A stretch of 64,000 bases of DNA, from the NCBI GenBank assembly GCA_017415995.1, contig JAFQDN010000021.1:1-64000 (forward strand), written 5' to 3'. A program made the translations under genes and the position numbers. Within the stretch, counting starts at the first letter, position 1, and each line of letters starts with the position of its first letter. This DNA comes from Akkermansia sp. Lineage in GTDB: Bacteria > Verrucomicrobiota > Verrucomicrobiia > Verrucomicrobiales > Akkermansiaceae. Below are positions 1 through 64,000 of the stretch, one piece after another. Below the pieces are notes generated by a model, which worked only from the letters and a program-made list of their open reading frames with translations, did not search any database and was not told where the DNA came from.

Positions 1-1
1 C

Positions 2-805
2 ACCAACTTCGGACCGACCTCTGCCGACAAGGGCGATACGGTCAAAGTTCCGGTGGTAGGCGCACCGTCTCCGTCCTCCGACTTCGATGGCAACTATGTG
101 AAGAACATTGACAGCGAGGCAAGCACCATTCCGGTGGTGCTCAACAAGCACAAGTTCAAGACCGTCCACATGACTGCCAAGGAAGCTGCCACTACGGCCG
201 TCCCCTTGTTGGAAAAGCTCGTGTCTACCGCTGCCCAGCAGCTCGCCATAGACGTACTCACTGACATTTTCAGCGCCATTAAGAAGAATCAGTTTGCAAC
301 GGCTACCGATGTAGCCTCTGCGGAGGATTTTTCCTACAAGACCGTGCTGAAAATCCGCGAAGCTTGCAACAAGGCGAAGATGCCGAAAGCCGGGCGTTCT
401 CTGGTACTCAACACCAGTCTCAACACCGCCTTGCTGGCAGACGATATCGTGTCCCGCAGCTTCATCACCAATCTGGCACAGCCAGGCGTGGTAGAAGCCC
501 GCATCAACCGACTGGCCGGGCTTAACGTGTACGAGACGGACTGCGTGCCGGACAACGGCGAGAACCTTGCCGGGTTCGTCACCCATCCCTCTGCCATGGC
601 CGTAGCCATGCGCTACCTCCAGCCCATCGCCAACTACGATGAAGCCGGAGCCGTGACCGACCCTGTTACCGGGCTGACCTTTGGCTACCTGCGCTACACG
701 GATACGACCTCCAACAAGGTGTATATCACGCTAGAATGCCTGTACGGCTATCAGGTTATCCGACCTGCAGCATTGCAGCGCATCACCGTAACCTCTGCCG
801 CCTGA
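2..805 (+). CDS. Phage major capsid protein, 5' end outside the window
   Basis: The frame is open from base 2, so this is the C-terminal 267 residues of a longer protein; the GTG at 53 is internal. The sequence is a beta-rich, soluble protein with no membrane segment, containing stretches such as KTVHMTAKEAATTAVPLLEKL, KAGRSLVLNTSLNTALL and a C-terminal YGYQVIRPAALQRI, which read like the HK97/P22-fold coat proteins of tailed phages. It would form the icosahedral shell. Position supports this: it is the first of a tightly packed rightward series of head-tail and tail genes. The 808 gene begins 2 bases after its stop. A generic coat protein is the best assignment; the exact fold family cannot be settled by eye. 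Confidence 0.75.
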   Translation, partial: TNFGPTSADKGDTVKVPVVGAPSPSSDFDGNYVKNIDSEASTIPVVLNKHKFKTVHMTAKEAATTAVPLLEKLVSTAAQQLAIDVLTDIFSAIKKNQFATATDVASAEDFSYKTVLKIREACNKAKMPKAGRSLVLNTSLNTALLADDIVSRSFITNLAQPGVVEARINRLAGLNVYETDCVPDNGENLAGFVTHPSAMAVAMRYLQPIANYDEAGAVTDPVTGLTFGYLRYTDTTSNKVYITLECLYGYQVIRPAALQRITVTSAA

Positions 806-807
806 CC

Positions 808-1110
808 ATGAGCCTTGCCGATGAAATGAGCGCCGACTTCCTGAGCATTCATCAGGATTTACCTGATTACATCAGCATCGGCAGGAAACGAGTGCCGGCA
901 TTGGTCAACGAGGGCTCGCTGGCAGCGGAGCTGGAGCTGGGAGGCTTTTCTCCCACCCGCTCCCTGTCGGTGAGAGTCCGGCGAAGCGACCTGTCGTCCA
1001 CCCCGGCGGTGGGCGACTTGCTCTATTACGAGGGTGTGAACTTTCGGATTGAAAGCATGAGCGTCAAGAAATCAACCCCATTCATCTCTCTGGAATGTCT
1101 GCAACAGTAA
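808..1110 (+). CDS. Small head-tail joining protein
   Basis: A 100-residue protein starting at ATG 808, two bases after the capsid stop; the upstream in-frame extension to 736 overlaps the capsid gene and is rejected. The sequence has an N-terminal helix (MSLADEMSADFLSIHQDLPDY) followed by beta-rich segments ending in GDLLYYEGVNFRIESMSVKKS, a layout common in phage head-tail stopper or adaptor proteins of the lambda FII/SPP1 gp16 type. Those sit between portal and tail. The function is inferred mainly from size, beta content and position between capsid and tail genes. It overlaps the next gene by 16 bases, indicating a co-transcribed morphogenesis operon. Confidence 0.55.
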   Translation: MSLADEMSADFLSIHQDLPDYISIGRKRVPALVNEGSLAAELELGGFSPTRSLSVRVRRSDLSSTPAVGDLLYYEGVNFRIESMSVKKSTPFISLECLQQ

Positions 1111-1652
1111 CCATCAACTCCGCATCCCTCGACCGCAAGCTCGCCAAGTTCGCTATCCTAGGGCAAAAGACGCTGGAAGATGCGCTCATTGAGGGAGCAA
1201 AACGCTTCACGACTCAGGCTGTACGCAATACCATGCCCATGATTCTGAGCAAGAATCCTTCTGCAGTTAAAAGCGAATGGACGAATCGAATCACACACTA
1301 CTTCGAGACTCACCGTATCACGAAAAAGGGCTACCAGAGTGACGCATCGCTTCGCCGCATGCTTGCCAAGAAAAAGAAGAGTTTGGGACGTGAGGCTTCC
1401 GGTTGGAATGCCGCAGCTGTCGAACTCAAAGCGAACCGCATACCCGCATGGGTAAAACGCCACGGTACAGGGGAAGGCAGTTGCCGGATTACCCGCAAAA
1501 AAGACCGTATCACCATTATCATCACCAACTCCGTACCCTATAATGAAACCATGACCATGCGCCGAGCTGCATTTGTACTGGACAAGGTGGAACGTGGCTT
1601 TGCGGGAAACCTCCGTGCTCTGAAACGCAAACTTATCAACTCTATCCGATGA
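1095..1652 (+). CDS. Phage virion morphogenesis / minor tail protein (gp10-like)
   Basis: A 185-residue basic protein beginning inside the end of the 808 gene. It starts with a helix (ASLDRKLAKFAILGQKTLEDALIEGAKRF), has a lysine-rich centre and ends VERGFAGNLRALKRKLINS. This pattern of N-terminal helix, variable basic middle and C-terminal helix resembles the HK97-gp10-like or lambda Z-like tail completion proteins that act at the head-tail junction. No catalytic motif is visible. The gene overlaps its successor by ATGA (1649-1652), so translation is coupled. The family name is an inference; a structural role in tail completion is well supported by the neighbours. Confidence 0.55.
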   Translation: MSATVTINSASLDRKLAKFAILGQKTLEDALIEGAKRFTTQAVRNTMPMILSKNPSAVKSEWTNRITHYFETHRITKKGYQSDASLRRMLAKKKKSLGREASGWNAAAVELKANRIPAWVKRHGTGEGSCRITRKKDRITIIITNSVPYNETMTMRRAAFVLDKVERGFAGNLRALKRKLINSIR

Positions 1653-2050
1653 ATACTCATTCCATAAACGAGACAATACGTCGCTTCCTGATGGAAGCCA
1701 AACCGGGCTTATCCATCCATACCCCCATCAGCAATGGCGAGCTTAACACGCCCTACGTCCTGCTAAGCTGCGTAGCCGATGACGAATTGATACCCGGCAA
1801 CAACACATGGGAATGCTCGTTAACCATCGCTCTGCATAGTGCCGCCTTGGAAGAAGAGGAAACATCCATGCGGGAGCAATTCTCCTCGCTCTGCGCTCTG
1901 CTGGGTAAAAAGACCACCCGCGAGACAATCAACGGCATGGCGGCTGATTTCATTCTGTACAGCCTGAGTCTACAGAGCATCGAAGAACCACAAACAATGG
2001 ATAACGATTTTGTCCAGACCGCCACCTTCCGGGTGGTGGTGCAATTTTGA
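1649..2050 (+). CDS. Tail terminator / tail completion protein
   Basis: A 133-residue protein whose ATG overlaps the previous stop. It has an alpha/beta pattern (NETIRRFLMEAKPGLSIHTPI, then ECSLTIALHSAAL and a C-terminal QTATFRVVVQF) typical of tail terminators of the lambda gpU type, which cap the tail tube before head joining. Placement between the gp10-like gene and a candidate tube protein matches the standard siphovirus order. No enzyme motif is visible. The C-terminal beta strand ending in Phe and the length both fit, but only a profile search would confirm the family. Confidence 0.5.
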   Translation: MNTHSINETIRRFLMEAKPGLSIHTPISNGELNTPYVLLSCVADDELIPGNNTWECSLTIALHSAALEEEETSMREQFSSLCALLGKKTTRETINGMAADFILYSLSLQSIEEPQTMDNDFVQTATFRVVVQF

Positions 2051-2067
2051 CACCGGGACAATATATT

Positions 2068-2430
2068 ATGGCTACAATTATCGGAACAGTCGGCGTATTC
2101 GGGTTCGATGAAGACCTGCAAGGCATCCTGTTGGAGTCTCAGGACATCGACTATAAGCCGGACAGCAAAGTACAGCGAGACTATCGTGGTAAGAAAGTCG
2201 GCATCATTTTCTACGATGACCAGACCGATGTCTCCATGAAAGGCTACATCCCCCGCGATAATCCCACGGACATCAAGGTTGCCCAGACACTCGTGTTGGC
2301 GAATGCCGCACCTTACCATGGGCTGTCTACCGTCTCCACCGGGACGAATGTCGTGACCGGGATTAAAATCGGACTGAAAAATGAAGACCTCGCATCCTTT
2401 GAGGTATCTTCCACCATCTACGATTTTTGA
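2068..2430 (+). CDS. Tail tube (major tail) protein candidate
   Basis: A 120-residue beta-rich protein. ATG 2068 is chosen; the upstream TTG at 2047 overlaps the preceding stop. Sequence such as MATIIGTVGVFGFDEDLQGIL and SKVQRDYRGKKVGIIFYDD alternates hydrophobic and polar residues in strands, as in small tail tube proteins that polymerise into hexameric rings. It sits after the tail terminator candidate and before the tail chaperone, where the tube protein normally lies. No close family is recognised, and it is short for a major tail protein, so a minor structural role is possible. Confidence 0.45.
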   Translation: MATIIGTVGVFGFDEDLQGILLESQDIDYKPDSKVQRDYRGKKVGIIFYDDQTDVSMKGYIPRDNPTDIKVAQTLVLANAAPYHGLSTVSTGTNVVTGIKIGLKNEDLASFEVSSTIYDF

Positions 2431-2432
2431 CG

Positions 2433-2864
2433 ATGATGAAACCCTCCCATGATGCCCTGAACTTCGTCCGCAGCAAAGATGGAGACCTCGAATCCCTCAT
2501 GCTCGCTGCATGTTTGACTGCGCTGGGTATTCCGTTTTCGGAACGCCCGGCGTTCAGCGTGTCCGGCGATACAGAGCCGGTGGTAAACTGGCTCTTTGAC
2601 GAGCAATCACTTGATGGCAAGTTCAAAGCCTCCGAGATGATTGCAAAATGGAATGATAAGGGCTGGATTACCCGCGCAGATAATGACCACCCGCTTGCTT
2701 ACATGGCCACAGCTATGCGCAATCTCTACACCCTTGTCAATCACCACATCGGCCAGGCTCCCAACGTGGAGCTGGTGAAGCGAGGACATAAGACGCTCCT
2801 CATTCCTGAGGGTACGCCCGAATCCCAGCTTGGGCTACTTATCAACAAGTTCACAAGGGGGTAA
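2433..2864 (+). CDS. Phage tail-region protein of unknown function
   Basis: A 143-residue mixed alpha/beta protein. ATG 2433 or 2436 is preferred over TTG 2427, which overlaps the preceding stop. It contains RSKDGDLESLMLAACLTALGIPF and WLFDEQSLDGKFKASEMIAKW and ends PESQLGLLINKFTRG. I recognise no family. It is the last gene of the first rightward block; its stop (2862-2864) lies exactly at the U-rich 3' end of the leftward small RNA described below, so the two transcripts converge. A structural or assembly role is inferred only from position. Confidence 0.6.
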   Translation: MMKPSHDALNFVRSKDGDLESLMLAACLTALGIPFSERPAFSVSGDTEPVVNWLFDEQSLDGKFKASEMIAKWNDKGWITRADNDHPLAYMATAMRNLYTLVNHHIGQAPNVELVKRGHKTLLIPEGTPESQLGLLINKFTRG

Positions 2865-2935
2865 AATAGAAATGCCCCCGGTGACAAGTCGGAGGCACTT
2901 CAGGAGAATTGTTTATCAGCGCACAATGTTCTGAT
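2862..2935 (-). ncRNA. Small antisense RNA, candidate type I antitoxin
   Basis: A leftward transcription unit with every part visible. A consensus promoter (TTGACA 2969-2964, 16-bp spacer, TATAAT 2947-2942) predicts a start near 2935. An unstructured 5' part of about 30 nt follows, then an 11-bp hairpin with two G-U pairs (2901-2891 with 2879-2869, 11-nt loop) and UAUUUUA. The 5' part contains AUUGUGCGC, the exact complement of GCGCACAAU in codons 1-4 of the 24-residue peptide at 3137-3063. It then contains UCUCCU, the complement of that gene's AGGAGA. UGAU next to the first block can extend pairing to 13 bp with one bulged base in the start codon. The RNA would block ribosome binding. This is inferred from sequence alone. 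Confidence 0.7.
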
Positions 2936-2941
2936 GGCTTT

Positions 2942-2969
2942 ATTATAGTCAATTGTGACCTCTTGTCAA
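2942..2969 (-). promoter_or_regulatory. Consensus sigma-70 promoter of the small RNA
   Basis: On the minus strand, TTGACA (2969-2964) and TATAAT (2947-2942) are separated by 16 bp. Both hexamers are perfect consensus, the strongest-looking promoter in the prophage. It points left, away from any protein gene, and the next features downstream are the antisense sequence and a hairpin terminator. Strong constitutive expression of a small RNA is the natural reading. Confidence 0.8.
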
Positions 2970-3062
2970 TAGTTTGACTGAAAAATCATCATTTTTTCGC
3001 GTTTTTTCAGGCGACATGCACCCGATCGTTTGTCAGGCGACCGGGTGGAGCCGTATTACTCA

Positions 3063-3137
3063 TCAGAGGTGCCGAAGCACAAACAGGGTTACCTGTATAA
3101 TGAGCAATGCAAGCTCAATCATGTCTATTGTGCGCAT
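3063..3137 (-). CDS. 24-residue hydrophobic peptide, candidate type I toxin
   Basis: The reading frame is 25 codons: a charged N-terminus (MRTIDMIE), then LALLIIQVTLFVL, one membrane segment, and a basic tail (RHL). It has an excellent ribosome-binding site, GGAGGAG six bases before ATG, better than most genes here. A 10-bp hairpin with one G-U pair (3047-3038 with 3028-3019) follows the stop. A second inverted repeat (3010-3003 with 2985-2978) could end the mRNA just before the small-RNA promoter. Size, charge layout and structured mRNA match membrane-acting type I toxins such as Ibs, Ldr or TisB, with no sequence family recognised. It lies backwards inside the phage tail operon, as cargo genes often do. 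Toxicity is not shown. Confidence 0.6.
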   Translation of the reverse strand: MRTIDMIELALLIIQVTLFVLRHL

Positions 3138-3347
3138 GATTTATCTCCTCCAGTCAGGTTCAACTGCTATTCCGTACCCTTGCGAACACATCACATCAGC
3201 GGACAGGACTGGTATACTCCCCGCTGAGAGGTGACATGGCCACCCATCAGCCGAAACTGATAGCGGAAGAGCGTGGAGAGTCTATCATATAGGGGCATTC
3301 CGTTCAAGCCTGAAAGGTATTCACTTTTGACATCCCGCCGATGCATT
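3138..3347. other. Leader and intergenic DNA upstream of the small peptide gene
   Basis: Leftward, this is the likely 5' untranslated region of the peptide gene. It holds an inverted repeat TCAGCGG/CCGCTGA (about 3197-3203 and 3222-3228) that would fold the leader. A possible -10 (TATACC) lies near the loop, but I see no convincing -35. Rightward, it is the approach to the tail chaperone ATG at 3348, with no obvious strong promoter or Shine-Dalgarno. The plus-strand open frames here lack start signals and are shadows. Confidence 0.4.
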
Positions 3348-3779
3348 ATGGCTATACAAATTCACACACAGTCACGTGAGGACAGCAACAATCGCGCTAT
3401 GCTCGCACCGCCCACCCGCACCACCAGCGGGGTAACGCTTCGCCCTATTTCTCTTGGCTCGCTGGAAATCCTGCGCCAGCTCAACAATTCTCTGGCTACC
3501 GCAGAAGCCGACATGGGGGAAATCGACACCCGCACACTCACCGAGTTCCTGTGGGTACACGGAGCCCCGATAGACGAGGTGCTCGATACTGTCTACAATC
3601 ATCCGACTCAGGTCGGGTTGAAAGCCACGGCATTTGCCATGAGCATCAGCCCGGCAGAGCTGAGGGGTATTACCACGTCTCTGGCTGCTGACCGAGCCGC
3701 TATTCAAAGCGCAAGTGCCGAGCCGATTCCTGACCCGGATGCTCCGACCTCCCCAAACGCGCACACCCCTCGCTCGTAG
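3348..3779 (+). CDS. Tail assembly chaperone, zero-frame product (gpG-like)
   Basis: A 143-residue protein from ATG 3348; the upstream in-frame extension is not needed. It has an N-terminal disordered part and a helical domain (SLGSLEILRQLNNSLATAEADM, TRTLTEFLWVHGAPIDEVLDTVYN) and ends in a proline-rich tail DPDAPTSPNAHTPRS. Immediately upstream of the tape measure gene, this is the place of the lambda G/G-T chaperone that coats the tape measure during tail assembly. The tail contains the heptamer C CCA AAC (3752-3758) in the correct phase for -1 slippage into the 3758-3985 extension. The short and extended forms are expected in unequal amounts, as in lambda. Confidence 0.75.
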   Translation: MAIQIHTQSREDSNNRAMLAPPTRTTSGVTLRPISLGSLEILRQLNNSLATAEADMGEIDTRTLTEFLWVHGAPIDEVLDTVYNHPTQVGLKATAFAMSISPAELRGITTSLAADRAAIQSASAEPIPDPDAPTSPNAHTPRS

Positions 3780-3985
3780 CATCGCTGATTTTCACAGTTG
3801 CACGAGCGACGGGGTGGAGCGAAGAATACATCCTGTGGATGCCGCTACGCCGAGCTTTGCAATACGCGCACGCCGCTTGGATTAGCGAGGGAACAAACAC
3901 CGACTGGCGCAACGCTTCCGAAGAAGAATCAGGCGAAGCTACCGCCCTCTACAACCGACTCAAACACCTGACCAAACATGGCTGA
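3758..3985 (+). CDS. -1 frame extension of the tail chaperone (gpT-like)
   Basis: This frame has no start codon of its own worth using. It continues the 3348 gene after -1 slippage on CCCAAAC, giving a fusion of about 212 residues (137 plus 75). The extension reads RAHPSLVASLIFTVARATG then WSEEYILWMPLRRALQYAHA and ends KHLTKHG, the Trp-rich helical T-domain style seen in phage chaperone extensions. Its stop (3983-3985) overlaps the tape measure start (3978), matching the lambda G-T-H layout. The fusion form recruits the tube protein to the tape measure in the lambda model; that role here is inference. Confidence 0.75.
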   Translation, partial: RAHPSLVASLIFTVARATGWSEEYILWMPLRRALQYAHAAWISEGTNTDWRNASEEESGEATALYNRLKHLTKHG

Positions 3986-6368
3986 CGTTACATTCACATT
4001 CTCCGGCGATGCTTCCGAACTCAATGCCGCACTTTCTGAAATCAAACAGGAGGTAAGCAAGACTAAAGAAGCGGTTGGTGGCATGGCGGGTAAGTTTGCC
4101 ATTGCTTTTGCCGCCATCCAAGCCGGCATTGCCGCAGTTAAGAGCGCATTCAGCAGCCTGGGGGAAATCTCCTCGGCTGCTGCCGCTATGGAGCAAACCT
4201 CACTTGCCTTTACGGTGATGATGGGCGATGCCGCTACGGCTGCGGAGTATGTGGCTCAGTTGAAGAAATATGCAGCCGAAACGCCTTTCGAGTTCGGGGA
4301 TATTTCCGATGCCGCCAAAACTCTGCTTTCTATGGGTACGGAAGCAGAGAAAAGTATTGAGGTGATTAAACGCCTGGGCGATATTGCCTCGGTATCAGGC
4401 AAGCCTCTGCGTGAGCTTGCGTTCCTCTATGCCAAGGCTCAGAATGCCGGGCTGACGAATGAAGTGGCAGAGTCTTTGGAAATGCAAGGTGTGCCGATTC
4501 GCCGCATGCTCGCCGAGATGAAAGGCATATCCTTTGAACAGGTGTTTCAGGGCATCTCTAAGCGTCAGTTCGGCCTCGCGGATCTGGACGCAGTTCTTGC
4601 CAAACTGACCGGGGCTGGTGGCTTGCTGGAGAACATGACTCAGCGGCAATCTCAGACATTCTCCGGCATGCTTAGCACGCTTACCGATGGCTTCAATGCT
4701 CTAGCAGTTGAGCTGGGTACTCCCATCAATGCGGCCATGATGCCTGTCATGCAGGAATTGACTGCCTATCTGGAGTCCATTACACCACAGGTACAGGAGT
4801 TTGCTCAGGGGATTGCCTCGTGTTTTACCGGGATAGTGGATGTCATATCGCCCATTATCTCGGGTATCGGCTCTTTGGTCGAGATGCTGGGAGGAGCCAA
4901 AACTGTGGTTGCGTCGCTGGCCGCAGCCATGCTCATGTATGTGGGGAACAGTAAAGCTGCAACCGCATCTACAGTATCGCTCCGAGGCTCGATGGCCTCG
5001 CTTGTAAGCACAATAAAGGGACTGAACATGACCACCTTTGTTGCCGGGTTCAAATCGGCTATGACCGGGATTCGGTCGGCAATGGCTGCTTCTTTGACAG
5101 GAATGAAAGTCATGTGGTCTACGGCATGGACCACGATGGCCACCGTAACCCGCGCTGCGATGGTTGCGGTGAAAGCGGCTATCGTCAGTACAGGTATCGG
5201 TCTGATTATCGTTGGCATTGGTGAAGCCCTGGGCGCTCTCTATTCTTGGTTCATGGGCAATTCTGAAGCTGCGAAAGAAGCGGCTCAATCTGCCCGCGAG
5301 TTTGAGAAATCGCTCAAGGGGCTTAATAAGCGAGCCAGCAAAATCACGACTCACGAGCAATACGAAGATTTTATCGAATCCCTTGATGAACAGATTGCTG
5401 ACCTACAATCTCGCCGGAGAGAAGCAGAGCTTGAGGATAAAGACGAGCTGGTGAAAGCGCTGACGAGGCAGATTCACACTCTCTATCGTAAGCGCTCCGA
5501 GTACAGGCGTACCATCCCTCTGCAGATTGAAGCGGCTGAGGCTGCAGAACGTGAAGCGGCAGCAGCAAGGGCTCAGGCCGAGGCTCAGGAAGAGCTACGG
5601 AAAAAGATTGAGGCTACACAGCAGAGGATGGTTCAACTTTACAAACAGAATCGAGAAACAGAACGAGAACGCTATTTATCTGAGCTGGATACAGAAACGC
5701 AGATACGCTTACGCCTGAGTGATGCCGGAGGCTTCCAATCATTGGAGGAATTGCAGAAAGCTATCCGTGATATGGAGAACAGGATAGGCTGGGTAAATGT
5801 GGGAGACGATGAGCGATATGAACGACTTATTAAGACTCGTAATAAGATACTGGAGCTTCGCCGCCAGCAGAGCCAACTAGAAGAGCGTGAGCGTAGGAAA
5901 CAACAGGAAGATGCAGAAAAAGCCCGGCAAACTGCCGAGGAAGCCACTCGTGACTACGCCGACCGTATGGCTTTGTTGCAAGCCGAGATTGCTCAGGATG
6001 AGAAGAAGCTGGAAATTCTGAAACGTCAGCAGCGTATTGTGGAGCTTACCGCAGACTATCGCCGCAAGGGGCTGGAGGATGCCGAGCAACTTGCCCGGCA
6101 GATGGTGGAGGCTGAGCTCAACGCCGAAATTGCCCGAGAGAAGAATCGAGAGAAGCAGAATCGTTCCGCGACTCGTATGTCCTCCGCATGGATTCAAGGC
6201 TCACAGGCAGGAGTCGGTGGCGGTGGTCGTTCCTATCTCATAGGCGGTGGCCCAATGCTGACCGAATCCAAGAAACATACGACTCTACTCCGGGAAGTTC
6301 GTGATGCTGTTCGGAAGCGTCAACAGGTGAAAGTGACCGGGAACGTGGAGGCTGTACTGGGAGATTGA
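3978..6368 (+). CDS. Tail tape measure protein
   Basis: A 796-residue protein typical of siphovirus tape measures. It has an N-terminal segment (ADVTFTFSGDASELNAALSEI), hydrophobic stretches around residues 290-340 and 380-430 (MVAVKAAIVSTGIGLIIVGIG), then a long Glu/Lys/Arg-rich coiled coil (about 450-730) and a Gly-rich end. The TAATAAEYVAQLKKYAAETPFEF region is characteristic of lambda-tape-measure N-terminal domains. It sets tail length and is delivered to the host membrane during DNA ejection. About 1.5 angstrom per residue would predict a tail near 120 nm. The start overlaps the chaperone extension stop. Confidence 0.9.
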   Translation: MADVTFTFSGDASELNAALSEIKQEVSKTKEAVGGMAGKFAIAFAAIQAGIAAVKSAFSSLGEISSAAAAMEQTSLAFTVMMGDAATAAEYVAQLKKYAAETPFEFGDISDAAKTLLSMGTEAEKSIEVIKRLGDIASVSGKPLRELAFLYAKAQNAGLTNEVAESLEMQGVPIRRMLAEMKGISFEQVFQGISKRQFGLADLDAVLAKLTGAGGLLENMTQRQSQTFSGMLSTLTDGFNALAVELGTPINAAMMPVMQELTAYLESITPQVQEFAQGIASCFTGIVDVISPIISGIGSLVEMLGGAKTVVASLAAAMLMYVGNSKAATASTVSLRGSMASLVSTIKGLNMTTFVAGFKSAMTGIRSAMAASLTGMKVMWSTAWTTMATVTRAAMVAVKAAIVSTGIGLIIVGIGEALGALYSWFMGNSEAAKEAAQSAREFEKSLKGLNKRASKITTHEQYEDFIESLDEQIADLQSRRREAELEDKDELVKALTRQIHTLYRKRSEYRRTIPLQIEAAEAAEREAAAARAQAEAQEELRKKIEATQQRMVQLYKQNRETERERYLSELDTETQIRLRLSDAGGFQSLEELQKAIRDMENRIGWVNVGDDERYERLIKTRNKILELRRQQSQLEERERRKQQEDAEKARQTAEEATRDYADRMALLQAEIAQDEKKLEILKRQQRIVELTADYRRKGLEDAEQLARQMVEAELNAEIAREKNREKQNRSATRMSSAWIQGSQAGVGGGGRSYLIGGGPMLTESKKHTTLLREVRDAVRKRQQVKVTGNVEAVLGD

Positions 6369-6388
6369 TATTGATGTAAGTTATTGAA

Positions 6389-6472
6389 AATAAGTGCAAA
6401 AAAAGTGCAAGAAAAAGTAAAAAAGTCCTTGCATATTGTGCGTAATCTGCTATACTTTCACCATAGATAAAA
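6389..6472 (+). promoter_or_regulatory. Phage promoter, copy 1 of a duplicated block
   Basis: An A-rich upstream tract is followed by TTGCAT (6429-6434), 16 bp, and TATACT (6451-6456) preceded by TGC, an extended -10. The whole block is nearly identical to 9467-9549. It gives the genes from 6500 onward their own transcription start (about 6463, leader about 37 nt) separate from the tail operon. Confidence 0.8.
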
Positions 6473-6499
6473 GACTAATGCTTAACATATTACATAGCC

Positions 6500-6877
6500 A
6501 TGAGTAAGTCATCCGCAGCAACCGACATGAACGAGCTGAAGCGTAACAGCATCGCCCGCGAGTATAAGTACCAGCTCCTGAGCTTCCTGCACGAGTACGA
6601 GACGATGGAACAGTACGAGCATCAGAAAGCAGCCCTCCTGCGCCGTGCAGAATACAGCACGGAGCTCCTGCATATCCTCGACCCGCGCAGTGCCGTAGAA
6701 GTGATGGAGGATTTCAAAGCCGAGAATGAGCGTATCAAAGACCGCATCAACGAGCAGAAGCGAATCCTGAAGTATAAGGCTAACAAGCTGATGGAAGCCG
6801 TGCAGCACATGAATGAAATGGATATCCAAGTTTCCAGCCCTGCATTGACCGTTGCCAAGAAGTTTATCAACGCCTAA
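6500..6877 (+). CDS. Small helical phage protein
   Basis: A 125-residue protein, strongly charged and helical: EYKYQLLSFLHEYETMEQYEHQKAALLRR, then VMEDFKAENERIKDRINEQKRILKYKANKLMEAV, which looks like a coiled coil. No membrane segment or enzyme motif is visible. It is first in a three-gene group (6500, 6890, 7208) of similar size and composition transcribed from the promoter at 6429-6456. The family is not recognised. Possible roles are a structural accessory or a chaperone; this is speculation from position alone. Confidence 0.65.
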   Translation: MSKSSAATDMNELKRNSIAREYKYQLLSFLHEYETMEQYEHQKAALLRRAEYSTELLHILDPRSAVEVMEDFKAENERIKDRINEQKRILKYKANKLMEAVQHMNEMDIQVSSPALTVAKKFINA

Positions 6878-6889
6878 CTCCGAAGAATC

Positions 6890-7192
6890 ATGAACGAACA
6901 GGAACGCAAAGAGAAAGCCATCCGCGAGTATGAAGAGGAATACGCCAAGTTCAGCGCAGAGTTTGAGCGAGGCACGGAAGCCATCAGCAAGTGGATGGAG
7001 TACAGCAACACCGACCCGGAAAAGGCTCAACACTACAAGGCAATCCTTGACGAGACGGTCGCTAACCAGAATGCCATGGCAGAACGATTCATCGAAGTAT
7101 GCGGCGCGGCATACTACTACGGCCACAGCGTTGACATGATGCTCTGGCAGTACGCAGTAAAGGCTCTATACTATCTCCACACGAAAATCTAA
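6890..7192 (+). CDS. Small helical phage protein, paralogue of the next gene
   Basis: A 100-residue acidic helical protein. The C-terminal part (MAERFIEVCGAAYYYGHSV then DMMLWQYAVKALYYL) lines up with the end of the 7208 product (LSLEFSKLAGLALYHELPV then DVKTLSLALKYVNRR) in length and hydrophobic pattern. This suggests an old tandem duplication. It starts 12 bases after the previous stop. Function unknown; no motif of known families is visible. Confidence 0.65.
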   Translation: MNEQERKEKAIREYEEEYAKFSAEFERGTEAISKWMEYSNTDPEKAQHYKAILDETVANQNAMAERFIEVCGAAYYYGHSVDMMLWQYAVKALYYLHTKI

Positions 7193-7207
7193 CCATCCTC
7201 TACGACC

Positions 7208-7522
7208 ATGATTAACGCAAGCAAAGAAGAAATCCGCAAGGCACTCGAAGCTAAGGGTGCAGAGTTCCAAGCATCCCTCGACAAGACGATGGAAGTGCTG
7301 GATAAGTATCAAGACGCCATCGAGAACGAACGCAACAAGGCGAAGTTCAAGAAAGCACAGGATGAATACATCCGCCATATCTCCAAGCTCGCGCCGCAGA
7401 ACGAGCGGCTGAGTCTGGAGTTCAGCAAGCTTGCCGGGCTTGCGCTGTACCACGAATTGCCAGTGGACGTGAAAACGCTGAGCCTTGCATTGAAATACGT
7501 GAATCGCCGACACGCGAAATAA
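7208..7522 (+). CDS. Small helical phage protein, paralogue of the previous gene
   Basis: A 104-residue helical protein with a probable coiled coil in its first half (EEIRKALEAKGAEFQASLDKTMEVLDKYQDAIENE, written by most of its heptads) and the shared C-terminal module described for the 6890 gene. It ends the group of three; 59 bases with a short CCGG dyad separate it from the tail fibre gene. The product is unknown. The group may encode small virion or assembly proteins, as its promoter lies between the tape measure and the tail fibre. Confidence 0.65.
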   Translation: MINASKEEIRKALEAKGAEFQASLDKTMEVLDKYQDAIENERNKAKFKKAQDEYIRHISKLAPQNERLSLEFSKLAGLALYHELPVDVKTLSLALKYVNRRHAK

Positions 7523-7581
7523 CCGGAATCCCGGTATTCAGCCCCAGGGGAGCCGCTACCACGCCGCCCCCATTTTTTGAC

Positions 7582-9141
7582 ATGCCGCCATGGGGTATGA
7601 ACATCTACATCAATCCAGAAAAATCTCCGGCGGCAATCCAAGCAAAAGCATCAGGTTCGCCTATCTCCGGCTTGCGCTTCAAGCGTGGTGCCAATCTCAA
7701 CCTGTCCGTGGTTGTGCTGGGCTGCACGAGCGCCAGCAAGCTGCGCTTCGGCATCAAAGCCAAGGGCGACTACGAGGGCGCGTTGCTTGTCTACGCATCC
7801 GCAGATAACGGCATCACCGAGGAAGATGGTACACGCTTTGAGTTGAGCCTGGCTGTTTCCAGCGAAGCGCTCAATGCTGCGTTCAACGTGGGTTCCGGCA
7901 ATGCCGCTACGGCAGCAAGTATTTCGGCTGTGGCAGAGTTTGCATGGCAGGAGAATGGCGCTGAGCGTCTGACCGACACCATCAACACGACTCTTCTCAA
8001 CGATATTATCCGACTGGCCACGGAAGCCCCCGAAGCCGCTGCCGGGGAATACCCCGCGCCGGATCTGGTAGCCACCAAGTCGTGGGTGAACCTGTTGAAA
8101 GCGTCTGCTGCTCAGGCTGGCCTCGTGTTGTTGGAAGCCGATGCCATCATTGAGGGGGAACATACAGCCGTGGCTCTGACCGCAGCCGGAACCATTGCCA
8201 TACCTCTGGCCACCGCTTCCGAATCCGGCACCGTGATACTCGGCACCGATACGCCCATCTCCGGGCGCAATATCCTCCCGGTAGGCAAAGACTCCTCCGG
8301 CAAGCTGGCCGTAAGTGCCGATGGTCTCTCCGCATTTGATTCTGCCAAGAAAGCGGGCTTTGTCGGAACTGAGGAGGAATGGGTGGCTTCCCTGAAAGGG
8401 GAACAAGGTGAGCAGGGAGAAAAGGGTGAACAAGGCATTCAGGGGGAGCAAGGAATCCAAGGCGTTCCCGGAGCCTCTGCATACGATATGGCTGTAGCGA
8501 ATGGCTATGAGGGTACTGAAGAAGAGTGGTTGTCTACTCTGGGTATTTACGTGCTGTACGAGAAACATACTATTGAACCTGATACCGGGAGCGAAGATAA
8601 CTATGACGCTTACGGTTTCGGTATTATCATGAAAGCGTCCGGGCTTATGCAATCGCTGACGGTTCCATGCCGTTTATCTTCTAATTCTTCTCAGGTAGGT
8701 ACAGAGCCGGTGTGGTGTAAAGTGTGGCAAAATGATCGCTTTATGGCATTGTCTCTTAATTCTCAGGTTCATGGCGTAGGAAAAACTCTTTCATGGGAGT
8801 TTGACCCCTTTACCGTAGAAGCCGGACAGGAGTATAAGTTCCTTTTCTACAAGGAGTCTAGCAAAGATTTGGTGAGCTTCTCGACTGATTTCAGCGGATG
8901 CTTCCATGTGGTAAGCAAAGATTCATCTGATGGCGTCGGTATGATTGGTTCCGGTGGAGGATATGGCATAAGCGGAGCTACTGAATGGCAACCGCTCTAT
9001 AAAATAGTGCTACTGAATCCACGATATTCTCCTGCAACCCATGCCACAGATTCTACAGTTCATTTATCTGCAGAAGAAAAATCTGACCTTGCAGACCTTC
9101 TAGCCAACAAGGATGCCTTGCTGGCTCTCATTAACCCCTAA
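7582..9141 (+). CDS. Phage tail fibre with collagen-like repeats
   Basis: A 519-residue protein from ATG 7582 (ATG 7597, giving MNIYINPEK, is equally possible). The N-terminal 180 residues are beta-rich and probably anchor to the tail. The centre carries eight Gly-X-Y triplets (about residues 273-296), flanked on both sides by the repeat pattern SAxDxAxxxGxxGTEEEW, a known phage fibre module. The C-terminal 200 residues are beta-rich with aromatic residues and would form the receptor-binding head. It should recognise the host surface during adsorption. Collagen-like stalks trimerise in other phage fibres; trimerisation here is inferred. Confidence 0.8.
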   Translation: MPPWGMNIYINPEKSPAAIQAKASGSPISGLRFKRGANLNLSVVVLGCTSASKLRFGIKAKGDYEGALLVYASADNGITEEDGTRFELSLAVSSEALNAAFNVGSGNAATAASISAVAEFAWQENGAERLTDTINTTLLNDIIRLATEAPEAAAGEYPAPDLVATKSWVNLLKASAAQAGLVLLEADAIIEGEHTAVALTAAGTIAIPLATASESGTVILGTDTPISGRNILPVGKDSSGKLAVSADGLSAFDSAKKAGFVGTEEEWVASLKGEQGEQGEKGEQGIQGEQGIQGVPGASAYDMAVANGYEGTEEEWLSTLGIYVLYEKHTIEPDTGSEDNYDAYGFGIIMKASGLMQSLTVPCRLSSNSSQVGTEPVWCKVWQNDRFMALSLNSQVHGVGKTLSWEFDPFTVEAGQEYKFLFYKESSKDLVSFSTDFSGCFHVVSKDSSDGVGMIGSGGGYGISGATEWQPLYKIVLLNPRYSPATHATDSTVHLSAEEKSDLADLLANKDALLALINP

Positions 9142-9155
9142 CCCCATATATTATC

Positions 9156-9449
9156 ATGACCAATTCATTTGTAACAGGCGGCATCGTGGTCGCCAATGCC
9201 TTAGCGGTAGTGACGCTGGCCACAGCCGAACTCAATCCGTTCATCGAATACATCCAGAATGGTGCCTCTGTGGGTGCCATCATGGGTATCTTCCTCTGGC
9301 GCGAAATGAAGCGAGCCGAACGCTATGAACACCTCTACGACCAAGAGCGCAAGCTGCGACTCGAAGCCGAGAACAAGTGTGCGAATTGTCCGTTCGTGAA
9401 ACGTGCGCACGAGGAGTTCATGGATAAGCGGGCAGATGATTCCAAGTAA
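9156..9449 (+). CDS. Holin-like small membrane protein
   Basis: A 97-residue protein with two hydrophobic stretches near the N-terminus (FVTGGIVVANALAVVTLATAEL and a second, GASVGAIMGIFLWREM) followed by a charged cytoplasmic tail with one Cys pair (NKCANCPF). Size, topology and placement right after the tail fibre fit a phage holin or holin accessory. No endolysin gene is next to it in this window, so the lysis role is inference. The Cys-X-X-Cys in the tail is unusual for a holin and may bind a metal or form a disulfide. Confidence 0.5.
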   Translation: MTNSFVTGGIVVANALAVVTLATAELNPFIEYIQNGASVGAIMGIFLWREMKRAERYEHLYDQERKLRLEAENKCANCPFVKRAHEEFMDKRADDSK

Positions 9450-9466
9450 GCTGTAAGTCATTGCAG

Positions 9467-9549
9467 ATAAGTGCAAAAAAGACAAAAGAAAAAGGTAAAA
9501 AGTCCTTGCATATTGTGCGCAATCTGCTATACTTTCACCATAGATAAAA
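9467..9549 (+). promoter_or_regulatory. Phage promoter, copy 2 of the duplicated block
   Basis: TTGCAT (9506-9511), 16 bp and TATACT (9528-9533), with the same flanks as 6389-6472. Only a few bases differ over about 80 bp. It drives the small genes at 9563, 9873 and 10105. The predicted start is near 9540, leaving a leader of about 23 nt. Confidence 0.8.
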
Positions 9550-9562
9550 GCACTAAGTAGCA

Positions 9563-9844
9563 ATGAATAACGAGCATATAGACAAGCTGAAAGCCTACGG
9601 CATCAACCCCGCCGACTACGATGAATACGAGATGGAGGAAATCGCCGACACCCTGAACACCTACGAGGAGAACAAGGCATACGCCGACAGCTACCGCAAA
9701 GAGTTGGAAGCCGGGGAAGAATCCGACAACGGCTACCACGAGTTCCTACAGGGGATGGCCGACCGCGAAATCATCAGCCTGTATGAAAATTACGGCATCG
9801 TGACCAACATCAAAATCGAGGGCTGGGAACCCGCCTCCCGCTGA
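9563..9844 (+). CDS. Small acidic phage protein, unknown
   Basis: A 93-residue protein that is about one quarter Asp/Glu (YDEYEMEEIADTLNTYEENK) with no membrane segment or Cys. Strong negative charge on a small phage protein can mean DNA mimicry, for example anti-restriction, but nothing specific supports that here. It is the first of three small genes under the copy-2 promoter and is followed by a 28-bp gap. Not a recognised family. Confidence 0.65.
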   Translation: MNNEHIDKLKAYGINPADYDEYEMEEIADTLNTYEENKAYADSYRKELEAGEESDNGYHEFLQGMADREIISLYENYGIVTNIKIEGWEPASR

Positions 9845-9872
9845 GGGAGGCGGACATTAACCTTTTACAACC

Positions 9873-10091
9873 ATGAGCAGTACATCAATCGAAAGAGGAG
9901 ACATAGTCCGCATAAAGCCCGAGTGGCTTAATCCCGGAGAGTCAGGCGAGATGCAGTATGTGGTACTGAAAGAATACGATGAAAGGCGAATCCTCATTCA
10001 AGCACTCGGCACCGGGCTCCCGCTGGCACCTACCGAGGCTGTGGAGAAGAGCATGGTCTACACCTGTGGTCACGTCACACTTAACAACTAA
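9873..10091 (+). CDS. Small SH3-like phage protein, unknown
   Basis: A 72-residue protein. The order SIERGDIVRIKPEWLNPGE, MQYVVLKEYDERRILIQALG, VYTCGHVTLN is a short five-strand pattern like small SH3/KOW-fold phage proteins that bind nucleic acid or act as adaptors. No catalytic residues are visible. It lies in a three-gene unit with 9563 and 10105. The fold guess rests on the alternation of strands only. Confidence 0.6.
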   Translation: MSSTSIERGDIVRIKPEWLNPGESGEMQYVVLKEYDERRILIQALGTGLPLAPTEAVEKSMVYTCGHVTLNN

Positions 10092-10104
10092 TCGACACTA
10101 ACCC

Positions 10105-10278
10105 ATGAACGTATACATCGAAGCACACTTCAAGCAGGTAAAGGAGAACGAGTACAAACGAGTCGAGGTCAAGATTGACGAAGACCTCATCCCCTGGGGC
10201 GTACACAAGTTCCTTGAACGCCGCTACGGAGAAATTACCGAACTTAGCTTCCACTTCACAAGGGAAGCAGACACCTAA
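10105..10278 (+). CDS. 57-residue phage protein, unknown
   Basis: A short frame (MNVYIEAHFKQVKENEYKR to SFHFTREADT) starting 13 bases after the previous stop and ending just before a hairpin terminator. It has a beta-helix-beta look and is charged, with Trp in DEDLIPWGVHKFLERRYG. The in-line position, similar base composition and the terminator right after it support a real gene. No function is recognised. Confidence 0.6.
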   Translation: MNVYIEAHFKQVKENEYKRVEVKIDEDLIPWGVHKFLERRYGEITELSFHFTREADT

Positions 10279-10300
10279 CTAAGAGAGGACAATGAAAATA

Positions 10301-10338
10301 GCCTCCATCGGGAAATCGCCGACGGAGGCATTCATTTT
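10301..10338 (+). terminator. Rho-independent terminator of the 9563-10278 unit
   Basis: A stem of GCCTCC (10301-10306) with GGAGGC (10324-10329), extended inward by TCGG/CCGA, is followed by ATTCATTTTTG. It closes the rightward small-gene unit. It also lies 20 bases beyond the stop of the leftward zinc-ribbon gene, where it may work in both directions. Confidence 0.8.
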
Positions 10339-10358
10339 TGAGGTGTGTCTCTCGTTTC

Positions 10359-11597
10359 TTATCGCTTTTCCTGCATGTGGAATCCTACGACCTTGCTTTC
10401 CTTATCGAATTGAACGGTTGCAATGTAGGTGAGTTCAAGCCCATAGGCATTTTTTGCGGAAAACTCGATTGTAATTTCATTGCAGCTGGGAGTTGTGCGT
10501 GAGGTAAACACACCCAGTTCGTGCCTATCATAAGTTGAGGGGAAATTGAGCTGGCTCTTTATCACTTCTTCTGCCATGACTTCGTGGCGTGTAAGTAGGG
10601 GAGCCAATTTTTCCTGCTCGCTAAGTGCTGGGCCTTTTTCCATCAACTCTGTTTCCGTAAAATAGAACTTTGTGAGATTCTGAGCCCACACGAAAAATAC
10701 CAATTCAGATTTGGTGCTACGCTCCAAAGAAAGGTCCACGGTCATTACTGCATCACATTTCTTGTTTTGGGCTGCTTTTTGCGCAGCAATGGGCATGAGT
10801 CTATTAGCCTTTTTGATGTTTTCTAACCCGAGCTTATTCAGCGTTTTTGAGAACCCTGCATCTTTCAAGCCTTGTGCCGTTTCAGGGTAGGTAAAGATGG
10901 CCCCATCTAATATGGGAGCTTCATAGGGCTTTTCCACCGTCGTGATTTTGGGCAGCGGTTTAGGTGTGTTCTCTGCAACTTTTTCTGTTTGTGTTGAAGT
11001 AGCGTTGACTGGTTGATTGGCAGCTGTTTCATCCTTTTCTTTAGTAGGTTCTGGAGAGGTTGTTGAAGAAACTTCTGGTGCTGCCGGTTTTGGCTCTACT
11101 TCTGACGAGGAGTTCACAATCGCTGAAATAAATAAGCCGTAAAATGCCAACCAAACGAAGAAAAGAAGCGCAGCTTTTCCTTTGGTGTAGCCTTTCAGCT
11201 TTTTACCCTGCTTGTCTGTGAATGAATTAGTGAGGATTCGCAAAACATCAATGGCACTCCAGATAAAATACAAACCGCACGTGAAAAACATAATCAGGCC
11301 AGTCCATATTTTCCCGGTGTAAAAGCGATGCAATCCACAAGGTGCCGGAATGATGCTGAGAATGGCTGCAACCATGAAAGATTTGTCTCCAGCCATATCA
11401 TTTGATGAGGGGACGGATTCCGGAATTTGCGGGAGCGGCACGTTTCTCATACAGGGCTTGCTTTCCTGAATATCTGGAATCTGAGTCCCAGCTTGCGAAT
11501 GCTCTCCCAATGCAGAAAGTTTCTCTACTTTGCTGCCACAGTTGACGCAGAAACGAGCTTCATTGGGGAGTTCTTTGCCACAATTAGAACAGAACAT
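10359..11597 (-). CDS. Zinc-ribbon / TM2-domain membrane protein
   Basis: A 412-residue protein. Residues 1-25 form a double Cys-X2-Cys zinc ribbon (CSNCGKEL and CVNCGSKV). After a linker, a TM2-domain core follows (AAILSIIPAPCGLHRFYTGKIWTG, CGLYFIWSAIDVLRI) with two membrane helices, then a third hydrophobic helix (AALLFFVWLAFYGLFISAIV). The remaining ~250 residues are outside the membrane, Pro/Thr/Lys-rich first and then globular. It probably senses or scaffolds at the inner membrane; no enzyme motif is visible. It is co-directional with the nuclease gene upstream (36-bp gap), and both read against the phage genes, as lysogenic cargo would. Confidence 0.8.
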   Translation of the reverse strand: MFCSNCGKELPNEARFCVNCGSKVEKLSALGEHSQAGTQIPDIQESKPCMRNVPLPQIPESVPSSNDMAGDKSFMVAAILSIIPAPCGLHRFYTGKIWTGLIMFFTCGLYFIWSAIDVLRILTNSFTDKQGKKLKGYTKGKAALLFFVWLAFYGLFISAIVNSSSEVEPKPAAPEVSSTTSPEPTKEKDETAANQPVNATSTQTEKVAENTPKPLPKITTVEKPYEAPILDGAIFTYPETAQGLKDAGFSKTLNKLGLENIKKANRLMPIAAQKAAQNKKCDAVMTVDLSLERSTKSELVFFVWAQNLTKFYFTETELMEKGPALSEQEKLAPLLTRHEVMAEEVIKSQLNFPSTYDRHELGVFTSRTTPSCNEITIEFSAKNAYGLELTYIATVQFDKESKVVGFHMQEKR

Positions 11598-11633
11598 ATT
11601 ATCGTATTTGCTGATGGTTAATAAAGAATGATG

Positions 11634-12476
11634 TTAGAATCCCGCGCCTCCGCATTTTTTGCAGTTATCCCCCGTAGGCTTGGTGGTATAATGACCTCGC
11701 TTTGTTTTTCCATAATAGCGACAATGCGGAGCGTGCGTCTTTCCTGTACTGGTGACCCAGTATTTCGTTCCCTCCTCGTTTTCCTCGGTCGGAGAATCTG
11801 TTTTTGTTTTGTTCCCAGCCCCACCGCAAACTTTGCAGTTCGCTCCATGGGGGGAATCTGAATAGCGTCCACTATCAGAACTTCCATAGAAGCGACAGGA
11901 AGAGTTGTGTACTTTTCCTGTGCCAGATATCCAGTATTTCCCGGAAGCCGAGGCGGCTTGTTTTTCGGATGCGTTACCTTGGTCATTTCTATCTCCTCTA
12001 CGCCATTGCCACGGAGGTGTGGGAGTAGCATGACTCCATAACCCTACTTTCTTGGATCTGGCTTCTTGCTCAGCCTTTGCAAGAATCGTATCGTTTGGGG
12101 CATATTGGGCATAGTGCCATGCAAGCCCGCTCTTTATCATCTCCAAGTTTGCGTATACGTTTCCTACATAAACCTTTCCGATGTTACGTCCATAACGGTC
12201 TTGGCTTGTAATGTACACGCTGACCTCTTTTCCGAAAATGAGGTCAGATAGCTTTTTCTTTGCTACTTGCCCAAAATCCTGCTTGCTTTCCGGGGCATCG
12301 ATTCCCCAAAAACGGATTTTTTCTTGCCTATTGCCGTCTACCAGAATGGTAGCCGTATCGCCATCGGTTACACCTACGCATTTTCCTGTTATGGTTTCCG
12401 CATGCAACAAGGTTGCTAGGAACAAGAATACGCAGACAATAAGTCTGGCCAGAATGTTTTGAGGAGAGTGATACAT
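11634..12476 (-). CDS. Secreted thermonuclease (SNase fold) with two C-terminal Cys repeats
   Basis: A 280-residue protein from ATG 12476 (the extension to 12503 would precede the predicted transcription start). A signal peptide (LARLIVCVFLFLATLLHAE) is followed by a staphylococcal-nuclease domain with GVTDGDTATILV, RFWGIDAPESKQ, SQDRYGRNIGKVYV and GLAWHYAQY. The catalytic Arg, Asp and Glu positions are present. The C-terminus has two copies of a ~45-residue module, KYWxxxTGKxHxxxCRxYG and CxxCGGAG, Cys/His-rich and probably metal-binding. It likely degrades DNA or RNA outside the cytoplasm. It lies upstream of the TM2 gene and probably shares its promoter. Confidence 0.85.
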   Translation of the reverse strand: MYHSPQNILARLIVCVFLFLATLLHAETITGKCVGVTDGDTATILVDGNRQEKIRFWGIDAPESKQDFGQVAKKKLSDLIFGKEVSVYITSQDRYGRNIGKVYVGNVYANLEMIKSGLAWHYAQYAPNDTILAKAEQEARSKKVGLWSHATPTPPWQWRRGDRNDQGNASEKQAASASGKYWISGTGKVHNSSCRFYGSSDSGRYSDSPHGANCKVCGGAGNKTKTDSPTEENEEGTKYWVTSTGKTHAPHCRYYGKTKRGHYTTKPTGDNCKKCGGAGF

Positions 12477-12501
12477 AGCTGTTATGTCGTTTTCACCCGC
12501 C

Positions 12502-12695
12502 ACTATACAGCATAAAGAATGCTGACCCTAACTACCCCTATTATTGCTCAGGAGATAGCGTAAACAGATGGCTTTATTTTACCCCGGTTCGGGCTTGCAA
12601 AAACACCCCCTATTTGCGCTTCAATGACTAGAAAATAAGACAGTTTGCTATTTTGGTTTTGACATCAGCATTCTTTATGAACCCCACACACGACC
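12502..12695. promoter_or_regulatory. Divergent promoter region with a 15-bp inverted repeat
   Basis: This is the gap between the leftward nuclease and the rightward integrase half. CATAAAGAATGCTGA (12511-12525) and its exact complement TCAGCATTCTTTATG (12665-12679) lie 139 bp apart. Leftward, the repeat abuts a -10 TATAGT (12507-12502) and would cover the spacer, so it may be an operator. Rightward, TTGACA (12659-12664) touches the second copy, but I see no good -10. It could instead be the ends of a small 169-bp inserted element; no flanking duplication is visible. Confidence 0.5.
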
Positions 12696-13256
12696 ATGAA
12701 GTCCAACCATATAGCAAAGCAACTGTTAAAGGGGGTGAGCCTGACACAAAGTGACCTTGCTCGCCTTGCCTTGGAAGCCATCGAATCTCTGGGCGATTTA
12801 GCCCGGGGACTCGACCGAATCGAGCTCATCACGCTTCTGCGTAACACGCTACGCGAGGGAGTATCAGCCATGAAAGCCGCCGCCCACACGGTATCGTTGG
12901 AAGAAGCAGCCTGGGCGAGTGTTGAAGCACGGCAGGACTTGCGACCGACCTCCCGCAGAGACCTGCGTCACTTTGTCCGCAGATTGCTCAAAGTTCCGGG
13001 TGCGGCAGCTTTACCGCTTCGAGCCATAACGGCCACTCAATGCAAAAAGATTCTGACAGAGGCTTTCGGCGCGAGCCCCAGCAGCTTTGTAAAGGGCAGA
13101 GCTATCTTACATAGCATCTTCTCGTTTGGCATTCAACAGGAATGGTGTGACCTGAATCCCGTGACTAAAATCGAAGTGCCAAAGGTTAACCTGAACGTAG
13201 GAAAAATGAAAGAAGCGAATTCCGGGCGCGAAAATCTCAAGCTGATGACTTGTTAA
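12696..13256 (+). pseudogene. int: Phage tyrosine integrase, N-terminal half (interrupted)
   Basis: The first 164 residues (to Val at 13185-13187) are the N-terminal part of a tyrosine recombinase. They include the core-binding SAM-like domain LTQSDLARLALEAIESLGDL, RRDLRHFVRRLLKV and the typical transition GRAILHSIFSFGIQQEWCDLNPVTKIEVPKV that precedes a catalytic domain. Reading then runs into foreign sequence (NLNVGKMKEANSGRENLK) and stops at 13256. The catalytic half lies at 20149-20667. Joining the two at TTAA gives aag-gtt-aag-gaa-aag, V-K-E-K, and a 336-residue enzyme. The truncated product lacks all catalytic residues. Confidence 0.9.
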
Positions 13257-13273
13257 TTCCACTTAATCCAAGA

Positions 13274-13306
13274 AACCGAATCAGAAAACAATCTGGTTCG
13301 GTTTTT
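13274..13306 (+). terminator. Terminator at the left edge of the insertion
   Basis: AACCGAATCAG (13274-13284) pairs with CTGGTTCGGTT (13293-13303), with one G-U pair, and GTTTTTG follows. It lies 18 bp after the truncated integrase stop and would stop rightward transcription before the repeat region. Confidence 0.75.
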
Positions 13307-13718
13307 GCTTCGCCTTGATTTTCAATAGCTACGCGCGCTTAGGTATTGCACGCTCGCAAGCTCCGCCACCGCCCCGTCGGGCGCAAAACGGCTCGAAAAG
13401 GTCAAAAAGCCTAAGCATACCTAAGCCCGTTTTCCTAAGCGCGAAAGCCTTTTAGGGTCACTAAAGAAGCCTCGAATCGACAATCTATTGATTCTGTGAG
13501 CTTAGGCAACTTTGAGCAGATGGCAACTCTGCAACAAGCAAAGATGTTTCGAACTGGCAAGCTACACAGAATCAGATGTTTAAGTGCCGTTTTTCGCCAG
13601 GCGGCAACCTAAAAAGAAACATCGCTTGCAAGGGAACAAAAAGACACTTCAGCAGAAACAGAGAAAGAGCTACGGGGGTTGTCTATGAAGCTTCGTCAAT
13701 CGGCGAGAGCAAGCCACC
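13307..13718. repeat. Non-coding region with five CCTAAGC motifs
   Basis: No gene is seen. CCTAAGC occurs three times in direct order (13410-13416, 13420-13426, 13434-13440), and its complement GCTTAGG occurs at 13337-13343 and 13500-13506. The outer pair CGCGCTTAGG (13334-13343) and CCTAAGCGCG (13434-13443) form a perfect 10-bp inverted repeat. The array looks like protein-binding iterons, such as recombinase arm sites or replication iterons. It lies just downstream of the exporter operon's last gene, which ends at 13719. Confidence 0.55.
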
Positions 13719-14810
13719 TCACCCCTTCTTGATTTTCAGAACAATATAAGCTGTGCTCATCGTTATAGCTGCGATACTTGCAAAAGCCGAGAGTTGGGGA
13801 GTTATGTCGGAAAGTGTATAACCCTTCATAAACACGCCCCGGGTGACAATGAAGATGTAGTAGATTGGGTTACACCGCGACACCCACTGCAAGAACTCGG
13901 GCATATTGTCCGCCGGTGCAATGAAGCCGGAGAGCAGGACGGCGGGCAAGGCAAAGCAATACATGCCGACAAAGGCCTGCTGCTGGGTCTTACAAAAAGC
14001 CGAAATGGCAAATCCGATTCCGGTCAGAGAAAGAGAATAAATAGCCAGAGCCCCATATAAAGCAACCACGGAACCATGCAAGGGCAACCCGAAACCGCAT
14101 GTGGCAACCAACAGGATGATGAAGCATTGCCCCAGCAAAATCAATGTGGCTGGTACCGTTTTGCCTATGAGTAATTCCGCAGCTCCCAGAGGTGTGACGC
14201 AGAGCTGTTCGTAGGTCCCGGCTTCACGCTCTCTTGCCAATGCCATGCAGGATATATTCATGCTGGTTATCATGCCCAGCATGCCGAAGAGACAAGCCAG
14301 AATAAACCAACGGTAATTGAGTGTCGGGTTATAGAGATGCCGTAGTGTCGACCCGCCCAACCGACTAGCGTTTTGTTCTGCTAATCCGTTGGCAATCGAA
14401 GTGATATAGCCCGCTGCAATTTGTGAGCTATTGGAGCGCAAGCCGTCGCATACCACCTGTAGCCGGGCGGTTTCTCCTCTTGCAAGGCAACGGGAAAAGT
14501 CTGACGGGATATGCACACCAACCATGCATTGCTGAGAATCGAGTGCATCGGTCATTTCTTTTTCCGAATAGACGCGCTTCACGTCTGTAATGTAGGGAGC
14601 CCCGTTGAAGCGTTGCATGAGCTCCGTAGCCGGAGCCCCGGAATCATCGCAAAGTACCACCACTTTACAATGCGTCACATCCTGCGTGGCAACAAAGGGG
14701 AACAGCATCGTCTGCATCAGAATAGGAACAATCAGCACCATCACACCGCGCCGGGTGCTGAATTGCTCTTGCAGCTCCTTAATGATGAGGGCTATGATGC
14801 GGTGTATCAT
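13719..14810 (-). CDS. ABC-2 type transporter permease (YbhR-like), second permease
   Basis: A 363-residue inner-membrane protein: a cytoplasmic N-terminus with one membrane helix (RGVMVLIVPILMQTMLFPFV), a ~150-residue periplasmic loop, then five membrane helices. One is the conserved AREREAGTYEQLCVTPLGAAELLIGK, with GTYEQL as the ABC-2 signature. It pairs with the 14807 permease to form the membrane pore. Its ATG overlaps the previous gene's stop (ATGA), so it is the last member of a coupled operon. The relatives YbhR and YhhJ export drugs or toxic hydrophobic compounds; the substrate here is unknown. Confidence 0.88.
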   Translation of the reverse strand: MIHRIIALIIKELQEQFSTRRGVMVLIVPILMQTMLFPFVATQDVTHCKVVVLCDDSGAPATELMQRFNGAPYITDVKRVYSEKEMTDALDSQQCMVGVHIPSDFSRCLARGETARLQVVCDGLRSNSSQIAAGYITSIANGLAEQNASRLGGSTLRHLYNPTLNYRWFILACLFGMLGMITSMNISCMALAREREAGTYEQLCVTPLGAAELLIGKTVPATLILLGQCFIILLVATCGFGLPLHGSVVALYGALAIYSLSLTGIGFAISAFCKTQQQAFVGMYCFALPAVLLSGFIAPADNMPEFLQWVSRCNPIYYIFIVTRGVFMKGYTLSDITPQLSAFASIAAITMSTAYIVLKIKKG

Positions 14811-15901
14811 GAATCAAGGCGTTTGGGGGTGATAAGTAGTACCAAGGCAAACCAGAAGATTGCCGAAACAGCCAGCATGCCCACGTTAAATAACAGCACC
14901 GTTGCATGCCCACCCGCGAGGAATAGGGAGGTAAGACAAGAGCAGAAATAACGCGCAGGTATAAAGTAACTCACGATTTCCACCATGGGTGGTGCGCTCG
15001 TCAACTCAAAGACGAAGCCAGACAGTAACATGGACGGCAACATGGCCACCATAAGCGAAATCAGTGAGGCGGTGTACTGGTTCTTAACGGCTGTTGAGAT
15101 GAGAAGCCCCATGCTCAATACGCTCAACAGAAACAGAGCTGCTACCCCAAAGACCGACCAGAGAGAGGCGTGGATGGGAACGGCAAAGACAAATCGGGCA
15201 AATATCAAACATACAAGCATGGCTCCCAGCCCCATAAGAAAATAGGGTATCAGCTTGGAAATCAGAAACTCAATCCGCGTAGTTGAAGTAGATAGGATAG
15301 ATTCTATCGTTCCCCGCTCCCACTCGCGAGCCACCACCATAGAGGTCAGGAAAGTGCCCACCATGGCAAGCACCATGGCTATAGCCCCGGGAACGATATA
15401 CCAGCGGCTTACAGCCGCCGGGTTGAAGCGGTAATTGGTGCGGATCTCCACAATGTTCCTTACGCCGTTCTCCGTTTGCCACCGCGCATAAATGCTCTGC
15501 AAATACATGGCTGTGAATTGAGCCGTATTAGGGATACTGCCATCCGTTGCCATGAGCAAATCGGGGGCTTCATTCTGTTCGGCCTGTCGGGAAGCTTGCC
15601 CCGGGACAACCAACATGCCGTGTACTGTGCCGTTGTGCAGGAGCTGTTGTGCCGCCGGTCTGCTAGTTGTGCGTAGTACTTCTATGTTGCGGGAGCCCTC
15701 CAGGTATTCTATCAGTCTGTGCATGGCCGGGGATTCATCCTCAGCCACGAGAGCCAGCCGTGTTACGGAGGAATCCAGATTCACGCAGAATCCGAAAAGC
15801 AGAATCATCACAGCGGGCATGATGAATGCCAGTATGAATGCAGATGGGTCTCGCCACATTTGCAGAAACTCTTTCTGCGTCAGAATCAGCAGCCGTCTCA
15901 T
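14807..15901 (-). CDS. ABC-2 type transporter permease (YbhS-like), first permease
   Basis: A 364-residue protein. ATG 15901 overlaps the ATPase stop as ATGA; the longer frame to 15964 lies inside the ATPase gene. It has an N-terminal helix (PSAFILAFIMPAVMILLFGFCV), a periplasmic loop of about 150 residues, then VAREWERGTIESILSTSTTRIEFLISK, the conserved ABC-2 cytoplasmic element, and five more membrane helices. It forms the heterodimeric pore with the following permease. The order of fusion protein, double ATPase and two permeases equals that of E. coli ybhGFSR. Confidence 0.88.
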   Translation of the reverse strand: MRRLLILTQKEFLQMWRDPSAFILAFIMPAVMILLFGFCVNLDSSVTRLALVAEDESPAMHRLIEYLEGSRNIEVLRTTSRPAAQQLLHNGTVHGMLVVPGQASRQAEQNEAPDLLMATDGSIPNTAQFTAMYLQSIYARWQTENGVRNIVEIRTNYRFNPAAVSRWYIVPGAIAMVLAMVGTFLTSMVVAREWERGTIESILSTSTTRIEFLISKLIPYFLMGLGAMLVCLIFARFVFAVPIHASLWSVFGVAALFLLSVLSMGLLISTAVKNQYTASLISLMVAMLPSMLLSGFVFELTSAPPMVEIVSYFIPARYFCSCLTSLFLAGGHATVLLFNVGMLAVSAIFWFALVLLITPKRLDS

Positions 15902-17577
15902 GCGTTCTCTCCTTTCTGTGTGATAAAGTGGATAAAGGCATCCTCCATGGTCGGGTGCGGACACAAAGGGGTGGCGGCAGCCTGTTTCAATGCCTCCGGG
16001 CTCCCCTGAGCGATGACTTTGCCTCGGTTCATGATAACCATGCGATGCAGATATTGCGCCTCGTCCATGAAGTGGGTCGTGACGATGATGGTCACTCCGG
16101 CAGCTGCCATCTCGTTAATCTGCATCCAGAAAGCCCGGCGGGCAAAAGGGTCGACCCCGGATGTAGGTTCATCGAGAAAGAGAAATGCCGGTTCATGCAG
16201 GGTGGCACAGGCCATCGACAAACGCTGTTTCACCCCGAGCGGCAGTTCTCCGGTTTTTTGATTCAGATAGGCACCCAACTCAAACTTCTCTGTGCAATAT
16301 GCCAGCCGCTCGCGCAGTTTCTCTTTTCTCAATCCGTACACCGCCCCGAAAAATCGCAGGTTCTGTATAACGGTGAGGCTAGTATAGAGGGAGAACTTCT
16401 GCGCCATGTAGCCGAGCTGTGCGCGAGCCGCTCGTGCGTTTTTTCGCAAGTCAATCCCCAGAATCTCTGCTTTTCCCTCACTCGCAGGTAAAAGGCCGCA
16501 TATCATGCGGAAAGCCGTGGTCTTTCCCGCGCCGTTGGCTCCGAGAATCCCGAATATCTCCCCCCGGCGCACACGGATGCTAAGCGAATCCGTAGCAACA
16601 AACGCGCCAAAGCGGCGGGTCAGATTTTCCGTGACAATCACCTCCTGTCCGTCATGTTCCCATTGGCATTGCTCCTCTGTCGGCTCTTTCGTCTGTTTCT
16701 GCACATTGCCGCCAATCAGATTAACAAAGGATTCCTCGAAATTGGCCTGCACTGCATAAGCCCCCTCGGCCAGATAAGCTTGAGCATCCTGTTCTCTCTT
16801 CAGCAGAAAGCGCACGCAGGAGCCCTCTATCATGGCGTCCATTACTTCCGGGCTGCGTTGTAACTTCCTCAAAAGCGGCATGCGCTCAGGTGAAGGGACA
16901 TCAAAAGCCAGCACGCGACCTTTCAACTGATCCAGAAGATCATCCGGCTTCCCCAGGTAGAGGATGCACCCCTCGTGCAAAACGCATACGCGGTCGCAGC
17001 GAGCGGCTTCATCCAGATACGCGGTAGCCCACACAATTCCACGCCCGCCGTCTCTGGCTTGCTCAACAATTTTCCATAACTCACGCCGCGATACGGGGTC
17101 GACTCCGACTCCCGGTTCATCCAGCAACAGCAGTTCCGGGGAGCCCTGCATGGCACATATCAGCGCGAGCTTCTGTTTCATGCCGCCGGAAAGCTTCCCG
17201 GCGAGACGTTCCGCAAAAGGTGCAAGCCCGGCCGTTTCCAGCAAGGCGGGCATTTCCTCCGCCGAGACTGCGGTCGGGATATCCCGCAGCACCGCAAACA
17301 ATCGTAGATTCTCGCGTATGCTTAAATCTTCGTACAGGCTGAACTTCTGGGACATATAGCCGATGGCGTTGGTTTTAGCCCCGCTGGGTAGCTGCATGGT
17401 TCCGGCGCAGGGAGCCAACACCCCGGCCATACAGCGCAACAAGGACGTCTTTCCCGCTCCATCCGGCCCGATGAGTCCAAGAACCTCACCCCGCTTCACC
17501 TCCAGCGTTATTCCTTGGAGCGCATCGGCCGATGCCCCCTTATACCTGTAGCGTATGCCTGAAAGTGAAGCTATCAT
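15898..17577 (-). CDS. Double ABC ATPase of the efflux system (YbhF-like)
   Basis: A 559-residue fusion of two nucleotide-binding domains. Domain 1 has Walker A GPDGAGKTS, signature LSGGM and Walker B LLLLDEP. Domain 2 (from about residue 310) has GANGAGKTT, Walker B FLFLDEPTSG and the H-loop TTHF. The second signature reads PLGVKQRLS rather than LSGGQ, and the first domain has ATAY where the H-loop His should be, so the two ATP sites are probably unequal, as in other YbhF-type proteins. It powers the two permeases. It begins 8 bases after the membrane fusion protein's stop. Confidence 0.9.
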   Translation of the reverse strand: MIASLSGIRYRYKGASADALQGITLEVKRGEVLGLIGPDGAGKTSLLRCMAGVLAPCAGTMQLPSGAKTNAIGYMSQKFSLYEDLSIRENLRLFAVLRDIPTAVSAEEMPALLETAGLAPFAERLAGKLSGGMKQKLALICAMQGSPELLLLDEPGVGVDPVSRRELWKIVEQARDGGRGIVWATAYLDEAARCDRVCVLHEGCILYLGKPDDLLDQLKGRVLAFDVPSPERMPLLRKLQRSPEVMDAMIEGSCVRFLLKREQDAQAYLAEGAYAVQANFEESFVNLIGGNVQKQTKEPTEEQCQWEHDGQEVIVTENLTRRFGAFVATDSLSIRVRRGEIFGILGANGAGKTTAFRMICGLLPASEGKAEILGIDLRKNARAARAQLGYMAQKFSLYTSLTVIQNLRFFGAVYGLRKEKLRERLAYCTEKFELGAYLNQKTGELPLGVKQRLSMACATLHEPAFLFLDEPTSGVDPFARRAFWMQINEMAAAGVTIIVTTHFMDEAQYLHRMVIMNRGKVIAQGSPEALKQAAATPLCPHPTMEDAFIHFITQKGENA

Positions 17578-17585
17578 AGGCCACC

Positions 17586-18638
17586 TTATTGCGGAATGAG
17601 TACGGAGACCGGGGCTCCGGCATTCAGATTCTCTGCCCCCGCCGGTATAGTGATTTGAATCCGATAGACAAGCGTGGTGCGGATATCAGCCGTTTCGACA
17701 GTCTTGGGAGTAAACTCCGCCTGTGGGGAGATGAAGGATATAGTGCCTTCATAATGCTGCCCGGAATCGTCTGTAACCCTGACTTTCTGCCCGAGATGCA
17801 CTTTGCCCAGATAAACGGCATCCACCCAGGCGCGAATGCGTATGGGATGGCGCAGCGAAAGAGTGTAGACCGTTGCTCCGGCTGCCACCATCGAGCCCGG
17901 CTCGAGTGCTCTGGTCATGAGGATACCGGCATCCGGAGATACCAGCCGCGTGTCTGCCAGATTGAGTTGAGCTTGTTCCAGCTGGGTTTCTGCCAGACCA
18001 AGGCGAGCCTCCGCCTCTTTGACCGCAGCCGAAGCCGTAGCCAACTGAGCTCTCGCCTTTTCTATTTCTTCTTTTCTGTATCCGGCCTGCAATTGAGCAA
18101 GCACAGCTCGACTGGCCTCTACCAATTGCTTGCGGCTAAGGTATTCTCGCTCTGCGGCATCCAATGTTTGTTCTGAAATAGCCGAAGCTTGTATAAGCCC
18201 TTTCATGCGATTGTATTCTCTCTCCGCATTTAGCAAAAGCACCTCCTGAGCAGCCAATTCTGCGGTAGCCTTAGCGATTTCTTCCTGGCGGTATCCGCTT
18301 TCCAACAATTGCAGGGCAGCCAGGGCGGATTGCTCATTGCAACGAGCCTGTTCAACTCCGGCTTGGGCTGTTCTGATATTTTGCTCCGCTTGTCGTACCG
18401 CTATTTCATAGGGCTGAGCATCAAGTTTCCCCAGCAATTCACCTTTTTTGACATGGGCACCTTCCTCTGCGGTCAATTCTGCTAACCGGCCACTTACTCT
18501 GAATGAGACATTGACGCTGCGGATATCTACGTTGCCACTCAGCACGAGATCCTGAGTTTTAGTGGAACTTTGGGTATAAGCATAATACCCCGCCAACCCG
18601 GCGAGAGCTATAACGATGATGACAAAGACTTTTTTCAT
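17586..18638 (-). CDS. HlyD-type membrane fusion protein (YbhG-like)
   Basis: A 350-residue protein from ATG 18638, which overlaps the TetR stop (ATGA). A single N-terminal membrane anchor (FVIIVIALAGLAGYYAY) is followed by a lipoyl-type half-motif (VSFRVSGRLAELTAEEGAHVKKGELLGKLD), a long antiparallel coiled coil (about residues 70-205, Gln/Glu/Ala-rich), the second lipoyl half (TRLVSPDAGILMTRALEPGSMV) and a beta-barrel. It bridges the inner-membrane ABC exporter to an outer-membrane channel. No TolC-like gene is in the cassette, so a host channel must be used. Confidence 0.9.
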   Translation of the reverse strand: MKKVFVIIVIALAGLAGYYAYTQSSTKTQDLVLSGNVDIRSVNVSFRVSGRLAELTAEEGAHVKKGELLGKLDAQPYEIAVRQAEQNIRTAQAGVEQARCNEQSALAALQLLESGYRQEEIAKATAELAAQEVLLLNAEREYNRMKGLIQASAISEQTLDAAEREYLSRKQLVEASRAVLAQLQAGYRKEEIEKARAQLATASAAVKEAEARLGLAETQLEQAQLNLADTRLVSPDAGILMTRALEPGSMVAAGATVYTLSLRHPIRIRAWVDAVYLGKVHLGQKVRVTDDSGQHYEGTISFISPQAEFTPKTVETADIRTTLVYRIQITIPAGAENLNAGAPVSVLIPQ

Positions 18639-19246
18639 AAGCTGATTCCTTTCAATGCCCAATCCAGACGTTGGAGAGTCATTTCCTCGCTCACAGCATT
18701 GCCGAGTGAGTCCAATATGCTTGTGCCGATTGGCATGTTATCCGGCAGTAAATGGTAGAACATGACAGGCATATTCACCGCCCCCACCAGATAAAACATC
18801 TGCTGCTCCACCGGTGCCTGTTCTATCGCTCCCGCAGCCTGTGCCTCTAGAAGCGCACGCCGTACCGCAAATATGTGGTTACCTTGCAGCTTCTGTAAAA
18901 AATCGCTGACAACCTGTTCCCCCGCACTTGCATCCAACAGCAGTTGTATCATCACCCCGGCATTGGGGCGGAAAAAGCGCATCACCGCCAGCAATATCGT
19001 TCGCAGACGCTCCTTAGCATTGCCCTCAATCTTTTCTATCCGGTTCACCTCTGTCTGCAACGGGGTATACCAGTTATCCAACACCTTTTTCTTGAACTCT
19101 CCCAAGGTGGGAAAGTAGGCTGTGAACGTGCCGGGACTCAGTTCTGCCTCAGCGCATATACGCCTGAGCTTCATCCCACGGACACCCCCGTGCTTTAGCC
19201 ATTGTTGCCCGATTTCAATAAGTCTTTCTTCTGCTCGAATATCCAT
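18635..19246 (-). CDS. TetR-family repressor of the efflux operon
   Basis: A 203-residue protein from ATG 19246. An upstream in-frame ATG (19267) lies inside the operator and is unlikely. The N-terminal helix-turn-helix reads MKLRRICAEAELSPGTFTAYFPTLGEFKKKVL, and the rest is a helical ligand-binding domain. It is the first gene of the operon and probably represses it until a ligand, likely an exported compound, binds. The 20-bp palindrome at 19258-19277 in its own promoter is the expected operator. Confidence 0.9.
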   Translation of the reverse strand: MDIRAEERLIEIGQQWLKHGGVRGMKLRRICAEAELSPGTFTAYFPTLGEFKKKVLDNWYTPLQTEVNRIEKIEGNAKERLRTILLAVMRFFRPNAGVMIQLLLDASAGEQVVSDFLQKLQGNHIFAVRRALLEAQAAGAIEQAPVEQQMFYLVGAVNMPVMFYHLLPDNMPIGTSILDSLGNAVSEEMTLQRLDWALKGISL

Positions 19247-19257
19247 AAGTCTGTATC

Positions 19258-19286
19258 TATCGTACAACTGTACGATAAAATGTCAA
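19258..19286 (-). promoter_or_regulatory. Promoter and palindromic TetR operator
   Basis: TATCGTACAACTGTACGATA (19258-19277) is a perfect dyad with 9-bp arms. On the minus strand TTGACA (19286-19281) precedes it, and TACGAT at 16-bp spacing (the right arm) is the likely -10. The operator therefore covers the spacer and -10, the classic position for blocking RNA polymerase. It lies 12 bases upstream of the repressor start. Confidence 0.85.
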
Positions 19287-19515
19287 GAACTTTTTTCATC
19301 TACATCGTCTGCTTTTAATCAGTATGAAGCTTTTTCCTTAGTACTAATATCTTCCATGACGATTTCGAGTCATATGCCCGCTTGCAGACCATCAAACACC
19401 GGATGGAGCGCCCCGTCTCTGAAAAAAGCGGGATGAATAGATTATATTGACTTTTCGTCAAATGCTACGAATGCGTTATCGAAAAAGGCGAATGTCATGA
19501 TTTGTTTATTTAGGT

Positions 19516-20007
19516 TTGCTACAATGCCCCTATCGTATTCACTTTCCGCGCCATAAGACCTTGGGCAGTTTCCTGTTTGCCCTGCTGCTAGCCGCGATGG
19601 CTGTCAGTCGAGGGAGTGGTGTAAGTGTGTGGCTGAGTGTATTACTTTTCGTTGCTTTTAGCATTTTGGATTTTTGCGCCATTCCGTTAGAGCGTTGGAG
19701 GCAAGAACAAAAAGGGCGCGAAAAACTTGCGTCCGCACAACTTCAGCAGGAGCGCTTGGCTTACGTGGAAGATCGTCTGCTTGCCGGGGAACTGGTTCGG
19801 CTGGAAGAATGGTGGGAGGATGATGACCTGTGGATAGATGAAAATGCCCATATCTCCTTTATTTTCAGCGATGGGGAGAAAATGGACTTTGTGCTGTATA
19901 ATAACATCGCCCCTGAAATTTCCCGGCTTCTTGCCACGCAGAGAATATGTTGGCAGGCTTCGTATAGCCTAACCGCAGGTTCCCGCGTTATCTGGCACAG
20001 CAAATGA
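19516..20007 (+). CDS. Unknown two-helix membrane protein
   Basis: Up to 163 residues from TTG 19516; the start is uncertain and a TTG about 15 codons later (before GSFLF) is possible. It has two membrane helices (GSFLFALLLAAMAVSRG and VWLSVLLFVAFSILDFCAI), then a charged helical linker and a globular C-terminus with WWEDDDLWIDENAHISFIFSDG. It is oriented opposite to the efflux operon and is the last gene before the right edge of the insertion. No family is recognised. The codon pattern is consistent with coding. Confidence 0.55.
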   Translation: MLQCPYRIHFPRHKTLGSFLFALLLAAMAVSRGSGVSVWLSVLLFVAFSILDFCAIPLERWRQEQKGREKLASAQLQQERLAYVEDRLLAGELVRLEEWWEDDDLWIDENAHISFIFSDGEKMDFVLYNNIAPEISRLLATQRICWQASYSLTAGSRVIWHSK

Positions 20008-20142
20008 TAAGGCCGAATAAGATTACGCGAACGTCGTATTTCATTTTGCCTGACCTCTTACAAGCCATGTGATAGGAACTCAAACGGAATAGGCGATTTC
20101 TCAAAGGGTTAATATTCGATGCATTAAGAATTTGCTCCATGT

Positions 20143-20667
20143 TTGCTTAAGGAAAAGCCTATCACACCGCTTGCTCCGGCTGAGGTGGAAAAGTTGAAAG
20201 AAACAGCCAGGAAACCGGAGTTCCGGGATATGCAGTTCTCGCTGAGCCTGATGCTCTACGGAGGTATTCGCCCTACCGAGGTCAGTCGTTTGCGAGAGAA
20301 CGATTTTGACTGGGATGGTATGCAGGTTATCATTCGTCCATCCGTCAGCAAGACTGGTGGTGGGCGTACCGTACCGCTGCGTGGCATTCACGGTATCAGG
20401 AAAAAAGACCGAATCATTCCGCAAGGCTGGAATCGCAAATGGAAAGCCCTACGTCGAGCCGCCGGATACCGGGGAAACAAATGGGTGCCGGATGTCTGCC
20501 GTCACACGTTTGCCTCGTACCACGCTGCTTTCTTCCGCAACCTGCCTGAGCTACAACTTGAAATGGGGCATCGTGATGCCTCTCTGCTCATGACCCGCTA
20601 CATGGCACCGGCATTGAAAAAGGACGCTACGGCATTCTGGCAAGCTGCCGGAGTCAGGATAGAATAA
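20143..20667 (+). pseudogene. int: Phage tyrosine integrase, catalytic half (interrupted)
   Basis: From Lys 20149 this is the catalytic domain of a tyrosine recombinase: the first Arg in YGGIRPTEVSRL, the beta-hairpin Lys in SVSKTGGGR, the box II region VCRHTFASYH and GHRDASLLMTRYMA with the nucleophile Tyr. The His of the usual HxxR is Asp here (DVCR), a variant seen in some phage integrases. With the 12696 half it gives a 336-residue enzyme. A TTG at 20143 could start a separate catalytic fragment, but no ribosome-binding site is visible. Integration activity of the prophage is probably lost. Confidence 0.9.
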
Positions 20668-20679
20668 TGCCACACCGAG

Positions 20680-20702
20680 AAAAAGCCGGCGCTTAACCGG
20701 CT
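20680..20702 (-). terminator. Terminator of the DUF2924 gene
   Basis: Reading left, AGCCGG (20702-20697) pairs with CCGGCT (20689-20684), and TTTTC follows. It sits 13 bp beyond the stop of the leftward gene at 20715. The integrase fragment converges on it from the other side. Confidence 0.75.
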
Positions 20703-20714
20703 GAAAGGGGAGGT

Positions 20715-21530
20715 TTATTCACCCCGGCGCTTGGTAGGAAGCCCGAAGAAGTTATTGCCTCCGATTTGGTAGCCGGTGGCTTTCCAGCTGATGTGGGTGA
20801 GGGTGGGGTAAACCTCGCCATTCCACTTGTATCCGCTATCGAGTATGTCTACCTCAATCAGCGTGCCTTTGTAGATGCGTATCAGCTGGTCGCCGGGTTC
20901 CAGTTTGATGTCGTTGCTTTTGGGCGTGATGCTTATCGGTGCTTGGCCAGTCTTTTTCAGATTGTAAGTGGTCAGCTTGATTTCTACCACTTCGGCAGCT
21001 TCCGGTTTAGTAGGCTCAACGCCGGATTCCTGTGCCGGGGCTTCGGCGGTCGGCTCCACGTCCGTCACGGCCTCGTTTAATTCTTCTGCAAGCTCGACTT
21101 CGCGGGCTTCTTCGACTTCTTGCCACAGGGCGGCTTCGATTTCTGCATCGCTGGGAGCTTCTGTCTGAGTCTGTTGCTCTTCTTCGTCCATCAGCCACGG
21201 TGGTGTGATTTCTTCGCGTTGAATCGCATCGTTGGTTGACCTGCGGCGAGGTTTGCGCTCAGGGGCGCTCAGCGTGACCTTGAACAGCTTTTCCACCATT
21301 TCCCGGTGTTTGGCATGGGGCAGCGTGTATTCGCCGGATATGACCAGCTCTGTGAGCGGTTTGGCAATCTTGCGGTCTTTGGTGAAAGCCCCGCGAATGT
21401 GCTGGCACAGGTAGGTGACTTTCTTGTTTCGCTTTTCCACGAGGGCGCGGTAGGTGGTTCCGCTGGCGCTCTTCACGCGGACTTCGATGTCTGCGCTTAC
21501 CGACTTTGCTTTGCTTGTCTTCTTATTCAT
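20715..21530 (-). CDS. DUF2924-containing phage protein
   Basis: A 271-residue protein. The N-terminal ~100 residues are basic (SASGTTYRALVEKRNKKVTYLCQHIRGAF), the middle (110-190) is a disordered Glu/Ala-rich linker, and the C-terminal 70 residues match the DUF2924 pattern: PGDQLIRIYKGTLIEVDIL, YKWNGEVYPTLTHISWKATG and NNFFGL. DUF2924 proteins are common in prophages, often near recombinases, and their function is undefined. It lies between the integrase remnant and the tRNA and has its own promoter of the phage type. It may act in excision, but nothing here proves that. Confidence 0.8.
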   Translation of the reverse strand: MNKKTSKAKSVSADIEVRVKSASGTTYRALVEKRNKKVTYLCQHIRGAFTKDRKIAKPLTELVISGEYTLPHAKHREMVEKLFKVTLSAPERKPRRRSTNDAIQREEITPPWLMDEEEQQTQTEAPSDAEIEAALWQEVEEAREVELAEELNEAVTDVEPTAEAPAQESGVEPTKPEAAEVVEIKLTTYNLKKTGQAPISITPKSNDIKLEPGDQLIRIYKGTLIEVDILDSGYKWNGEVYPTLTHISWKATGYQIGGNNFFGLPTKRRGE

Positions 21531-21560
21531 AAAAACAGGGGGTAAAAAGTTCCTTTGTAC

Positions 21561-21589
21561 AGTATAAGCTATTTAGTATAAATATGCAA
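21561..21589 (-). promoter_or_regulatory. Phage-type promoter of the DUF2924 gene
   Basis: TTGCAT (21589-21584), 17 bp, TATACT (21566-21561). The upstream A-rich stretch and the bases through CCTTGCATATT match the promoters at 6429 and 9506. The predicted start is near 21554, with a 24-nt leader. The shared elements suggest one regulatory class in this prophage. Confidence 0.75.
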
Positions 21590-21899
21590 GGTTTTTATTA
21601 CTTTTTCTTTTGTGACTGTGAATCAAAATTGGATGACTTTTTCCGTTATGAGAAAATCGTCACAAAAGACTCATTTTCAACACTTGCAAGGCAAGCAATG
21701 TGATTTGACTGATAGACGCCGATTTTTTGCTATTTAAGCCACGAATAATCAGCTAATTGCATGTAATGTGACTGGAACCGCACGAGTCTAAGCGAGTCCT
21801 TTTGGCTGCAAAACGGGGGGTAAATGGAGGCAAAATCGTCTCGGGAAGTCCGGTTTGCGTTATGAGTTGTGTTTTTATAACCCGCTGAAATCAAGGCAT
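21590..21899. other. Intergenic region between prophage end and tRNA
   Basis: About 310 bases without a gene. It is AT-rich at first and then mixed. I see no clear promoter, repeat or open frame. The prophage-chromosome junction probably lies here or within the tRNA 3' end, but the other attachment copy is outside the window, so the core cannot be found. Confidence 0.5.
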
Positions 21900-21945
21900 A
21901 AAAAAGGAGCGGTCGTTACCATTTTGTCTTGGTTACGACCGCTCC
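21900..21945 (-). terminator. Strong terminator of the tRNA gene
   Basis: Reading left, GGAGCGGTCGTAACC (21945-21931) pairs with the facing arm 21920-21906 (one mismatch), with a 10-nt loop, then CTTTTTTAT. It starts 5 bases after the tRNA 3' end and is the longest terminator stem in the window. Confidence 0.9.
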
Positions 21946-21950
21946 CATAA

Positions 21951-22022
<72 letters not shown>

Positions 22023-22169
22023 ATTAGCAGCGCATGAAGTGCGTGAGGTGAATATACACGAAAAGAAAGAACTTGGCAAGACTAAATTTGAGATTTTTTA
22101 AATTTTTTCAAATTTTTGTGCAGAGAGAGCGTATGACAGGATTAGAATTATTATAAGAAGAGATTTATT

Positions 22170-22198
22170 TTGACAGAGGGAGAGGGCAGGAGTAGAAT
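22170..22198 (+). promoter_or_regulatory. Promoter of xthA, leaderless start
   Basis: TTGACA (22170-22175), 17 bp, TAGAAT (22193-22198), then eight bases to ATG 22207. The predicted transcription start is about 22205, leaving a 2-nt leader, so no Shine-Dalgarno is possible. Confidence 0.75.
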
Positions 22199-22206
22199 GA
22201 GTATAT

Positions 22207-22965
22207 ATGAAACTGGTAAGCTGGAATGTGAACGGGATACGGGCGACCTTGGGGAAGGGATTGGCGGAGAAGATGGACGCGCTGGCGCCGGATGTGCTGT
22301 GTCTGCAAGAGATAAAGGCACGGCAGGAGCAGGTGGCGGATTTGTGGCTGGCGAGCTGGCCGCATGCGGTGTGGAATCCGGCACAGCGGCCGGGGTATTC
22401 CGGGGTACTGATATTATCGCGCATAGAGCCGCTGAGTGTGAGCACCGGCATAGGGATAGAGGAGCATGATGCCGAGGGGCGTGTGGCTACCATGGAGTTT
22501 GCGGATTTTTACTTGGTGAACTGCTACACCCCGAACTCGCAAAATGAGCTGGCGCGCTTGCCCTACCGGCAAGAGTGGGACGCGGCGTTCCGCGCCTATG
22601 TGAGTGAGCTGGCCAAAAAGAAGCCGGTCGTATTTTGCGGGGATTTGAATGTGGCGCATGAGGAGATAGACCTTGCACGCCCGGCAGCCAACCATTTCAG
22701 CGCAGGATTCTCGGATGAGGAGCGCGCCGGATTCACGGAGCTACTGGGCGCGGGATTTGCGGATACCTTCCGGCGCTTGCACCCGGATGCGCGGGATGCG
22801 TACTCGTGGTGGAGTTTCCGGGGGGGAGCGCGTGCACGGAATGTGGGGTGGCGTATTGATTACTTTTGTGTGAGTGAGGGGCTGATGCCGCGCGTAAAAT
22901 CAGCCTGCATCCATGCAGATGTGACGGGGTCCGACCACTGCCCGGTTTCCGTGGAAATAGAGTAA
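22207..22965 (+). CDS. xthA: Exodeoxyribonuclease III
   Basis: A 252-residue enzyme of the Xth/ExoA type of AP endonuclease. It has MKLVSWNVNGIRA (metal Asn), CLQEIKA (metal Glu), NCYTPNSQ, VFCGDLNVAHEEIDL (catalytic Asp and Asn), YSWWSFR and SDHCPVSVEI (catalytic Asp-His). It removes 3' blocks and cuts abasic sites in base-excision repair in the cytoplasm. The length is normal. It is probably co-transcribed with the metallophosphoesterase 13 bp downstream. Its promoter abuts the start codon. Confidence 0.95.
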   Translation: MKLVSWNVNGIRATLGKGLAEKMDALAPDVLCLQEIKARQEQVADLWLASWPHAVWNPAQRPGYSGVLILSRIEPLSVSTGIGIEEHDAEGRVATMEFADFYLVNCYTPNSQNELARLPYRQEWDAAFRAYVSELAKKKPVVFCGDLNVAHEEIDLARPAANHFSAGFSDEERAGFTELLGAGFADTFRRLHPDARDAYSWWSFRGGARARNVGWRIDYFCVSEGLMPRVKSACIHADVTGSDHCPVSVEIE

Positions 22966-22978
22966 GGTAAGCAAGAGC

Positions 22979-23872
22979 ATGGCGGCACGGTGGAAGCGGT
23001 GGATAGCACTGGTAGGCGGTCTCATGGCGGTGGCTGTGGCGGTGGTGTACGCCCTGCTGATAGAGCCACGGCGCTTGCTGGTGGAAACCGTGGAAGTGCA
23101 GCTGGATGGCTGGCCGGAGGATGCCGCAGCAGCGCGGGTGGTACTGCTGGCGGATTTGCATGCCGGAGACCGCGACGGGCGGTGGATTAAGCGTATTGTA
23201 CAAAAAACGCTGGAGCAGAAGCCGGAGGTGGTGCTTTTACTGGGGGATTACCACAACGCGGTGAATGCGGGGCTCTCTATGCCGGAGGAGGAGTTGGCTG
23301 CCCTGTTAGCCCCTTTGACGGCGCAGTGCCCCGTGTACTACATCTGCGGGAATCATGACCAGTTTGAGCAGGCGCGTGCTACGCGCAAGGCCTTTGTCAG
23401 GCACGGTATTCAGCCGGTAGAGGGAAAAGATGTTACGCTGAGCTTCAACAATGGCAGGCAGGCGGTTTTGCGTGGGGTGGCGCACCGGCATGAGAAGGAG
23501 TCTGCGGGGCCGATGCTGCGGCGGCTCTCCCGCAAAAAATTACCTCCCACATTGCCCCTGATTGCAGCCACTCACAGTCCGTACCATTCCATCCACAGCC
23601 CGCTGTGGGCTGAGCTCACGGTTACGGGGCACACGCACGGCGGGCAATTTTGTTGGCCCGGCGGTTATCCTATTGCCGTGCGCGAGCCGTGGACCCGCGA
23701 GACCGCCCGCGCCGGGCTCAGGCGCTCTTACACCGGGCAATGGCTTTATGTCAGTCGCGGGCTGGGGGTAAGTTCATTTCCGGCTCGTTCGTTCTGTGCC
23801 CCGGAGATTACACTGCTACTGCTGCGTGGCAGCGGAAAAGCTTTGCAATTACGGGGCACAAGGTGCGATTGA
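22979..23872 (+). CDS. Membrane-anchored metallophosphoesterase (YaeI-like)
   Basis: A 297-residue protein with an N-terminal membrane helix (IALVGGLMAVAVAVVYALLI) and the calcineurin-type motifs in order: LADLHAGD, LLLGDYHN, YICGNHDQFE, ATHSPYH and GHTHGGQFCWPG. Asp, His and Asn metal ligands are all present. Membrane-tethered members of this family act on phospholipid-linked phosphoesters or UDP-diacylglucosamine-like substrates, but the substrate is not shown. The C-terminus ends SYTGQWLYVSRGLGVSSFPARSFCAPEI, typical of the family. Confidence 0.9.
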   Translation: MAARWKRWIALVGGLMAVAVAVVYALLIEPRRLLVETVEVQLDGWPEDAAAARVVLLADLHAGDRDGRWIKRIVQKTLEQKPEVVLLLGDYHNAVNAGLSMPEEELAALLAPLTAQCPVYYICGNHDQFEQARATRKAFVRHGIQPVEGKDVTLSFNNGRQAVLRGVAHRHEKESAGPMLRRLSRKKLPPTLPLIAATHSPYHSIHSPLWAELTVTGHTHGGQFCWPGGYPIAVREPWTRETARAGLRRSYTGQWLYVSRGLGVSSFPARSFCAPEITLLLLRGSGKALQLRGTRCD

Positions 23873-23990
23873 CCCGCCTCCGCTGCTGTGCAGCTACGCC
23901 GTGGTCGGCCAATCCGGGCGCGTTACGCGCAGGGCGCGAGTGGAGCGAAGCCGTGTGACACCACAGCGCAACGCGCGACGGCGGAAACTT

Positions 23991-25136
23991 TCAAAAGTAC
24001 TCACGGAGGATTTCTTTTGCGGGTTCGAACCCTTGATCCGCGGCTTTACGGAACAATTCTTTAGCTTTTTGGCGGTTACGTTTCACGCCATCGCCATTGT
24101 AATAGTGCACGCCCAGATTATACTGAGCTAAGGCATACCCCTGTTCAGCTGCTAGACGGAAGTATTTAACAGCCTCAGTTGCATTTTGGGACACACCCTC
24201 GCCATTGGCATAACACACGCCGAGATTATACTGAGCCGAGTCAAGCCCCTGTTCAGCTGCTAGGCGGAAGTATTTAACAGCCTCAGTTGCATTCTTGGGC
24301 ACGCCCTCGCCATTGTAATAAAGCGCGCCGAGAGAATCCTGCGCATCGGCATCCCCCTGCTCTGCAGCACGGCGGTACCAGCGTACTGCCTCAGCAGTAT
24401 TCTTGGGCACACCCTCGCCATCGTAATAGCACAAACCCAGATTAAACTGCGCTGGGGCAAGCCCCTGTTCAGCTGCTAGGCGGCAGTATTTAACAGCCTC
24501 AGTTGCATTCTTGGGCACACCCTCGCCTTTGGCATAACACACGCCAAGAGAATACTGCGCTGGGGCATACCCCTGTTCAGCAGCTAGGCGGTACCATTTT
24601 ACTGCCTCAGCTGCATTTTGGGACACACCCTTGCCCGTATCATAGCAAAAGCCCAGATAGCACTGCGCCCGGGCATACCCCTGCTCGGCAGCCTTGCGAT
24701 ACCACTTCACCGCTTCCTCGGCGTCCTTTGCCACTCCTTTGCCAAATTCATAACACCTACCCAGATTATACTGAGCCAAGGCATACCCCTGCTCTGCAGC
24801 ACGGCGGTACCAGTGTACTGCCTCGGCAGTATTCTTGGGCACACCCTTGCCGTATTCATAGCACAAACCAAGCCAATTTTGTGCTGCGGCATGGCCTTTC
24901 TCAGCAGCGGGGAGGAAGCAATTGACCGCCTCCGTGTATTTTTGGGCGTTGTACAAATTTTCTCCTTTCTTGCACAAGTCCTCGGGGGAGGCAGTGGTGG
25001 AGGAAAGGGATGATCTTTCAGCAGAATGAGCGGGGGAGAAGCCGGAGATGGGCGCGAGGGAGGGCAGCGCCTGCAACGGAGCACCCAGCGCAGCGCCGCA
25101 AGCCGTTATTGTCAGCAAGCGAGAGATTTTCTTCAT
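23991..25136 (-). CDS. Sel1-repeat secreted protein
   Basis: A 381-residue protein from ATG 25136, with a signal peptide (RLLTITACGAALGAPLQA). After a linker come about eight 36-residue Sel1 repeats: A(E/Q)NxLGxCYxxGxGVxKNxxEAVKWYRxAAEQG. Such TPR-like solenoids mediate protein-protein contacts, often outside the cytoplasm. The repeats are near-identical in DNA as well as protein, so copy number could change by recombination. It converges on the metallophosphoesterase. No partner is obvious. Confidence 0.92.
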   Translation of the reverse strand: MKKISRLLTITACGAALGAPLQALPSLAPISGFSPAHSAERSSLSSTTASPEDLCKKGENLYNAQKYTEAVNCFLPAAEKGHAAAQNWLGLCYEYGKGVPKNTAEAVHWYRRAAEQGYALAQYNLGRCYEFGKGVAKDAEEAVKWYRKAAEQGYARAQCYLGFCYDTGKGVSQNAAEAVKWYRLAAEQGYAPAQYSLGVCYAKGEGVPKNATEAVKYCRLAAEQGLAPAQFNLGLCYYDGEGVPKNTAEAVRWYRRAAEQGDADAQDSLGALYYNGEGVPKNATEAVKYFRLAAEQGLDSAQYNLGVCYANGEGVSQNATEAVKYFRLAAEQGYALAQYNLGVHYYNGDGVKRNRQKAKELFRKAADQGFEPAKEILREYF

Positions 25137-25285
25137 ATCAGCACAAGTAATAATCATTATAACACATATAGTGTGGCACAAATGCGCGGGATTTTCAAGT
25201 CAGAAAAAATTTATTTACAAAGCCTTTGAAAGGACGGGAACACGAAAATCAAAAAAATCTCTTTTCAAGAGGGGGCGGTATTTGG

Positions 25286-25291
25286 TAGAAT
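25286..25291 (+). promoter_or_regulatory. -10 element of the restriction enzyme gene
   Basis: TAGAAT ends five bases before ATG 25297, which would place transcription initiation at or just inside the start codon. The -35 is poor: TTTCAA at 17-bp spacing. It resembles the leaderless promoters of xthA and the gene at 39027 in the -10 region. Confidence 0.45.
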
Positions 25292-25296
25292 AAGGC

Positions 25297-28200
25297 ATGT
25301 CATTATTCCAACGACCGGTCATAGCCCATTACGCCGCAGCAACGGATAAAGCAAAGTTGGACGCGCTGTACCAATGCTACAGCGCACAATTCTGCAACAG
25401 TAGCAAGCAGGCGAATATACGCAGCGCCAAGGAAGAGCAGTACCAAGAGGGATTCCTGCGTGATTTGTTTGTGGATGTGCTGGGCTACATCATCAACCCG
25501 AATGAGAATTGGAATTTGACCACCGAGCTCAAGAACACACAAAACTCCAAAAAGGCGGACGGAGCCGTCATCATGAACGGGACGCCCAAAATGGTCATCG
25601 AGCTCAAGGGCACCAACACCAAAGACCTGCAATCCGTAGAGGCGCAGGCATTCGGCTACCGCAACAACCACGTAGGGGTGCGCTACATTGTCATCTCCAA
25701 CTTTGAGAAACTGCGATTTTACATTGACAACGCCGTAGAGTACGAGGAATTCAACCTATTCACCCTGAGCCGTGAAGAGTTCACCAAGCTATGGCTGCTA
25801 CTGGCAGCGGAGAACATAGCGAGTGATCTACCGCTCACCCTACGCAGCAAATCCGTAGTAAAGGAGCAAGATGTAAGTGAGCAGCTGTACCGGGACTACG
25901 CGGCCTGCAAGCGAGAGTTGTTTGCGGACATGCGGGAGCACAATCCGCAGTACGAGCCTCTGTTACTCTTCCGCAAAACGCAAAAGCTCATGGACCGCCT
26001 ACTGTTCATCCTCTTTGCGGAAGATCGCGGGCTCATTCCGCCGAACACCATCAGCTACATCAATGATGCCTGGCAGGCCTTCAATGAGCAGCAAGAAGAG
26101 TTCGGCATCGGCACGCAACGCCCGCTCTATGATTTTTACAAGGGCATCTTCAACAACCTCAACAAAGGCACCAAAACCATCTATGCATACAATGGCGGAT
26201 TATTCCGGCCGGATGAGGTGCTGGACACCATCTGCCTGAGCAGTGAGCCACTACTGCGGCACACCGGCGTGCTAACGGCGTATGATTACGCCACCGAGGT
26301 GGATGTGGACATTATGGGGCACATTTTTGAGCACTCGCTGAGTGAGATTGAGGAAATGACCGCCGAGCTCACCGGCGGTAAGCGAGAGAGCTCCGGCAAG
26401 CGCAACAAGGACGGCATTTTTTACACACCCGGCTACATTACCCGCTACATGGTGGACATCACCCTGGGCCGGCTCATCAGCCAACTGCGCCCGGCGCCCA
26501 CAGAGCCCGGACACCTCAAGCCAAGAGAAAAGAGTGCCGCCATCACCACCTGGGAGGCGTACCGCACGCGCCTGCTGGGCCTAACCATTTGTGACCCCGC
26601 CTGTGGCAGCGGCGCATTCCTGAATGCCGCCTTGCAACGCCTGATGGAGGAGCACCGCCTCATTGATGAAACACTGGCCTCCCTGCGCGGGGATTCCCTC
26701 ATCCTCTCCGATATAGAGAACACCATCCTGGAGAACAACCTGTACGGCGTGGACATTAACGAGGAATCCGTGGAGATTGCCAAGCTATCCCTCTGGCTGC
26801 GCACGGCGCAAAAAGGCCGCAAGCTTTCCACCCTTTCACAGAACATCAAGGTGGGTAACAGCCTCATCTCCGACCCGCAACACGCCCCGCACAACGCGTT
26901 TGACTGGCAGCAAAACTTTCCGCAGGTGTTTGCCCGTGGCGGGTTCGACATCATCATCGGCAACCCGCCCTACGTAGCCCTCCAAACCATGACGCAGGAG
27001 TCCGCCACCTACGCCAAGCTCGGCTATGAGTCCTTTGACAAAAACGGGGATTTATACTGCCTATTTACGGAGCGCGCGTACTCCCTCCTGCGCCCCGGCG
27101 GCCTCCTCTCATTCATTATGCCCAACAAGTGGATGCTGACGGACTACGGCAAAGGGCTGCGCGCCTTCATGAGCCGCACCGGCCTGCGCCAAATCATCAA
27201 CTTCGGGGATGTGCAGTTCTTCAAAGATGCCACCACCTACGTCTGCATCTTCCTCACGGAAAACGCCCCGCCCGCCCCCACGGTGCAAGCACTCTCCCTC
27301 AACCGCAAAACCTACCACGGAGATTTCCTCACGGAGATACCTGCCGGCCTCTCACCCTTCCCCGCTACGGATTTTGGGGCCGAGCCCTGGAGCATACGCC
27401 CCCCGGAGCACACCGCCAAACTCCATCAAATGAGCACCTGCAAACAGCTCAGGGAACTGCCCATCGAGATTAACTACGGCATCAAAACCGGTCTGAATGA
27501 AGCCTTCTTCATCGACACAGCCACGCGCAACGCCATACTGGAGCGCGATCCCCGCAGCGCGGAACTCCTAAAACCCATGTTGCGCGGGCGTGATATTGCC
27601 GCATGGACCAACAGGGGAGAACAACTCTGGCTTATCAACACGCACAATGGCATACCTAACCAAAACTTAGCTCCCGTTAATGTAGAAGAATACCCCGCCA
27701 TCAAAAAGCATTTGGACCAATATTGGGAAAAATTAGCCAAAAGAACAGATAAAGGCATTACGCCATACAATTTGCGGAGTTGTGTATACCTACAGCAGTT
27801 CAGCCAGCCCAAAATCATCTACCCGAACATGACAAGCATTTTCCCATTCATGTACGACGAGGAGGGGCATTACATTAACGACAAAGCCTTTATTCTCAAC
27901 TCCACAGAGCAAGACCGTGAGTTAATGCTGGCACTGACTGCGCTTTTCAACAGTGCAGCAGCCAAGCTGTGGATATGGTACAACTGCCCGGAGTTGCAAG
28001 GGGGCACGCGCGAGATACGCAAGGTGTATTTTGAAAAGTTCCCGGTGCCGGAGTTCGGGGAGCACAAGCATGAGCTGGCGGAACTGGCGGAAAAACGCAC
28101 GGAAACGGAAAAAGCCCACCGCAAACAGGCCAAGCGATTCCTGCACCGCCTGTGCAGTGATTTTCCGGGCACCAAAATATCCGCCAAACTTGCAGAGTTT

Positions 28201-28389
28201 TGGCACTTGGAGTTCAGCGCATTCCTCAAAGAGGCCAAACTCAGGCTCAAACCCGCGGATAAAGATGACTGGGAGGAGTACTTTTGCACTACATGCAGCA
28301 AGCTCCAAGCCCTCGACCTCACCGCAGCCACGCTCGAGCAGCAGATTGATGCCACCGTTTGGCAACTCTACGGGGTTTCCGATTGTTAA
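25297..28389 (+). CDS. Type IIG restriction-modification enzyme (Eco57I/MmeI-like)
   Basis: A single 1030-residue polypeptide. The N-terminal third contains a PD-(D/E)XK-like nuclease motif (KKADGAVIMNGTPKMVIELKG). The middle has the methyltransferase motifs ICDPACGSGAFL (motif I), VDINEESVEIAKLSLWL and IIGNPPYVALQ (motif IV), identifying an N6-adenine methylase. The C-terminal ~350 residues are the target recognition region (NYGIKTGLNEAFFID, LKPMLRGRDI). One protein both methylates and cuts at a specific, unknown sequence. No separate S or R gene is adjacent, as expected for type IIG. Confidence 0.9.
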   Translation: MSLFQRPVIAHYAAATDKAKLDALYQCYSAQFCNSSKQANIRSAKEEQYQEGFLRDLFVDVLGYIINPNENWNLTTELKNTQNSKKADGAVIMNGTPKMVIELKGTNTKDLQSVEAQAFGYRNNHVGVRYIVISNFEKLRFYIDNAVEYEEFNLFTLSREEFTKLWLLLAAENIASDLPLTLRSKSVVKEQDVSEQLYRDYAACKRELFADMREHNPQYEPLLLFRKTQKLMDRLLFILFAEDRGLIPPNTISYINDAWQAFNEQQEEFGIGTQRPLYDFYKGIFNNLNKGTKTIYAYNGGLFRPDEVLDTICLSSEPLLRHTGVLTAYDYATEVDVDIMGHIFEHSLSEIEEMTAELTGGKRESSGKRNKDGIFYTPGYITRYMVDITLGRLISQLRPAPTEPGHLKPREKSAAITTWEAYRTRLLGLTICDPACGSGAFLNAALQRLMEEHRLIDETLASLRGDSLILSDIENTILENNLYGVDINEESVEIAKLSLWLRTAQKGRKLSTLSQNIKVGNSLISDPQHAPHNAFDWQQNFPQVFARGGFDIIIGNPPYVALQTMTQESATYAKLGYESFDKNGDLYCLFTERAYSLLRPGGLLSFIMPNKWMLTDYGKGLRAFMSRTGLRQIINFGDVQFFKDATTYVCIFLTENAPPAPTVQALSLNRKTYHGDFLTEIPAGLSPFPATDFGAEPWSIRPPEHTAKLHQMSTCKQLRELPIEINYGIKTGLNEAFFIDTATRNAILERDPRSAELLKPMLRGRDIAAWTNRGEQLWLINTHNGIPNQNLAPVNVEEYPAIKKHLDQYWEKLAKRTDKGITPYNLRSCVYLQQFSQPKIIYPNMTSIFPFMYDEEGHYINDKAFILNSTEQDRELMLALTALFNSAAAKLWIWYNCPELQGGTREIRKVYFEKFPVPEFGEHKHELAELAEKRTETEKAHRKQAKRFLHRLCSDFPGTKISAKLAEFWHLEFSAFLKEAKLRLKPADKDDWEEYFCTTCSKLQALDLTAATLEQQIDATVWQLYGVSDC

Positions 28390-28393
28390 GTTG

Positions 28394-28667
28394 CGCGCTG
28401 TGTAAGTTTTTACGGGCTCTGTTAAAGTTTATTGACAGGTTACGAGTTACGATTGACAAGTTAAAAATTCGGTTTCGCTGACGCTTGCAAACGCAAGCGC
28501 GGAGAATTCTGAACCTGCGTCAGCGGAGTAACGTTCAACAAATAATCGGACTGTTTGCGACCATAAGCGAAGCCTAATTACTGGACTCTATACTCGGGGG
28601 GCTCAAGCAGCTCGGGCTAAGGTAGGGCACCCGCTGATGCGGGTTCAAAAAAAACTTACACAGCGCG
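28394..28667. repeat. 274-bp element with 18-bp terminal inverted repeats (MITE-like)
   Basis: CGCGCTGTGTAAGTTTTT (28394-28411) and its exact complement (28650-28667) bound the region. Inside are CGCTGACGC/GCGTCAGCG and a GCTTGC/GCAAGC hairpin, so the whole folds strongly. No open frame of note is present. It could be a miniature inverted-repeat element or a structured RNA. No target duplication is obvious. It fills most of the gap between the restriction enzyme and the next gene. Confidence 0.6.
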
Positions 28668-28757
28668 TTTTTCTCATTGTTCCAACGCGTAGAAACTCTT
28701 TTTTCTTGATTTTCGGGAGCAGACGTGGTAGAGCAAGGGTAACGAAAAGCCGAGGAC

Positions 28758-29873
28758 ATGAACAGAGTAACAAGCATAGACGCGCTGAGGGGATTCGACA
28801 TGCTGATGTTATGCGGGGGAGCAGCCACCTTGCGATTACTGCTGTTATGGAGTGGCGACGGGGCGATGCCGGAGGCGGTGGCAGAGCAGTTTGAGCACGC
28901 GGCGTACGGGGGAGATTTCACCTGCTGGGATATGGTAATGCCGCTATTCATCTTCATCACGGGGGCAAGCATGCCGTTTGCCTTTGGCAAGTACCGCGAG
29001 AAAGGCGGCGAGCACTGGCGGTGGGGCACGGCATGGCGCGTACTGCGGCGAGTTGTGCTGCTGTTTGTGCTGGGCATGCTGGTGCAAGGGAACCTGGCCG
29101 GGGCACACGCAGAGCACATGAGCTTGTTCTGCAACACCTTGCAAGCCATAGCAGAGGGGTACCTCATAGCAGCGGCAGTACTCATGTTCTGCGGGTTGCG
29201 CGGGCAAATCATCACCTGCCTGGGCTGCATGGCGGCATACTGGGCGTTGTTGCGCTTTGTACCCTTCGGGGGGCATGCGGGAGGCGTATTTGAACCGGAT
29301 TGCAACTTAGCCATATACATAGATCATCTTTTGCAAGGGCGGTGGCAGGACGGCACACCGTACAGCTGGATACTCACCGCCCTATCCTTCGGTGCCCTGA
29401 CCCTCATGGGGAGCATATGCGGGCAGCTCATACGGCAACGCCAAGGGCTACGCACCGCCGGAATACTGTGCGGCATAGGTGCAGCAGCCATAGCAGCAGC
29501 CCTTTTGCTGGAGTATGATACGCCGCTCATCAAACACATATACACCACCACCGCAGTATTGTGGAGTGGGGGGTGGTGCATCATGCTGTTGGCGCTCTTC
29601 CATGTGCTGTTTGATTGCAGCGGCAGCGCCATGAGCAAGGCAGCCATGCCCCTGCAGGTGTTTGGTTGCAATGCCTTGCTGGCCTATCTGCTTACGGAAA
29701 TACACGGGCCGCACGGCCATAATATATGGTGGGGAGTAGCGCACCCCCTCGTGTACGGGCTGGCCGGGCGGGCACAAGAGGCGGCCCCCTTGGTGCACGC
29801 AGCCCTGAGCTTGTTGTTACTGTGGCTGGTACTGCTCTTCCTCTACCGCAACAAAACTTTCCTGAGAGTCTGA
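28758..29873 (+). CDS. HGSNAT-like (DUF5009) multi-pass membrane protein
   Basis: A 371-residue protein with about ten membrane helices. The opening RVTSIDALRGFDMLMLCGG and the CWDMVMPLFIFITGASMPFAFGK segment are the signature of the heparan-alpha-glucosaminide N-acetyltransferase-related family. These use acetyl-CoA to acetylate glucosamine across a membrane. In Bacteroidota and Verrucomicrobiota, homologues often sit near glycosidases, and here GH84 and GH20 genes lie in the same window. Activity is inferred from the family. Confidence 0.85.
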   Translation: MNRVTSIDALRGFDMLMLCGGAATLRLLLLWSGDGAMPEAVAEQFEHAAYGGDFTCWDMVMPLFIFITGASMPFAFGKYREKGGEHWRWGTAWRVLRRVVLLFVLGMLVQGNLAGAHAEHMSLFCNTLQAIAEGYLIAAAVLMFCGLRGQIITCLGCMAAYWALLRFVPFGGHAGGVFEPDCNLAIYIDHLLQGRWQDGTPYSWILTALSFGALTLMGSICGQLIRQRQGLRTAGILCGIGAAAIAAALLLEYDTPLIKHIYTTTAVLWSGGWCIMLLALFHVLFDCSGSAMSKAAMPLQVFGCNALLAYLLTEIHGPHGHNIWWGVAHPLVYGLAGRAQEAAPLVHAALSLLLLWLVLLFLYRNKTFLRV

Positions 29874-29942
29874 CGCGAAAATGGCTTTCCCACCGGCCTG
29901 CATGTGTTATAATGGAGCTAAGCAAGTAAAACACTCTCCATC

Positions 29943-30557
29943 ATGAGCACATTTAACGTACTACGCTCCGCATTCATGGCGGGCATCTGCATCGGCCTCG
30001 CCGGCTTCGGGTTCCTTTCCCTTAAGGCAGATGGCAACTACCTTGCCGGCTGCATTATTTTTGCCTTTGCCCTCATTGCCGTTGTGAGTTACAAATTAGC
30101 ACTTTACACCGGCACAGCGGGTTTTATCCGCAAAAATGAGTTCGGCTATCTCGGGCTTGTATTGCTGGGCAACATCATCGGCTGCGCGACACTCTCCCTG
30201 CTTACGCGACTTTCCGCCATGCCGGTGCAGGAGACCGCGCAAGTTTTACTACAAGAACGTTTGAAGCTCGGCGTGCTCAACGGCAGCTTGCTCTCCATAG
30301 CCTGTGGCTTTATCATGACCACCGCAGTCACCTTTGCCCGCAAGGGGAGCATGCTGCCCTTGCTCTTCGGTGTGCCGCTGTTCATTGTCTGTGGCTTCCC
30401 CCACTGCATTGCGGATGCATTCTTCTACTCCTGCGTGCCCTTGGACTACTGGGCTGCCAACCTTTCCTCCATCCTTGTCTTCTACGTCTCCATAGTCATC
30501 GGCAATTTCATCGGCTGCAATTTCTACCGAGGCGTCATGGGGAGCAACCCAGAGTGA
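29943..30557 (+). CDS. Small formate/nitrite transporter family protein
   Basis: A 204-residue, six-helix membrane protein, shorter than typical FocA (about 280). Recognisable FNT features include AFMAGICIGLAGFGFL, KLALYTGTAGFI and FPHCIADAFFY, the latter resembling the conserved FxHxxA(N/D)xF element with a central pore His. It probably conducts a small monovalent anion such as formate, acetate or nitrite. An extended -10 (TGTTATAAT at 29905-29913) precedes it with a ~23-nt leader. Confidence 0.8.
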   Translation: MSTFNVLRSAFMAGICIGLAGFGFLSLKADGNYLAGCIIFAFALIAVVSYKLALYTGTAGFIRKNEFGYLGLVLLGNIIGCATLSLLTRLSAMPVQETAQVLLQERLKLGVLNGSLLSIACGFIMTTAVTFARKGSMLPLLFGVPLFIVCGFPHCIADAFFYSCVPLDYWAANLSSILVFYVSIVIGNFIGCNFYRGVMGSNPE

Positions 30558-30623
30558 AGGCGGGAGTTTCCCTCTCATACCCCGCAAACCCGAAACACCT
30601 CGTAACCAAACATTTCCAATAAG

Positions 30624-31166
30624 ATGAAGAACAACATTCTGATAATCTCTGGGCACACCGATACCAAGACCGACTCCGTTGCCAACAAACGCGTGCTGAG
30701 CATGCTGGAAGAGCGCATGCCGGAGGCACGCATTGTCTATTTGGACCGCTTGTACCCGGATTTCGAGATTGATGCAGCAGCTGAGCAGGCCAAGTTACTG
30801 TGGGCAGATACGATTGTACTCCAATTCCCTGTGTTCTGGTTTTCCGTGCCCTCCATCATGCACTGCTGGATGGAACAAACCTGGCTGCACGGGTTCTCCC
30901 ACGGCTCAACGGGTGATAAATTGCGCGGCAAAAAGCTCATCCTCTCCTATACAACGGGAGCACCCGCCGAAGCCATGAACTTTGAGGATTTTTTCCAATT
31001 CATCCGCGCAGCATGCGGGTTCTGCGGCATGGAATACGCAGGCAGCGTGCATACCGGCGGAGTATCCTACCAAATGCGCCAAGACCCGCAGCTGTTGGCC
31101 GAGATTGAGCAAAAAGCCACAGCACATGCGGAAAAACTCATAGCCTTGCTGCAAGAACAAGCATAA
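30624..31166 (+). CDS. Flavodoxin-fold NAD(P)H oxidoreductase
   Basis: A 180-residue protein of the KefF/MdaB/NQO group: IISGHTDTKTDSVAN (FMN phosphate loop), DTIVLQFPVFWFSVPSIMHCWMEQTW (flavin-edge motif), and LSYTTGAPAEAM. It should reduce quinones or related electrophiles with NAD(P)H in the cytoplasm. It follows the FNT channel by 66 bp in the same direction and may be co-transcribed. Confidence 0.88.
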   Translation: MKNNILIISGHTDTKTDSVANKRVLSMLEERMPEARIVYLDRLYPDFEIDAAAEQAKLLWADTIVLQFPVFWFSVPSIMHCWMEQTWLHGFSHGSTGDKLRGKKLILSYTTGAPAEAMNFEDFFQFIRAACGFCGMEYAGSVHTGGVSYQMRQDPQLLAEIEQKATAHAEKLIALLQEQA

Positions 31167-31191
31167 GGAGCGGGCAGATGAGCTAATATCG

Positions 31192-31219
31192 GCTAATTAT
31201 CAGCTAAATTAGCCGATAA
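31192..31219. promoter_or_regulatory. Palindromic operator-like repeat upstream of fic, copy 1
   Basis: A 28-bp sequence identical to 32619-32646. Its core (31197-31219) is a 23-bp dyad: TTATC and GATAA arms around GCTAA-A-TTAGC with one mismatch. It ends 3 bp before the fic -35. It could bind the winged-helix domain of the Fic protein itself. Confidence 0.65.
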
Positions 31220-31222
31220 AAG

Positions 31223-31250
31223 TTGACAAGGGAGCCATTCATGCTACAAT
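31223..31250 (+). promoter_or_regulatory. Promoter of the first fic gene, leaderless start
   Basis: TTGACA (31223-31228), 16 bp, TACAAT (31245-31250). The ATG begins eight bases later at 31258, giving a leader of about 1 nt. The palindromic repeat lies immediately upstream. Confidence 0.75.
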
Positions 31251-31257
31251 AAGAGGC

Positions 31258-32601
31258 ATGAAACGGCGTTGCGCAGTCCCGAAACTCCATGACATATTCC
31301 ACCCCGGCAATACGGATTTGCTGGAGATAATGAATTTGAGCAACGCGGAAGCAACGAGGACAGACCGCTACCTGAGTTGGCAAGAGCTGCGCTACCGCAA
31401 AGCCCCGGCGGAACTGAGCAATGAGCAATGGTGGCTGGGAATTAAGCTACACCGCGCCCAAGCCCGCCAATTTTTACCGATGAGCAACACGCAAGGGGTG
31501 GCGTTCAGCTATGCGAGCACGGGAATAGTGCAACAACGGCTGCATTTGGTGGACCGCGAGGCGGGAGGCATGGTGATGACGGATAGCAAGGCGGCATTTA
31601 CCTTGGCAGACCGCGATAAGTACCTGATGACCGGCATCGTGGAAGAGGCCATCATGTCCAGCATGCTGGAGGGAGCCGCCGTAACGCGCTCCGAGGCGCG
31701 CGAGCTGCTGCGCAGCAACCGCCACCCCGGTAATGAGCATGAGCAAATGGTCATCAACAACTACCGCACCATGCAGATGATTTTGCGCCGCAAGGATGAG
31801 CCACTCACGCCGGAGCTCATCATGGCCCTGCACTACAGCATGGTGGAGGGCACCCTCAGCGCCCCTGAAAAAGCCGGTGTGCTGCGTACGGAAACAGACC
31901 GCGTGTACATTGAAGACGTGCGGACGGGAGACATCATCCATACCCCGCCCCCGGCAGCAACCCTGCCGGAACGCCTGGAAGCCCTTTGCCGATTTGCCAA
32001 CGGCGAGGACGAGAACAGCCAATACATACACCCCGCCATCCGAGCCATCATCCTGCACTTTCAGCTGGCCTATGACCACCCCTTTGTAGACGGCAACGGG
32101 CGCACGGCGCGCTCCCTCTTTTACTGGGGCATGCTGCATGCCGGCTATTGGTTATTTGAGTACATTTCCATCTCGCGCGAGATTTTCCGCAACTCACGCA
32201 GCTATTATGAGTCATTCCTCAACACGGAAGAGGATGATAACGACCTTAACTACTTCATCATAAACCAGCTGGACACCATCCTAAAATCCATAGACAGCCT
32301 CCTGCACCATGTGCGCGATAAACAACAAAAACGCGCGGCCTTGCAGCAGGCGCTCATCCATGTGCACAGCATCAACCACCGCCAGCGTGAGGTGTTACTG
32401 CGCTTCCTGCAGCACCCCAACTCCACCACCTCCGTCACCATCCACTGCAAGGAGTTCAGCGTGGTGCGCCAAACCGCCAGAACGGACCTGACCGCCCTGG
32501 CAGATATGGGACTGCTGCAAGCTACCACCGTATCACGCGAGCACATCTTTACCCCCTCCCCCCATTTGGAACACAGGCTTGCGGAACTCGCCACACGTTA
32601 G
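31258..32601 (+). CDS. Fic-domain AMPylase with C-terminal winged helix
   Basis: A 447-residue protein. The Fic motif HPFVDGNGRTARSLFYW is complete, so AMPylation is plausible. An upstream SSMLEGA matches the (S/T)xxxE(G/N) inhibitory motif of class II Fic enzymes, so the protein may restrain itself. The C-terminal 70 residues (QREVLLRFLQHPN, FSVVRQTARTDLTALADMGLL) are a winged-helix DNA-binding domain. ATG 31258 is favoured by the promoter; ATG 31330 with upstream GGAG is an alternative. Identical palindromes upstream and downstream suggest autoregulation or a mobile gene cassette. Confidence 0.88.
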   Translation: MKRRCAVPKLHDIFHPGNTDLLEIMNLSNAEATRTDRYLSWQELRYRKAPAELSNEQWWLGIKLHRAQARQFLPMSNTQGVAFSYASTGIVQQRLHLVDREAGGMVMTDSKAAFTLADRDKYLMTGIVEEAIMSSMLEGAAVTRSEARELLRSNRHPGNEHEQMVINNYRTMQMILRRKDEPLTPELIMALHYSMVEGTLSAPEKAGVLRTETDRVYIEDVRTGDIIHTPPPAATLPERLEALCRFANGEDENSQYIHPAIRAIILHFQLAYDHPFVDGNGRTARSLFYWGMLHAGYWLFEYISISREIFRNSRSYYESFLNTEEDDNDLNYFIINQLDTILKSIDSLLHHVRDKQQKRAALQQALIHVHSINHRQREVLLRFLQHPNSTTSVTIHCKEFSVVRQTARTDLTALADMGLLQATTVSREHIFTPSPHLEHRLAELATR

Positions 32602-32618
32602 TCATACGGCTATTATCA

Positions 32619-32646
32619 GCTAATTATCAGCTAAATTAGCCGATAA
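32619..32646. repeat. Palindromic repeat downstream of fic, copy 2
   Basis: Identical over 28 bp to 31192-31219, beginning 17 bp after the fic stop. It folds as a hairpin with AATTATC/GATAATT and GCTAA/TTAGC arms, followed by TTTT, so it may also serve as a terminator. Confidence 0.7.
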
Positions 32647-32806
32647 TTTTACAACAAGGATGACTTCTGATAAGAATTAGCGAAGATAGCCCCTCGACAA
32701 CAACAGAGACGGTGGCGGGCACTTTATGCTTGCCAAGAGGGGTGGCCATATGTTAAACTCTACAAGAATTAAGGGGTTTTACACGACACAAAACAGACAA
32801 AGCACT

Positions 32807-33466
32807 ATGTTAAAAGCGGTTATCTTTGATATGGACGGCACACTGGGTGACACAGTAACCCTGTGTGTAGAGGCATATCGGCAAACGACAAAGGAAGTAA
32901 GTGGCCGCTTGCCGAGTGCGGAGGAAGTGATGGGGTACTTCGGCATCAGTGACAGAGGAGTGCTGGGCGGCTTGGTAGGCATGAGGTATGATGACCCGGC
33001 ACTACCCATCGAACACTTTGTGCAGGTGTATGAAAGCCTACATGATGAGCTGGCGCCCACCCCATACGAAGGAGCCGTGGAAACCTTGAAAGCCCTGCGA
33101 GCCAAGGGACTGAAAGTGGGGCTGCTGACCGGCAAGGAACACTACACCGCTGATCCCACGGTAAAACGCTACGGCATGGAAGGCTTGTTTGATTTGGTAC
33201 TCACCGGACAACCCACCCACAACTGCAAAGATGAGTGCTTGCAGGAAGCCATGCGGATATGGCAACTACAGGCGGATGAGATCATCTACGTAGGAGATGC
33301 CCCCACGGACATAGACCACTGCCACCGAGTGGGAGTGCGCATCATCAACGCGGCATGGGGCAGCCACGCCCCGACGGAGGAGGCCGCCTGCCTGGCGCGC
33401 AACCCGGATTACCGCATAACGAATTTCACAGAACTGGAACCCCTGATAAGCAAACTGATGTCATGA
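32807..33466 (+). CDS. HAD-superfamily hydrolase (phosphoglycolate phosphatase-like)
   Basis: A 219-residue protein from ATG 32807. The longer frame from 32726 adds 27 residues of unlike composition before MLKAVIFDMDGTLGD, the DxDxT nucleophile motif. LLTGKE (motif II Thr) and IYVGDAPTDIDHCH (motif IV) are present, with a helical cap domain from residue 20 to 90. It dephosphorylates small phosphometabolites in the cytoplasm. The stop overlaps the GH84 start as ATGA, suggesting joint expression, perhaps for sugar-phosphate processing. Confidence 0.88.
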   Translation: MLKAVIFDMDGTLGDTVTLCVEAYRQTTKEVSGRLPSAEEVMGYFGISDRGVLGGLVGMRYDDPALPIEHFVQVYESLHDELAPTPYEGAVETLKALRAKGLKVGLLTGKEHYTADPTVKRYGMEGLFDLVLTGQPTHNCKDECLQEAMRIWQLQADEIIYVGDAPTDIDHCHRVGVRIINAAWGSHAPTEEAACLARNPDYRITNFTELEPLISKLMS

Positions 33467-36330
33467 AAAAAAACATACTGCTAGCAGGCCTGCTGCCGGG
33501 CATCGCTGCCCTGCCGCTGATGGCCACGGAACACCCCGATGTGTACCCCCGCCCACAGGCGATTGAGCTGCAAAGCGACTTCACCCATGTGGAGGAAGTG
33601 AGCATTGAGCTGCGCAATGAACAATCCGCCGGCGAGATGTGGGACAAACTGCCGGCCGACAATGAAGGAGCCTACGCCATACGCATAAGCCCGGGCAAAC
33701 TGCACGTATGGGCAAACACCCCGGAGGGGGCATACTACGCCAAACAAACCCTCACCCAGTTGCTGCGCGGTGTACCGAATGCGCGCAACGCCCAAAAAGA
33801 CCCCTTCCCCCGCCGGAGCATTGAAGAGGTAGCCAAGCTGGGCATGCTGCCACTGGGCGAGGTAACGGACTGGCCGGATCTGGCATTCCGCGGAGCAGTG
33901 GAGGGCTACTATGGCGCCCCGTGGAGCTTTGAAGCCCGCAAAGCACAGTTCGAGTTCTACGGCCGCAATAAGATGAACACCTACATCTATGCGCCCAAAG
34001 ACGACCCCTACCACCACGGCATGGGCTGCTACAAGCCCTACCCGGCAGACAAAGCAGCGCAAATACGCGAGCTGGTAAAACTGGCTCATGCCAACCACGT
34101 GCGCTTTGTGTGGGCTATACACCCCGCCAACACCGTACAGTGGAACAATGACGGCGGGCGCCACCAACTGGATGGCTTGGTGCGCAAAATGGAGTGGATG
34201 TACGAGCTGGGAGTGCGCAACTTCGGTGTATTGGTGGACGACTCCACCGGCGAAATCGGCAAAGCAGAACGGCAGGTGCAGCTGTGCAACTATTTGCTGG
34301 AGAACTTTATCCGCAAGCACAAGGATGTCAACCAAACCCTCATCATGTGCCCCACGGGCTACAACAAGGCTTGGACAAACGCCAAGTTTCTCCAAACCCT
34401 CGGCAATGGGTTGGACGGCTCCATCCCCGTGATGTGGACGGGAGACACCGTGGTGCATGATATTACCCTGCAAGGGCAACAGTGGGTTAATGAGCACGTA
34501 AAACGCCCCACCTTCATATGGTGGAACTGGCCCTGTAATGACTTTAAGCGCAGCCGCATCTCCATGGGGCGCACCTATGGATTAGGCACGGAGCCCGAGA
34601 TGAAAAAAGCCATGAGCGGCTTTGTGGCTAACCCCATGGAACATGCCGAGGCCAGCAAGGTGGGACTTTTCGGGGTGGCAGACTACACCTGGAACATCAC
34701 AGGATTTGCGTCCGACAAGAGCTGGCGGGAGGGCATACGCCGCCTGTACCCGCAATGCCCGGAAGCCATGCAGGTATTCTGCAACCACAACTCCTACCTG
34801 TTACCCAACGGGCACGGTTACTTCCGCGAGGAATCCGTGGAGATGAAACCCACGGCGGATCTCTTCATCAAATCCATCGGCGTGCGCAAGCCGGATGCCC
34901 AAGCAGCAGCCACCCTCAAGGCTGAGTTTACCGCCATGGAGCAAGCAGGTACTACCATACGCGACACCGAGGGACTGGAAGCCCTGCAAATGGATATTGC
35001 ACCGTGGATTGCCCAGTTCATCCTCACCGGTAAGGCGGGGCGCCTGACTATGCAGGCACTGGAAACGACGGATACGGATGAGCGCATCCGCCTCTTCTTC
35101 AGCGCCGTAGATACCGCTGCCGAAATACGGGACACCCTGCGCGATGAGTGGAGCGCCAAAGGCACCATCTACCTGCCGGATGTGGAGGTGGGCATGTACG
35201 CCATGACCCCCGCCCTGCGCTCCGGCCTGAGCTACCTGAACAGCAACATCTATGCCGAGTTGAGCGGCCGCGAGGTTGTGCTGCCCACCTTCTCCACCAA
35301 CGGAGGACCGGCGGACAAAAATGCCCTGAATATGGCGGACGGCAACCTCAAGACCTTCTGGTCCTCAGACCAACGCATGAAGGCCGGGGATTGGTACTGC
35401 ATCGACTTCGGGCAAAAGACGGACATCCGCAACATCAGCCTACTGATGGGCGGGCCGCGTGCCGGCGACTTCCCCAAGGCGGGCGTATTCGAGGTATCCG
35501 ATGATGGGAAGACGTGGCGGCAAATCGGCGGAGAGCCACGTGGCGGAGCAGTGGTGGTGGTCAACCTGATGGAAGAGCCCGTGCAAGCCAACATGCTGCG
35601 CTACCGCATCACGGAACCGAATGAACGCTGGCTCTCCATCTGTGAGTTCACCATAAACCGCGGCATGCCGGCCTACGCCACCACCAACATTGAGAAATGT
35701 GCCAAGCTCGGAGCGCATACGGATAAAGAATACGCCGGCATTAACCGCATTATGGAGGTATTCCCCATTGCTCCGGGTGAGTTCATTACCTTGGAATTCC
35801 CCACTCCCGTTACCCCCAAATGGGTGGAAATTAACCTTGAAAATGCGGAATTGGACTCCTGGGCAAGCGTAGAAATGACCCTGGAGGATGGCTCTAAACA
35901 CAAATTGGAAGGCAAAGTGCACAAAAACAGGCTATTCCTGGAAAATGATGATATGCCGAAGGAAAAAATCCGAGAGCTGCGCCTTACCAACACCGGGACA
36001 AATACACAGGAAATCAAGGTCACGCTGTTCCGTGTTGGCATTCCGGAAATACAACAGGACCAGAATCCCTACACCTTGGTGGACACGGATTTGAGCACCT
36101 TCTACAACTGTGGCAAGAGTGCCCTCAACACCCAGCTTCCGCTGCCGGAGAACACCACACGCATCCTCGTTATCGGCACGGCAGAGGTTAGCCTCAACGG
36201 CGATGCCGGGCGCACCGTAAGCGACCACATCCGCGAGTACACCGTACCCGCCGGAGTACGCAAGGTGAACGTATTTGCCCCGCAGGATGAAGGCAAACGC
36301 GTGTATGAGGTGCTCTTCCTGCACCGATAA
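33463..36330 (+). CDS. Secreted GH84 beta-N-acetylglucosaminidase
   Basis: A 955-residue protein from ATG 33463. It has a signal peptide (NILLAGLLPGIAALPLMA), then an N-terminal GH20b-like domain (to about 140). The GH84 barrel follows: FRGAVEGYYGAPWSFEAR, YIYAPKDDPYHHG and FGVLVDDSTGEIGKAE, with the catalytic Asp pair at about residues 259-260. A helical domain is followed by an F5/8-type C domain (about 590-720). It removes terminal GlcNAc from mucin or other glycans with substrate-assisted chemistry. It is coupled to the HAD gene. Confidence 0.93.
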   Translation: MKKNILLAGLLPGIAALPLMATEHPDVYPRPQAIELQSDFTHVEEVSIELRNEQSAGEMWDKLPADNEGAYAIRISPGKLHVWANTPEGAYYAKQTLTQLLRGVPNARNAQKDPFPRRSIEEVAKLGMLPLGEVTDWPDLAFRGAVEGYYGAPWSFEARKAQFEFYGRNKMNTYIYAPKDDPYHHGMGCYKPYPADKAAQIRELVKLAHANHVRFVWAIHPANTVQWNNDGGRHQLDGLVRKMEWMYELGVRNFGVLVDDSTGEIGKAERQVQLCNYLLENFIRKHKDVNQTLIMCPTGYNKAWTNAKFLQTLGNGLDGSIPVMWTGDTVVHDITLQGQQWVNEHVKRPTFIWWNWPCNDFKRSRISMGRTYGLGTEPEMKKAMSGFVANPMEHAEASKVGLFGVADYTWNITGFASDKSWREGIRRLYPQCPEAMQVFCNHNSYLLPNGHGYFREESVEMKPTADLFIKSIGVRKPDAQAAATLKAEFTAMEQAGTTIRDTEGLEALQMDIAPWIAQFILTGKAGRLTMQALETTDTDERIRLFFSAVDTAAEIRDTLRDEWSAKGTIYLPDVEVGMYAMTPALRSGLSYLNSNIYAELSGREVVLPTFSTNGGPADKNALNMADGNLKTFWSSDQRMKAGDWYCIDFGQKTDIRNISLLMGGPRAGDFPKAGVFEVSDDGKTWRQIGGEPRGGAVVVVNLMEEPVQANMLRYRITEPNERWLSICEFTINRGMPAYATTNIEKCAKLGAHTDKEYAGINRIMEVFPIAPGEFITLEFPTPVTPKWVEINLENAELDSWASVEMTLEDGSKHKLEGKVHKNRLFLENDDMPKEKIRELRLTNTGTNTQEIKVTLFRVGIPEIQQDQNPYTLVDTDLSTFYNCGKSALNTQLPLPENTTRILVIGTAEVSLNGDAGRTVSDHIREYTVPAGVRKVNVFAPQDEGKRVYEVLFLHR

Positions 36331-36354
36331 GCCGCCAAACACAATTCCAAGACC

Positions 36355-36383
36355 AAGCCCCGCTGCACAAGCGGGGCTTTTTT
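36355..36383 (+). terminator. Terminator of the GH84 gene
   Basis: AAGCCCCGC (36355-36363) pairs with GCGGGGCTT (36371-36379) around a 7-nt loop, followed by TTTT. It ends the HAD-GH84 unit. Confidence 0.9.
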
Positions 36384-36403
36384 GGCACAATATTCCAAAA
36401 AGG

Positions 36404-36432
36404 TTGACAAATGAACGCCAAGCTACTACAAT
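36404..36432 (+). promoter_or_regulatory. Promoter of kbl
   Basis: TTGACA (36404-36409), 17 bp, TACAAT (36427-36432). The leader to ATG 36462 is about 23 nt and has no good Shine-Dalgarno. Confidence 0.75.
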
Positions 36433-36461
36433 AGCGCGCCCGTTGATGGGCAGATACCGTT

Positions 36462-37658
36462 ATGTACAACACAGATTTCAAAAACCGACTGGTTACGGAC
36501 CTTGCAGCCCTCAAGGAGGCGGGGCTGTACAAGCAGGAGCGCTACATCGCCACGCCCCAGTTCTCTGAGGTGGGCCTCAAGGACGGCAGCACCGTTATCA
36601 ACATGTGCGCCAATAACTACTTGGGCCTTGCCAACCACCCCGAGCTGGAAAAAGCAGCCAAGGAGGCTATTGACCGCTGGGGCTTCGGTATGGCTTCCGT
36701 GCGCTTCATCTGCGGTACGCAAACCCTGCACCAACAGCTGGAGGAGCGCCTGAGCAACTTCTTGGGCACGGAGGATACCATCCTCTTCGGCTCCTGCTTC
36801 GATGCTAACGGCGGTCTCTTTGAGGCTCTGCTCACCAAGGAGGACGCCATCGTGTCCGACTCCCTCAACCACGCCTCCATTATTGACGGCGTACGCCTTT
36901 GCAAAGCAGCCCGTTACCGCTACGCCAACAACGACATGGCAGACCTGGAGGCCAAGCTGCAAGAGGCCAAGGCCAACGGTGCCCGCACCATCCTCATCTC
37001 CACGGACGGCGTATTCTCCATGGACGGCATTGTAGCCTCCCTCGACAAGATTCACGCACTGGCTGAGAAGTACGGCGCCATCGTACACTTTGATGAATCC
37101 CACGCCACAGGTGTGCTCGGTGCCCGTGGCCGCGGTACGCATGAGCACTGCGGTCTGTTCGGTAAGGTAGACATCACCACCGGCACCTTCGGTAAGGCAC
37201 TGGGCGGCGCCTCCGGTGGCTATGTATCCGGCCCCAAGGAGGTGATAGCCATGCTCCGCCAGAAGTCCCGTCCGTACCTGTTCTCCAACAGCGTCATGCC
37301 CGCCATTGCCGCCACCACCATCAAGGTGATTGACATGCTGGAGGCCTCCACCGAGCTTACGGAAAAGGTACAGCACAACGCAGCCTACTTCCGCAAGGGT
37401 ATGGAGCAGTGCGGGTTCAAGCTTGCCGGTGCCGGCCACGCCATTGTGCCCGTCATGTTGGGGGATGCAGCGCTTTCCCAGCGCTTCAGCAACCGCTTGC
37501 TCGAACTTGGCGTCTACGCCATGGGCTTCTTCTACCCCGTGGTTCCCAAGGAGCAGGCACGCATCCGCACCCAGCTCTCCGCCGCCCACACCGAGGAGCA
37601 GCTGGACCGCGCCATTGCCGCCTTTGCACAGACCGGTCGCGAGCTCGGCGTCATCTGA
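36462..37658 (+). CDS. kbl: Glycine C-acetyltransferase (2-amino-3-ketobutyrate CoA ligase)
   Basis: A 398-residue PLP enzyme of the alpha-oxoamine synthase family. It has the Kbl-type start [49 protein letters not shown] with the PLP-ring His/Asp, and [14 protein letters not shown], whose Lys binds PLP. It cleaves 2-amino-3-ketobutyrate with CoA to glycine and acetyl-CoA in threonine degradation. The usual partner tdh is not adjacent. Sequence pattern and length (398) fit Kbl better than BioF or serine palmitoyltransferase. Confidence 0.93.
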
Positions 37659-37694
37659 TGCCCGGCTACGGCAACACCATTTCACACACATTCA

Positions 37695-37722
37695 ATGCCC
37701 CCGGTTTCGGGGGCATTTTTTT
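37695..37722 (+). terminator. Terminator of kbl
   Basis: AATGCCCCCG and CGGGGGCATT flank a TTT loop, then TTTTT. It lies 37 bp after the kbl stop. Confidence 0.9.
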
Positions 37723-37769
37723 GCTTGCCTGACGCATGCAAAAATGGTACAAAAGAGCGCGCAAACACC

Positions 37770-38870
37770 ATGGAATTCGGAGAATATCTTCCACTGCAGG
37801 AGCCGGATAGAGCCGGACGCATAGCTGCTTGGCAGGCAGCAATAGGCCTACAAGCAGTGGATGGCTTGAAGACATCCGAATACCTGCTGCAAACGGCAAA
37901 ACGCAACATTGACGGCGAAATCAGCATTGATGAGGCACAAAAAATCATCCATGCGTATTACGACAACCGCAGCACACACGCAGCGGAAGGAGAAGAAGAA
38001 GCGGACAAAGTGGCCACCAATATAGCCCGGCTATTAGGGGAAAACGCATTCCGGCTCATCCCCGCCACCCTGCCGGAATTACACAGACGCATCTTTACAG
38101 GGGTCTATAAGTTTGCAGGCAACATACGTGATATCAACATCTCCAAAAAGGAATGGGTTTTGCGGGGAGACTCCGTACTCTACACACCCGCCCCGCTAAT
38201 TCGGGAAACCTTGGAATGGGACATCCGGCAAGAGCTTAACTTTAACTACGATGGCATCAGCATGGAGGAAGCCATTGAGCACATCGGGCTTTTTATCTCC
38301 GGCGTATGGCAAATCCACCCGTTTGCGGAAGGCAACACGCGCACCACGGCGGTACTTCTTATCAAATACCTTCGTTTTATGGGATTTGAGGTAGACAACT
38401 CACCATTTGCCCGTTATTCATGGTATTTCCGCAATGCCTTGGTACGCGCAAGCTACCGCAATTCACACAAACGCATCAACAAAGACACTACCTTCCTGCG
38501 CCGGTTCCTCAGCAACCTGCTCATCGGCACGCACTATGAGCTCAAAAACAGATTCATGCTCATTCCGGAAACCCCAACCGAACAAGTAACCGAACAAGTT
38601 CCATCGAGCGAGAACTCTGATTTATTATCTCAATATTCTGAACAATTACAAACACTAATCAAGGCCATGAAAAATGACGCATATTCCATGAAAAAGCTTA
38701 TGGATTTATGCGGAATCAAACACCGTCCCTCATTCACTGAAAACTACATAAAGCCGGCTATTGCAAATGGCATCATCAAACCGACACACGAAGAGAACCC
38801 CAATCATCCTCGCCAAAAATATCATCTTACCATAAAAGGACTTCTGTTACACAACAACACAATTACATAA
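37770..38870 (+). CDS. Second Fic-domain protein
   Basis: A 366-residue protein from ATG 37770. Promoter elements TTGCCT and TACAAA lie 17 bp apart just upstream. The Fic core reads HPFAEGNTRTTAV, with GNTR in place of GNGR as in many gut Fic enzymes. THAAEG near residue 75 matches the inhibitory (S/T)xxxE(G/N) pattern. The C-terminus has PTEQVTEQV followed by a winged-helix region (YSMKKLMDLCGIKHRPSFTENYI). The PTEQVTEQV-coding DNA is repeated after the stop, with a second, different tail. Confidence 0.88.
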   Translation: MEFGEYLPLQEPDRAGRIAAWQAAIGLQAVDGLKTSEYLLQTAKRNIDGEISIDEAQKIIHAYYDNRSTHAAEGEEEADKVATNIARLLGENAFRLIPATLPELHRRIFTGVYKFAGNIRDINISKKEWVLRGDSVLYTPAPLIRETLEWDIRQELNFNYDGISMEEAIEHIGLFISGVWQIHPFAEGNTRTTAVLLIKYLRFMGFEVDNSPFARYSWYFRNALVRASYRNSHKRINKDTTFLRRFLSNLLIGTHYELKNRFMLIPETPTEQVTEQVPSSENSDLLSQYSEQLQTLIKAMKNDAYSMKKLMDLCGIKHRPSFTENYIKPAIANGIIKPTHEENPNHPRQKYHLTIKGLLLHNNTIT

Positions 38871-38906
38871 ACATCATTTCATACTTTTATCACATCTTCC
38901 ACAGCC

Positions 38907-39017
38907 CCGACCGAACAAGTAACCGAACAAGTTCCGGAATTGAGAGAGGGCACGGAGAACGATAAAAAAGGTATTTTTGTGACAGAGAACTTGAAGAAAG
39001 AGGTGCAGACGTGGTAG
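38907..39017 (+). pseudogene. Detached alternative C-terminal tail of the Fic gene
   Basis: This frame, without its own start, reads PTEQVTEQVPELREGTEN, then DKKGIFVTENLKKEVQTW and a stop. Its first 26 bp (38910-38935) repeat 38577-38602 inside the Fic gene exactly. Recombination between the repeats would delete 333 bp and exchange the winged-helix tail for this short one. That would either represent a remnant or a switchable end. The stop codon TAG is also part of the -10 of the next gene. Confidence 0.55.
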
Positions 39018-39020
39018 AAT
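38991..39020 (+). promoter_or_regulatory. Promoter of the ActB-like gene, leaderless start
   Basis: TTGAAG (38991-38996), 18 bp, TAGAAT (39015-39020). ATG 39027 is exactly at the predicted transcription start, which supports that codon over ATG 39054. Confidence 0.6.
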
Positions 39021-39026
39021 GAGCGC

Positions 39027-41072
39027 ATGAGAAATGAGGGCACCGGCAGCAGCATGAGCAGACGCAGCTTCCTGAAAGGGCTGGGGGCATTGGCCATGCT
39101 GGCGCTACCGGCATGCCGGAGAGCCCAACAATACGCCGTGGAGCCGGAGGAATGCCCGGAATGGATGCTGCCCGGGGAAGCCACTTGCTACGCGAGCTGC
39201 ATGCCCTGGGCAACAGGAGCCATCCCACTGCTGGCGGTGTGCTATGATGGCGTACCGATGGCTCTGCAACCCAACCCGGAATATGCAGACGTGCGCGCCG
39301 GAATACCCGCATTTGTGCAGGCTGCCATCCTGGACTTGTATGATGGCACCCGCCCCGGCAAACCGACACGCGCCGGCAAGGAACACCCATGGCAAGCCAT
39401 GAGGGCAGCCTTCCGTGCATGGGCGGGGCTTCTGCAAGAGGGGCGGCGCATCGGCTTTCTGTTTCCGTGTGGATACTCAGCTGTGCGCATGGCGCAGGTG
39501 GACGAGCTACGCCGGTACGGCGGGGCATCATTTTATGAGTATGACACCGCCGCCCTGCCCCGCACAAACGGCTTTACGGAACTGGAGGCTGTGCAGGATG
39601 TAACCTTTGGGCAGGCAGTGCGTTACAGCACCGGATTCGGCACTTTGACAGAGCTGACACAGGAATTACCGCGACTGGATTTATTGCTCATCTTCAGCCC
39701 GGCAGATGCCGCTGCATTCCACCCGGAGTTTGCCGAGGCACTGGCAGCAAGCCACGCGGAGACAGTGCGCTTTGTGAGCCACCGAGCGGACAAAACGGCA
39801 CAATTATGCCTATACACCGTACCGCAAACGCATTTTTTGGAAGAATGGGGAGCGGATGCCGATGCGCACGGCAACCTTTGCCTACGCCAGCCGGTAACGC
39901 GCCCGCTGCGGCAGGCATTGTCGGAAAGCGAGGTTTTGCACGCCCTGCTGCACGGGGGCGAATTGCCGGACAGCAGCGGGAAGAGCGTTTCAACCTCCCT
40001 ACAATGGATGCGCAACGTAGTAGAACAAACGGATGAAGCCCTGCGGCATGGCATTGTGCGCGGAGCAGCCCCCTTGCCGACCCCCTTACCGCCCGAGCCG
40101 GCCCGAGAGCTCAACTTTTACCTGCACCCATACTATGCAGACGGCAGATTCCGCCACAATAAATGGTTGCAGGAAACGTATTTCCCCCTCAGCGGCAGCT
40201 GCGGAGCAGCAGAGGTATTCCTGCCCGGCCGGGGTGAGGCATGCACCGTACAAGTGGGAGAGCACAGCCTGCCGGGCTGGGCACATGCCGGGCTCCGGGG
40301 GACTTGGATTCCGCTGCAAGCCGAGTTATTGCAATGCAGAACAGGCGACATACAGAGCACCCCGGCACCAACTCACCCGCACCGCCCTGCCAAAAAGCTG
40401 CCCGGCCTCAAACGCGCAGCAGCGGAGCTGAGTGAGCCGACCGGCAACGGTCCACAGTGGAGCTTACAAATAGAAATGAGCCGTTGTATAGGCTGTGGAG
40501 CCTGCACCTTGGCATGCCGTGCGGAAAATAATATACCGACCGTGGGAGCGGAGGAACAGCTACGCGGCAGAGACATTCAATGGTTGCGCATTGAGCGTTA
40601 TACGGATGAGCAGCAACGGCTGCACTACCTGCCCACCATGTGCCGACAGTGTGAAAAAGCACCGTGCGAGGCCGTATGCCCGGTGAATGCCACCATGCAC
40701 ACCACAGCAGGTCTTAATGCCATGGTGTACCCCCGTTGCTGGGGCACACGCTATTGCGCAGCAGCCTGCCCGTACGAGGCAAGAGTATTCAACTTCTACG
40801 ACTACGCCAAAGCCTCGCGCGCGGCTACAGGGCACCCCGGCAACCCACGCGTAACGCTTCGTAGCCGTGGCGTTATGGAAAAATGCACCTACTGCGTGCA
40901 ACGCATCAATGCCGCAAAAGAAAGCGGAGGCTCACCGCCGCAAACGGCATGCCAACAGGCGTGCCCCATGCAAGCCATCAAGCTCATAGACCTGTGCCGA
41001 GAGGCACCGCCGCAAAGCGTTATCACCGCCTTCGACACCCCGGGCACCCGTCCCCGCACGCTCTACTGGTAA
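39027..41072 (+). CDS. Tat-exported ActB/QrcC-like Fe-S protein (orphan)
   Basis: A 681-residue protein. A twin-arginine signal (SRRSFLKGLGALAMLALPAC) precedes a ~400-residue domain like the molybdopterin-oxidoreductase fold of ActB but without cofactor motifs. It is followed by a ferredoxin-type region with four clusters: CIGCGACTLAC, CRQCEKAPCEAVC, CWGTRYCAAACPYE and CTYCVQRI. It should carry electrons in a periplasm-facing membrane complex such as alternative complex III. No ActA, C, D, E or F gene is adjacent, so the complex is elsewhere or reduced. The 41085 transporter converges on it. Confidence 0.82.
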   Translation: MRNEGTGSSMSRRSFLKGLGALAMLALPACRRAQQYAVEPEECPEWMLPGEATCYASCMPWATGAIPLLAVCYDGVPMALQPNPEYADVRAGIPAFVQAAILDLYDGTRPGKPTRAGKEHPWQAMRAAFRAWAGLLQEGRRIGFLFPCGYSAVRMAQVDELRRYGGASFYEYDTAALPRTNGFTELEAVQDVTFGQAVRYSTGFGTLTELTQELPRLDLLLIFSPADAAAFHPEFAEALAASHAETVRFVSHRADKTAQLCLYTVPQTHFLEEWGADADAHGNLCLRQPVTRPLRQALSESEVLHALLHGGELPDSSGKSVSTSLQWMRNVVEQTDEALRHGIVRGAAPLPTPLPPEPARELNFYLHPYYADGRFRHNKWLQETYFPLSGSCGAAEVFLPGRGEACTVQVGEHSLPGWAHAGLRGTWIPLQAELLQCRTGDIQSTPAPTHPHRPAKKLPGLKRAAAELSEPTGNGPQWSLQIEMSRCIGCGACTLACRAENNIPTVGAEEQLRGRDIQWLRIERYTDEQQRLHYLPTMCRQCEKAPCEAVCPVNATMHTTAGLNAMVYPRCWGTRYCAAACPYEARVFNFYDYAKASRAATGHPGNPRVTLRSRGVMEKCTYCVQRINAAKESGGSPPQTACQQACPMQAIKLIDLCREAPPQSVITAFDTPGTRPRTLYW

Positions 41073-41084
41073 AGGCGCACAAAA

Positions 41085-42779
41085 TCAGGCGTATTCAATG
41101 GTTTTGCGTTGTTTTTCCAAATCAGCAATGCGCACCAAAGCAGCATCAATATTCTCGCAGATGTTGTCCTCGCCCAGAGCCTCAATAAACATCTTATCAC
41201 GGCGAATCACCTTAATGGGATGCGCTTGTACGCCGCAAAGCAAGAGCGTGACGTTGTGACGTCGGCAATAGGATAAGAAGTCCTCCAACACATGCAACCC
41301 GGAGGCATCCAACGCCGGCACCAAGCGCATGCGCAACAAAATGTAGTCGACATCATGCTCCAGGGCTCGGAACACGCGGTCCTTAAACTGCTCCACCGCA
41401 CCGAAGAAGAACGGCCCCTGAATGTCAAACACTTCCACATTGTCCGGAATATGGCGCAAATAACGGGAACGGGAGGGCACCTCCTCCGGGTCATCCCCCT
41501 CAATCTCGCTGGAGATGGACTCCACATTGCTGATTTGAGCCATACGCCCGATGAAGAGCAAGGCAGCCAGAATAACACCTACTTCCACTGCTACAACCAA
41601 ATCTATCAGCACCGTCAGGATGAAGGTGATGAGCAACACGGCGCGGTCTTGGCGAGGACCGGTCATCAGGTGGGAGAAGGTGCTCACCTCCGCCATATTC
41701 CAGCACACGATTGCCAAAATTCCGGCCAATGCAGGCAACGGTACAATGGCGGCGTACTGCCCTGCCAGCATCAGAATCAGCAGCAGCGTAACGGCGTGTA
41801 TAATACCGGATACCGGAGTTTTACCACCGGCTCGAATGTTGGTGGCCGTGCGAGCAATGGCTCCGGTAGCAGGCAAACCGCCAAACAGAGCGGAGGCTAT
41901 ATTACCCGCGCCCTGGCCGATAAGCTCAGTATTCGGGTGGTGGCGGGAGCCCGTCATGCCGTCTGCCACACTGGCACTCAGCAGTGATTCTATGGCGGCC
42001 AACAAGGCGATAACGAAGGCGGGTTTCACCAGCTCCGGCAAATGTGCCCACTCAAATGACGGGAACTCCGGCAGAGGCAAGCCATGAGGCAACTCACCAA
42101 AGCGGGAGCCTATCGTCTCCACCGGCAAATCACAACATGCACAGATTACCGTGCTCACCAACATGCCCACCAGCATGAACGGGGCTCGCGGAAAATACCG
42201 CCGCGTCACCAAAATCACGACGATGGTCAGCACGGAAATACCCAACGCCCACCAGTTAACCGTGTGAAAATAATTGAAATAGCAAGCCCACTTTGCAATG
42301 AAATCCGCCGGCACTGCCTCCGGAATAGTCAAGCCCAGCAAATCCTTAATTTGAGTGCAGAAAATGGTAACAGCTATACCCGAGGTAAAACCGGTAGTCA
42401 CCGGAAAGGGAATAAACTTGATGAGAGCCCCCATACGTAGCAGGCCGAACAAAATGAGGAAAATGCCCGCCATAAGCGTGCACAGGATGAGCCCACTCAT
42501 CCCGAAACTGCCTACCACACCGGCAATAATCACCACGAATGCCCCGGTGGGGCCACCTATCTGGAACTTACTGCCACCCAGCAGGGAAATCATGAAACCG
42601 GCCACAACGGCCGTCACCAATCCCGTAGACGGTGTTATCTCCGCGCAACCGCAAGCTATGGCAAAAGCCATGGCTAACGGCAATGCTACCACCCCCACAG
42701 TCAGGCCCGCTGTCAGGTCAGAGAGGAAGGTCTTCCTATTGTACTCCTTGAGAGCTTTGAAAAAACTCGGTGCGTGCAT
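41085..42779 (-). CDS. SulP-family anion transporter with STAS domain
   Basis: A 564-residue protein from ATG 42779; the frame extends upstream to 42869 but those residues are Cys-rich and unlike the family. It has about 12 to 14 membrane helices, with SDLTAGLTVGVVALPLAMAFAIACG at the start of the core, GPTGAFVVIIAGVV and TGFTSGIAVTIF. The C-terminal STAS domain contains VEVFDIQGPFFFGAVEQF and LRMRLVPALDASGLHVLEDF. It takes up sulfate, bicarbonate or a dicarboxylate; specificity cannot be read. It diverges from the Aas-like gene. Confidence 0.92.
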   Translation of the reverse strand: MHAPSFFKALKEYNRKTFLSDLTAGLTVGVVALPLAMAFAIACGCAEITPSTGLVTAVVAGFMISLLGGSKFQIGGPTGAFVVIIAGVVGSFGMSGLILCTLMAGIFLILFGLLRMGALIKFIPFPVTTGFTSGIAVTIFCTQIKDLLGLTIPEAVPADFIAKWACYFNYFHTVNWWALGISVLTIVVILVTRRYFPRAPFMLVGMLVSTVICACCDLPVETIGSRFGELPHGLPLPEFPSFEWAHLPELVKPAFVIALLAAIESLLSASVADGMTGSRHHPNTELIGQGAGNIASALFGGLPATGAIARTATNIRAGGKTPVSGIIHAVTLLLILMLAGQYAAIVPLPALAGILAIVCWNMAEVSTFSHLMTGPRQDRAVLLITFILTVLIDLVVAVEVGVILAALLFIGRMAQISNVESISSEIEGDDPEEVPSRSRYLRHIPDNVEVFDIQGPFFFGAVEQFKDRVFRALEHDVDYILLRMRLVPALDASGLHVLEDFLSYCRRHNVTLLLCGVQAHPIKVIRRDKMFIEALGEDNICENIDAALVRIADLEKQRKTIEYA

Positions 42780-42890
42780 CTCTAACACGCAATATACGCC
42801 TGCAATCCGTTTTTGTAAAGCAATATCGTAACATTCGGGGCAAGATTTCCCGCAAATCACCTCCGGCATCCCGTTTTATGTGAATTCTCA

Positions 42891-42920
42891 TTGACAACGC
42901 CGATTGTTATCCTGTATAAT
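42891..42920 (+). promoter_or_regulatory. Promoter of the Aas-like gene, leaderless start
   Basis: TTGACA (42891-42896), 18 bp, TATAAT (42915-42920), then nine bases to ATG 42930. The predicted leader is about 3 nt. This favours ATG 42930 over the upstream in-frame start at 42891. Confidence 0.8.
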
Positions 42921-42929
42921 CAGGCTATC

Positions 42930-45095
42930 ATGGCAAAGGTTCACATTACCGGCTTGGAAAATCTTCAGTCCGTCCCCTCACTCTACCTACCGAACAGGGT
43001 AGATTGCGATGTTTTAACCGAGATAGAGAAAAGGCTCGGGGGTGAAGGGAGTGTAGCATACATGGTAGAGGAAGTACTCAGCCCTGAAAAAGCGGTACAG
43101 CGTTTTCTCCGCAAACGCCGAGTCCTCTCCTTCAACTTCCGCAAGGCCAACGGTAAACTACTGCGTGAGCAACTGCTCAACCTACTGCAGGAAGGGTTGG
43201 ATGTCATCTTTGTACCCGGGCACCCGAACAGCATCATGGGCTGCATCTCGGACGTTCCGATGCCCTTCATGATGCAGCTGGCAGCATTGCACATATCCCC
43301 GGTACCGGTATTTGTGGGGCATTACCGCAACAACATGCTGCGGGCCTTTACCAGTGATAAGACCTACGAATGGACGGAGATATGCATTCTGCCCAAGCTC
43401 AGCCCCGGGCCGTTGACGGGGGAGCGCGTGCTGGAGGCATGGATGGAGGCATCATCCTTGGCATTTGAGCGAAATCCGATATTGGATTGCTCCGTAGCCC
43501 GCCTGCTGGTGGAAGGCATGAGAAAGCACGCCAAGGTGGAGCTCATAGACGGCATGGACGGCTCCTCCCTGCCCTATTACAAGGTATTGGGAGTGGCCAT
43601 GGCATTGGCCAAAGAGCTGAAATCCAAGTATGATGACGCCCGACTCGGCATCATCCTGCCGCCGGGCAAAGGCGGGCTCATCGCCAACTATGCCTGTATA
43701 TTGGCGGGCATAGTACCGGTTAACATCAATTACACCTCCTCGGAGCCGGCATTCAAGAGTATTCTGCGCCAAAGCGGGCTCAAGCACTTCATAACTGCGC
43801 GCACCTTCATGAGCAAGCTGCCGCAGTTCCCATGGCCACAAGGGGATGCCATTATCCACCTCGATAAAACACTCAAAGGCATCGGCATGGCTAAAATTGC
43901 AGGCTGGGTAGCCTTTGCCAGATTCTCGCCGATGGCAATCATCAACATGACCTTCAAGCTGGATGCCCGCAGGGGGGATGATGAGGCAGCGCTGCTCTTC
44001 ACCTCCGGCTCCAGCGGTGAGCCTAAGGGGGTATCGTTCACCCACCGCATGATTGTCGCCAACATGGTACAGCTGCTCAGCAAAGTGTACTTGGAGCCCG
44101 GCAGCCGCTTCCTGTGCAGCCTCCCCATATTCCACAGTTTCGGGCTTACCGTCAGCACCTTGTTACCGCCGGTGTATGGGTTCGGCATGGTTACCTATCC
44201 CTCACCGCTGGAGGCTAAAAACCTCAACGACCTCATTGAGAAATACCGCTGCGCCCTCGTGGTCACCACGCCCACCTTTGCCCGCAGCATGCTGCGCCGC
44301 GCCAAAGCCAACACGTACGATTCCGTGCGCCTCTTCATCGTCGGTGCGGAAAAATTACAACAAAACGTTGCGGATGAGTTCAAGGAGAAGTGCAACGTCA
44401 CCCTGTTGGAAGGCTACGGTCTGACGGAAACCGCCCCCGTATGCGGCGTGAACCTCCAACAGACGGGTCCCACCGAAGAGCAGCCATACTTTGTACCCGG
44501 CTACAAGTTCGGCAGTATCGGCCAAGTGTTACCCGGCATTGCCGTGCGCATAACAGACCCCGATGATGACAACGTACGCCTGACACTCAATGAACAAGGC
44601 ATGATTTGGTTTAAAGGCCCCAATGTATTCAAGGGATACGTAGGGCGCGAGGACCTCAACAAAAACATCTTCCGCGACGGCTGGTTCAAAACGGGAGATT
44701 TGGGCAAGGTGGATCTGAACGGCATACTCACCTTAGGAGGCCGCCGCTCGCGCTTCTCCAAAATCGGGGGCGAAATGGTACCGCACGAGGTAGTAGAGAA
44801 CGCCATTGAGGACTTTGTGCAACACCCGGAGGGCTTTACGGGGCGCGCAGTCGCCGTCATGGGGGTACCGGATGCCCAAAAGGGAGAAGCACTGGTACTG
44901 CTTTCCTGCGTGCACCAATCGCAACTGGCACAGGCCTTGGATGAGATACGTGCCCACTTGGTAGAGAAAGGCTTACCGCGCTTATGGTGTCCGCGCGAGA
45001 TTATTCCCGTGGAGGCCATACCGGCACTACCGACCGGCAAGATGGACCTGCGAGGCTGCCAAATGCTGGCCAATGAGGCATTGGGGATTCATTGA
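42930..45095 (+). CDS. aas: Acyl-ACP synthetase (Aas-like) with degenerate acyltransferase domain
   Basis: A 721-residue protein. The C-terminal ~500 residues are an adenylate-forming synthetase: LLFTSGSSGEPKGVSFTH, LEGYGLTETAPV, FKTGDLGKVD and a C-terminal PTGKMDLRG with the catalytic Lys. The N-terminal ~200 residues line up with PlsC acyltransferases (EGLDVIFVPGHPNS, ISPVPVFVGHYRNN), but the HxxxxD active site reads NRVDCDV. That domain is probably inactive. In E. coli Aas re-acylates lysophospholipid; here fatty-acid activation only is likely. Confidence 0.85.
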   Translation: MAKVHITGLENLQSVPSLYLPNRVDCDVLTEIEKRLGGEGSVAYMVEEVLSPEKAVQRFLRKRRVLSFNFRKANGKLLREQLLNLLQEGLDVIFVPGHPNSIMGCISDVPMPFMMQLAALHISPVPVFVGHYRNNMLRAFTSDKTYEWTEICILPKLSPGPLTGERVLEAWMEASSLAFERNPILDCSVARLLVEGMRKHAKVELIDGMDGSSLPYYKVLGVAMALAKELKSKYDDARLGIILPPGKGGLIANYACILAGIVPVNINYTSSEPAFKSILRQSGLKHFITARTFMSKLPQFPWPQGDAIIHLDKTLKGIGMAKIAGWVAFARFSPMAIINMTFKLDARRGDDEAALLFTSGSSGEPKGVSFTHRMIVANMVQLLSKVYLEPGSRFLCSLPIFHSFGLTVSTLLPPVYGFGMVTYPSPLEAKNLNDLIEKYRCALVVTTPTFARSMLRRAKANTYDSVRLFIVGAEKLQQNVADEFKEKCNVTLLEGYGLTETAPVCGVNLQQTGPTEEQPYFVPGYKFGSIGQVLPGIAVRITDPDDDNVRLTLNEQGMIWFKGPNVFKGYVGREDLNKNIFRDGWFKTGDLGKVDLNGILTLGGRRSRFSKIGGEMVPHEVVENAIEDFVQHPEGFTGRAVAVMGVPDAQKGEALVLLSCVHQSQLAQALDEIRAHLVEKGLPRLWCPREIIPVEAIPALPTGKMDLRGCQMLANEALGIH

Positions 45096-45116
45096 GCAAA
45101 GGCCTGAGCGAATACC

Positions 45117-45701
45117 ATGCACAAACGGATTTTATACAGCGGCATAGCACTGCTCGCCTTGGTGTTGGGGGCGTGCAAAGACCCCTCTGCAGACTCCCGC
45201 ATCGGCACACACCCGCAGCAGGCTCAGCCCCTGCAACTTAACGGAGTGGAAAACCTCCACCGCGTCAGCGCCGAGCTCTACCGCTCCGGGCAGCCGGATA
45301 AGGAAGGATTCACCGCATTGGAGCAAATGGGAATCCGCAGCGTCCTCAACCTGAGAGAGTACCACAAAGATACCCGCAAAGCGCGCCATACCGGGCTGCA
45401 CCTCATGGCCTACCCGGTAGCTGCAGGCGAGGTAACAGAAGCCGATGTGGAAAACTGCCTGCGCCTTATTGCAGCCGCCCCCAAACCCGTGTTGGTACAT
45501 TGCTGGCACGGCTCGGACCGCACGGGCATCATCGTTGCGGCCTACCGCATTGTGTATGAAGGCCGCAGTGTGGAGGAAGCAGAGAGCGAATTCCGGGCTG
45601 ACACCTACGGCCACCACGAGTTCTGGTATGGCAACTTGGTGCGCCTCCTGCGCTCCACCGACTGGCAAGCCATGCGGCAACGCCTGAATGCCAAAGGTTA
45701 A
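45117..45701 (+). CDS. Tyrosine/dual-specificity phosphatase lipoprotein
   Basis: A 194-residue protein. A lipobox (ALLALVLGAC, Cys about 18) predicts outer-membrane or periplasmic lipoprotein export. The catalytic C(X)5R is HCWHGSDRTG, with Asp general-acid candidates upstream, and RSGQPDKEGFTALEQMGIRSVLNLR is typical of the DSP family. It may act on periplasmic phosphates or phosphoinositide-like compounds; the substrate is unknown. It follows aas by 21 bp. Confidence 0.88.
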   Translation: MHKRILYSGIALLALVLGACKDPSADSRIGTHPQQAQPLQLNGVENLHRVSAELYRSGQPDKEGFTALEQMGIRSVLNLREYHKDTRKARHTGLHLMAYPVAAGEVTEADVENCLRLIAAAPKPVLVHCWHGSDRTGIIVAAYRIVYEGRSVEEAESEFRADTYGHHEFWYGNLVRLLRSTDWQAMRQRLNAKG

Positions 45702-45735
45702 TCGGGGAAACATTTCCTTTTTTACAGAGTAAGAA

Positions 45736-45759
45736 CCGGGAAACATTGCTGTTTCCCGG
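45736..45759. terminator. Hairpin between convergent genes
   Basis: CCGGGAAACA and TGTTTCCCGG form a perfect 10-bp stem with a TTGC loop. No T-run follows directly, but TTCTATTTATTATTC comes about 10 bp later on the plus strand. It probably separates the phosphatase and EF-hand transcripts. Confidence 0.6.
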
Positions 45760-45804
45760 CTCCAACTCGCTTCTATTTATTATTCTCCTGAGTAGTCGGC
45801 AACT

Positions 45805-46353
45805 TTACTCTTGAGGGGCTTCCGGCATAGGTGCAGGAGCATCCTCACCGGGCTGCATACCACCACGGGGAGCACGCTTGCCATGGCGGTGGCCATGGTG
45901 GCCGCCCTTATGGTGGCGTCTATCCTTGCGTGCAGCCTCGCGCTCCTCATCGCTCAATTTGCCGTCTTTATCAGCATCGTACTTTTCAAGCATGCGGGCG
46001 CGCATGGCCTCTCCGGCAGCCTTACGCTCTTCTTCATTGAGTTTGCCGTCTTTATCAGCATCATACTGCTCCACGAACTCGCGCGGCATGCCGGGTTTGC
46101 CGGGGTGATCCCCCTCCGGACCGTGAGGACCACGGGGACCACGCTTACCGCGGTGCTGCTCCATATCGGCTTTCATAGCAGCCTTTTCCTCATCGCTGAG
46201 CTTGCCGTCTTTATCAGCATCATACTTTTCGAGCATTTTCTTGTGAAAATCCTCACGGCTCGGCGGCTGCGGGCGCTCCCCCGTCCCGGGAAGCTCCTGC
46301 TGAGCAAAAGCAGGCAGTACTGCCAACACTGTTAACGCAATTAGCTTATTCAT
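45805..46353 (-). CDS. Secreted EF-hand protein
   Basis: A 182-residue protein with a signal peptide (KLIALTVLAVLPAFAQ). Three canonical EF-hand loops follow, DADKDGKLSDEEK, DADKDGKLNEEER and DADKDGKLSDEER, each with Asp/Asp/Asp/Glu calcium ligands. The linkers are Gly/His/Arg-rich, and the C-terminus is Pro/Glu-rich. It should bind calcium in the periplasm. The DNA of the three loops is nearly repeated. Confidence 0.92.
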   Translation of the reverse strand: MNKLIALTVLAVLPAFAQQELPGTGERPQPPSREDFHKKMLEKYDADKDGKLSDEEKAAMKADMEQHRGKRGPRGPHGPEGDHPGKPGMPREFVEQYDADKDGKLNEEERKAAGEAMRARMLEKYDADKDGKLSDEEREAARKDRRHHKGGHHGHRHGKRAPRGGMQPGEDAPAPMPEAPQE

Positions 46354-46493
46354 TTTATTATGTTAATTGTGAGTTGATTGAGAGAAAGAGAGCCTTTTTT
46401 ATCAGACACTCTACAGCCTAGAACGCAAGCGGAGCATTTTTTCTACACCTCACGCACAATTTTTTGAAAAAAATCCTCACAGCGGGGGATTAT

Positions 46494-48677
46494 TCAGAGA
46501 CCGAGGGCATTCAGGAAGGCCTCAGTTTTTGGGGAACGCCCCATAAAGCCGCGGTACAACTCAGCAGCCGGGCGGGAATTGCCGGGCTCTAACACAGCTC
46601 GGCGGTAACTTTTGCCTACGGCAGAATTGCGAATGCCTTGCTGATGGAATACGGCAAAAACATCAGCAGACATCACCTCCGCCAATGCGTATGAGTAAAA
46701 ACAGGCATCGTACCCGACTGTCATACAATGCGGTAGGTTACGCAACACGGAAGGAAGAGGCGTACGCGTCGGCGGCAACCACGGCTCCAGCAAAGCCTGC
46801 ATGGCTTCATCCAATTCCCGGCCGAGGAACTTTTCCGCATAGTGGGTATGCAGCTCCAAATCCTCCTTTGCTGCCAACAGACTCGTCAGGTACTCATCCG
46901 CCATTTGAGCATAGCGCGATGCAGCCAGTTTTTCCGCAAGTTCGCGTGGCAAAGGCTCATCGGTCCGGTAATGGCGGGCAAAGGAGCACAAAGCATCCGG
47001 CTGCCAAGTCCAATTTTCATGCAAATGGCTGGGGAGCTCCACAAAATCAATTGCTTGCTTGGCGGCGGCAAGCTCACGCAACTCAGAGCGGCCGAGTATC
47101 AGGTGCAATACGTGCCCGAACTCGTGAAAAAGAGTACGCACCTCCAAATGGCTGAGCAATTTCGGCATTCCCTCGCTCGGCGGGGTCAGATTAAGCATCA
47201 TGACGACCAATTGCGGGACTCGCTTTGTACCATCCTCAAGCAAAGCCTCCATTGTAAGGCTTTGGCTCCAGCTGAGGGACTGTTTGCCTTGGCGCGAGTA
47301 TAAATCCAGATAAAATGAACCGCAATATTCGCCACCGGCGGCATCATGCACGGCAAATACGCGCACGGAAGGATGCCACACACTCACCTTGCCGCTCGGT
47401 ACGGGCTGTGAAGGCGGCACATAGGCTGCCGGCAGCTCCGTTATCCGCAAGCCATACAGCTCCCCGAAAAGCGAGAACATGCCCTGCAACACGTTTTCCT
47501 GCTCAAAATAGGGGCGCAGAGCAGCGGAATTGAAGCGTTGCTCGGACTCCCTCAATTTTGCTTTCAAGTACTCAATATCCCAGGGATTGATGGTATCCGT
47601 CGCTTTTCCGTAAAGCTCTGCGGCGCCTTGCAACAATGCAGCATTGCGAGAAGCTGCATACGGTGCAAAGCGGTGCAGCATCCCGTCCACAAACGCCAAC
47701 GCCCGGTCACTGTCACCCATCATGCGATCCTTCAACTTATAGTCCGCATGGTTATTGTAGCCCTCCAACCGCGCTAACTCCCACCGGATGTGAGCTATGC
47801 GCAGCACAATGTCCGCATTCTTCTTCCCGGGAGCCTGTGCGGCTTCCCAACAACGGCGGCGGGTGGACTCTACCGAACACTGCCGCAACACCTCGTTGAC
47901 GGCGTTCCCTTTGATGGTAATGAGCCAAACAGGATGCTCTGCCGTACCGAGTCCGCGCTGAAGCGCCGCTTGTTTCAACGCCTCACACAGATAGGGAGAT
48001 ACGCCGGCAAGCTCCTCACGATTACGGATAATGACATCCACATTCTCCTTGGCGCGGTAGATATTGGATTCATAGATACCCAACAGTTTTCGGAGCTCGT
48101 TTTGCAAATCAAACTTTTTTTTGTTCTCCTCAGGGCTGAGCGTGCGCCCCCCGAACCCTTGCAGCACGAGGCGGATAAAGCGTTGTTTTTCGGCGGGGAG
48201 TGTTTTAACCCAAGGCTTTTCCGCAGCGGAACGCAAAAGGTGAACAATGCGGGCATCGTAGAACAGCTCGGCAGCACAGGCAACCATGCGAGGCTTCACA
48301 CGGCTTATAACCGATGACCATGCCGCCGACACATTGCATGCGGAGCACAAATGAAACGCATAGAGTTCCAACTGCGCTATCTCCGTCAAGCAGTCATGGT
48401 AATAGCGGAAGGTGTTGTCAAAATTGGCGCTTTCCGGGGTAACGGAGTGCAGTTTTTGCATGCGCTCCCTCGCCCGAAAAATGACCATATCAGCCGCATC
48501 TGAGTATTGCTGAGGGGTCATGGCCGCCCAGTCAGGGTACGCCGCTACCGGTAAAAACGGCTGTTCAGCTACCGGCGTAGTCACCTCAGCAAGCGCGGGC
48601 TCTACGGCACTCGCCTTGCAACAAAAAATACCGGCAATCAGAAGCGCCAGCCCCTGCACTTGCACTCGCAGCTTCAT
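46494..48677 (-). CDS. Secreted M3-family metallopeptidase
   Basis: A 727-residue protein with a signal peptide (VQGLALLIAGIFCCKASA). The zinc site TLFHEFGHVLHLILG supplies HExxH in HEFGH form, with a downstream ELPSHLHENW as the third-ligand Glu region. It matches oligopeptidase A/Dcp-like enzymes in length. It would digest short peptides in the periplasm. It begins 5 bp after the GH20 stop, so a joint role in glycoprotein or mucin breakdown is reasonable. Confidence 0.92.
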   Translation of the reverse strand: MKLRVQVQGLALLIAGIFCCKASAVEPALAEVTTPVAEQPFLPVAAYPDWAAMTPQQYSDAADMVIFRARERMQKLHSVTPESANFDNTFRYYHDCLTEIAQLELYAFHLCSACNVSAAWSSVISRVKPRMVACAAELFYDARIVHLLRSAAEKPWVKTLPAEKQRFIRLVLQGFGGRTLSPEENKKKFDLQNELRKLLGIYESNIYRAKENVDVIIRNREELAGVSPYLCEALKQAALQRGLGTAEHPVWLITIKGNAVNEVLRQCSVESTRRRCWEAAQAPGKKNADIVLRIAHIRWELARLEGYNNHADYKLKDRMMGDSDRALAFVDGMLHRFAPYAASRNAALLQGAAELYGKATDTINPWDIEYLKAKLRESEQRFNSAALRPYFEQENVLQGMFSLFGELYGLRITELPAAYVPPSQPVPSGKVSVWHPSVRVFAVHDAAGGEYCGSFYLDLYSRQGKQSLSWSQSLTMEALLEDGTKRVPQLVVMMLNLTPPSEGMPKLLSHLEVRTLFHEFGHVLHLILGRSELRELAAAKQAIDFVELPSHLHENWTWQPDALCSFARHYRTDEPLPRELAEKLAASRYAQMADEYLTSLLAAKEDLELHTHYAEKFLGRELDEAMQALLEPWLPPTRTPLPSVLRNLPHCMTVGYDACFYSYALAEVMSADVFAVFHQQGIRNSAVGKSYRRAVLEPGNSRPAAELYRGFMGRSPKTEAFLNALGL

Positions 48678-48682
48678 GAGTT

Positions 48683-50734
48683 TCAGTCCTTAACCGGAAT
48701 CAGAGATACCCCCCACGATTGGAACTCCCCGACGTAGGGCTGCTCAATGATAAAGGTGTTATCCCCCTGTTGCAATTCAAACTCTACGGGGTCAAGCATC
48801 CACCACACCTCCTCAAGCTCCAGAGGCTTCTCGAACTGCCAGGCATTGCCGGCCAAGCGATTTTTCCCGGCGTGACGATAAGTACGGGGATTCTGCAACT
48901 CTTTACCGTTAAGCCATATGCGGGTGCCGCATTGTGACCATTTGCCGTTTTCCGGCACGCCGGAGTAGCGTCTGTTGGAGCGAGCAGGAGCATCAAAGCC
49001 CACCATAAACTTATATTTGCCGGCTTTTTTCACGCTCACGGTCGTGACAGCCCACACCGTATGGCCGGGTTTTGTACCGGAGAACATACCCAAGTACCCG
49101 GTGTCCGGGCGGGTACGGAAATACAGGTTGGCACAATGAGCCGGGCGAGTTGCTAACCCGGACAAGTCTCCGGACAACACAGTTTTGCGCACAGCATCCG
49201 CCTGAGCCGTTGCCACGGGTTCCACCACCGTCCAGCGCATACCGGACTCCGGCTCCACGCGGAATGCCTCATCTTCAAAAAAGCAGCGGCGCAATTGTTG
49301 CATACGCTGCTCAAAGGAAGCGTAGGCCTTGCCGGCGGGGGTATCGGCAGCAGGCATTTCCAGCGGCAAGGCATCACCATTAGCGGCACCGCCTTGCCAG
49401 GAACGCTCCACCATGGCCATCAGCCCCGGCCACATGGTGCACATGCCCGGTATATAAGCTTTGTCATCGACCTTACCATCCGGCCATATGCAAATAATCG
49501 TGCCCAGTTTCTTATCGTCACCACGGGCCGAGCCGCAGGGGCGCATAAAGAAGTAACGGCGCACCAGCAATGCGGGATCCAGCAGGTTGGAATATCCCAT
49601 GGTTGAATCAAACGCGCGCCGCTTAATGCGCTCCGGGACAATGGATTTTGCCACCATATCGGCCCCCTCGCCCCAGCGTTGTTCAATGGAGTGCTCACCG
49701 ACGGGCAAATCACGGGTGCTGGCCCATTGCATGGGAGTGCGGCCGTTTTTCTGTAAAATCTGAGTAACAAAGCCCACAAACTGAGCCGCATTCGGGATTT
49801 TCACCTCGTCTGCCCCAAAGTGCACAATCGGGCACATCTCCTTGGGAATCTCGCGGCAAAACTCCTCCAAAAGCTCTCCGACAATCTTCATACCTTCCTC
49901 GGAGTGCATGGCAAACCCGAAAGTGCGGTTAAAGTAGGCGCTGTGCCCGGGCATATCCAACTCCGGGATAATGAGGATATTACGCTCCGCTGCATACTCA
50001 AACACCTCACGAATTTCTGCATAGGTATAAGTGTCATCCTTATCACGTGTGCGGAATTTGGGGTCGTTGAGGCGCGGGTATGCCTTGCACTCCACATGCC
50101 AGGCAGGGTTATCCGTAAGGTGCCAATGGAAAAGATTGACCTTGAGCAAGGCGGCAAGCTCCAGCTCTTTCTTCAGGCGCGCCACGGAGCGGAAATTGCG
50201 TCCGCAGTCCTGCATGTAGCCACGGTAGCGGAAGGCAGGCCAATCCTTAATGGTGCACACGGGAATCTGCTGTCCCTTGGAGGTAGCCACCAACTGCCGC
50301 AAAGTCTGCAAGCCGTTGAAAAGCCCGGCTTCATGAACGGCTTTAATCAGTATATCCTTGCCGGACACCTCCAACACATACCCCTCCTCGGCGTGTTCTG
50401 CCGGCAAAGCATCAGCCTCCAAACGGCATGTCACCGTCACGGTGCCTTTCTTCCCTTTCGTTGTAAATCCGGCATCTTTCAGCGCAGCCTGCACCATTTT
50501 TCCGCTTACATCCCCCGTAAAATGCCAACCTTTTCCGCTTACCGACAAAGCACCTTTTTTTCCGTACTCCACACTCTGAGGGAACGGAATCACAGCCATC
50601 CGGCGCTCTGCCTGCAAATCATGGGGTGATTTCCACGTCTCAGCCTGCACCGCAGCATCAGTACCGGCATCCTGAGCCGTTGCAACGGCTCCACTCAACA
50701 AACACAGCGCTGCTCTGAAGATTGTCTTTAGCAT
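48683..50734 (-). CDS. Secreted GH20 beta-N-acetylhexosaminidase
   Basis: A 683-residue protein with a signal peptide (FRAALCLLSGAVATAQ). A GH20b domain (about 50-160) is followed by the barrel: YRGYMQDCGRNF, LFHWHLTDNPAWHVECKAYP and CPIVHFGADEVKI, where the Asp-Glu pair is catalytic. The C-terminal ~180 residues are beta-rich and may bind carbohydrate. It hydrolyses terminal GlcNAc or GalNAc of mucins. It is the first gene of a two-gene operon with the M3 peptidase. Confidence 0.94.
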   Translation of the reverse strand: MLKTIFRAALCLLSGAVATAQDAGTDAAVQAETWKSPHDLQAERRMAVIPFPQSVEYGKKGALSVSGKGWHFTGDVSGKMVQAALKDAGFTTKGKKGTVTVTCRLEADALPAEHAEEGYVLEVSGKDILIKAVHEAGLFNGLQTLRQLVATSKGQQIPVCTIKDWPAFRYRGYMQDCGRNFRSVARLKKELELAALLKVNLFHWHLTDNPAWHVECKAYPRLNDPKFRTRDKDDTYTYAEIREVFEYAAERNILIIPELDMPGHSAYFNRTFGFAMHSEEGMKIVGELLEEFCREIPKEMCPIVHFGADEVKIPNAAQFVGFVTQILQKNGRTPMQWASTRDLPVGEHSIEQRWGEGADMVAKSIVPERIKRRAFDSTMGYSNLLDPALLVRRYFFMRPCGSARGDDKKLGTIICIWPDGKVDDKAYIPGMCTMWPGLMAMVERSWQGGAANGDALPLEMPAADTPAGKAYASFEQRMQQLRRCFFEDEAFRVEPESGMRWTVVEPVATAQADAVRKTVLSGDLSGLATRPAHCANLYFRTRPDTGYLGMFSGTKPGHTVWAVTTVSVKKAGKYKFMVGFDAPARSNRRYSGVPENGKWSQCGTRIWLNGKELQNPRTYRHAGKNRLAGNAWQFEKPLELEEVWWMLDPVEFELQQGDNTFIIEQPYVGEFQSWGVSLIPVKD

Positions 50735-50740
50735 ACCATC

Positions 50741-50770
50741 TGTTTACCACAGCCCCCCCTCTGCTGTCAA
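50741..50770 (-). promoter_or_regulatory. Promoter of GH20-M3 operon, leaderless start
   Basis: TTGACA (50770-50765), 18 bp, TAAACA (50746-50741), then six bases to ATG 50734. The predicted transcription start is the A of the ATG. Confidence 0.65.
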
Positions 50771-50805
50771 GTGCATTTTGCACCTGTGCTTGCTTGTTTA
50801 TCCGC

Positions 50806-51408
50806 TTACTTAGCAACGCGGAGGTAGATGATGCGCTGTGTGAAGCGGGGGTCGGCAGATTGCATTCTGATAACAAGGCGATTACGCACCCGTTTAGCCG
50901 TAGTTTTCGGGGTAATGGTGACGGTATATTCACCTTTGCGCTCACCTTTGGCAGCTTTATAATAAAAATCCTCACCGGAGAGGGCTGCCTCCTTAACGGA
51001 GGTGATGGGAGAACCGGCCGGCACGGTAATGCGGAGCACCTGCGGCGTGGGGGCGGAGCCCTGTTTCCACACCAGGGTTGACGCGCTGAAAATCACAGCA
51101 TCCGGGAGGCGGAAGCGCATGGTGAGCGTGGTGGATTTGCCGTCGGCCGTAGCAGCAGTAATGGTTTTATCCACCGAGGCATCGAATTTGGATGTATCAA
51201 CGCGGGCAACTAACTTATTACCACTGATGCTCAGTGTAGTGCAATCACAATGAGCTTTGGCGGAGGTGATGGCGGAATCCGCCTCAAACACAACAGTAGT
51301 TTGCTGTTGGCCGTGTGTAAGATTCACAGACTGCACAGGCTGCGAGAAGCCCGCCCATGCCGGGACGGAGCACGCAAGTAAGGCAATGCAGAGGCTGATT
51401 TTACCCAT
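50806..51408 (-). CDS. Secreted DUF1573-like protein
   Basis: A 200-residue protein with a signal peptide (ISLCIALLACSVPAWAG). The segment VFEADSAITSAKAHCDCTTLSISGNKL has the Cys-X-Cys-T element characteristic of DUF1573, followed by two Ig-like beta domains ending QRIIYLRVAK. Its role is unknown; family members are often found in Bacteroidota and Planctomycetota surface loci. It lies 19 bp downstream of lspA in the same direction. Confidence 0.75.
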   Translation of the reverse strand: MGKISLCIALLACSVPAWAGFSQPVQSVNLTHGQQQTTVVFEADSAITSAKAHCDCTTLSISGNKLVARVDTSKFDASVDKTITAATADGKSTTLTMRFRLPDAVIFSASTLVWKQGSAPTPQVLRITVPAGSPITSVKEAALSGEDFYYKAAKGERKGEYTVTITPKTTAKRVRNRLVIRMQSADPRFTQRIIYLRVAK

Positions 51409-51427
51409 AACGTGTGGGGTTGGAGGG

Positions 51428-52051
51428 TCAATTACCGGATTCCTCGGCTTTTTTCGTTTCTTTCTTCTCCTCTTTGGGCTCCAGGAAGGAAGCTATGAGG
51501 AAAAGCCCGGCAGCAATGCACACGCAGGAATCCGCCACGTTGAATGCAGGCCAGTGGTAGCCCATGGGGAACATGTCCGTCTTAATCCACGGGAAGGAAA
51601 AATCCAGAAAATCCACCACGTAGCCGTTGGCAAAGTTCTCAAAGAAGCTGAGTTTTTCAGCCCCTTTCAAGAAGAATCCTTGGAGGATGCGGTCCGTCAT
51701 ATTGCCGAGCACACCGGCCATAATGCAAACCCAAGCCGCCTTGAGAATGCGTGTGCGGAAAAAACCACGGCGGTAAAAGATGATGAGCATGCTCAGAGCT
51801 GCCAACTGTACGCACAGGAACACAAAGGGAGCCCAAGCCGTGCCATCCCCCATACCGAAAGCAACCCCTTGATTATGTGCTCGTACTATGTTGAAACAAA
51901 AGACGGAGCAATCCGTCACAACGGGTACTGCATCCAGATAAAAGCGATTCGGCTCCTCAAAATTAAACACAACGAGCCATTTGCTCACTTGGTCCAGCAC
52001 GTAAAGAACGGCTACCAACAAGCACAGGTAAAGGGTGGTACGGTTTTTCAT
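51428..52051 (-). CDS. lspA: Lipoprotein signal peptidase (signal peptidase II)
   Basis: A 207-residue protein from ATG 52051. It has four membrane helices and the family motifs: VLDQVSKWLV, NQGVAFGMG, GVLGNMTDRIL with the first catalytic Asp, and FNVADSCVCIAAGLFLI with the second. It removes signal peptides from lipoproteins after diacylglyceryl transfer. It follows ileS, the common bacterial order, with a 74-bp gap, and several lipoproteins in the window are possible substrates. Confidence 0.95.
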   Translation of the reverse strand: MKNRTTLYLCLLVAVLYVLDQVSKWLVVFNFEEPNRFYLDAVPVVTDCSVFCFNIVRAHNQGVAFGMGDGTAWAPFVFLCVQLAALSMLIIFYRRGFFRTRILKAAWVCIMAGVLGNMTDRILQGFFLKGAEKLSFFENFANGYVVDFLDFSFPWIKTDMFPMGYHWPAFNVADSCVCIAAGLFLIASFLEPKEEKKETKKAEESGN

Positions 52052-52125
52052 GACTGATGATTTCTGTGTGGGGGAAAAGGGACTCCCCCCTGCCCGCCGT
52101 AACGAGCAGGAGGGATTGCAGGGAT

Positions 52126-54843
52126 TCAGCGGCACACCTCGGCGCAGCGCTCACAGAGGCCGTCTGCATTCACAGCGGGCTCATAACGGCGGCAACGAGG
52201 ACACATGCCGTGGCCGGTCTTGGCAGCGGTGGCTGCAAGCTCAGCACCACGCTCCACCTTGAGGTCGGAGATGATGAAGAAGGTCTTGGCAAACTCCGCA
52301 TCCTCCAGCAGGGCAACTACGGCCGGAGCCTCATCCTGCGGCAGAGTAAGCGTGACTACGGCCTCATTGTTCTTATTGAAGGCCTTGGACTTAATCTGAG
52401 CCTCGATGGCAATCTGGATGATACCCTTAATTTGCTGCAAACGGGCAAAGGTAGCAGTGTAGCCCTGCTCGAAAGCGGGGTCAGCCGTGGGGAAGTCCTG
52501 CTCATGCACGGAATCCGTATGGCCGGCATGCTCCCAAGCCTCCTCAGCCGTGTAGGCCAAGATGGGGGCAAGCAAGCGCACCAGTACATCGAACACGCGG
52601 CTGATGGCAAACTGGCGGCTCAGGCGGCGGGCGCTGTCTGCGGCGTCACAGTAAAGACTATCCTTGGTGATGTCGATGTAAAGAGCAGACAAATCATTGG
52701 TACAGAATTGGTTGATAGCCATGAACACCTTGCGGAACTCATAAGCATCATACGCGGCGCGCACCTCGTTAATCAGGGCGTTGCTACGCTCCAAAATCCA
52801 GCCGTCCAAAGCATCAAGCGTTTCCGGTTTCTCTCCCTTGTAGCCCTTGAGGTTGGCCAGCAGAATGCGCAATGTGTTACGCAGGCGGCGGTAGGGATCC
52901 GTAATTTGCTTGAAGAGGTCCTCACCGAAAGGCACCTCATTCTGCCAGTCCACGGAGCTTACCCACAAGCGCACAATGTCCGCACCGTACTTCTCATAGA
53001 AATACTTGGCATTGGTGGGCTTGGTATAGGTACCTTGGGCACTCTTGGAGAGTTTGGAGCGGTCTTGGTTCACCACGAAGGCGTGTGTAAGCACCTTTTT
53101 GTACGGAGCGGTGCCACGCCAGGCACATGAGAGCATCAGCGAGCTCTGGAACCATCCGCGGTGCTGGTCCGTAGCCTCCAAGTATACATCACAGGGGGCG
53201 TGCAGCTCCGGGTGTTCCTCCAAAACAGACACGTGGGAGCAACCGGAATCAATCCACACGTCCAGCGTATCCTTGCCCTTCTTGAGGTTGGTGGGCAGGC
53301 CGAGTTTCTCGCACAGCTGTTCGTCCGTAAGCTCAAACCAAATATTGGTGCCGTGCTCTGCTACCAAGTCCGCCACTTTATTGACGATTTCAGCCGTCAG
53401 CACCGGCTTGTCATTCTCATCAAAGAATACGGGCAAGGGCACACCCCACGTACGCTGACGGGAGATACACCAGTCCGGGCGAGCCTCCACCGTGCTGTAA
53501 ATGCGATTGCGCCCCCAAGCCGGCAGCCACTCAGTCTTATCAATCTGCTCCAGAGCCTGGCCACGCAGTTTCTCCATGCTGATGAAGAACTGCTTAACGG
53601 CACGGAAGATAATGGGGGTTTTGGAGCGCCAGCAGTGCGGGTATTGGTGCGTAAACTCCTCACGCCCCAGCAAGCGGTTACCCTCTACCAACAGGGTGAT
53701 GATGTCCTCATTGCACTTGAACACGTGCTTACCTACCAAGTGCGGCAAGCCGCATTCGGCGGTATAGTTGCCATCGTCATCCACCGGGGAAAGTACGGGC
53801 AATCCATATGCCATGCCGGCAATGTAGTCATCCGCACCATGGCCGGGTGCAATGTGTACGGCACCGGTACCGGCATCCGTGGTCACATAAGCAGCGTTGA
53901 TGATGAGCGACTCGCGATTCAGGAAAGGATGGCGGGCGGTGCGTTTCTCCAACTCACTGCCGATGAAGGTGGAAAGCTCCTCCTGCAACTGCCAGCCGGT
54001 CTTGGCGGTAAAGGTCTCAATGAGCTCGCGTACAACAATAAACTTGCGTTCCTCGCCATCCTTGGCATAGCGGCCTACCACATAGGTGAAATCCGGGTTA
54101 AGAGCAATGGCCAAGTTGCTCGGGAGGGTCCACGGAGTCGTGGTCCAAATGACCATCTCGCAATCCTCAATGCCGTTGACGGCTCCATCCAACTTAAAGC
54201 CGACGTAAATAGCCGTGGAGGTGTCCTCCATGTACTCCACCTCGGCCTCTGCAAGTGCAGTGTGGTGCGCATAGCTCCACTGCACGGGCTTCATGGACTG
54301 GTACACGGCACCGCTTTCCACCAACTTGGCGAATACTCGCAGAATACCGGCCTCATACTTGGGCAGCATGGTGATGTACGGATTAAACCAATCCCCGAAC
54401 ACGCCCAAACGGCGGAAGGAGAGGCGCTGCTGGTCAATATAGCCCAAGGCAAACTCCGTGCAACGGCGGCGAATCTCTGCCGGCTCCAGCCCCTGAAACT
54501 CTTTAACTACCTTGGCCTCAATCGGCAAGCCGTGGCAATCCCACCCCGGAATAAACGGAGCATAGTAGCCACTCATAGTCTTGCTCTTAACGATAAAATC
54601 CTTCAGCACCTTATTAAGCCCGGTGCCCATGTGCACATCACCATTGGCAAAGGGAGGTCCGTCATGCAAAATGAATATGGGTGCACCCTCCGCTTTACGG
54701 CGGCTTGTAATTCGCTCATAAAGCTTCTCATTTTCCCATTTTTCAAGACGCGCCGGCTCCTTAGTCGTGAGGTCACCACGCATGGGGAACGTGGTGTCCG
54801 GCAGGAAAATCGTGTCTTTATAGCTCTTGGCAGGTGTACTCAT
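52126..54843 (-). CDS. ileS: Isoleucyl-tRNA synthetase
   Basis: A 905-residue enzyme from ATG 54843. It has the HIGH-type sequence GDVHMGTGLNKVLKDF, the editing domain (YVTTDAGTGAVHIAPGHGADDY), KMSKS as KLSKSAQG, and a C-terminal zinc finger (CPRCRRYEP and CERCAEVC). It charges tRNA-Ile in the cytoplasm. The upstream in-frame ATG at 54861 lies before the predicted transcription start and is rejected. Confidence 0.97.
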   Translation of the reverse strand: MSTPAKSYKDTIFLPDTTFPMRGDLTTKEPARLEKWENEKLYERITSRRKAEGAPIFILHDGPPFANGDVHMGTGLNKVLKDFIVKSKTMSGYYAPFIPGWDCHGLPIEAKVVKEFQGLEPAEIRRRCTEFALGYIDQQRLSFRRLGVFGDWFNPYITMLPKYEAGILRVFAKLVESGAVYQSMKPVQWSYAHHTALAEAEVEYMEDTSTAIYVGFKLDGAVNGIEDCEMVIWTTTPWTLPSNLAIALNPDFTYVVGRYAKDGEERKFIVVRELIETFTAKTGWQLQEELSTFIGSELEKRTARHPFLNRESLIINAAYVTTDAGTGAVHIAPGHGADDYIAGMAYGLPVLSPVDDDGNYTAECGLPHLVGKHVFKCNEDIITLLVEGNRLLGREEFTHQYPHCWRSKTPIIFRAVKQFFISMEKLRGQALEQIDKTEWLPAWGRNRIYSTVEARPDWCISRQRTWGVPLPVFFDENDKPVLTAEIVNKVADLVAEHGTNIWFELTDEQLCEKLGLPTNLKKGKDTLDVWIDSGCSHVSVLEEHPELHAPCDVYLEATDQHRGWFQSSLMLSCAWRGTAPYKKVLTHAFVVNQDRSKLSKSAQGTYTKPTNAKYFYEKYGADIVRLWVSSVDWQNEVPFGEDLFKQITDPYRRLRNTLRILLANLKGYKGEKPETLDALDGWILERSNALINEVRAAYDAYEFRKVFMAINQFCTNDLSALYIDITKDSLYCDAADSARRLSRQFAISRVFDVLVRLLAPILAYTAEEAWEHAGHTDSVHEQDFPTADPAFEQGYTATFARLQQIKGIIQIAIEAQIKSKAFNKNNEAVVTLTLPQDEAPAVVALLEDAEFAKTFFIISDLKVERGAELAATAAKTGHGMCPRCRRYEPAVNADGLCERCAEVCR

Positions 54844-54852
54844 ACGCGCGTC

Positions 54853-54881
54853 ACTGTACACCCTTATCCACCGATTGTCAA
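54853..54881 (-). promoter_or_regulatory. Promoter of ileS, leaderless start
   Basis: TTGACA (54881-54876), 17 bp, TACAGT (54858-54853), then nine bases to ATG 54843. The leader is about 3 nt. Confidence 0.75.
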
Positions 54882-55265
54882 TCTTATTGTGTTCCTTACC
54901 TCCCTTATTTTCCCTTTTCTGCCCCTTTTACGCAGGAGAACACAAGCCCCCGCGCTCTCACCTGCCCTCAAAACGGTGTCCCACGGGGGGGCATCATGCG
55001 AAACGAGGCACGTATTCCGAGAGCGAGGGAGAATAGACTCCCGATACTTGATGCAGGGAAATTCCGCTCACCTTCGGGTTGCCAAACAGCCGTCAAATTA
55101 AATTTACCGAGTGGCAAAAAAAGTTCGCGGATGGGGGTGAGGAATGACTTAACAAGGATAGATGCAGCCCGAAGAGGCAAAAGCACGTTTTTTCGGGATA
55201 AATTTGCTTGCATAGCAGATGTTGCATGCTAGTATATAACTGAACAGATGAACCACAAATGATTC
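54882..55265. other. Intergenic region before the alpha-2-macroglobulin gene
   Basis: About 380 bases without a gene. Near its right end, TTGCAT and TATATA could form the promoter. ATTCATG-CC-CATGAAT (55262-55277) surrounds the start codon and could hide it in a hairpin. The remainder shows no clear structure. Confidence 0.45.
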
Positions 55266-58200
55266 ATGCCCATGAATAGAACCAAAAAAACTGGTATGGT
55301 GGCAGCCTTGCTGGCGCTGGCAATGAGTTCCGGCCTGGCATTGGCTGATGACGTGCGGTACCGTGGCTCGGATGCCGTAGTGATAGATTTTGATGAGCCG
55401 GTAGTATCTGCCGGGGTGGTCGAGAACGGGTACGATACGAATCTGGCAGCGGACAAGCGCGGGTTGGATTTGTTCGATGTCACGGGCGACCCCTCCTGTG
55501 CGCCGCTTGTGCGCTGGATAGACCAAGACAAACTGCTTATCACGTTCACTAAGGGAACTTCCCTTCACACCAAATACCGCTTAGCGTTCCGACCGGGAGC
55601 AGATAAGTACCTGAGCGGCAAAAAGATGCCGGATAACGCATTTGAGTTCAGCCCGCAGGCGCAGCCCCTGAAAGCGGTGGAAATGAATGCCGGCATACCG
55701 GGAGGAGCCGCAACAGTGACCGTGGAGGAAAGATTGTTCCGCGAGCAACTCAATTTCTCGCCCACCTCGGCGGTTCGCTATGAGTTCCGCGAGGTAGTGA
55801 AGGAGAAGCCGCTCAAGTACGGCAAGGTGGTGGCAGGTAAGGCGGAAGTCCTCCGTATTAAGCATGTTACACCCCGTTATGTGGCCAATATGCTTTCCGA
55901 ACTCAAGGAGTTGGGTCTGAAAGAAGGTAGGGAGGGATTGGAGGAGTTCAGCCAAGAGACCATTGTGCCGAGCTCGGTTCTTGTTACCCCGCAGGAGCCA
56001 CTGGATACCGCCAAACTCTGGGAGTTGCACGTCGTGGCAGATGAATCCACCGGGTTCCGCAGTGGCCGTTTGGAACGCATCATGGTAGAGCCCGAGCTCG
56101 CCACGGCGGTAAAGTGGGGCTGGTATGAGGAAAAAGAAAAGTCAGGCTATCGGGGCTGTGTGTTTTTCGGAGCACCTGTAGCAAAGGCAGATTTGGCTGA
56201 CATTTTCCGCTCCTTGGATATCAGCATAGGTGATCATGTGGCAGTAACATCCGAGGATGGTAAGAGCAAAACACTGACCCACCAAGGCAAGACAATCATT
56301 TTCCGCATGACGGAGCCGGAGCCGCAGCTGAACGGCGGGCATAGGGCATGGAATCCGTACGATGATTGGGACTACGCCACCATGCTGATGTACAACGCCC
56401 CGTACACCAACCGGATAGAGTTTGAGATGGAGGGGGCAGAGGGGCTGCCGCTTGCGCCGGATGTGGTGATAAAGGCGGGCACCAAGTCCATGCTCGGCTT
56501 GAGCACCGCGTGTGACCACCGCCACCGCTATACGCTGAATCCCTCTGCACCGGCGCTGACATTCGACACGCCGCTTTCACACCCTCACTTATTACCGCTG
56601 AATGGTGAACATGTTTTGCGTTTAGAGTCGCTCAACAACGCAAAACTGCATGTCAGGGTGGCACGCATGAGTGCAGAGCAGTATGTGCAGCACTACATGA
56701 AGTTCCGCAAGATTGACGAGCACGCCGAGCAGAGCTTGGCGCGGGTAACGTATGAACTCCGCTTGCTGGAGAAACGCTTGGCAGCCGGATTGGAAAGCGC
56801 CGCTGCACAGACCGAGAACCTCAAATCCCTGAAGCGCGAGATAACACGCCTGAAGAGCCGCGTGCCGGATTATGCCGCTCTGCGTACTGCGCTGGAGGGC
56901 GTGGAGTTCTCCGAGGAGCAAACCTTGGATGCAACCGGAACAGGCGAGGAGGCCGTGCGCCGCGCTGAGTCCGTTATTGACCTGAATGCCCTGTGCGGCG
57001 GCAATGCCGGAGCCGGGTATTACTTGGTGAGCATCCGCTCGGAGGCTGCACCGGCAGTGCGTGCATGCCTGCGCGAGCTGGAACTGCCGGAGGATTTGCT
57101 GGATTATGAGATGTGGTCCTCCGTACAGCTGACGGATTTGAACCTCGTCAATAACTGCGGCAGTGGCTTTATGGTGCATAGCCTGAGCAATGGCAGCCCG
57201 TGCACAGAGGGTAAGGTGCTGCGGATTGATGAGGCCGAGGCTACCCCCATTGCCGAGCTGAAAGACGGATTGGCTGTCCTGCCCCGCATGAAGAACTCCG
57301 GCCGCAAAAAAACGCAGGTCTTGGTGCAGTGCGGTGAGGATTTCCGCCTGCTGCCGTGGACGGAAGACTACGCGCGATTGAAGACGGACCGACGCATTCT
57401 GACAGTAACGGACCGCCCGATATACCGCCCCGGGGATACCGTGTACCTGCGTGGCGTATTGCGCAGCGTTTCCCCCATGGGCGAGCCATCGCTGCCCGAT
57501 GTAAGCAGTGTAGAGCTCATCGTGAGCCGTCCCGACCGCAAGGAAATGATGCGCAAAAACATCAAGCTGAATGAGTTCGGCGCCTTCGATTTTTCATTTA
57601 AGCTACCGAAGGGAGAAGAGGATATTGTGGGGACTTACCGCGTCTCCATTCAGGCAGACGGCAACAAATACCGAGATGAGCATTATGTGAACTGCCAAGA
57701 GTTCCGCCGAGATGCATTCCAAACCGAGGTACAACTGAAAGCGGACCCCGTGCGCCCCAAGGAGTTCACCTACACCGTCAAGGCTCGGGATTTTAACGGA
57801 GTACCGCTCACCGGTGCCAAGGCAACGCTCAAGTTTGAGCTGGAAAGCAACAGCTATGAGCATCCTGCGCCCGGGCTTACGCCGGTGCGGCCACACATCA
57901 AAGATAAAACCTGGGAGGAAACGCTGCAGTTGGATGCCAACGGCACCGCCACCTACACCGGCACCTTTGATTACCTGCATACAGATACCCTCATGAGCCC
58001 CACTTGGGACTTGAGAGTCACCGGCTCTGTGGCAAATGACCGCGAGGAGGTGCGCCGCCTCAAAACTCAGACGGTCACCCTCTACCCCGCAGATTTCTGC
58101 GCGTATTTAACCAAAGAGGGCTCCGGCAGGCTCAAGCTGTATGATAACACCTGCCCCGGTGAGGATGATGACAAACTTCTCAACCGTGACCAAAGCGTAA

Positions 58201-61200
58201 GCCTGCGCTTGGTGTGCCGTAATTCCAAACAAACACAGTTACCCAACGGTGTGGTGATAGTGGAGTTTGAGCCCATGGTGATTTGGGAAGGTGAGTGCAC
58301 GGTGCCCGCAAACTCCGTAAACGGAGTGGAAGTAGGCGTGTATAAGCGCTTTGCCGAATATTGTGAGAAGGTTACACAAGAGCAGAATAAACGCGATATC
58401 CCCACCTCCGCTTGGGTGGAAATACGCGGTAAAGATACCGCCGGCCGCGAGATGCTGCAGCAAACACCCTTGCATTTTTGGCGCACCCCCACGCCGAACG
58501 CAGAGCCCCACACAAGCCGCGTTGCCACTTGCACCGTCAAGGAGCGCACCGTGCAACTGAAAGCTACTTTCGAGCATGCCGGCAAGGCTGCCGTAGTCGT
58601 TACCTCAGTGGCAGGCACGCGTGCTGCCGGTATTGTAGAGGTTCATAAGGGTGAAAACACATGGGATTTCCCCCTTACCGATGCAGAGTATGGTGATGTG
58701 AACATAGCTGTGCTACTGCCCGTGGAGCATGATTCCCGCTTCTTCCACCTGGAATACGCCGGGGGGGATGCTGAGGTGGAACGCGTGCAGACCAAACTTA
58801 CCCCGCAGCTCAACATACCGGAGCAACACCCCCGCCCGGGTGCCACTATTACGCTTTCCGGCACCCTGCTTGGGGCAGACGGCAAGCCTGCCACCGGGGC
58901 ACAGGTTACGCTCTTTGCGGTGGATAAAGGCATGCTTTCCGTCGGTGACGGACACACAGTGCCCAACCCCGGCACATTCTTCACCTCGGTATGGGTACAA
59001 AGCATCCACCCGCAATTTGTGCAGAGTCCCGCTCCGCTCAAACACACACCCGGCAGCACATCAGCCTCGCTGATGGCCGGACTCTGGCAGGGTGACATTG
59101 TGGGGAAAGGAACCGAGCTGCAGTATTTTAACAGCCATGCTCCCATGGTCATGAACTCCGCCGGCATCCAGGCAAAATCCATGCGCAAAGCCCGTGGCTC
59201 CGCTACCTATGAGTGCGCAGAGGTGGTAGCGTGTGATTCTGCGGATATGTGCGCAGCACCTGCGCCCGTAGTAACACCCTGCATGGGGGCGGGTGATGCG
59301 GATTATGAAATGGAGGACGGTGAAATCCCGCCTTGGCTGTGCGAGGAGTCAGGAGATCTCGGTAACGGGCTCGGTGCCGGCACTCCCAAATCCGCCCCGC
59401 GCTTGCGCACAGACTTTACCCCCGTCGCCGTGTGGGCTCCCGCATTGTCGGTAGATGCAGAGGGCAAGTTCAGCACTCAGGTAAAACTGCCGGATACCCT
59501 CACCACCTACCAAGTGTATGCCGTTGCCCTCGGGGCGGATGGCAAGAGCTTCGGTTACGCGGAAAATGAGTTTACCGTCAGCCAGCCCGTCATGCTCACG
59601 CCCGGCACTCCGCTCTTCATGAGCGTGGGGGATTGCCTCCGCCTGCCCCTTACCATCACAAACAATACAGATACGGATGCCACTTGGTCCGTTCAATTGG
59701 AGGGTGTGGGCTCTGCTCAGCAGATTGCCCTCAAGGCAAAATCCACCGCTACGCTCTACTTTGACTACACCGCCACCGAGGAAGGCGAGCGCAAGCTGCA
59801 CTGGGTAGCTACGGCTGATGCCGGGGGCGATGCCGTGGAGGGCTCGTTTGAGGTATTCTTCCCCGCGCCCGTACTGCGGGAGGCGCACCGCTTGGTGTTG
59901 CAGGAGGGGGCAGAGCCCTTGAAAGTGGCAAGCCTCCCCGCGCCGGAGTTGGCCGGTTCTACCCGTGGTAATGTGGAAATTCAGCTTTCCGCCAACCCTC
60001 TGCTGCACCTCAATGAGTGCATGGAGCTCTTCCTGAGCCCCGCCTATGGCTGCACGGAGCAGTATGCCACCTCACTCTTGCCTTGGATGCTCTATGACCG
60101 CATGGCTCCCTTCAGCCCGGTAATGGCATCCACCCCGGCTGACGAGGCGCGCAAAATTGTTACCAAGGGTATTGCTCGTTTGGTGAAGTGCCAGCGCCGC
60201 GACGGCGGTATGGGCTTCTGGCCGGAAAGCGAATTCTGCCTTTGCTCTACAAGCAGCCCTTGGGCTTCTGCTTACGCCGGCTTAGTGCTCACCATTGCTA
60301 CGGATTGCGGTTACGCCGTGCCGGAGGAAACCCTCTCCCGCCTGCGCGATTACCTCAGTAAGTACATTGCCGAGATGCGTAAGGACCCCGCCATGTGGCG
60401 CGCTATGTCCTCCCACATCATTTACGCATGCGGCCGTGTGCTGGATGATGAGGATTTGGTGCGTGAAGGGTTGAACCGTGCGCTGATACGCGAAAAATTG
60501 GCGGAAAAAGTAGCGGATGACTACGCGGAGCCGTTCCACCCCCGCGTCTGTTGCATGTCTTGGTTCCGCACAACACGTGCTACCTCCAGCCTTCTCTTCC
60601 TGGCAGAGATGAACAAGAACAAAGAGGCTCGCCATGATTCCTTCCTCAAGTGGATGCGTGTGGTCGGCCACGATTACCGCCACATTACCGGTTGGGACGG
60701 TGGCTGGATGCTCATTGCCCTGCATGAGTACCTGCGCCTTACGCCGGCCGGCAATGCCCAAGCCACCGTCACCTTGGAGGACGGCCGCTCCCTTACCCTC
60801 GGTAACGGGGTAACGGCTCTTACCCCCGCCAAAACTCGCACCCTTGGCGAGATTCCCACCATCCTGACCCGCACTGAGGGTACTGTGTACGTGGCTGTCA
60901 AGTTCCGTGCTCGCCCGGAGCAAACGGAATACCCCGGTGTTACGGAAAAAGGCATGCAGGTAACCCGCATTTACGAGTGCCGTGATGAAAAGGGCGCCTG
61001 GGTACCCGTCACGGAGTTTAAGGTGGGGGATGTGGTGCGTGTTACCCTCACCTGTGCCAAAGCGGATAAGGATTTGGAGTTCTTTGTGCTGGAGGATTAT
61101 CTGCCCTCCAACCTGGAGGCCATCAACCCGGCCATCCCCTCACAGGCAGCCGGCTTGGAGTGGGCGCCTTGGAGCGATTGGTTCGATAACCGAGAGTTCC

Positions 61201-61379
61201 AAGCCCACCGCGTCCGTGGTTTCTGCTCCCGCTGGGGTGGCCGCGAGCTCCTCAACATGAGCTACTTTGCCCGCGTGAAGCGTGCCGGTACCGCTACCGC
61301 TCCCCCTGCTTCCGCCCAGCTCATGTACGAGCCCCAAAATTACGGTCTCTCCCCCAATACCAAGGTCAGCAGTAAATAA
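55266..61379 (+). CDS. Bacterial alpha-2-macroglobulin-like protein
   Basis: A 2037-residue protein (ATG 55272 is an alternative start) with a signal peptide (VAALLALAMSSGLALAD) and no lipobox. It is made of many beta-sandwich (MG) domains, with an unusual coiled coil near residues 490-545. The bait-like region (about 1300-1370) precedes DFTPVAVWAPALSVDAEG, a conserved A2M strand. The thioester motif GCTEQ is at about residue 1595, followed by a helical TED domain. The family traps proteases in the periplasm. The common partner, PBP1C, is not adjacent. Length is above the E. coli form (about 1650). Confidence 0.93.
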   Translation: MPMNRTKKTGMVAALLALAMSSGLALADDVRYRGSDAVVIDFDEPVVSAGVVENGYDTNLAADKRGLDLFDVTGDPSCAPLVRWIDQDKLLITFTKGTSLHTKYRLAFRPGADKYLSGKKMPDNAFEFSPQAQPLKAVEMNAGIPGGAATVTVEERLFREQLNFSPTSAVRYEFREVVKEKPLKYGKVVAGKAEVLRIKHVTPRYVANMLSELKELGLKEGREGLEEFSQETIVPSSVLVTPQEPLDTAKLWELHVVADESTGFRSGRLERIMVEPELATAVKWGWYEEKEKSGYRGCVFFGAPVAKADLADIFRSLDISIGDHVAVTSEDGKSKTLTHQGKTIIFRMTEPEPQLNGGHRAWNPYDDWDYATMLMYNAPYTNRIEFEMEGAEGLPLAPDVVIKAGTKSMLGLSTACDHRHRYTLNPSAPALTFDTPLSHPHLLPLNGEHVLRLESLNNAKLHVRVARMSAEQYVQHYMKFRKIDEHAEQSLARVTYELRLLEKRLAAGLESAAAQTENLKSLKREITRLKSRVPDYAALRTALEGVEFSEEQTLDATGTGEEAVRRAESVIDLNALCGGNAGAGYYLVSIRSEAAPAVRACLRELELPEDLLDYEMWSSVQLTDLNLVNNCGSGFMVHSLSNGSPCTEGKVLRIDEAEATPIAELKDGLAVLPRMKNSGRKKTQVLVQCGEDFRLLPWTEDYARLKTDRRILTVTDRPIYRPGDTVYLRGVLRSVSPMGEPSLPDVSSVELIVSRPDRKEMMRKNIKLNEFGAFDFSFKLPKGEEDIVGTYRVSIQADGNKYRDEHYVNCQEFRRDAFQTEVQLKADPVRPKEFTYTVKARDFNGVPLTGAKATLKFELESNSYEHPAPGLTPVRPHIKDKTWEETLQLDANGTATYTGTFDYLHTDTLMSPTWDLRVTGSVANDREEVRRLKTQTVTLYPADFCAYLTKEGSGRLKLYDNTCPGEDDDKLLNRDQSVSLRLVCRNSKQTQLPNGVVIVEFEPMVIWEGECTVPANSVNGVEVGVYKRFAEYCEKVTQEQNKRDIPTSAWVEIRGKDTAGREMLQQTPLHFWRTPTPNAEPHTSRVATCTVKERTVQLKATFEHAGKAAVVVTSVAGTRAAGIVEVHKGENTWDFPLTDAEYGDVNIAVLLPVEHDSRFFHLEYAGGDAEVERVQTKLTPQLNIPEQHPRPGATITLSGTLLGADGKPATGAQVTLFAVDKGMLSVGDGHTVPNPGTFFTSVWVQSIHPQFVQSPAPLKHTPGSTSASLMAGLWQGDIVGKGTELQYFNSHAPMVMNSAGIQAKSMRKARGSATYECAEVVACDSADMCAAPAPVVTPCMGAGDADYEMEDGEIPPWLCEESGDLGNGLGAGTPKSAPRLRTDFTPVAVWAPALSVDAEGKFSTQVKLPDTLTTYQVYAVALGADGKSFGYAENEFTVSQPVMLTPGTPLFMSVGDCLRLPLTITNNTDTDATWSVQLEGVGSAQQIALKAKSTATLYFDYTATEEGERKLHWVATADAGGDAVEGSFEVFFPAPVLREAHRLVLQEGAEPLKVASLPAPELAGSTRGNVEIQLSANPLLHLNECMELFLSPAYGCTEQYATSLLPWMLYDRMAPFSPVMASTPADEARKIVTKGIARLVKCQRRDGGMGFWPESEFCLCSTSSPWASAYAGLVLTIATDCGYAVPEETLSRLRDYLSKYIAEMRKDPAMWRAMSSHIIYACGRVLDDEDLVREGLNRALIREKLAEKVADDYAEPFHPRVCCMSWFRTTRATSSLLFLAEMNKNKEARHDSFLKWMRVVGHDYRHITGWDGGWMLIALHEYLRLTPAGNAQATVTLEDGRSLTLGNGVTALTPAKTRTLGEIPTILTRTEGTVYVAVKFRARPEQTEYPGVTEKGMQVTRIYECRDEKGAWVPVTEFKVGDVVRVTLTCAKADKDLEFFVLEDYLPSNLEAINPAIPSQAAGLEWAPWSDWFDNREFQAHRVRGFCSRWGGRELLNMSYFARVKRAGTATAPPASAQLMYEPQNYGLSPNTKVSSK

Positions 61380-61479
61380 TCCCCCCCTTCTCTGCTTTCC
61401 TCATCGGCGGCGCTCCCTCTTGCGGTGCGCCGCCTTTGCATCTTCGCCGGCATAGTCGAACAAAAAAAGAAATTTAAGT

Positions 61480-61507
61480 TTGACAAAGGGGATTCTTTTG
61501 TTATACT
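61480..61507 (+). promoter_or_regulatory. Promoter of the small lipoprotein gene
   Basis: TTGACA (61480-61485), 16 bp, TATACT (61502-61507). The leader to ATG 61569 is about 55 nt, long compared with neighbours. Confidence 0.75.
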
Positions 61508-61568
61508 GAGAGACGTAAGGGGAATCTCTCCTCATAACGATAAAAACCTGCTTACACCATACAAAGAC

Positions 61569-61934
61569 ATGAAAAAGCTCCTCTATATGCTGCCGGCGTT
61601 GTTGGTACTCGCAACAACGATGACCTCGTGCGCACACCGTCCGCGCACAACCACCAGAAAAACTGTATACGTTATCACTTCTCCCTCAAAGGGAGGGTAT
61701 GCACCGTCCAGCGTGTACGGTCGCGTTATTAAGTGCGGCAACATCCGTTACAAATTCAACGGTAATGGTAACTCCTTCTACTATAACGGCTCACTGGTTC
61801 GTTACGTCAAGACCGGCCGTAACACCGCTTCTATTTATGACTATGATGATAATCTTCATCACCGCATTACCTTCACCTCCTCCTCCGGTGGTTATACCGC
61901 CTCCGGTCGCAGCGTGTATATGTACTGGTATTGA
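61569..61934 (+). CDS. Small lipoprotein, unknown function
   Basis: A 121-residue protein from ATG 61569; the 48-residue upstream extension lies before the promoter and is rejected. A lipobox (LVLATTMTSC) is followed by a basic linker and a beta-rich domain with SVYGRVIKCGNIRYKFNGNG and many Tyr and Ser residues, ending VYMYWY. No family is recognised. It is a single gene with its own promoter and terminator. Confidence 0.75.
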   Translation: MKKLLYMLPALLVLATTMTSCAHRPRTTTRKTVYVITSPSKGGYAPSSVYGRVIKCGNIRYKFNGNGNSFYYNGSLVRYVKTGRNTASIYDYDDNLHHRITFTSSSGGYTASGRSVYMYWY

Positions 61935-61963
61935 TGCCGGAGTGGCACAGAATTCCGAAAAGG

Positions 61964-62000
61964 CAGGGCGCACGGGTAAGATACCCGGCGCGCCCTGTCG
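61964..62000 (+). terminator. Terminator of the small lipoprotein gene
   Basis: CAGGGCGC (61964-61971) and GCGCCCTG (61990-61997) form the outer stem, with GGGT/ACCC inside; TCGCTTTATTT follows. It also stands 10 bp past the stop of the leftward phage gene at 62007. Confidence 0.75.
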
Positions 62001-62006
62001 CTTTAT

Positions 62007-62282
62007 TTAAACCGAGCCGGGTGGCAGACCGGAATTTTCCTGCTCAGGGGTGAGCAAGGGCGGAGGCAGGAGACTGAAGAGCTCCAGCGCATTAGGAGTG
62101 GCTCTTTTCGTGTCCTGTTGCTCTTTGTCTTTGCTTTCCTCCGCTTGCAGTTGCGCCAGTTTAGTGTCTTCCGACAATGCTTTGAACTTATCAGCCTGTG
62201 AGATGTCGCCACTGACATCCCGGAAGATGGCGGCAAGCCAGTCCCGTTTTTCAGTGATGGAGAGGTGTCTTTTTCTGGGCAT
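62007..62282 (-). CDS. Small phage protein, terminase small-subunit-like
   Basis: A 91-residue protein from ATG 62282. It opens MPRKRHLSITEKRDWLAAIF and has DKFKALSEDTKLAQLQAEE, like the DNA-binding N-terminus of small terminases from podovirus-type phages. The C-terminal half is disordered. It overlaps the preceding gene by 32 bases. A terminase role is suggested by the pattern only. Confidence 0.5.
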   Translation of the reverse strand: MPRKRHLSITEKRDWLAAIFRDVSGDISQADKFKALSEDTKLAQLQAEESKDKEQQDTKRATPNALELFSLLPPPLLTPEQENSGLPPGSV

Positions 62283-62574
62283 GTTTGGAGGGCGGAGTCG
62301 GTAAAAATGAGAAGATAGAGGCAACGAGCTTTTTACCACGAGGAGAGAGGCGGTAAATGCACGTGCTACCACTTACGGCGTTTACCAGCTCCTCGCGCAG
62401 AAGTTTGCGCAGGCAGGTGGTGGCAACGCCGGTGTTCATGCCGAGGCAATAGGAGATGTCCGGGGCGGTTTCCAAGCCGGCGGCAAGGCCGAGCAGCACG
62501 CGCTGCATGCTGTCGCTGTGTTCCTCTGTGCTGAGAGCCCGCAAAAGGCGGCACGCAAAGTCTATGGCTTTCAT
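62251..62574 (-). CDS. Winged-helix phage regulator
   Basis: A 107-residue protein from ATG 62574; a GTG at 62601 is inside the palindrome and is less likely. The pattern LLGLAAGLETAPDISYCLGM, NTGVATTCLRKLLREELV, IYRLSPRGKKLVASI fits a MarR-like or IclR-like winged helix. It is followed immediately by the terminase-like gene. The 19-bp palindrome just upstream is its likely operator. Confidence 0.65.
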   Translation of the reverse strand: MKAIDFACRLLRALSTEEHSDSMQRVLLGLAAGLETAPDISYCLGMNTGVATTCLRKLLREELVNAVSGSTCIYRLSPRGKKLVASIFSFLPTPPSKHAQKKTPLHH

Positions 62575-62593
62575 AATCTGTGTATAAAATACC

Positions 62594-62670
62594 TTATTCA
62601 CATTGTGAATAACCGCAATAAAGTGCAGAGCGTCAATTAAATACGATGCTTATTAACAAAGTTATTCACA
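62594..62670. promoter_or_regulatory. Three TTATTCACA boxes
   Basis: TTATTCACA occurs at 62594-62602 and 62662-62670, and inverted at 62612-62604. The first two form a perfect palindrome around one base. The boxes fit the DnaA-box consensus TTWTNCACA and stand in AT-rich DNA. Alternatively, they are operators of the winged-helix regulator whose start lies 20 bp away. Confidence 0.55.
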
Positions 62671-62686
62671 ATATTATCATGAGTTA

Positions 62687-63280
62687 TTATGGGAGAGGTG
62701 CGGCACTGAGGCTGAACAATTTGCGCAAGGGGTGCGAGTCATTGGAATGGGATTGCACGGCATCGTAATGCGCAGCGGTAGGCAGGGTAATGCGGTTGTA
62801 CTCATCCGTGAGCATTTGCCGCGCCGTGGTACTGCCGGTCAGTGGGATGCAGAGCTTGCAAGCCAAGCGTGTGGCGAGTGCCTCCGTAAAGAGAGGGGTG
62901 AAGAGGGAGGTATCTTCCACATCCGCAATGTAGCGCAGGCGTATGGAGGCCGCCGGGCAAAAAATGCAACGTCCGCGCAGGGTCCAGCCCGGGCTGTTGA
63001 CCTCCAGCACACGCAGGCAATCCGGTGGTAGGGTATGGCTCAGGCTGTGGATACCGGAGGAGTCCTGCTGCGCCGCGTTAAGCGTAACAACGGTGGTCGC
63101 GAAGGCCCATCTGTTGGCCACGAGCACCTCACGGCGTGTGGGGTGGTAATGCATGTAGCAGAGGCGTGAAGGCGGCGTGCCGTTGGGATTCAGGCTCTCA
63201 ATGGGGCTTTCGCCGAGTTTGGTGAGAGCCAGGTTGCAGATGTCGAGTACACTGAGAACAGTGGATGGAGGATTAGTCAT
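62687..63280 (-). CDS. Podovirus tail tubular protein A-like
   Basis: A 197-residue protein. The start LDICNLALTKLGESPIESLNPNG, then RLCYMHYHPTRREVLVANRWAFAT, is the hallmark of the T7 gp11-type tail tubular protein A family, which joins head and tail in short-tailed phages. The C-terminus TEALATRLACKLCIPLTGSTT also fits. It is on the opposite strand to the 63491 gene. It identifies this end of the window as phage DNA different from prophage 1. Confidence 0.82.
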   Translation of the reverse strand: MTNPPSTVLSVLDICNLALTKLGESPIESLNPNGTPPSRLCYMHYHPTRREVLVANRWAFATTVVTLNAAQQDSSGIHSLSHTLPPDCLRVLEVNSPGWTLRGRCIFCPAASIRLRYIADVEDTSLFTPLFTEALATRLACKLCIPLTGSTTARQMLTDEYNRITLPTAAHYDAVQSHSNDSHPLRKLFSLSAAPLP

Positions 63281-63373
63281 TATGTGTTTGTTGATGCTGT
63301 TTTGTTGATAATAGGCTTGTGCGATGTTGTTACCGCGTCATGCTTGCACGTTTGTTACCGAAAAGCAACCCCG

Positions 63374-63446
63374 GAAAGCCCCGCAACCACTTTGCAGGTA
63401 AATGGAAGAAGAGCGGGAGAAGGTGAAAAGTGGTTGCGGGGCTTTC
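63374..63446. repeat. 20-bp perfect inverted repeat (large hairpin)
   Basis: The arms 63374-63393 and 63427-63446 (GAAAGCCCCGCAACCACTTT and its complement) are separated by 33 bp. TTTTG follows on the plus strand. It may be a terminator or a structured RNA; its stem is longer than any terminator here. It lies between two divergent phage genes. Confidence 0.7.
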
Positions 63447-63490
63447 TTTTGTTGCCGAATGAACAAAAAGGTGGTTATGATGGAGGGCAG

Positions 63491-63838
63491 ATGAACACAG
63501 ATGCCAGAATCGTAGCCATGAGGTATTACCGCCAAGCCGGGAGGTCGTTGCAGGACGAGCTGATGGATTTGGCGGCAAATCCGCTGGGGGTTATCGTCTA
63601 TTCTCCGAGCTTGGTAGTCATGATGAAGCCGGTGGCAAGCCGGCGCATGGGGGAATGGGAGAAATTGACGGAAAGCCCGGCGGATGCGGATGGATGGTAC
63701 GTTCATTTGCTGGCGGGAGACTTGCAGCAAGCACGCCGCATGGCGCACTTGTTGCCGGAGTACCGCTGGCTGTGTTTTCAGCGGGGTATGCGCCATGCGC
63801 GCCCACACCGCCTGAACTGGCATCGTGTTCGTCTCTGA
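63491..63838 (+). CDS. Podovirus-type phage protein, BPP-1-like set
   Basis: A 115-residue protein from ATG 63491, preceded by GGAGGGCAG. The longer frame from 63284 runs through the inverted repeat and is rejected. It has VYSPSLVVMMKPV, DGWYVHLLAGDLQQARRMAHLLPEY and WLCFQRGMRHARPHRLNWHRVRL, a pattern I associate with small early-structural genes of BPP-1-type podoviruses. Its exact function is not known. It precedes the next phage gene by 36 bp. Confidence 0.65.
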   Translation: MNTDARIVAMRYYRQAGRSLQDELMDLAANPLGVIVYSPSLVVMMKPVASRRMGEWEKLTESPADADGWYVHLLAGDLQQARRMAHLLPEYRWLCFQRGMRHARPHRLNWHRVRL

Positions 63839-63874
63839 CTCACACCTCAACAACAGAAAGGAATATACACACAT

Positions 63875-64000
63875 ATGGGATTCTCCATCAAAACACCCTC
63901 GCCCTCGCAGCCGAAAACTCCGCCACCCGTTGTGGCGGAAACTCAACCGACGGATACCGCTGCGGATTACAACCAGCGCAATGCCCGCCGCCGAGGCTTG
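63875..64000 (+). CDS. Start of a phage structural protein, cut by the window end
   Basis: Begins at ATG 63875 with GAAAGGAA upstream. The visible 42 residues are Pro-rich (KTPSPSQPKTPPPVV) and then DYNQRNARRRGL, a motif typical of a small virion protein in podoviruses. The open frame reaches the edge, so length and function cannot be judged. Confidence 0.55.
   Translation, partial: MGFSIKTPSPSQPKTPPPVVAETQPTDTAADYNQRNARRRGL

Follow-up and report, generated by a model that had tools for sequence, protein, structure and literature searches.

A putative new type I toxin-antitoxin family in Akkermansia with diversified specificities and possible RNA anti-addiction arrays

Within a phage tail operon of an Akkermansia genome, a short hydrophobic peptide is encoded next to a small RNA that contains the complement of the peptide's translation start. 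Do these two features form a type I toxin-antitoxin module, as an initial annotation of the locus proposed, or does their complementarity have another origin? The locus lies in a 64,000-nucleotide stretch of DNA, called the window here. The best reading of the sequences is a putative type I family new in Verrucomicrobiota, with what may be RNA anti-addiction arrays. We put at about 0.87 the probability that the locus is a type I toxin-antitoxin module and belongs to a new family with diversified specificities; transcription, the block of translation, membrane toxicity, and the role of the module are inferred. The paralogs, the diversification of specificity, and the secondary arrays lay beyond the single-locus view of the initial annotation and were revealed by the comparison of homologs.

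Module layout and the peptide

The 24-residue reading frame with its Shine-Dalgarno sequence, the consensus promoter and hairpin terminator of a short RNA, and both complementary blocks were found where the initial annotation had placed them, and the tandem same-strand layout that it described recurs in the same order in all homologs. Its extent for the module (2862-3200) covered real parts but was too small, since a conserved 5'UTR and a toxin promoter reach to ~3307; the whole module occupies window positions ~2863-3307, with all parts on the minus strand. The toxin promoter, recognized by comparison with homologs, comprises a -35 element TTGAAC (3302-3307) and an extended -10 element TGA-TAGACT (3279-3284), and is kept in most copies as TTGAAC-N17-(TGn)TAGAAT. 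From an inferred start at ~3272, the toxin mRNA would carry a structured 5'UTR of ~135 nt (3138-3272), whose consensus fold, from 20 aligned homologs, has conserved stems with compensatory changes at 9 of 32 pairs. The second stem of this leader, CCAGUC/GACUGG, ends at the Shine-Dalgarno sequence AGGAGA (3144-3149), which is mostly paired in the predicted full-length toxin mRNAs of most classes. The leader may be processed, by analogy with those of tisB and zorO.

The reading frame (3063-3137) encodes a putative membrane toxin of 24 amino acids, MRTIDMIELALLIIQVTLFVLRHL, in which a core IELxxLIxQxxLFV follows a variable N-terminus. A single helix is predicted, and a 16-residue window reaches a hydropathy of 2.48. 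Over codons 6-22, close pairs of homologs differ by 425 synonymous and 144 nonsynonymous single changes, dominated by the third codon position; this excess makes it very likely that the peptide is translated and constrained, and the purifying selection bears out the earlier view that the peptide is real. It is a small hydrophobic peptide, as expected of a type I toxin; its toxicity itself is inferred. Against a toxin stands the length, ~25 residues being short for one; Ibs-like toxins are equally short. Past the stop codon, a hairpin without a U-run (3012-3045), present in 16 of 16 homologs folded, is the probable 3' end of the mRNA. This hairpin is strong and variable in sequence between homologs, often with GGCTCC on its 5' side, and may serve as a transcription stop or in pairing with the leader.

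Downstream of the toxin gene, the antitoxin promoter TTGACA-16-TATAAT (2969-2942) is the sole 12/12 match to the sigma-70 consensus in 8 kb, and its promoter context is also found in homologs. The antitoxin RNA of ~73 nt (from ~2935 to ~2863) is predicted as a separate transcript from sequence only, that is, from this promoter, a terminator, and a hairpin conserved in homologs. In the consensus fold, the recognition hairpin (2915-2935) has an ATCAG/CTGAT stem, which with the adjoining loop displays ATTGTGCGC (2927-2919), the complement of GCGCACAAT (3135-3127), which spans the start codon of the toxin and its codons 2-4. The next block, TCTCCT (2902-2907), complements the Shine-Dalgarno sequence (3149-3144) and is followed by the terminator, a 12-bp hairpin with the U-tract TATTTT (2863-2901), which is conserved in homologs.

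Distribution and phage carriage

The genome that harbours the module has about seven copies of it in all, with four matches at the DNA level and seven at the peptide level. Among 76 genomes of Akkermansia species, a peptide profile was positive in 22, with ~48 toxin copies in all and as many as 7 in one genome; none lay in the genomes assembled as a single contig. A DNA search matched 20 of the 76, and an antitoxin covariance model 19. Several viral contigs also carry toxin copies, and no DNA match to the locus was found in a phage collection. Outside the genus but within the family, the only match was a weak one in another genus, which was set aside because of an internal stop, and among 388 genomes sampled across 198 genera of the phylum, Akkermansia was the only positive genus. 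In a pattern scan of GTDB, 33 of 35 stretches came from metagenome-assembled genomes of Akkermansia or Akkermansiaceae, mostly from herbivore guts. Akkermansia-type modules also occur on two contigs binned as Bacteroidaceae and Saccharibacteria (L121 and L122); L121 is identical over the module to an Akkermansia sequence (L150), and both are probably misbinned contigs of metagenome-assembled genomes. The module belongs to no known family, with no match in Rfam or Pfam and only unrelated hits below the cutoff in NCBIfam.

In the window, the module sits between two plus-strand phage tail genes, which lie just before a tape measure gene and after a major head protein gene. The first of these genes (2427-2864), upstream of the tape measure gene, has a stop codon that abuts the antitoxin terminator and is encoded on 12 IMG/VR contigs; the second (3348-3779) lies on the other side. 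Judging from empty sites in near-identical phages, the module is, in phages, a moron of ~480 bp (approximately 2865-3347 here). Two phages (L168 and L169) match a third (L170) at 97-98% on both sides, with 20 bp where L170 has a module-bearing 493 bp, and in the phage nearest to that of the window (97% over the tape measure region), the gap at the site is 11 bp. Homologous phages that have the module, and others that lack it, thereby support the proposed phage location. At the homologous phage site, we found the classes MRTIDM (the window), MPTLKW, MNLRNG, MNYRIM, and MSVTTW. Other copies are chromosomal, some of them beside remnants of the tail gene 3' end.

Pairing between antitoxin and toxin mRNA

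Could the complementarity be a coincidence between two unrelated features? At the window locus alone, it exceeds chance only moderately: 10 of 1,000 shuffles (~1%) gave a duplex at least as strong, and among 1,278 window stretches that of the toxin ranked 7th, two of those above it being the antitoxin's own complement. As a single locus does not exclude chance, the question is settled by comparison across homologs, whose antitoxins were found by their structure and sequence (model R1) and not through complementarity. In 22 distinct pairs, the cognate duplex averaged -16.6 kcal/mol against -7.8 (sd 0.72) after re-pairing, a difference reached by 0 of 100,000 permutations; when each of 17 start sequences (classes) was represented by a single pair, the values were -16.2 and -7.8, again 0 of 100,000. 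The block of Shine-Dalgarno sequence and spacer also covaries with the antitoxin (-13.3 against -9.5 re-paired, 0 of 50,000). The homologs share ancestry, so the permutations overstate independence and these counts are not independent p-values. Without selection for pairing, repeated matched changes would nevertheless be difficult to account for, and coincidence, refuted by the covariation, can be practically discounted.

The covarying part of the toxin gene is codons 1-4, which change together with the antitoxin hairpin loop (GCGCACAAT/ATTGTGCGC, GCATGCTATC/GATAGCATGC, GAGAGCAATTA/TAATTGCTCTC, GAACTACCGT/ACGGTAGTTC, and others); in the consensus fold of 16 antitoxins, the recognition stem is nearly invariant and the loop variable. 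Even some synonymous changes in the toxin are compensated in the antitoxin (MNLRNG, CTT/CTG; MRAITM, ATC/ATT), and classes missed by the RNA model have matches of 8-15 nt at the same position. Some pairs are weak, namely MNSQLM (longest run 5) and MNARIM (-12.4), and related classes such as MNIRIM and MSIRHM may cross-react. That the antitoxin base-pairs with the toxin mRNA, as the initial annotation had proposed, is inferred from the covariation in 22 pairs and has support over some 20 specificity classes. A lack of conservation of the pairing blocks in homologous loci would have refuted the proposal; the blocks covary, and no refutation resulted.

The blocks might instead be the arms of a DNA inverted repeat whose likeness is maintained by gene conversion, for instance at the end of a transposon or at a site of recombination; the module is indeed mobile between loci. 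We consider this very unlikely, as the blocks fall exactly on the start codon and Shine-Dalgarno sequence and in an RNA hairpin loop before a terminator, a peptide under coding selection lies between them, and no transposase or integrase reading frame fits the ~480-bp insert. There are no data on toxicity, many small membrane proteins likewise have one helix, and the location is in phages, all of which would suit the same antisense circuit controlling a peptide that is not a toxin, e.g., a regulated small membrane protein for phage exclusion or lysis timing. However, tight dedicated antisense control is typical of addiction modules, as are multiple copies with orthogonal specificities, extra antitoxins, and a patchy, polymorphic distribution; a non-toxic peptide remains conceivable, if improbable.

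If the locus is a type I toxin-antitoxin module, the weaker promoter would drive a toxin mRNA whose leader is long and structured; if translated, this mRNA would give a short membrane-spanning peptide that probably depolarizes the host membrane. The strong same-strand promoter downstream would produce a short RNA whose 5' hairpin loop is predicted to pair with the first four codons of the toxin, start codon included, and whose next segment would pair with the Shine-Dalgarno sequence, blocking the start of the ribosome; the duplex would probably then be cut. The toxin N-terminus and antitoxin loop have co-diversified into ~20 specificities, so that co-resident modules would mostly not cross-react. 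Prophages carry the module as a moron, probably for addiction or the exclusion of rivals, and antitoxins stacked downstream would probably neutralize the toxins of other elements.

Known systems and secondary antitoxins

By analogy, the closest mechanism among trans-pairing type I systems is that of zor/orz in E. coli O157:H7, where a hydrophobic toxin (ZorO, 29 aa) is likewise paired with trans-pairing small RNAs of short complementarity (OrzO, OrzP). There, a variable V1 block sets target specificity, zorO being repressed by OrzO and not by OrzP (PMC3919570), and orphan loci with only an orz antitoxin exist (PMC11264685). No sequence homology was detected, however, and the zor/orz genes are divergent, whereas the Akkermansia module is tandem on one strand, presents its block in a loop, pairs on the start codon and Shine-Dalgarno sequence, comes in ~20 specificities, is carried by phages, and can have arrays of stacked antitoxins. 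The divergent order with 5'UTR pairing of the Zor/Orz and TisB/IstR type is not met, the pairing covering the Shine-Dalgarno sequence and codons 1-4. TisB/IstR-1 shares the hydrophobic peptide, structured toxin leader, and short trans-pairing antitoxin (PMC4147584), but IstR is divergent and pairs with a standby site that lies upstream. No SOS box was recognized at the Akkermansia module. Ibs/Sib resembles it in that the toxin is a very short single helix, genomes have several copies, and the antitoxin has recognition domains that block ribosome binding (PMC4147584). Sib, though, fully overlaps ibs on the opposite strand, which makes complementarity automatic, whereas the Akkermansia genes do not overlap and their complementarity must co-evolve. 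No sequence or covariance match was obtained to Ibs, Ldr, Fst, Hok, Sib, IstR, or other catalogued type I families.

According to a 2025 paper, type I systems are restricted to Proteobacteria, Firmicutes, and Tenericutes, with a cyanobacterial one added (PMC12390103). Like the present module, msoT1/msoA1 of Microcystis lies outside these phyla (PMC12390103), but its antitoxin overlaps in cis and it is unrelated. As the initial annotation had supposed, we found no type I system reported in Verrucomicrobiota, in literature that did not cover subscription papers. The module would add this phylum to the type I range, in a gut genus of wide interest, and, because non-overlapping genes make complementarity evolvable, the family offers a natural experiment with ~20 RNA-RNA specificities.

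Several modules have one or two extra antitoxins directly downstream. Seven of these secondary antitoxins share a promoter motif, TGaCTGAATC...TATAAT, which among the loci examined occurs only at secondary positions. Twelve pair at -22 to -38 kcal/mol with the toxin class of another module (best after shuffling, -13 to -19) and less strongly with their own module's toxin, where known; two match the window toxin (the third copy in G035:C5 and one in G029:C33). On predicted pairing, these twelve would qualify as anti-addiction antitoxins, which should pair with the toxin of another element and match none locally. They probably neutralize the toxins of other elements, neutralization in the cell being inferred. 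Leftovers of deleted modules, matching by descent alone, would also explain them; the separate promoter that they share, together with their intact hairpins, favours a function that has been kept but does not prove it. The absence of target toxins from genomes with secondary antitoxins was not used as evidence, as it was close to random assortment by a rough estimate and the genomes are incomplete.

Resident chromosomal antitoxins that neutralize toxins of mobile elements are known from type II anti-addiction systems (PMC12548467). Those are proteins, whereas here small RNAs would be stacked, with promoters of their own and each directed at a different toxin start site, which suggests RNA-encoded immunity between competing mobile elements. 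The odds seem to us evenly balanced that antitoxin-only stacks are poly-immunity arrays, in which chromosomes and phages collect RNAs against the start sites of phage-borne toxins, with toxin codons 2-4 and RNA loops in a co-evolutionary race, much as immunity-gene arrays act against protein toxins.

The two longest arrays adjoin type I-C CRISPR-Cas and AbiE, respectively. The G035:C5 module with three antitoxins (L135:3700-4410) lies ~0.8 kb past an 11-copy CRISPR array (L135:707-3515) of a type I-C locus with Cas7c, Cas4, Cas1, and Cas2; an MSIRHM module with stacked antitoxins in G015:C39 (L133:3197-5476) is beside AbiEi/AbiEii and PDC-S57, a candidate defence gene. A CRISPR-linked reading was rejected, since other copies have no CRISPR-Cas neighbour and the antitoxin can do without a CRISPR repeat. 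At L014:1819-1925, at L109:1590-1700, and near 800 in L115 are antitoxin-like RNAs whose hairpin has a CATG stem; their loops hint at toxin start sequences absent from our catalogue, perhaps those of unseen toxin classes. For the second antitoxin of G035:C5 (L118:1281-1367), the predicted target in MNYRIM toxins is codons 3-7; several MNxRIM classes share these codons, and the antitoxin may therefore be broad-range.
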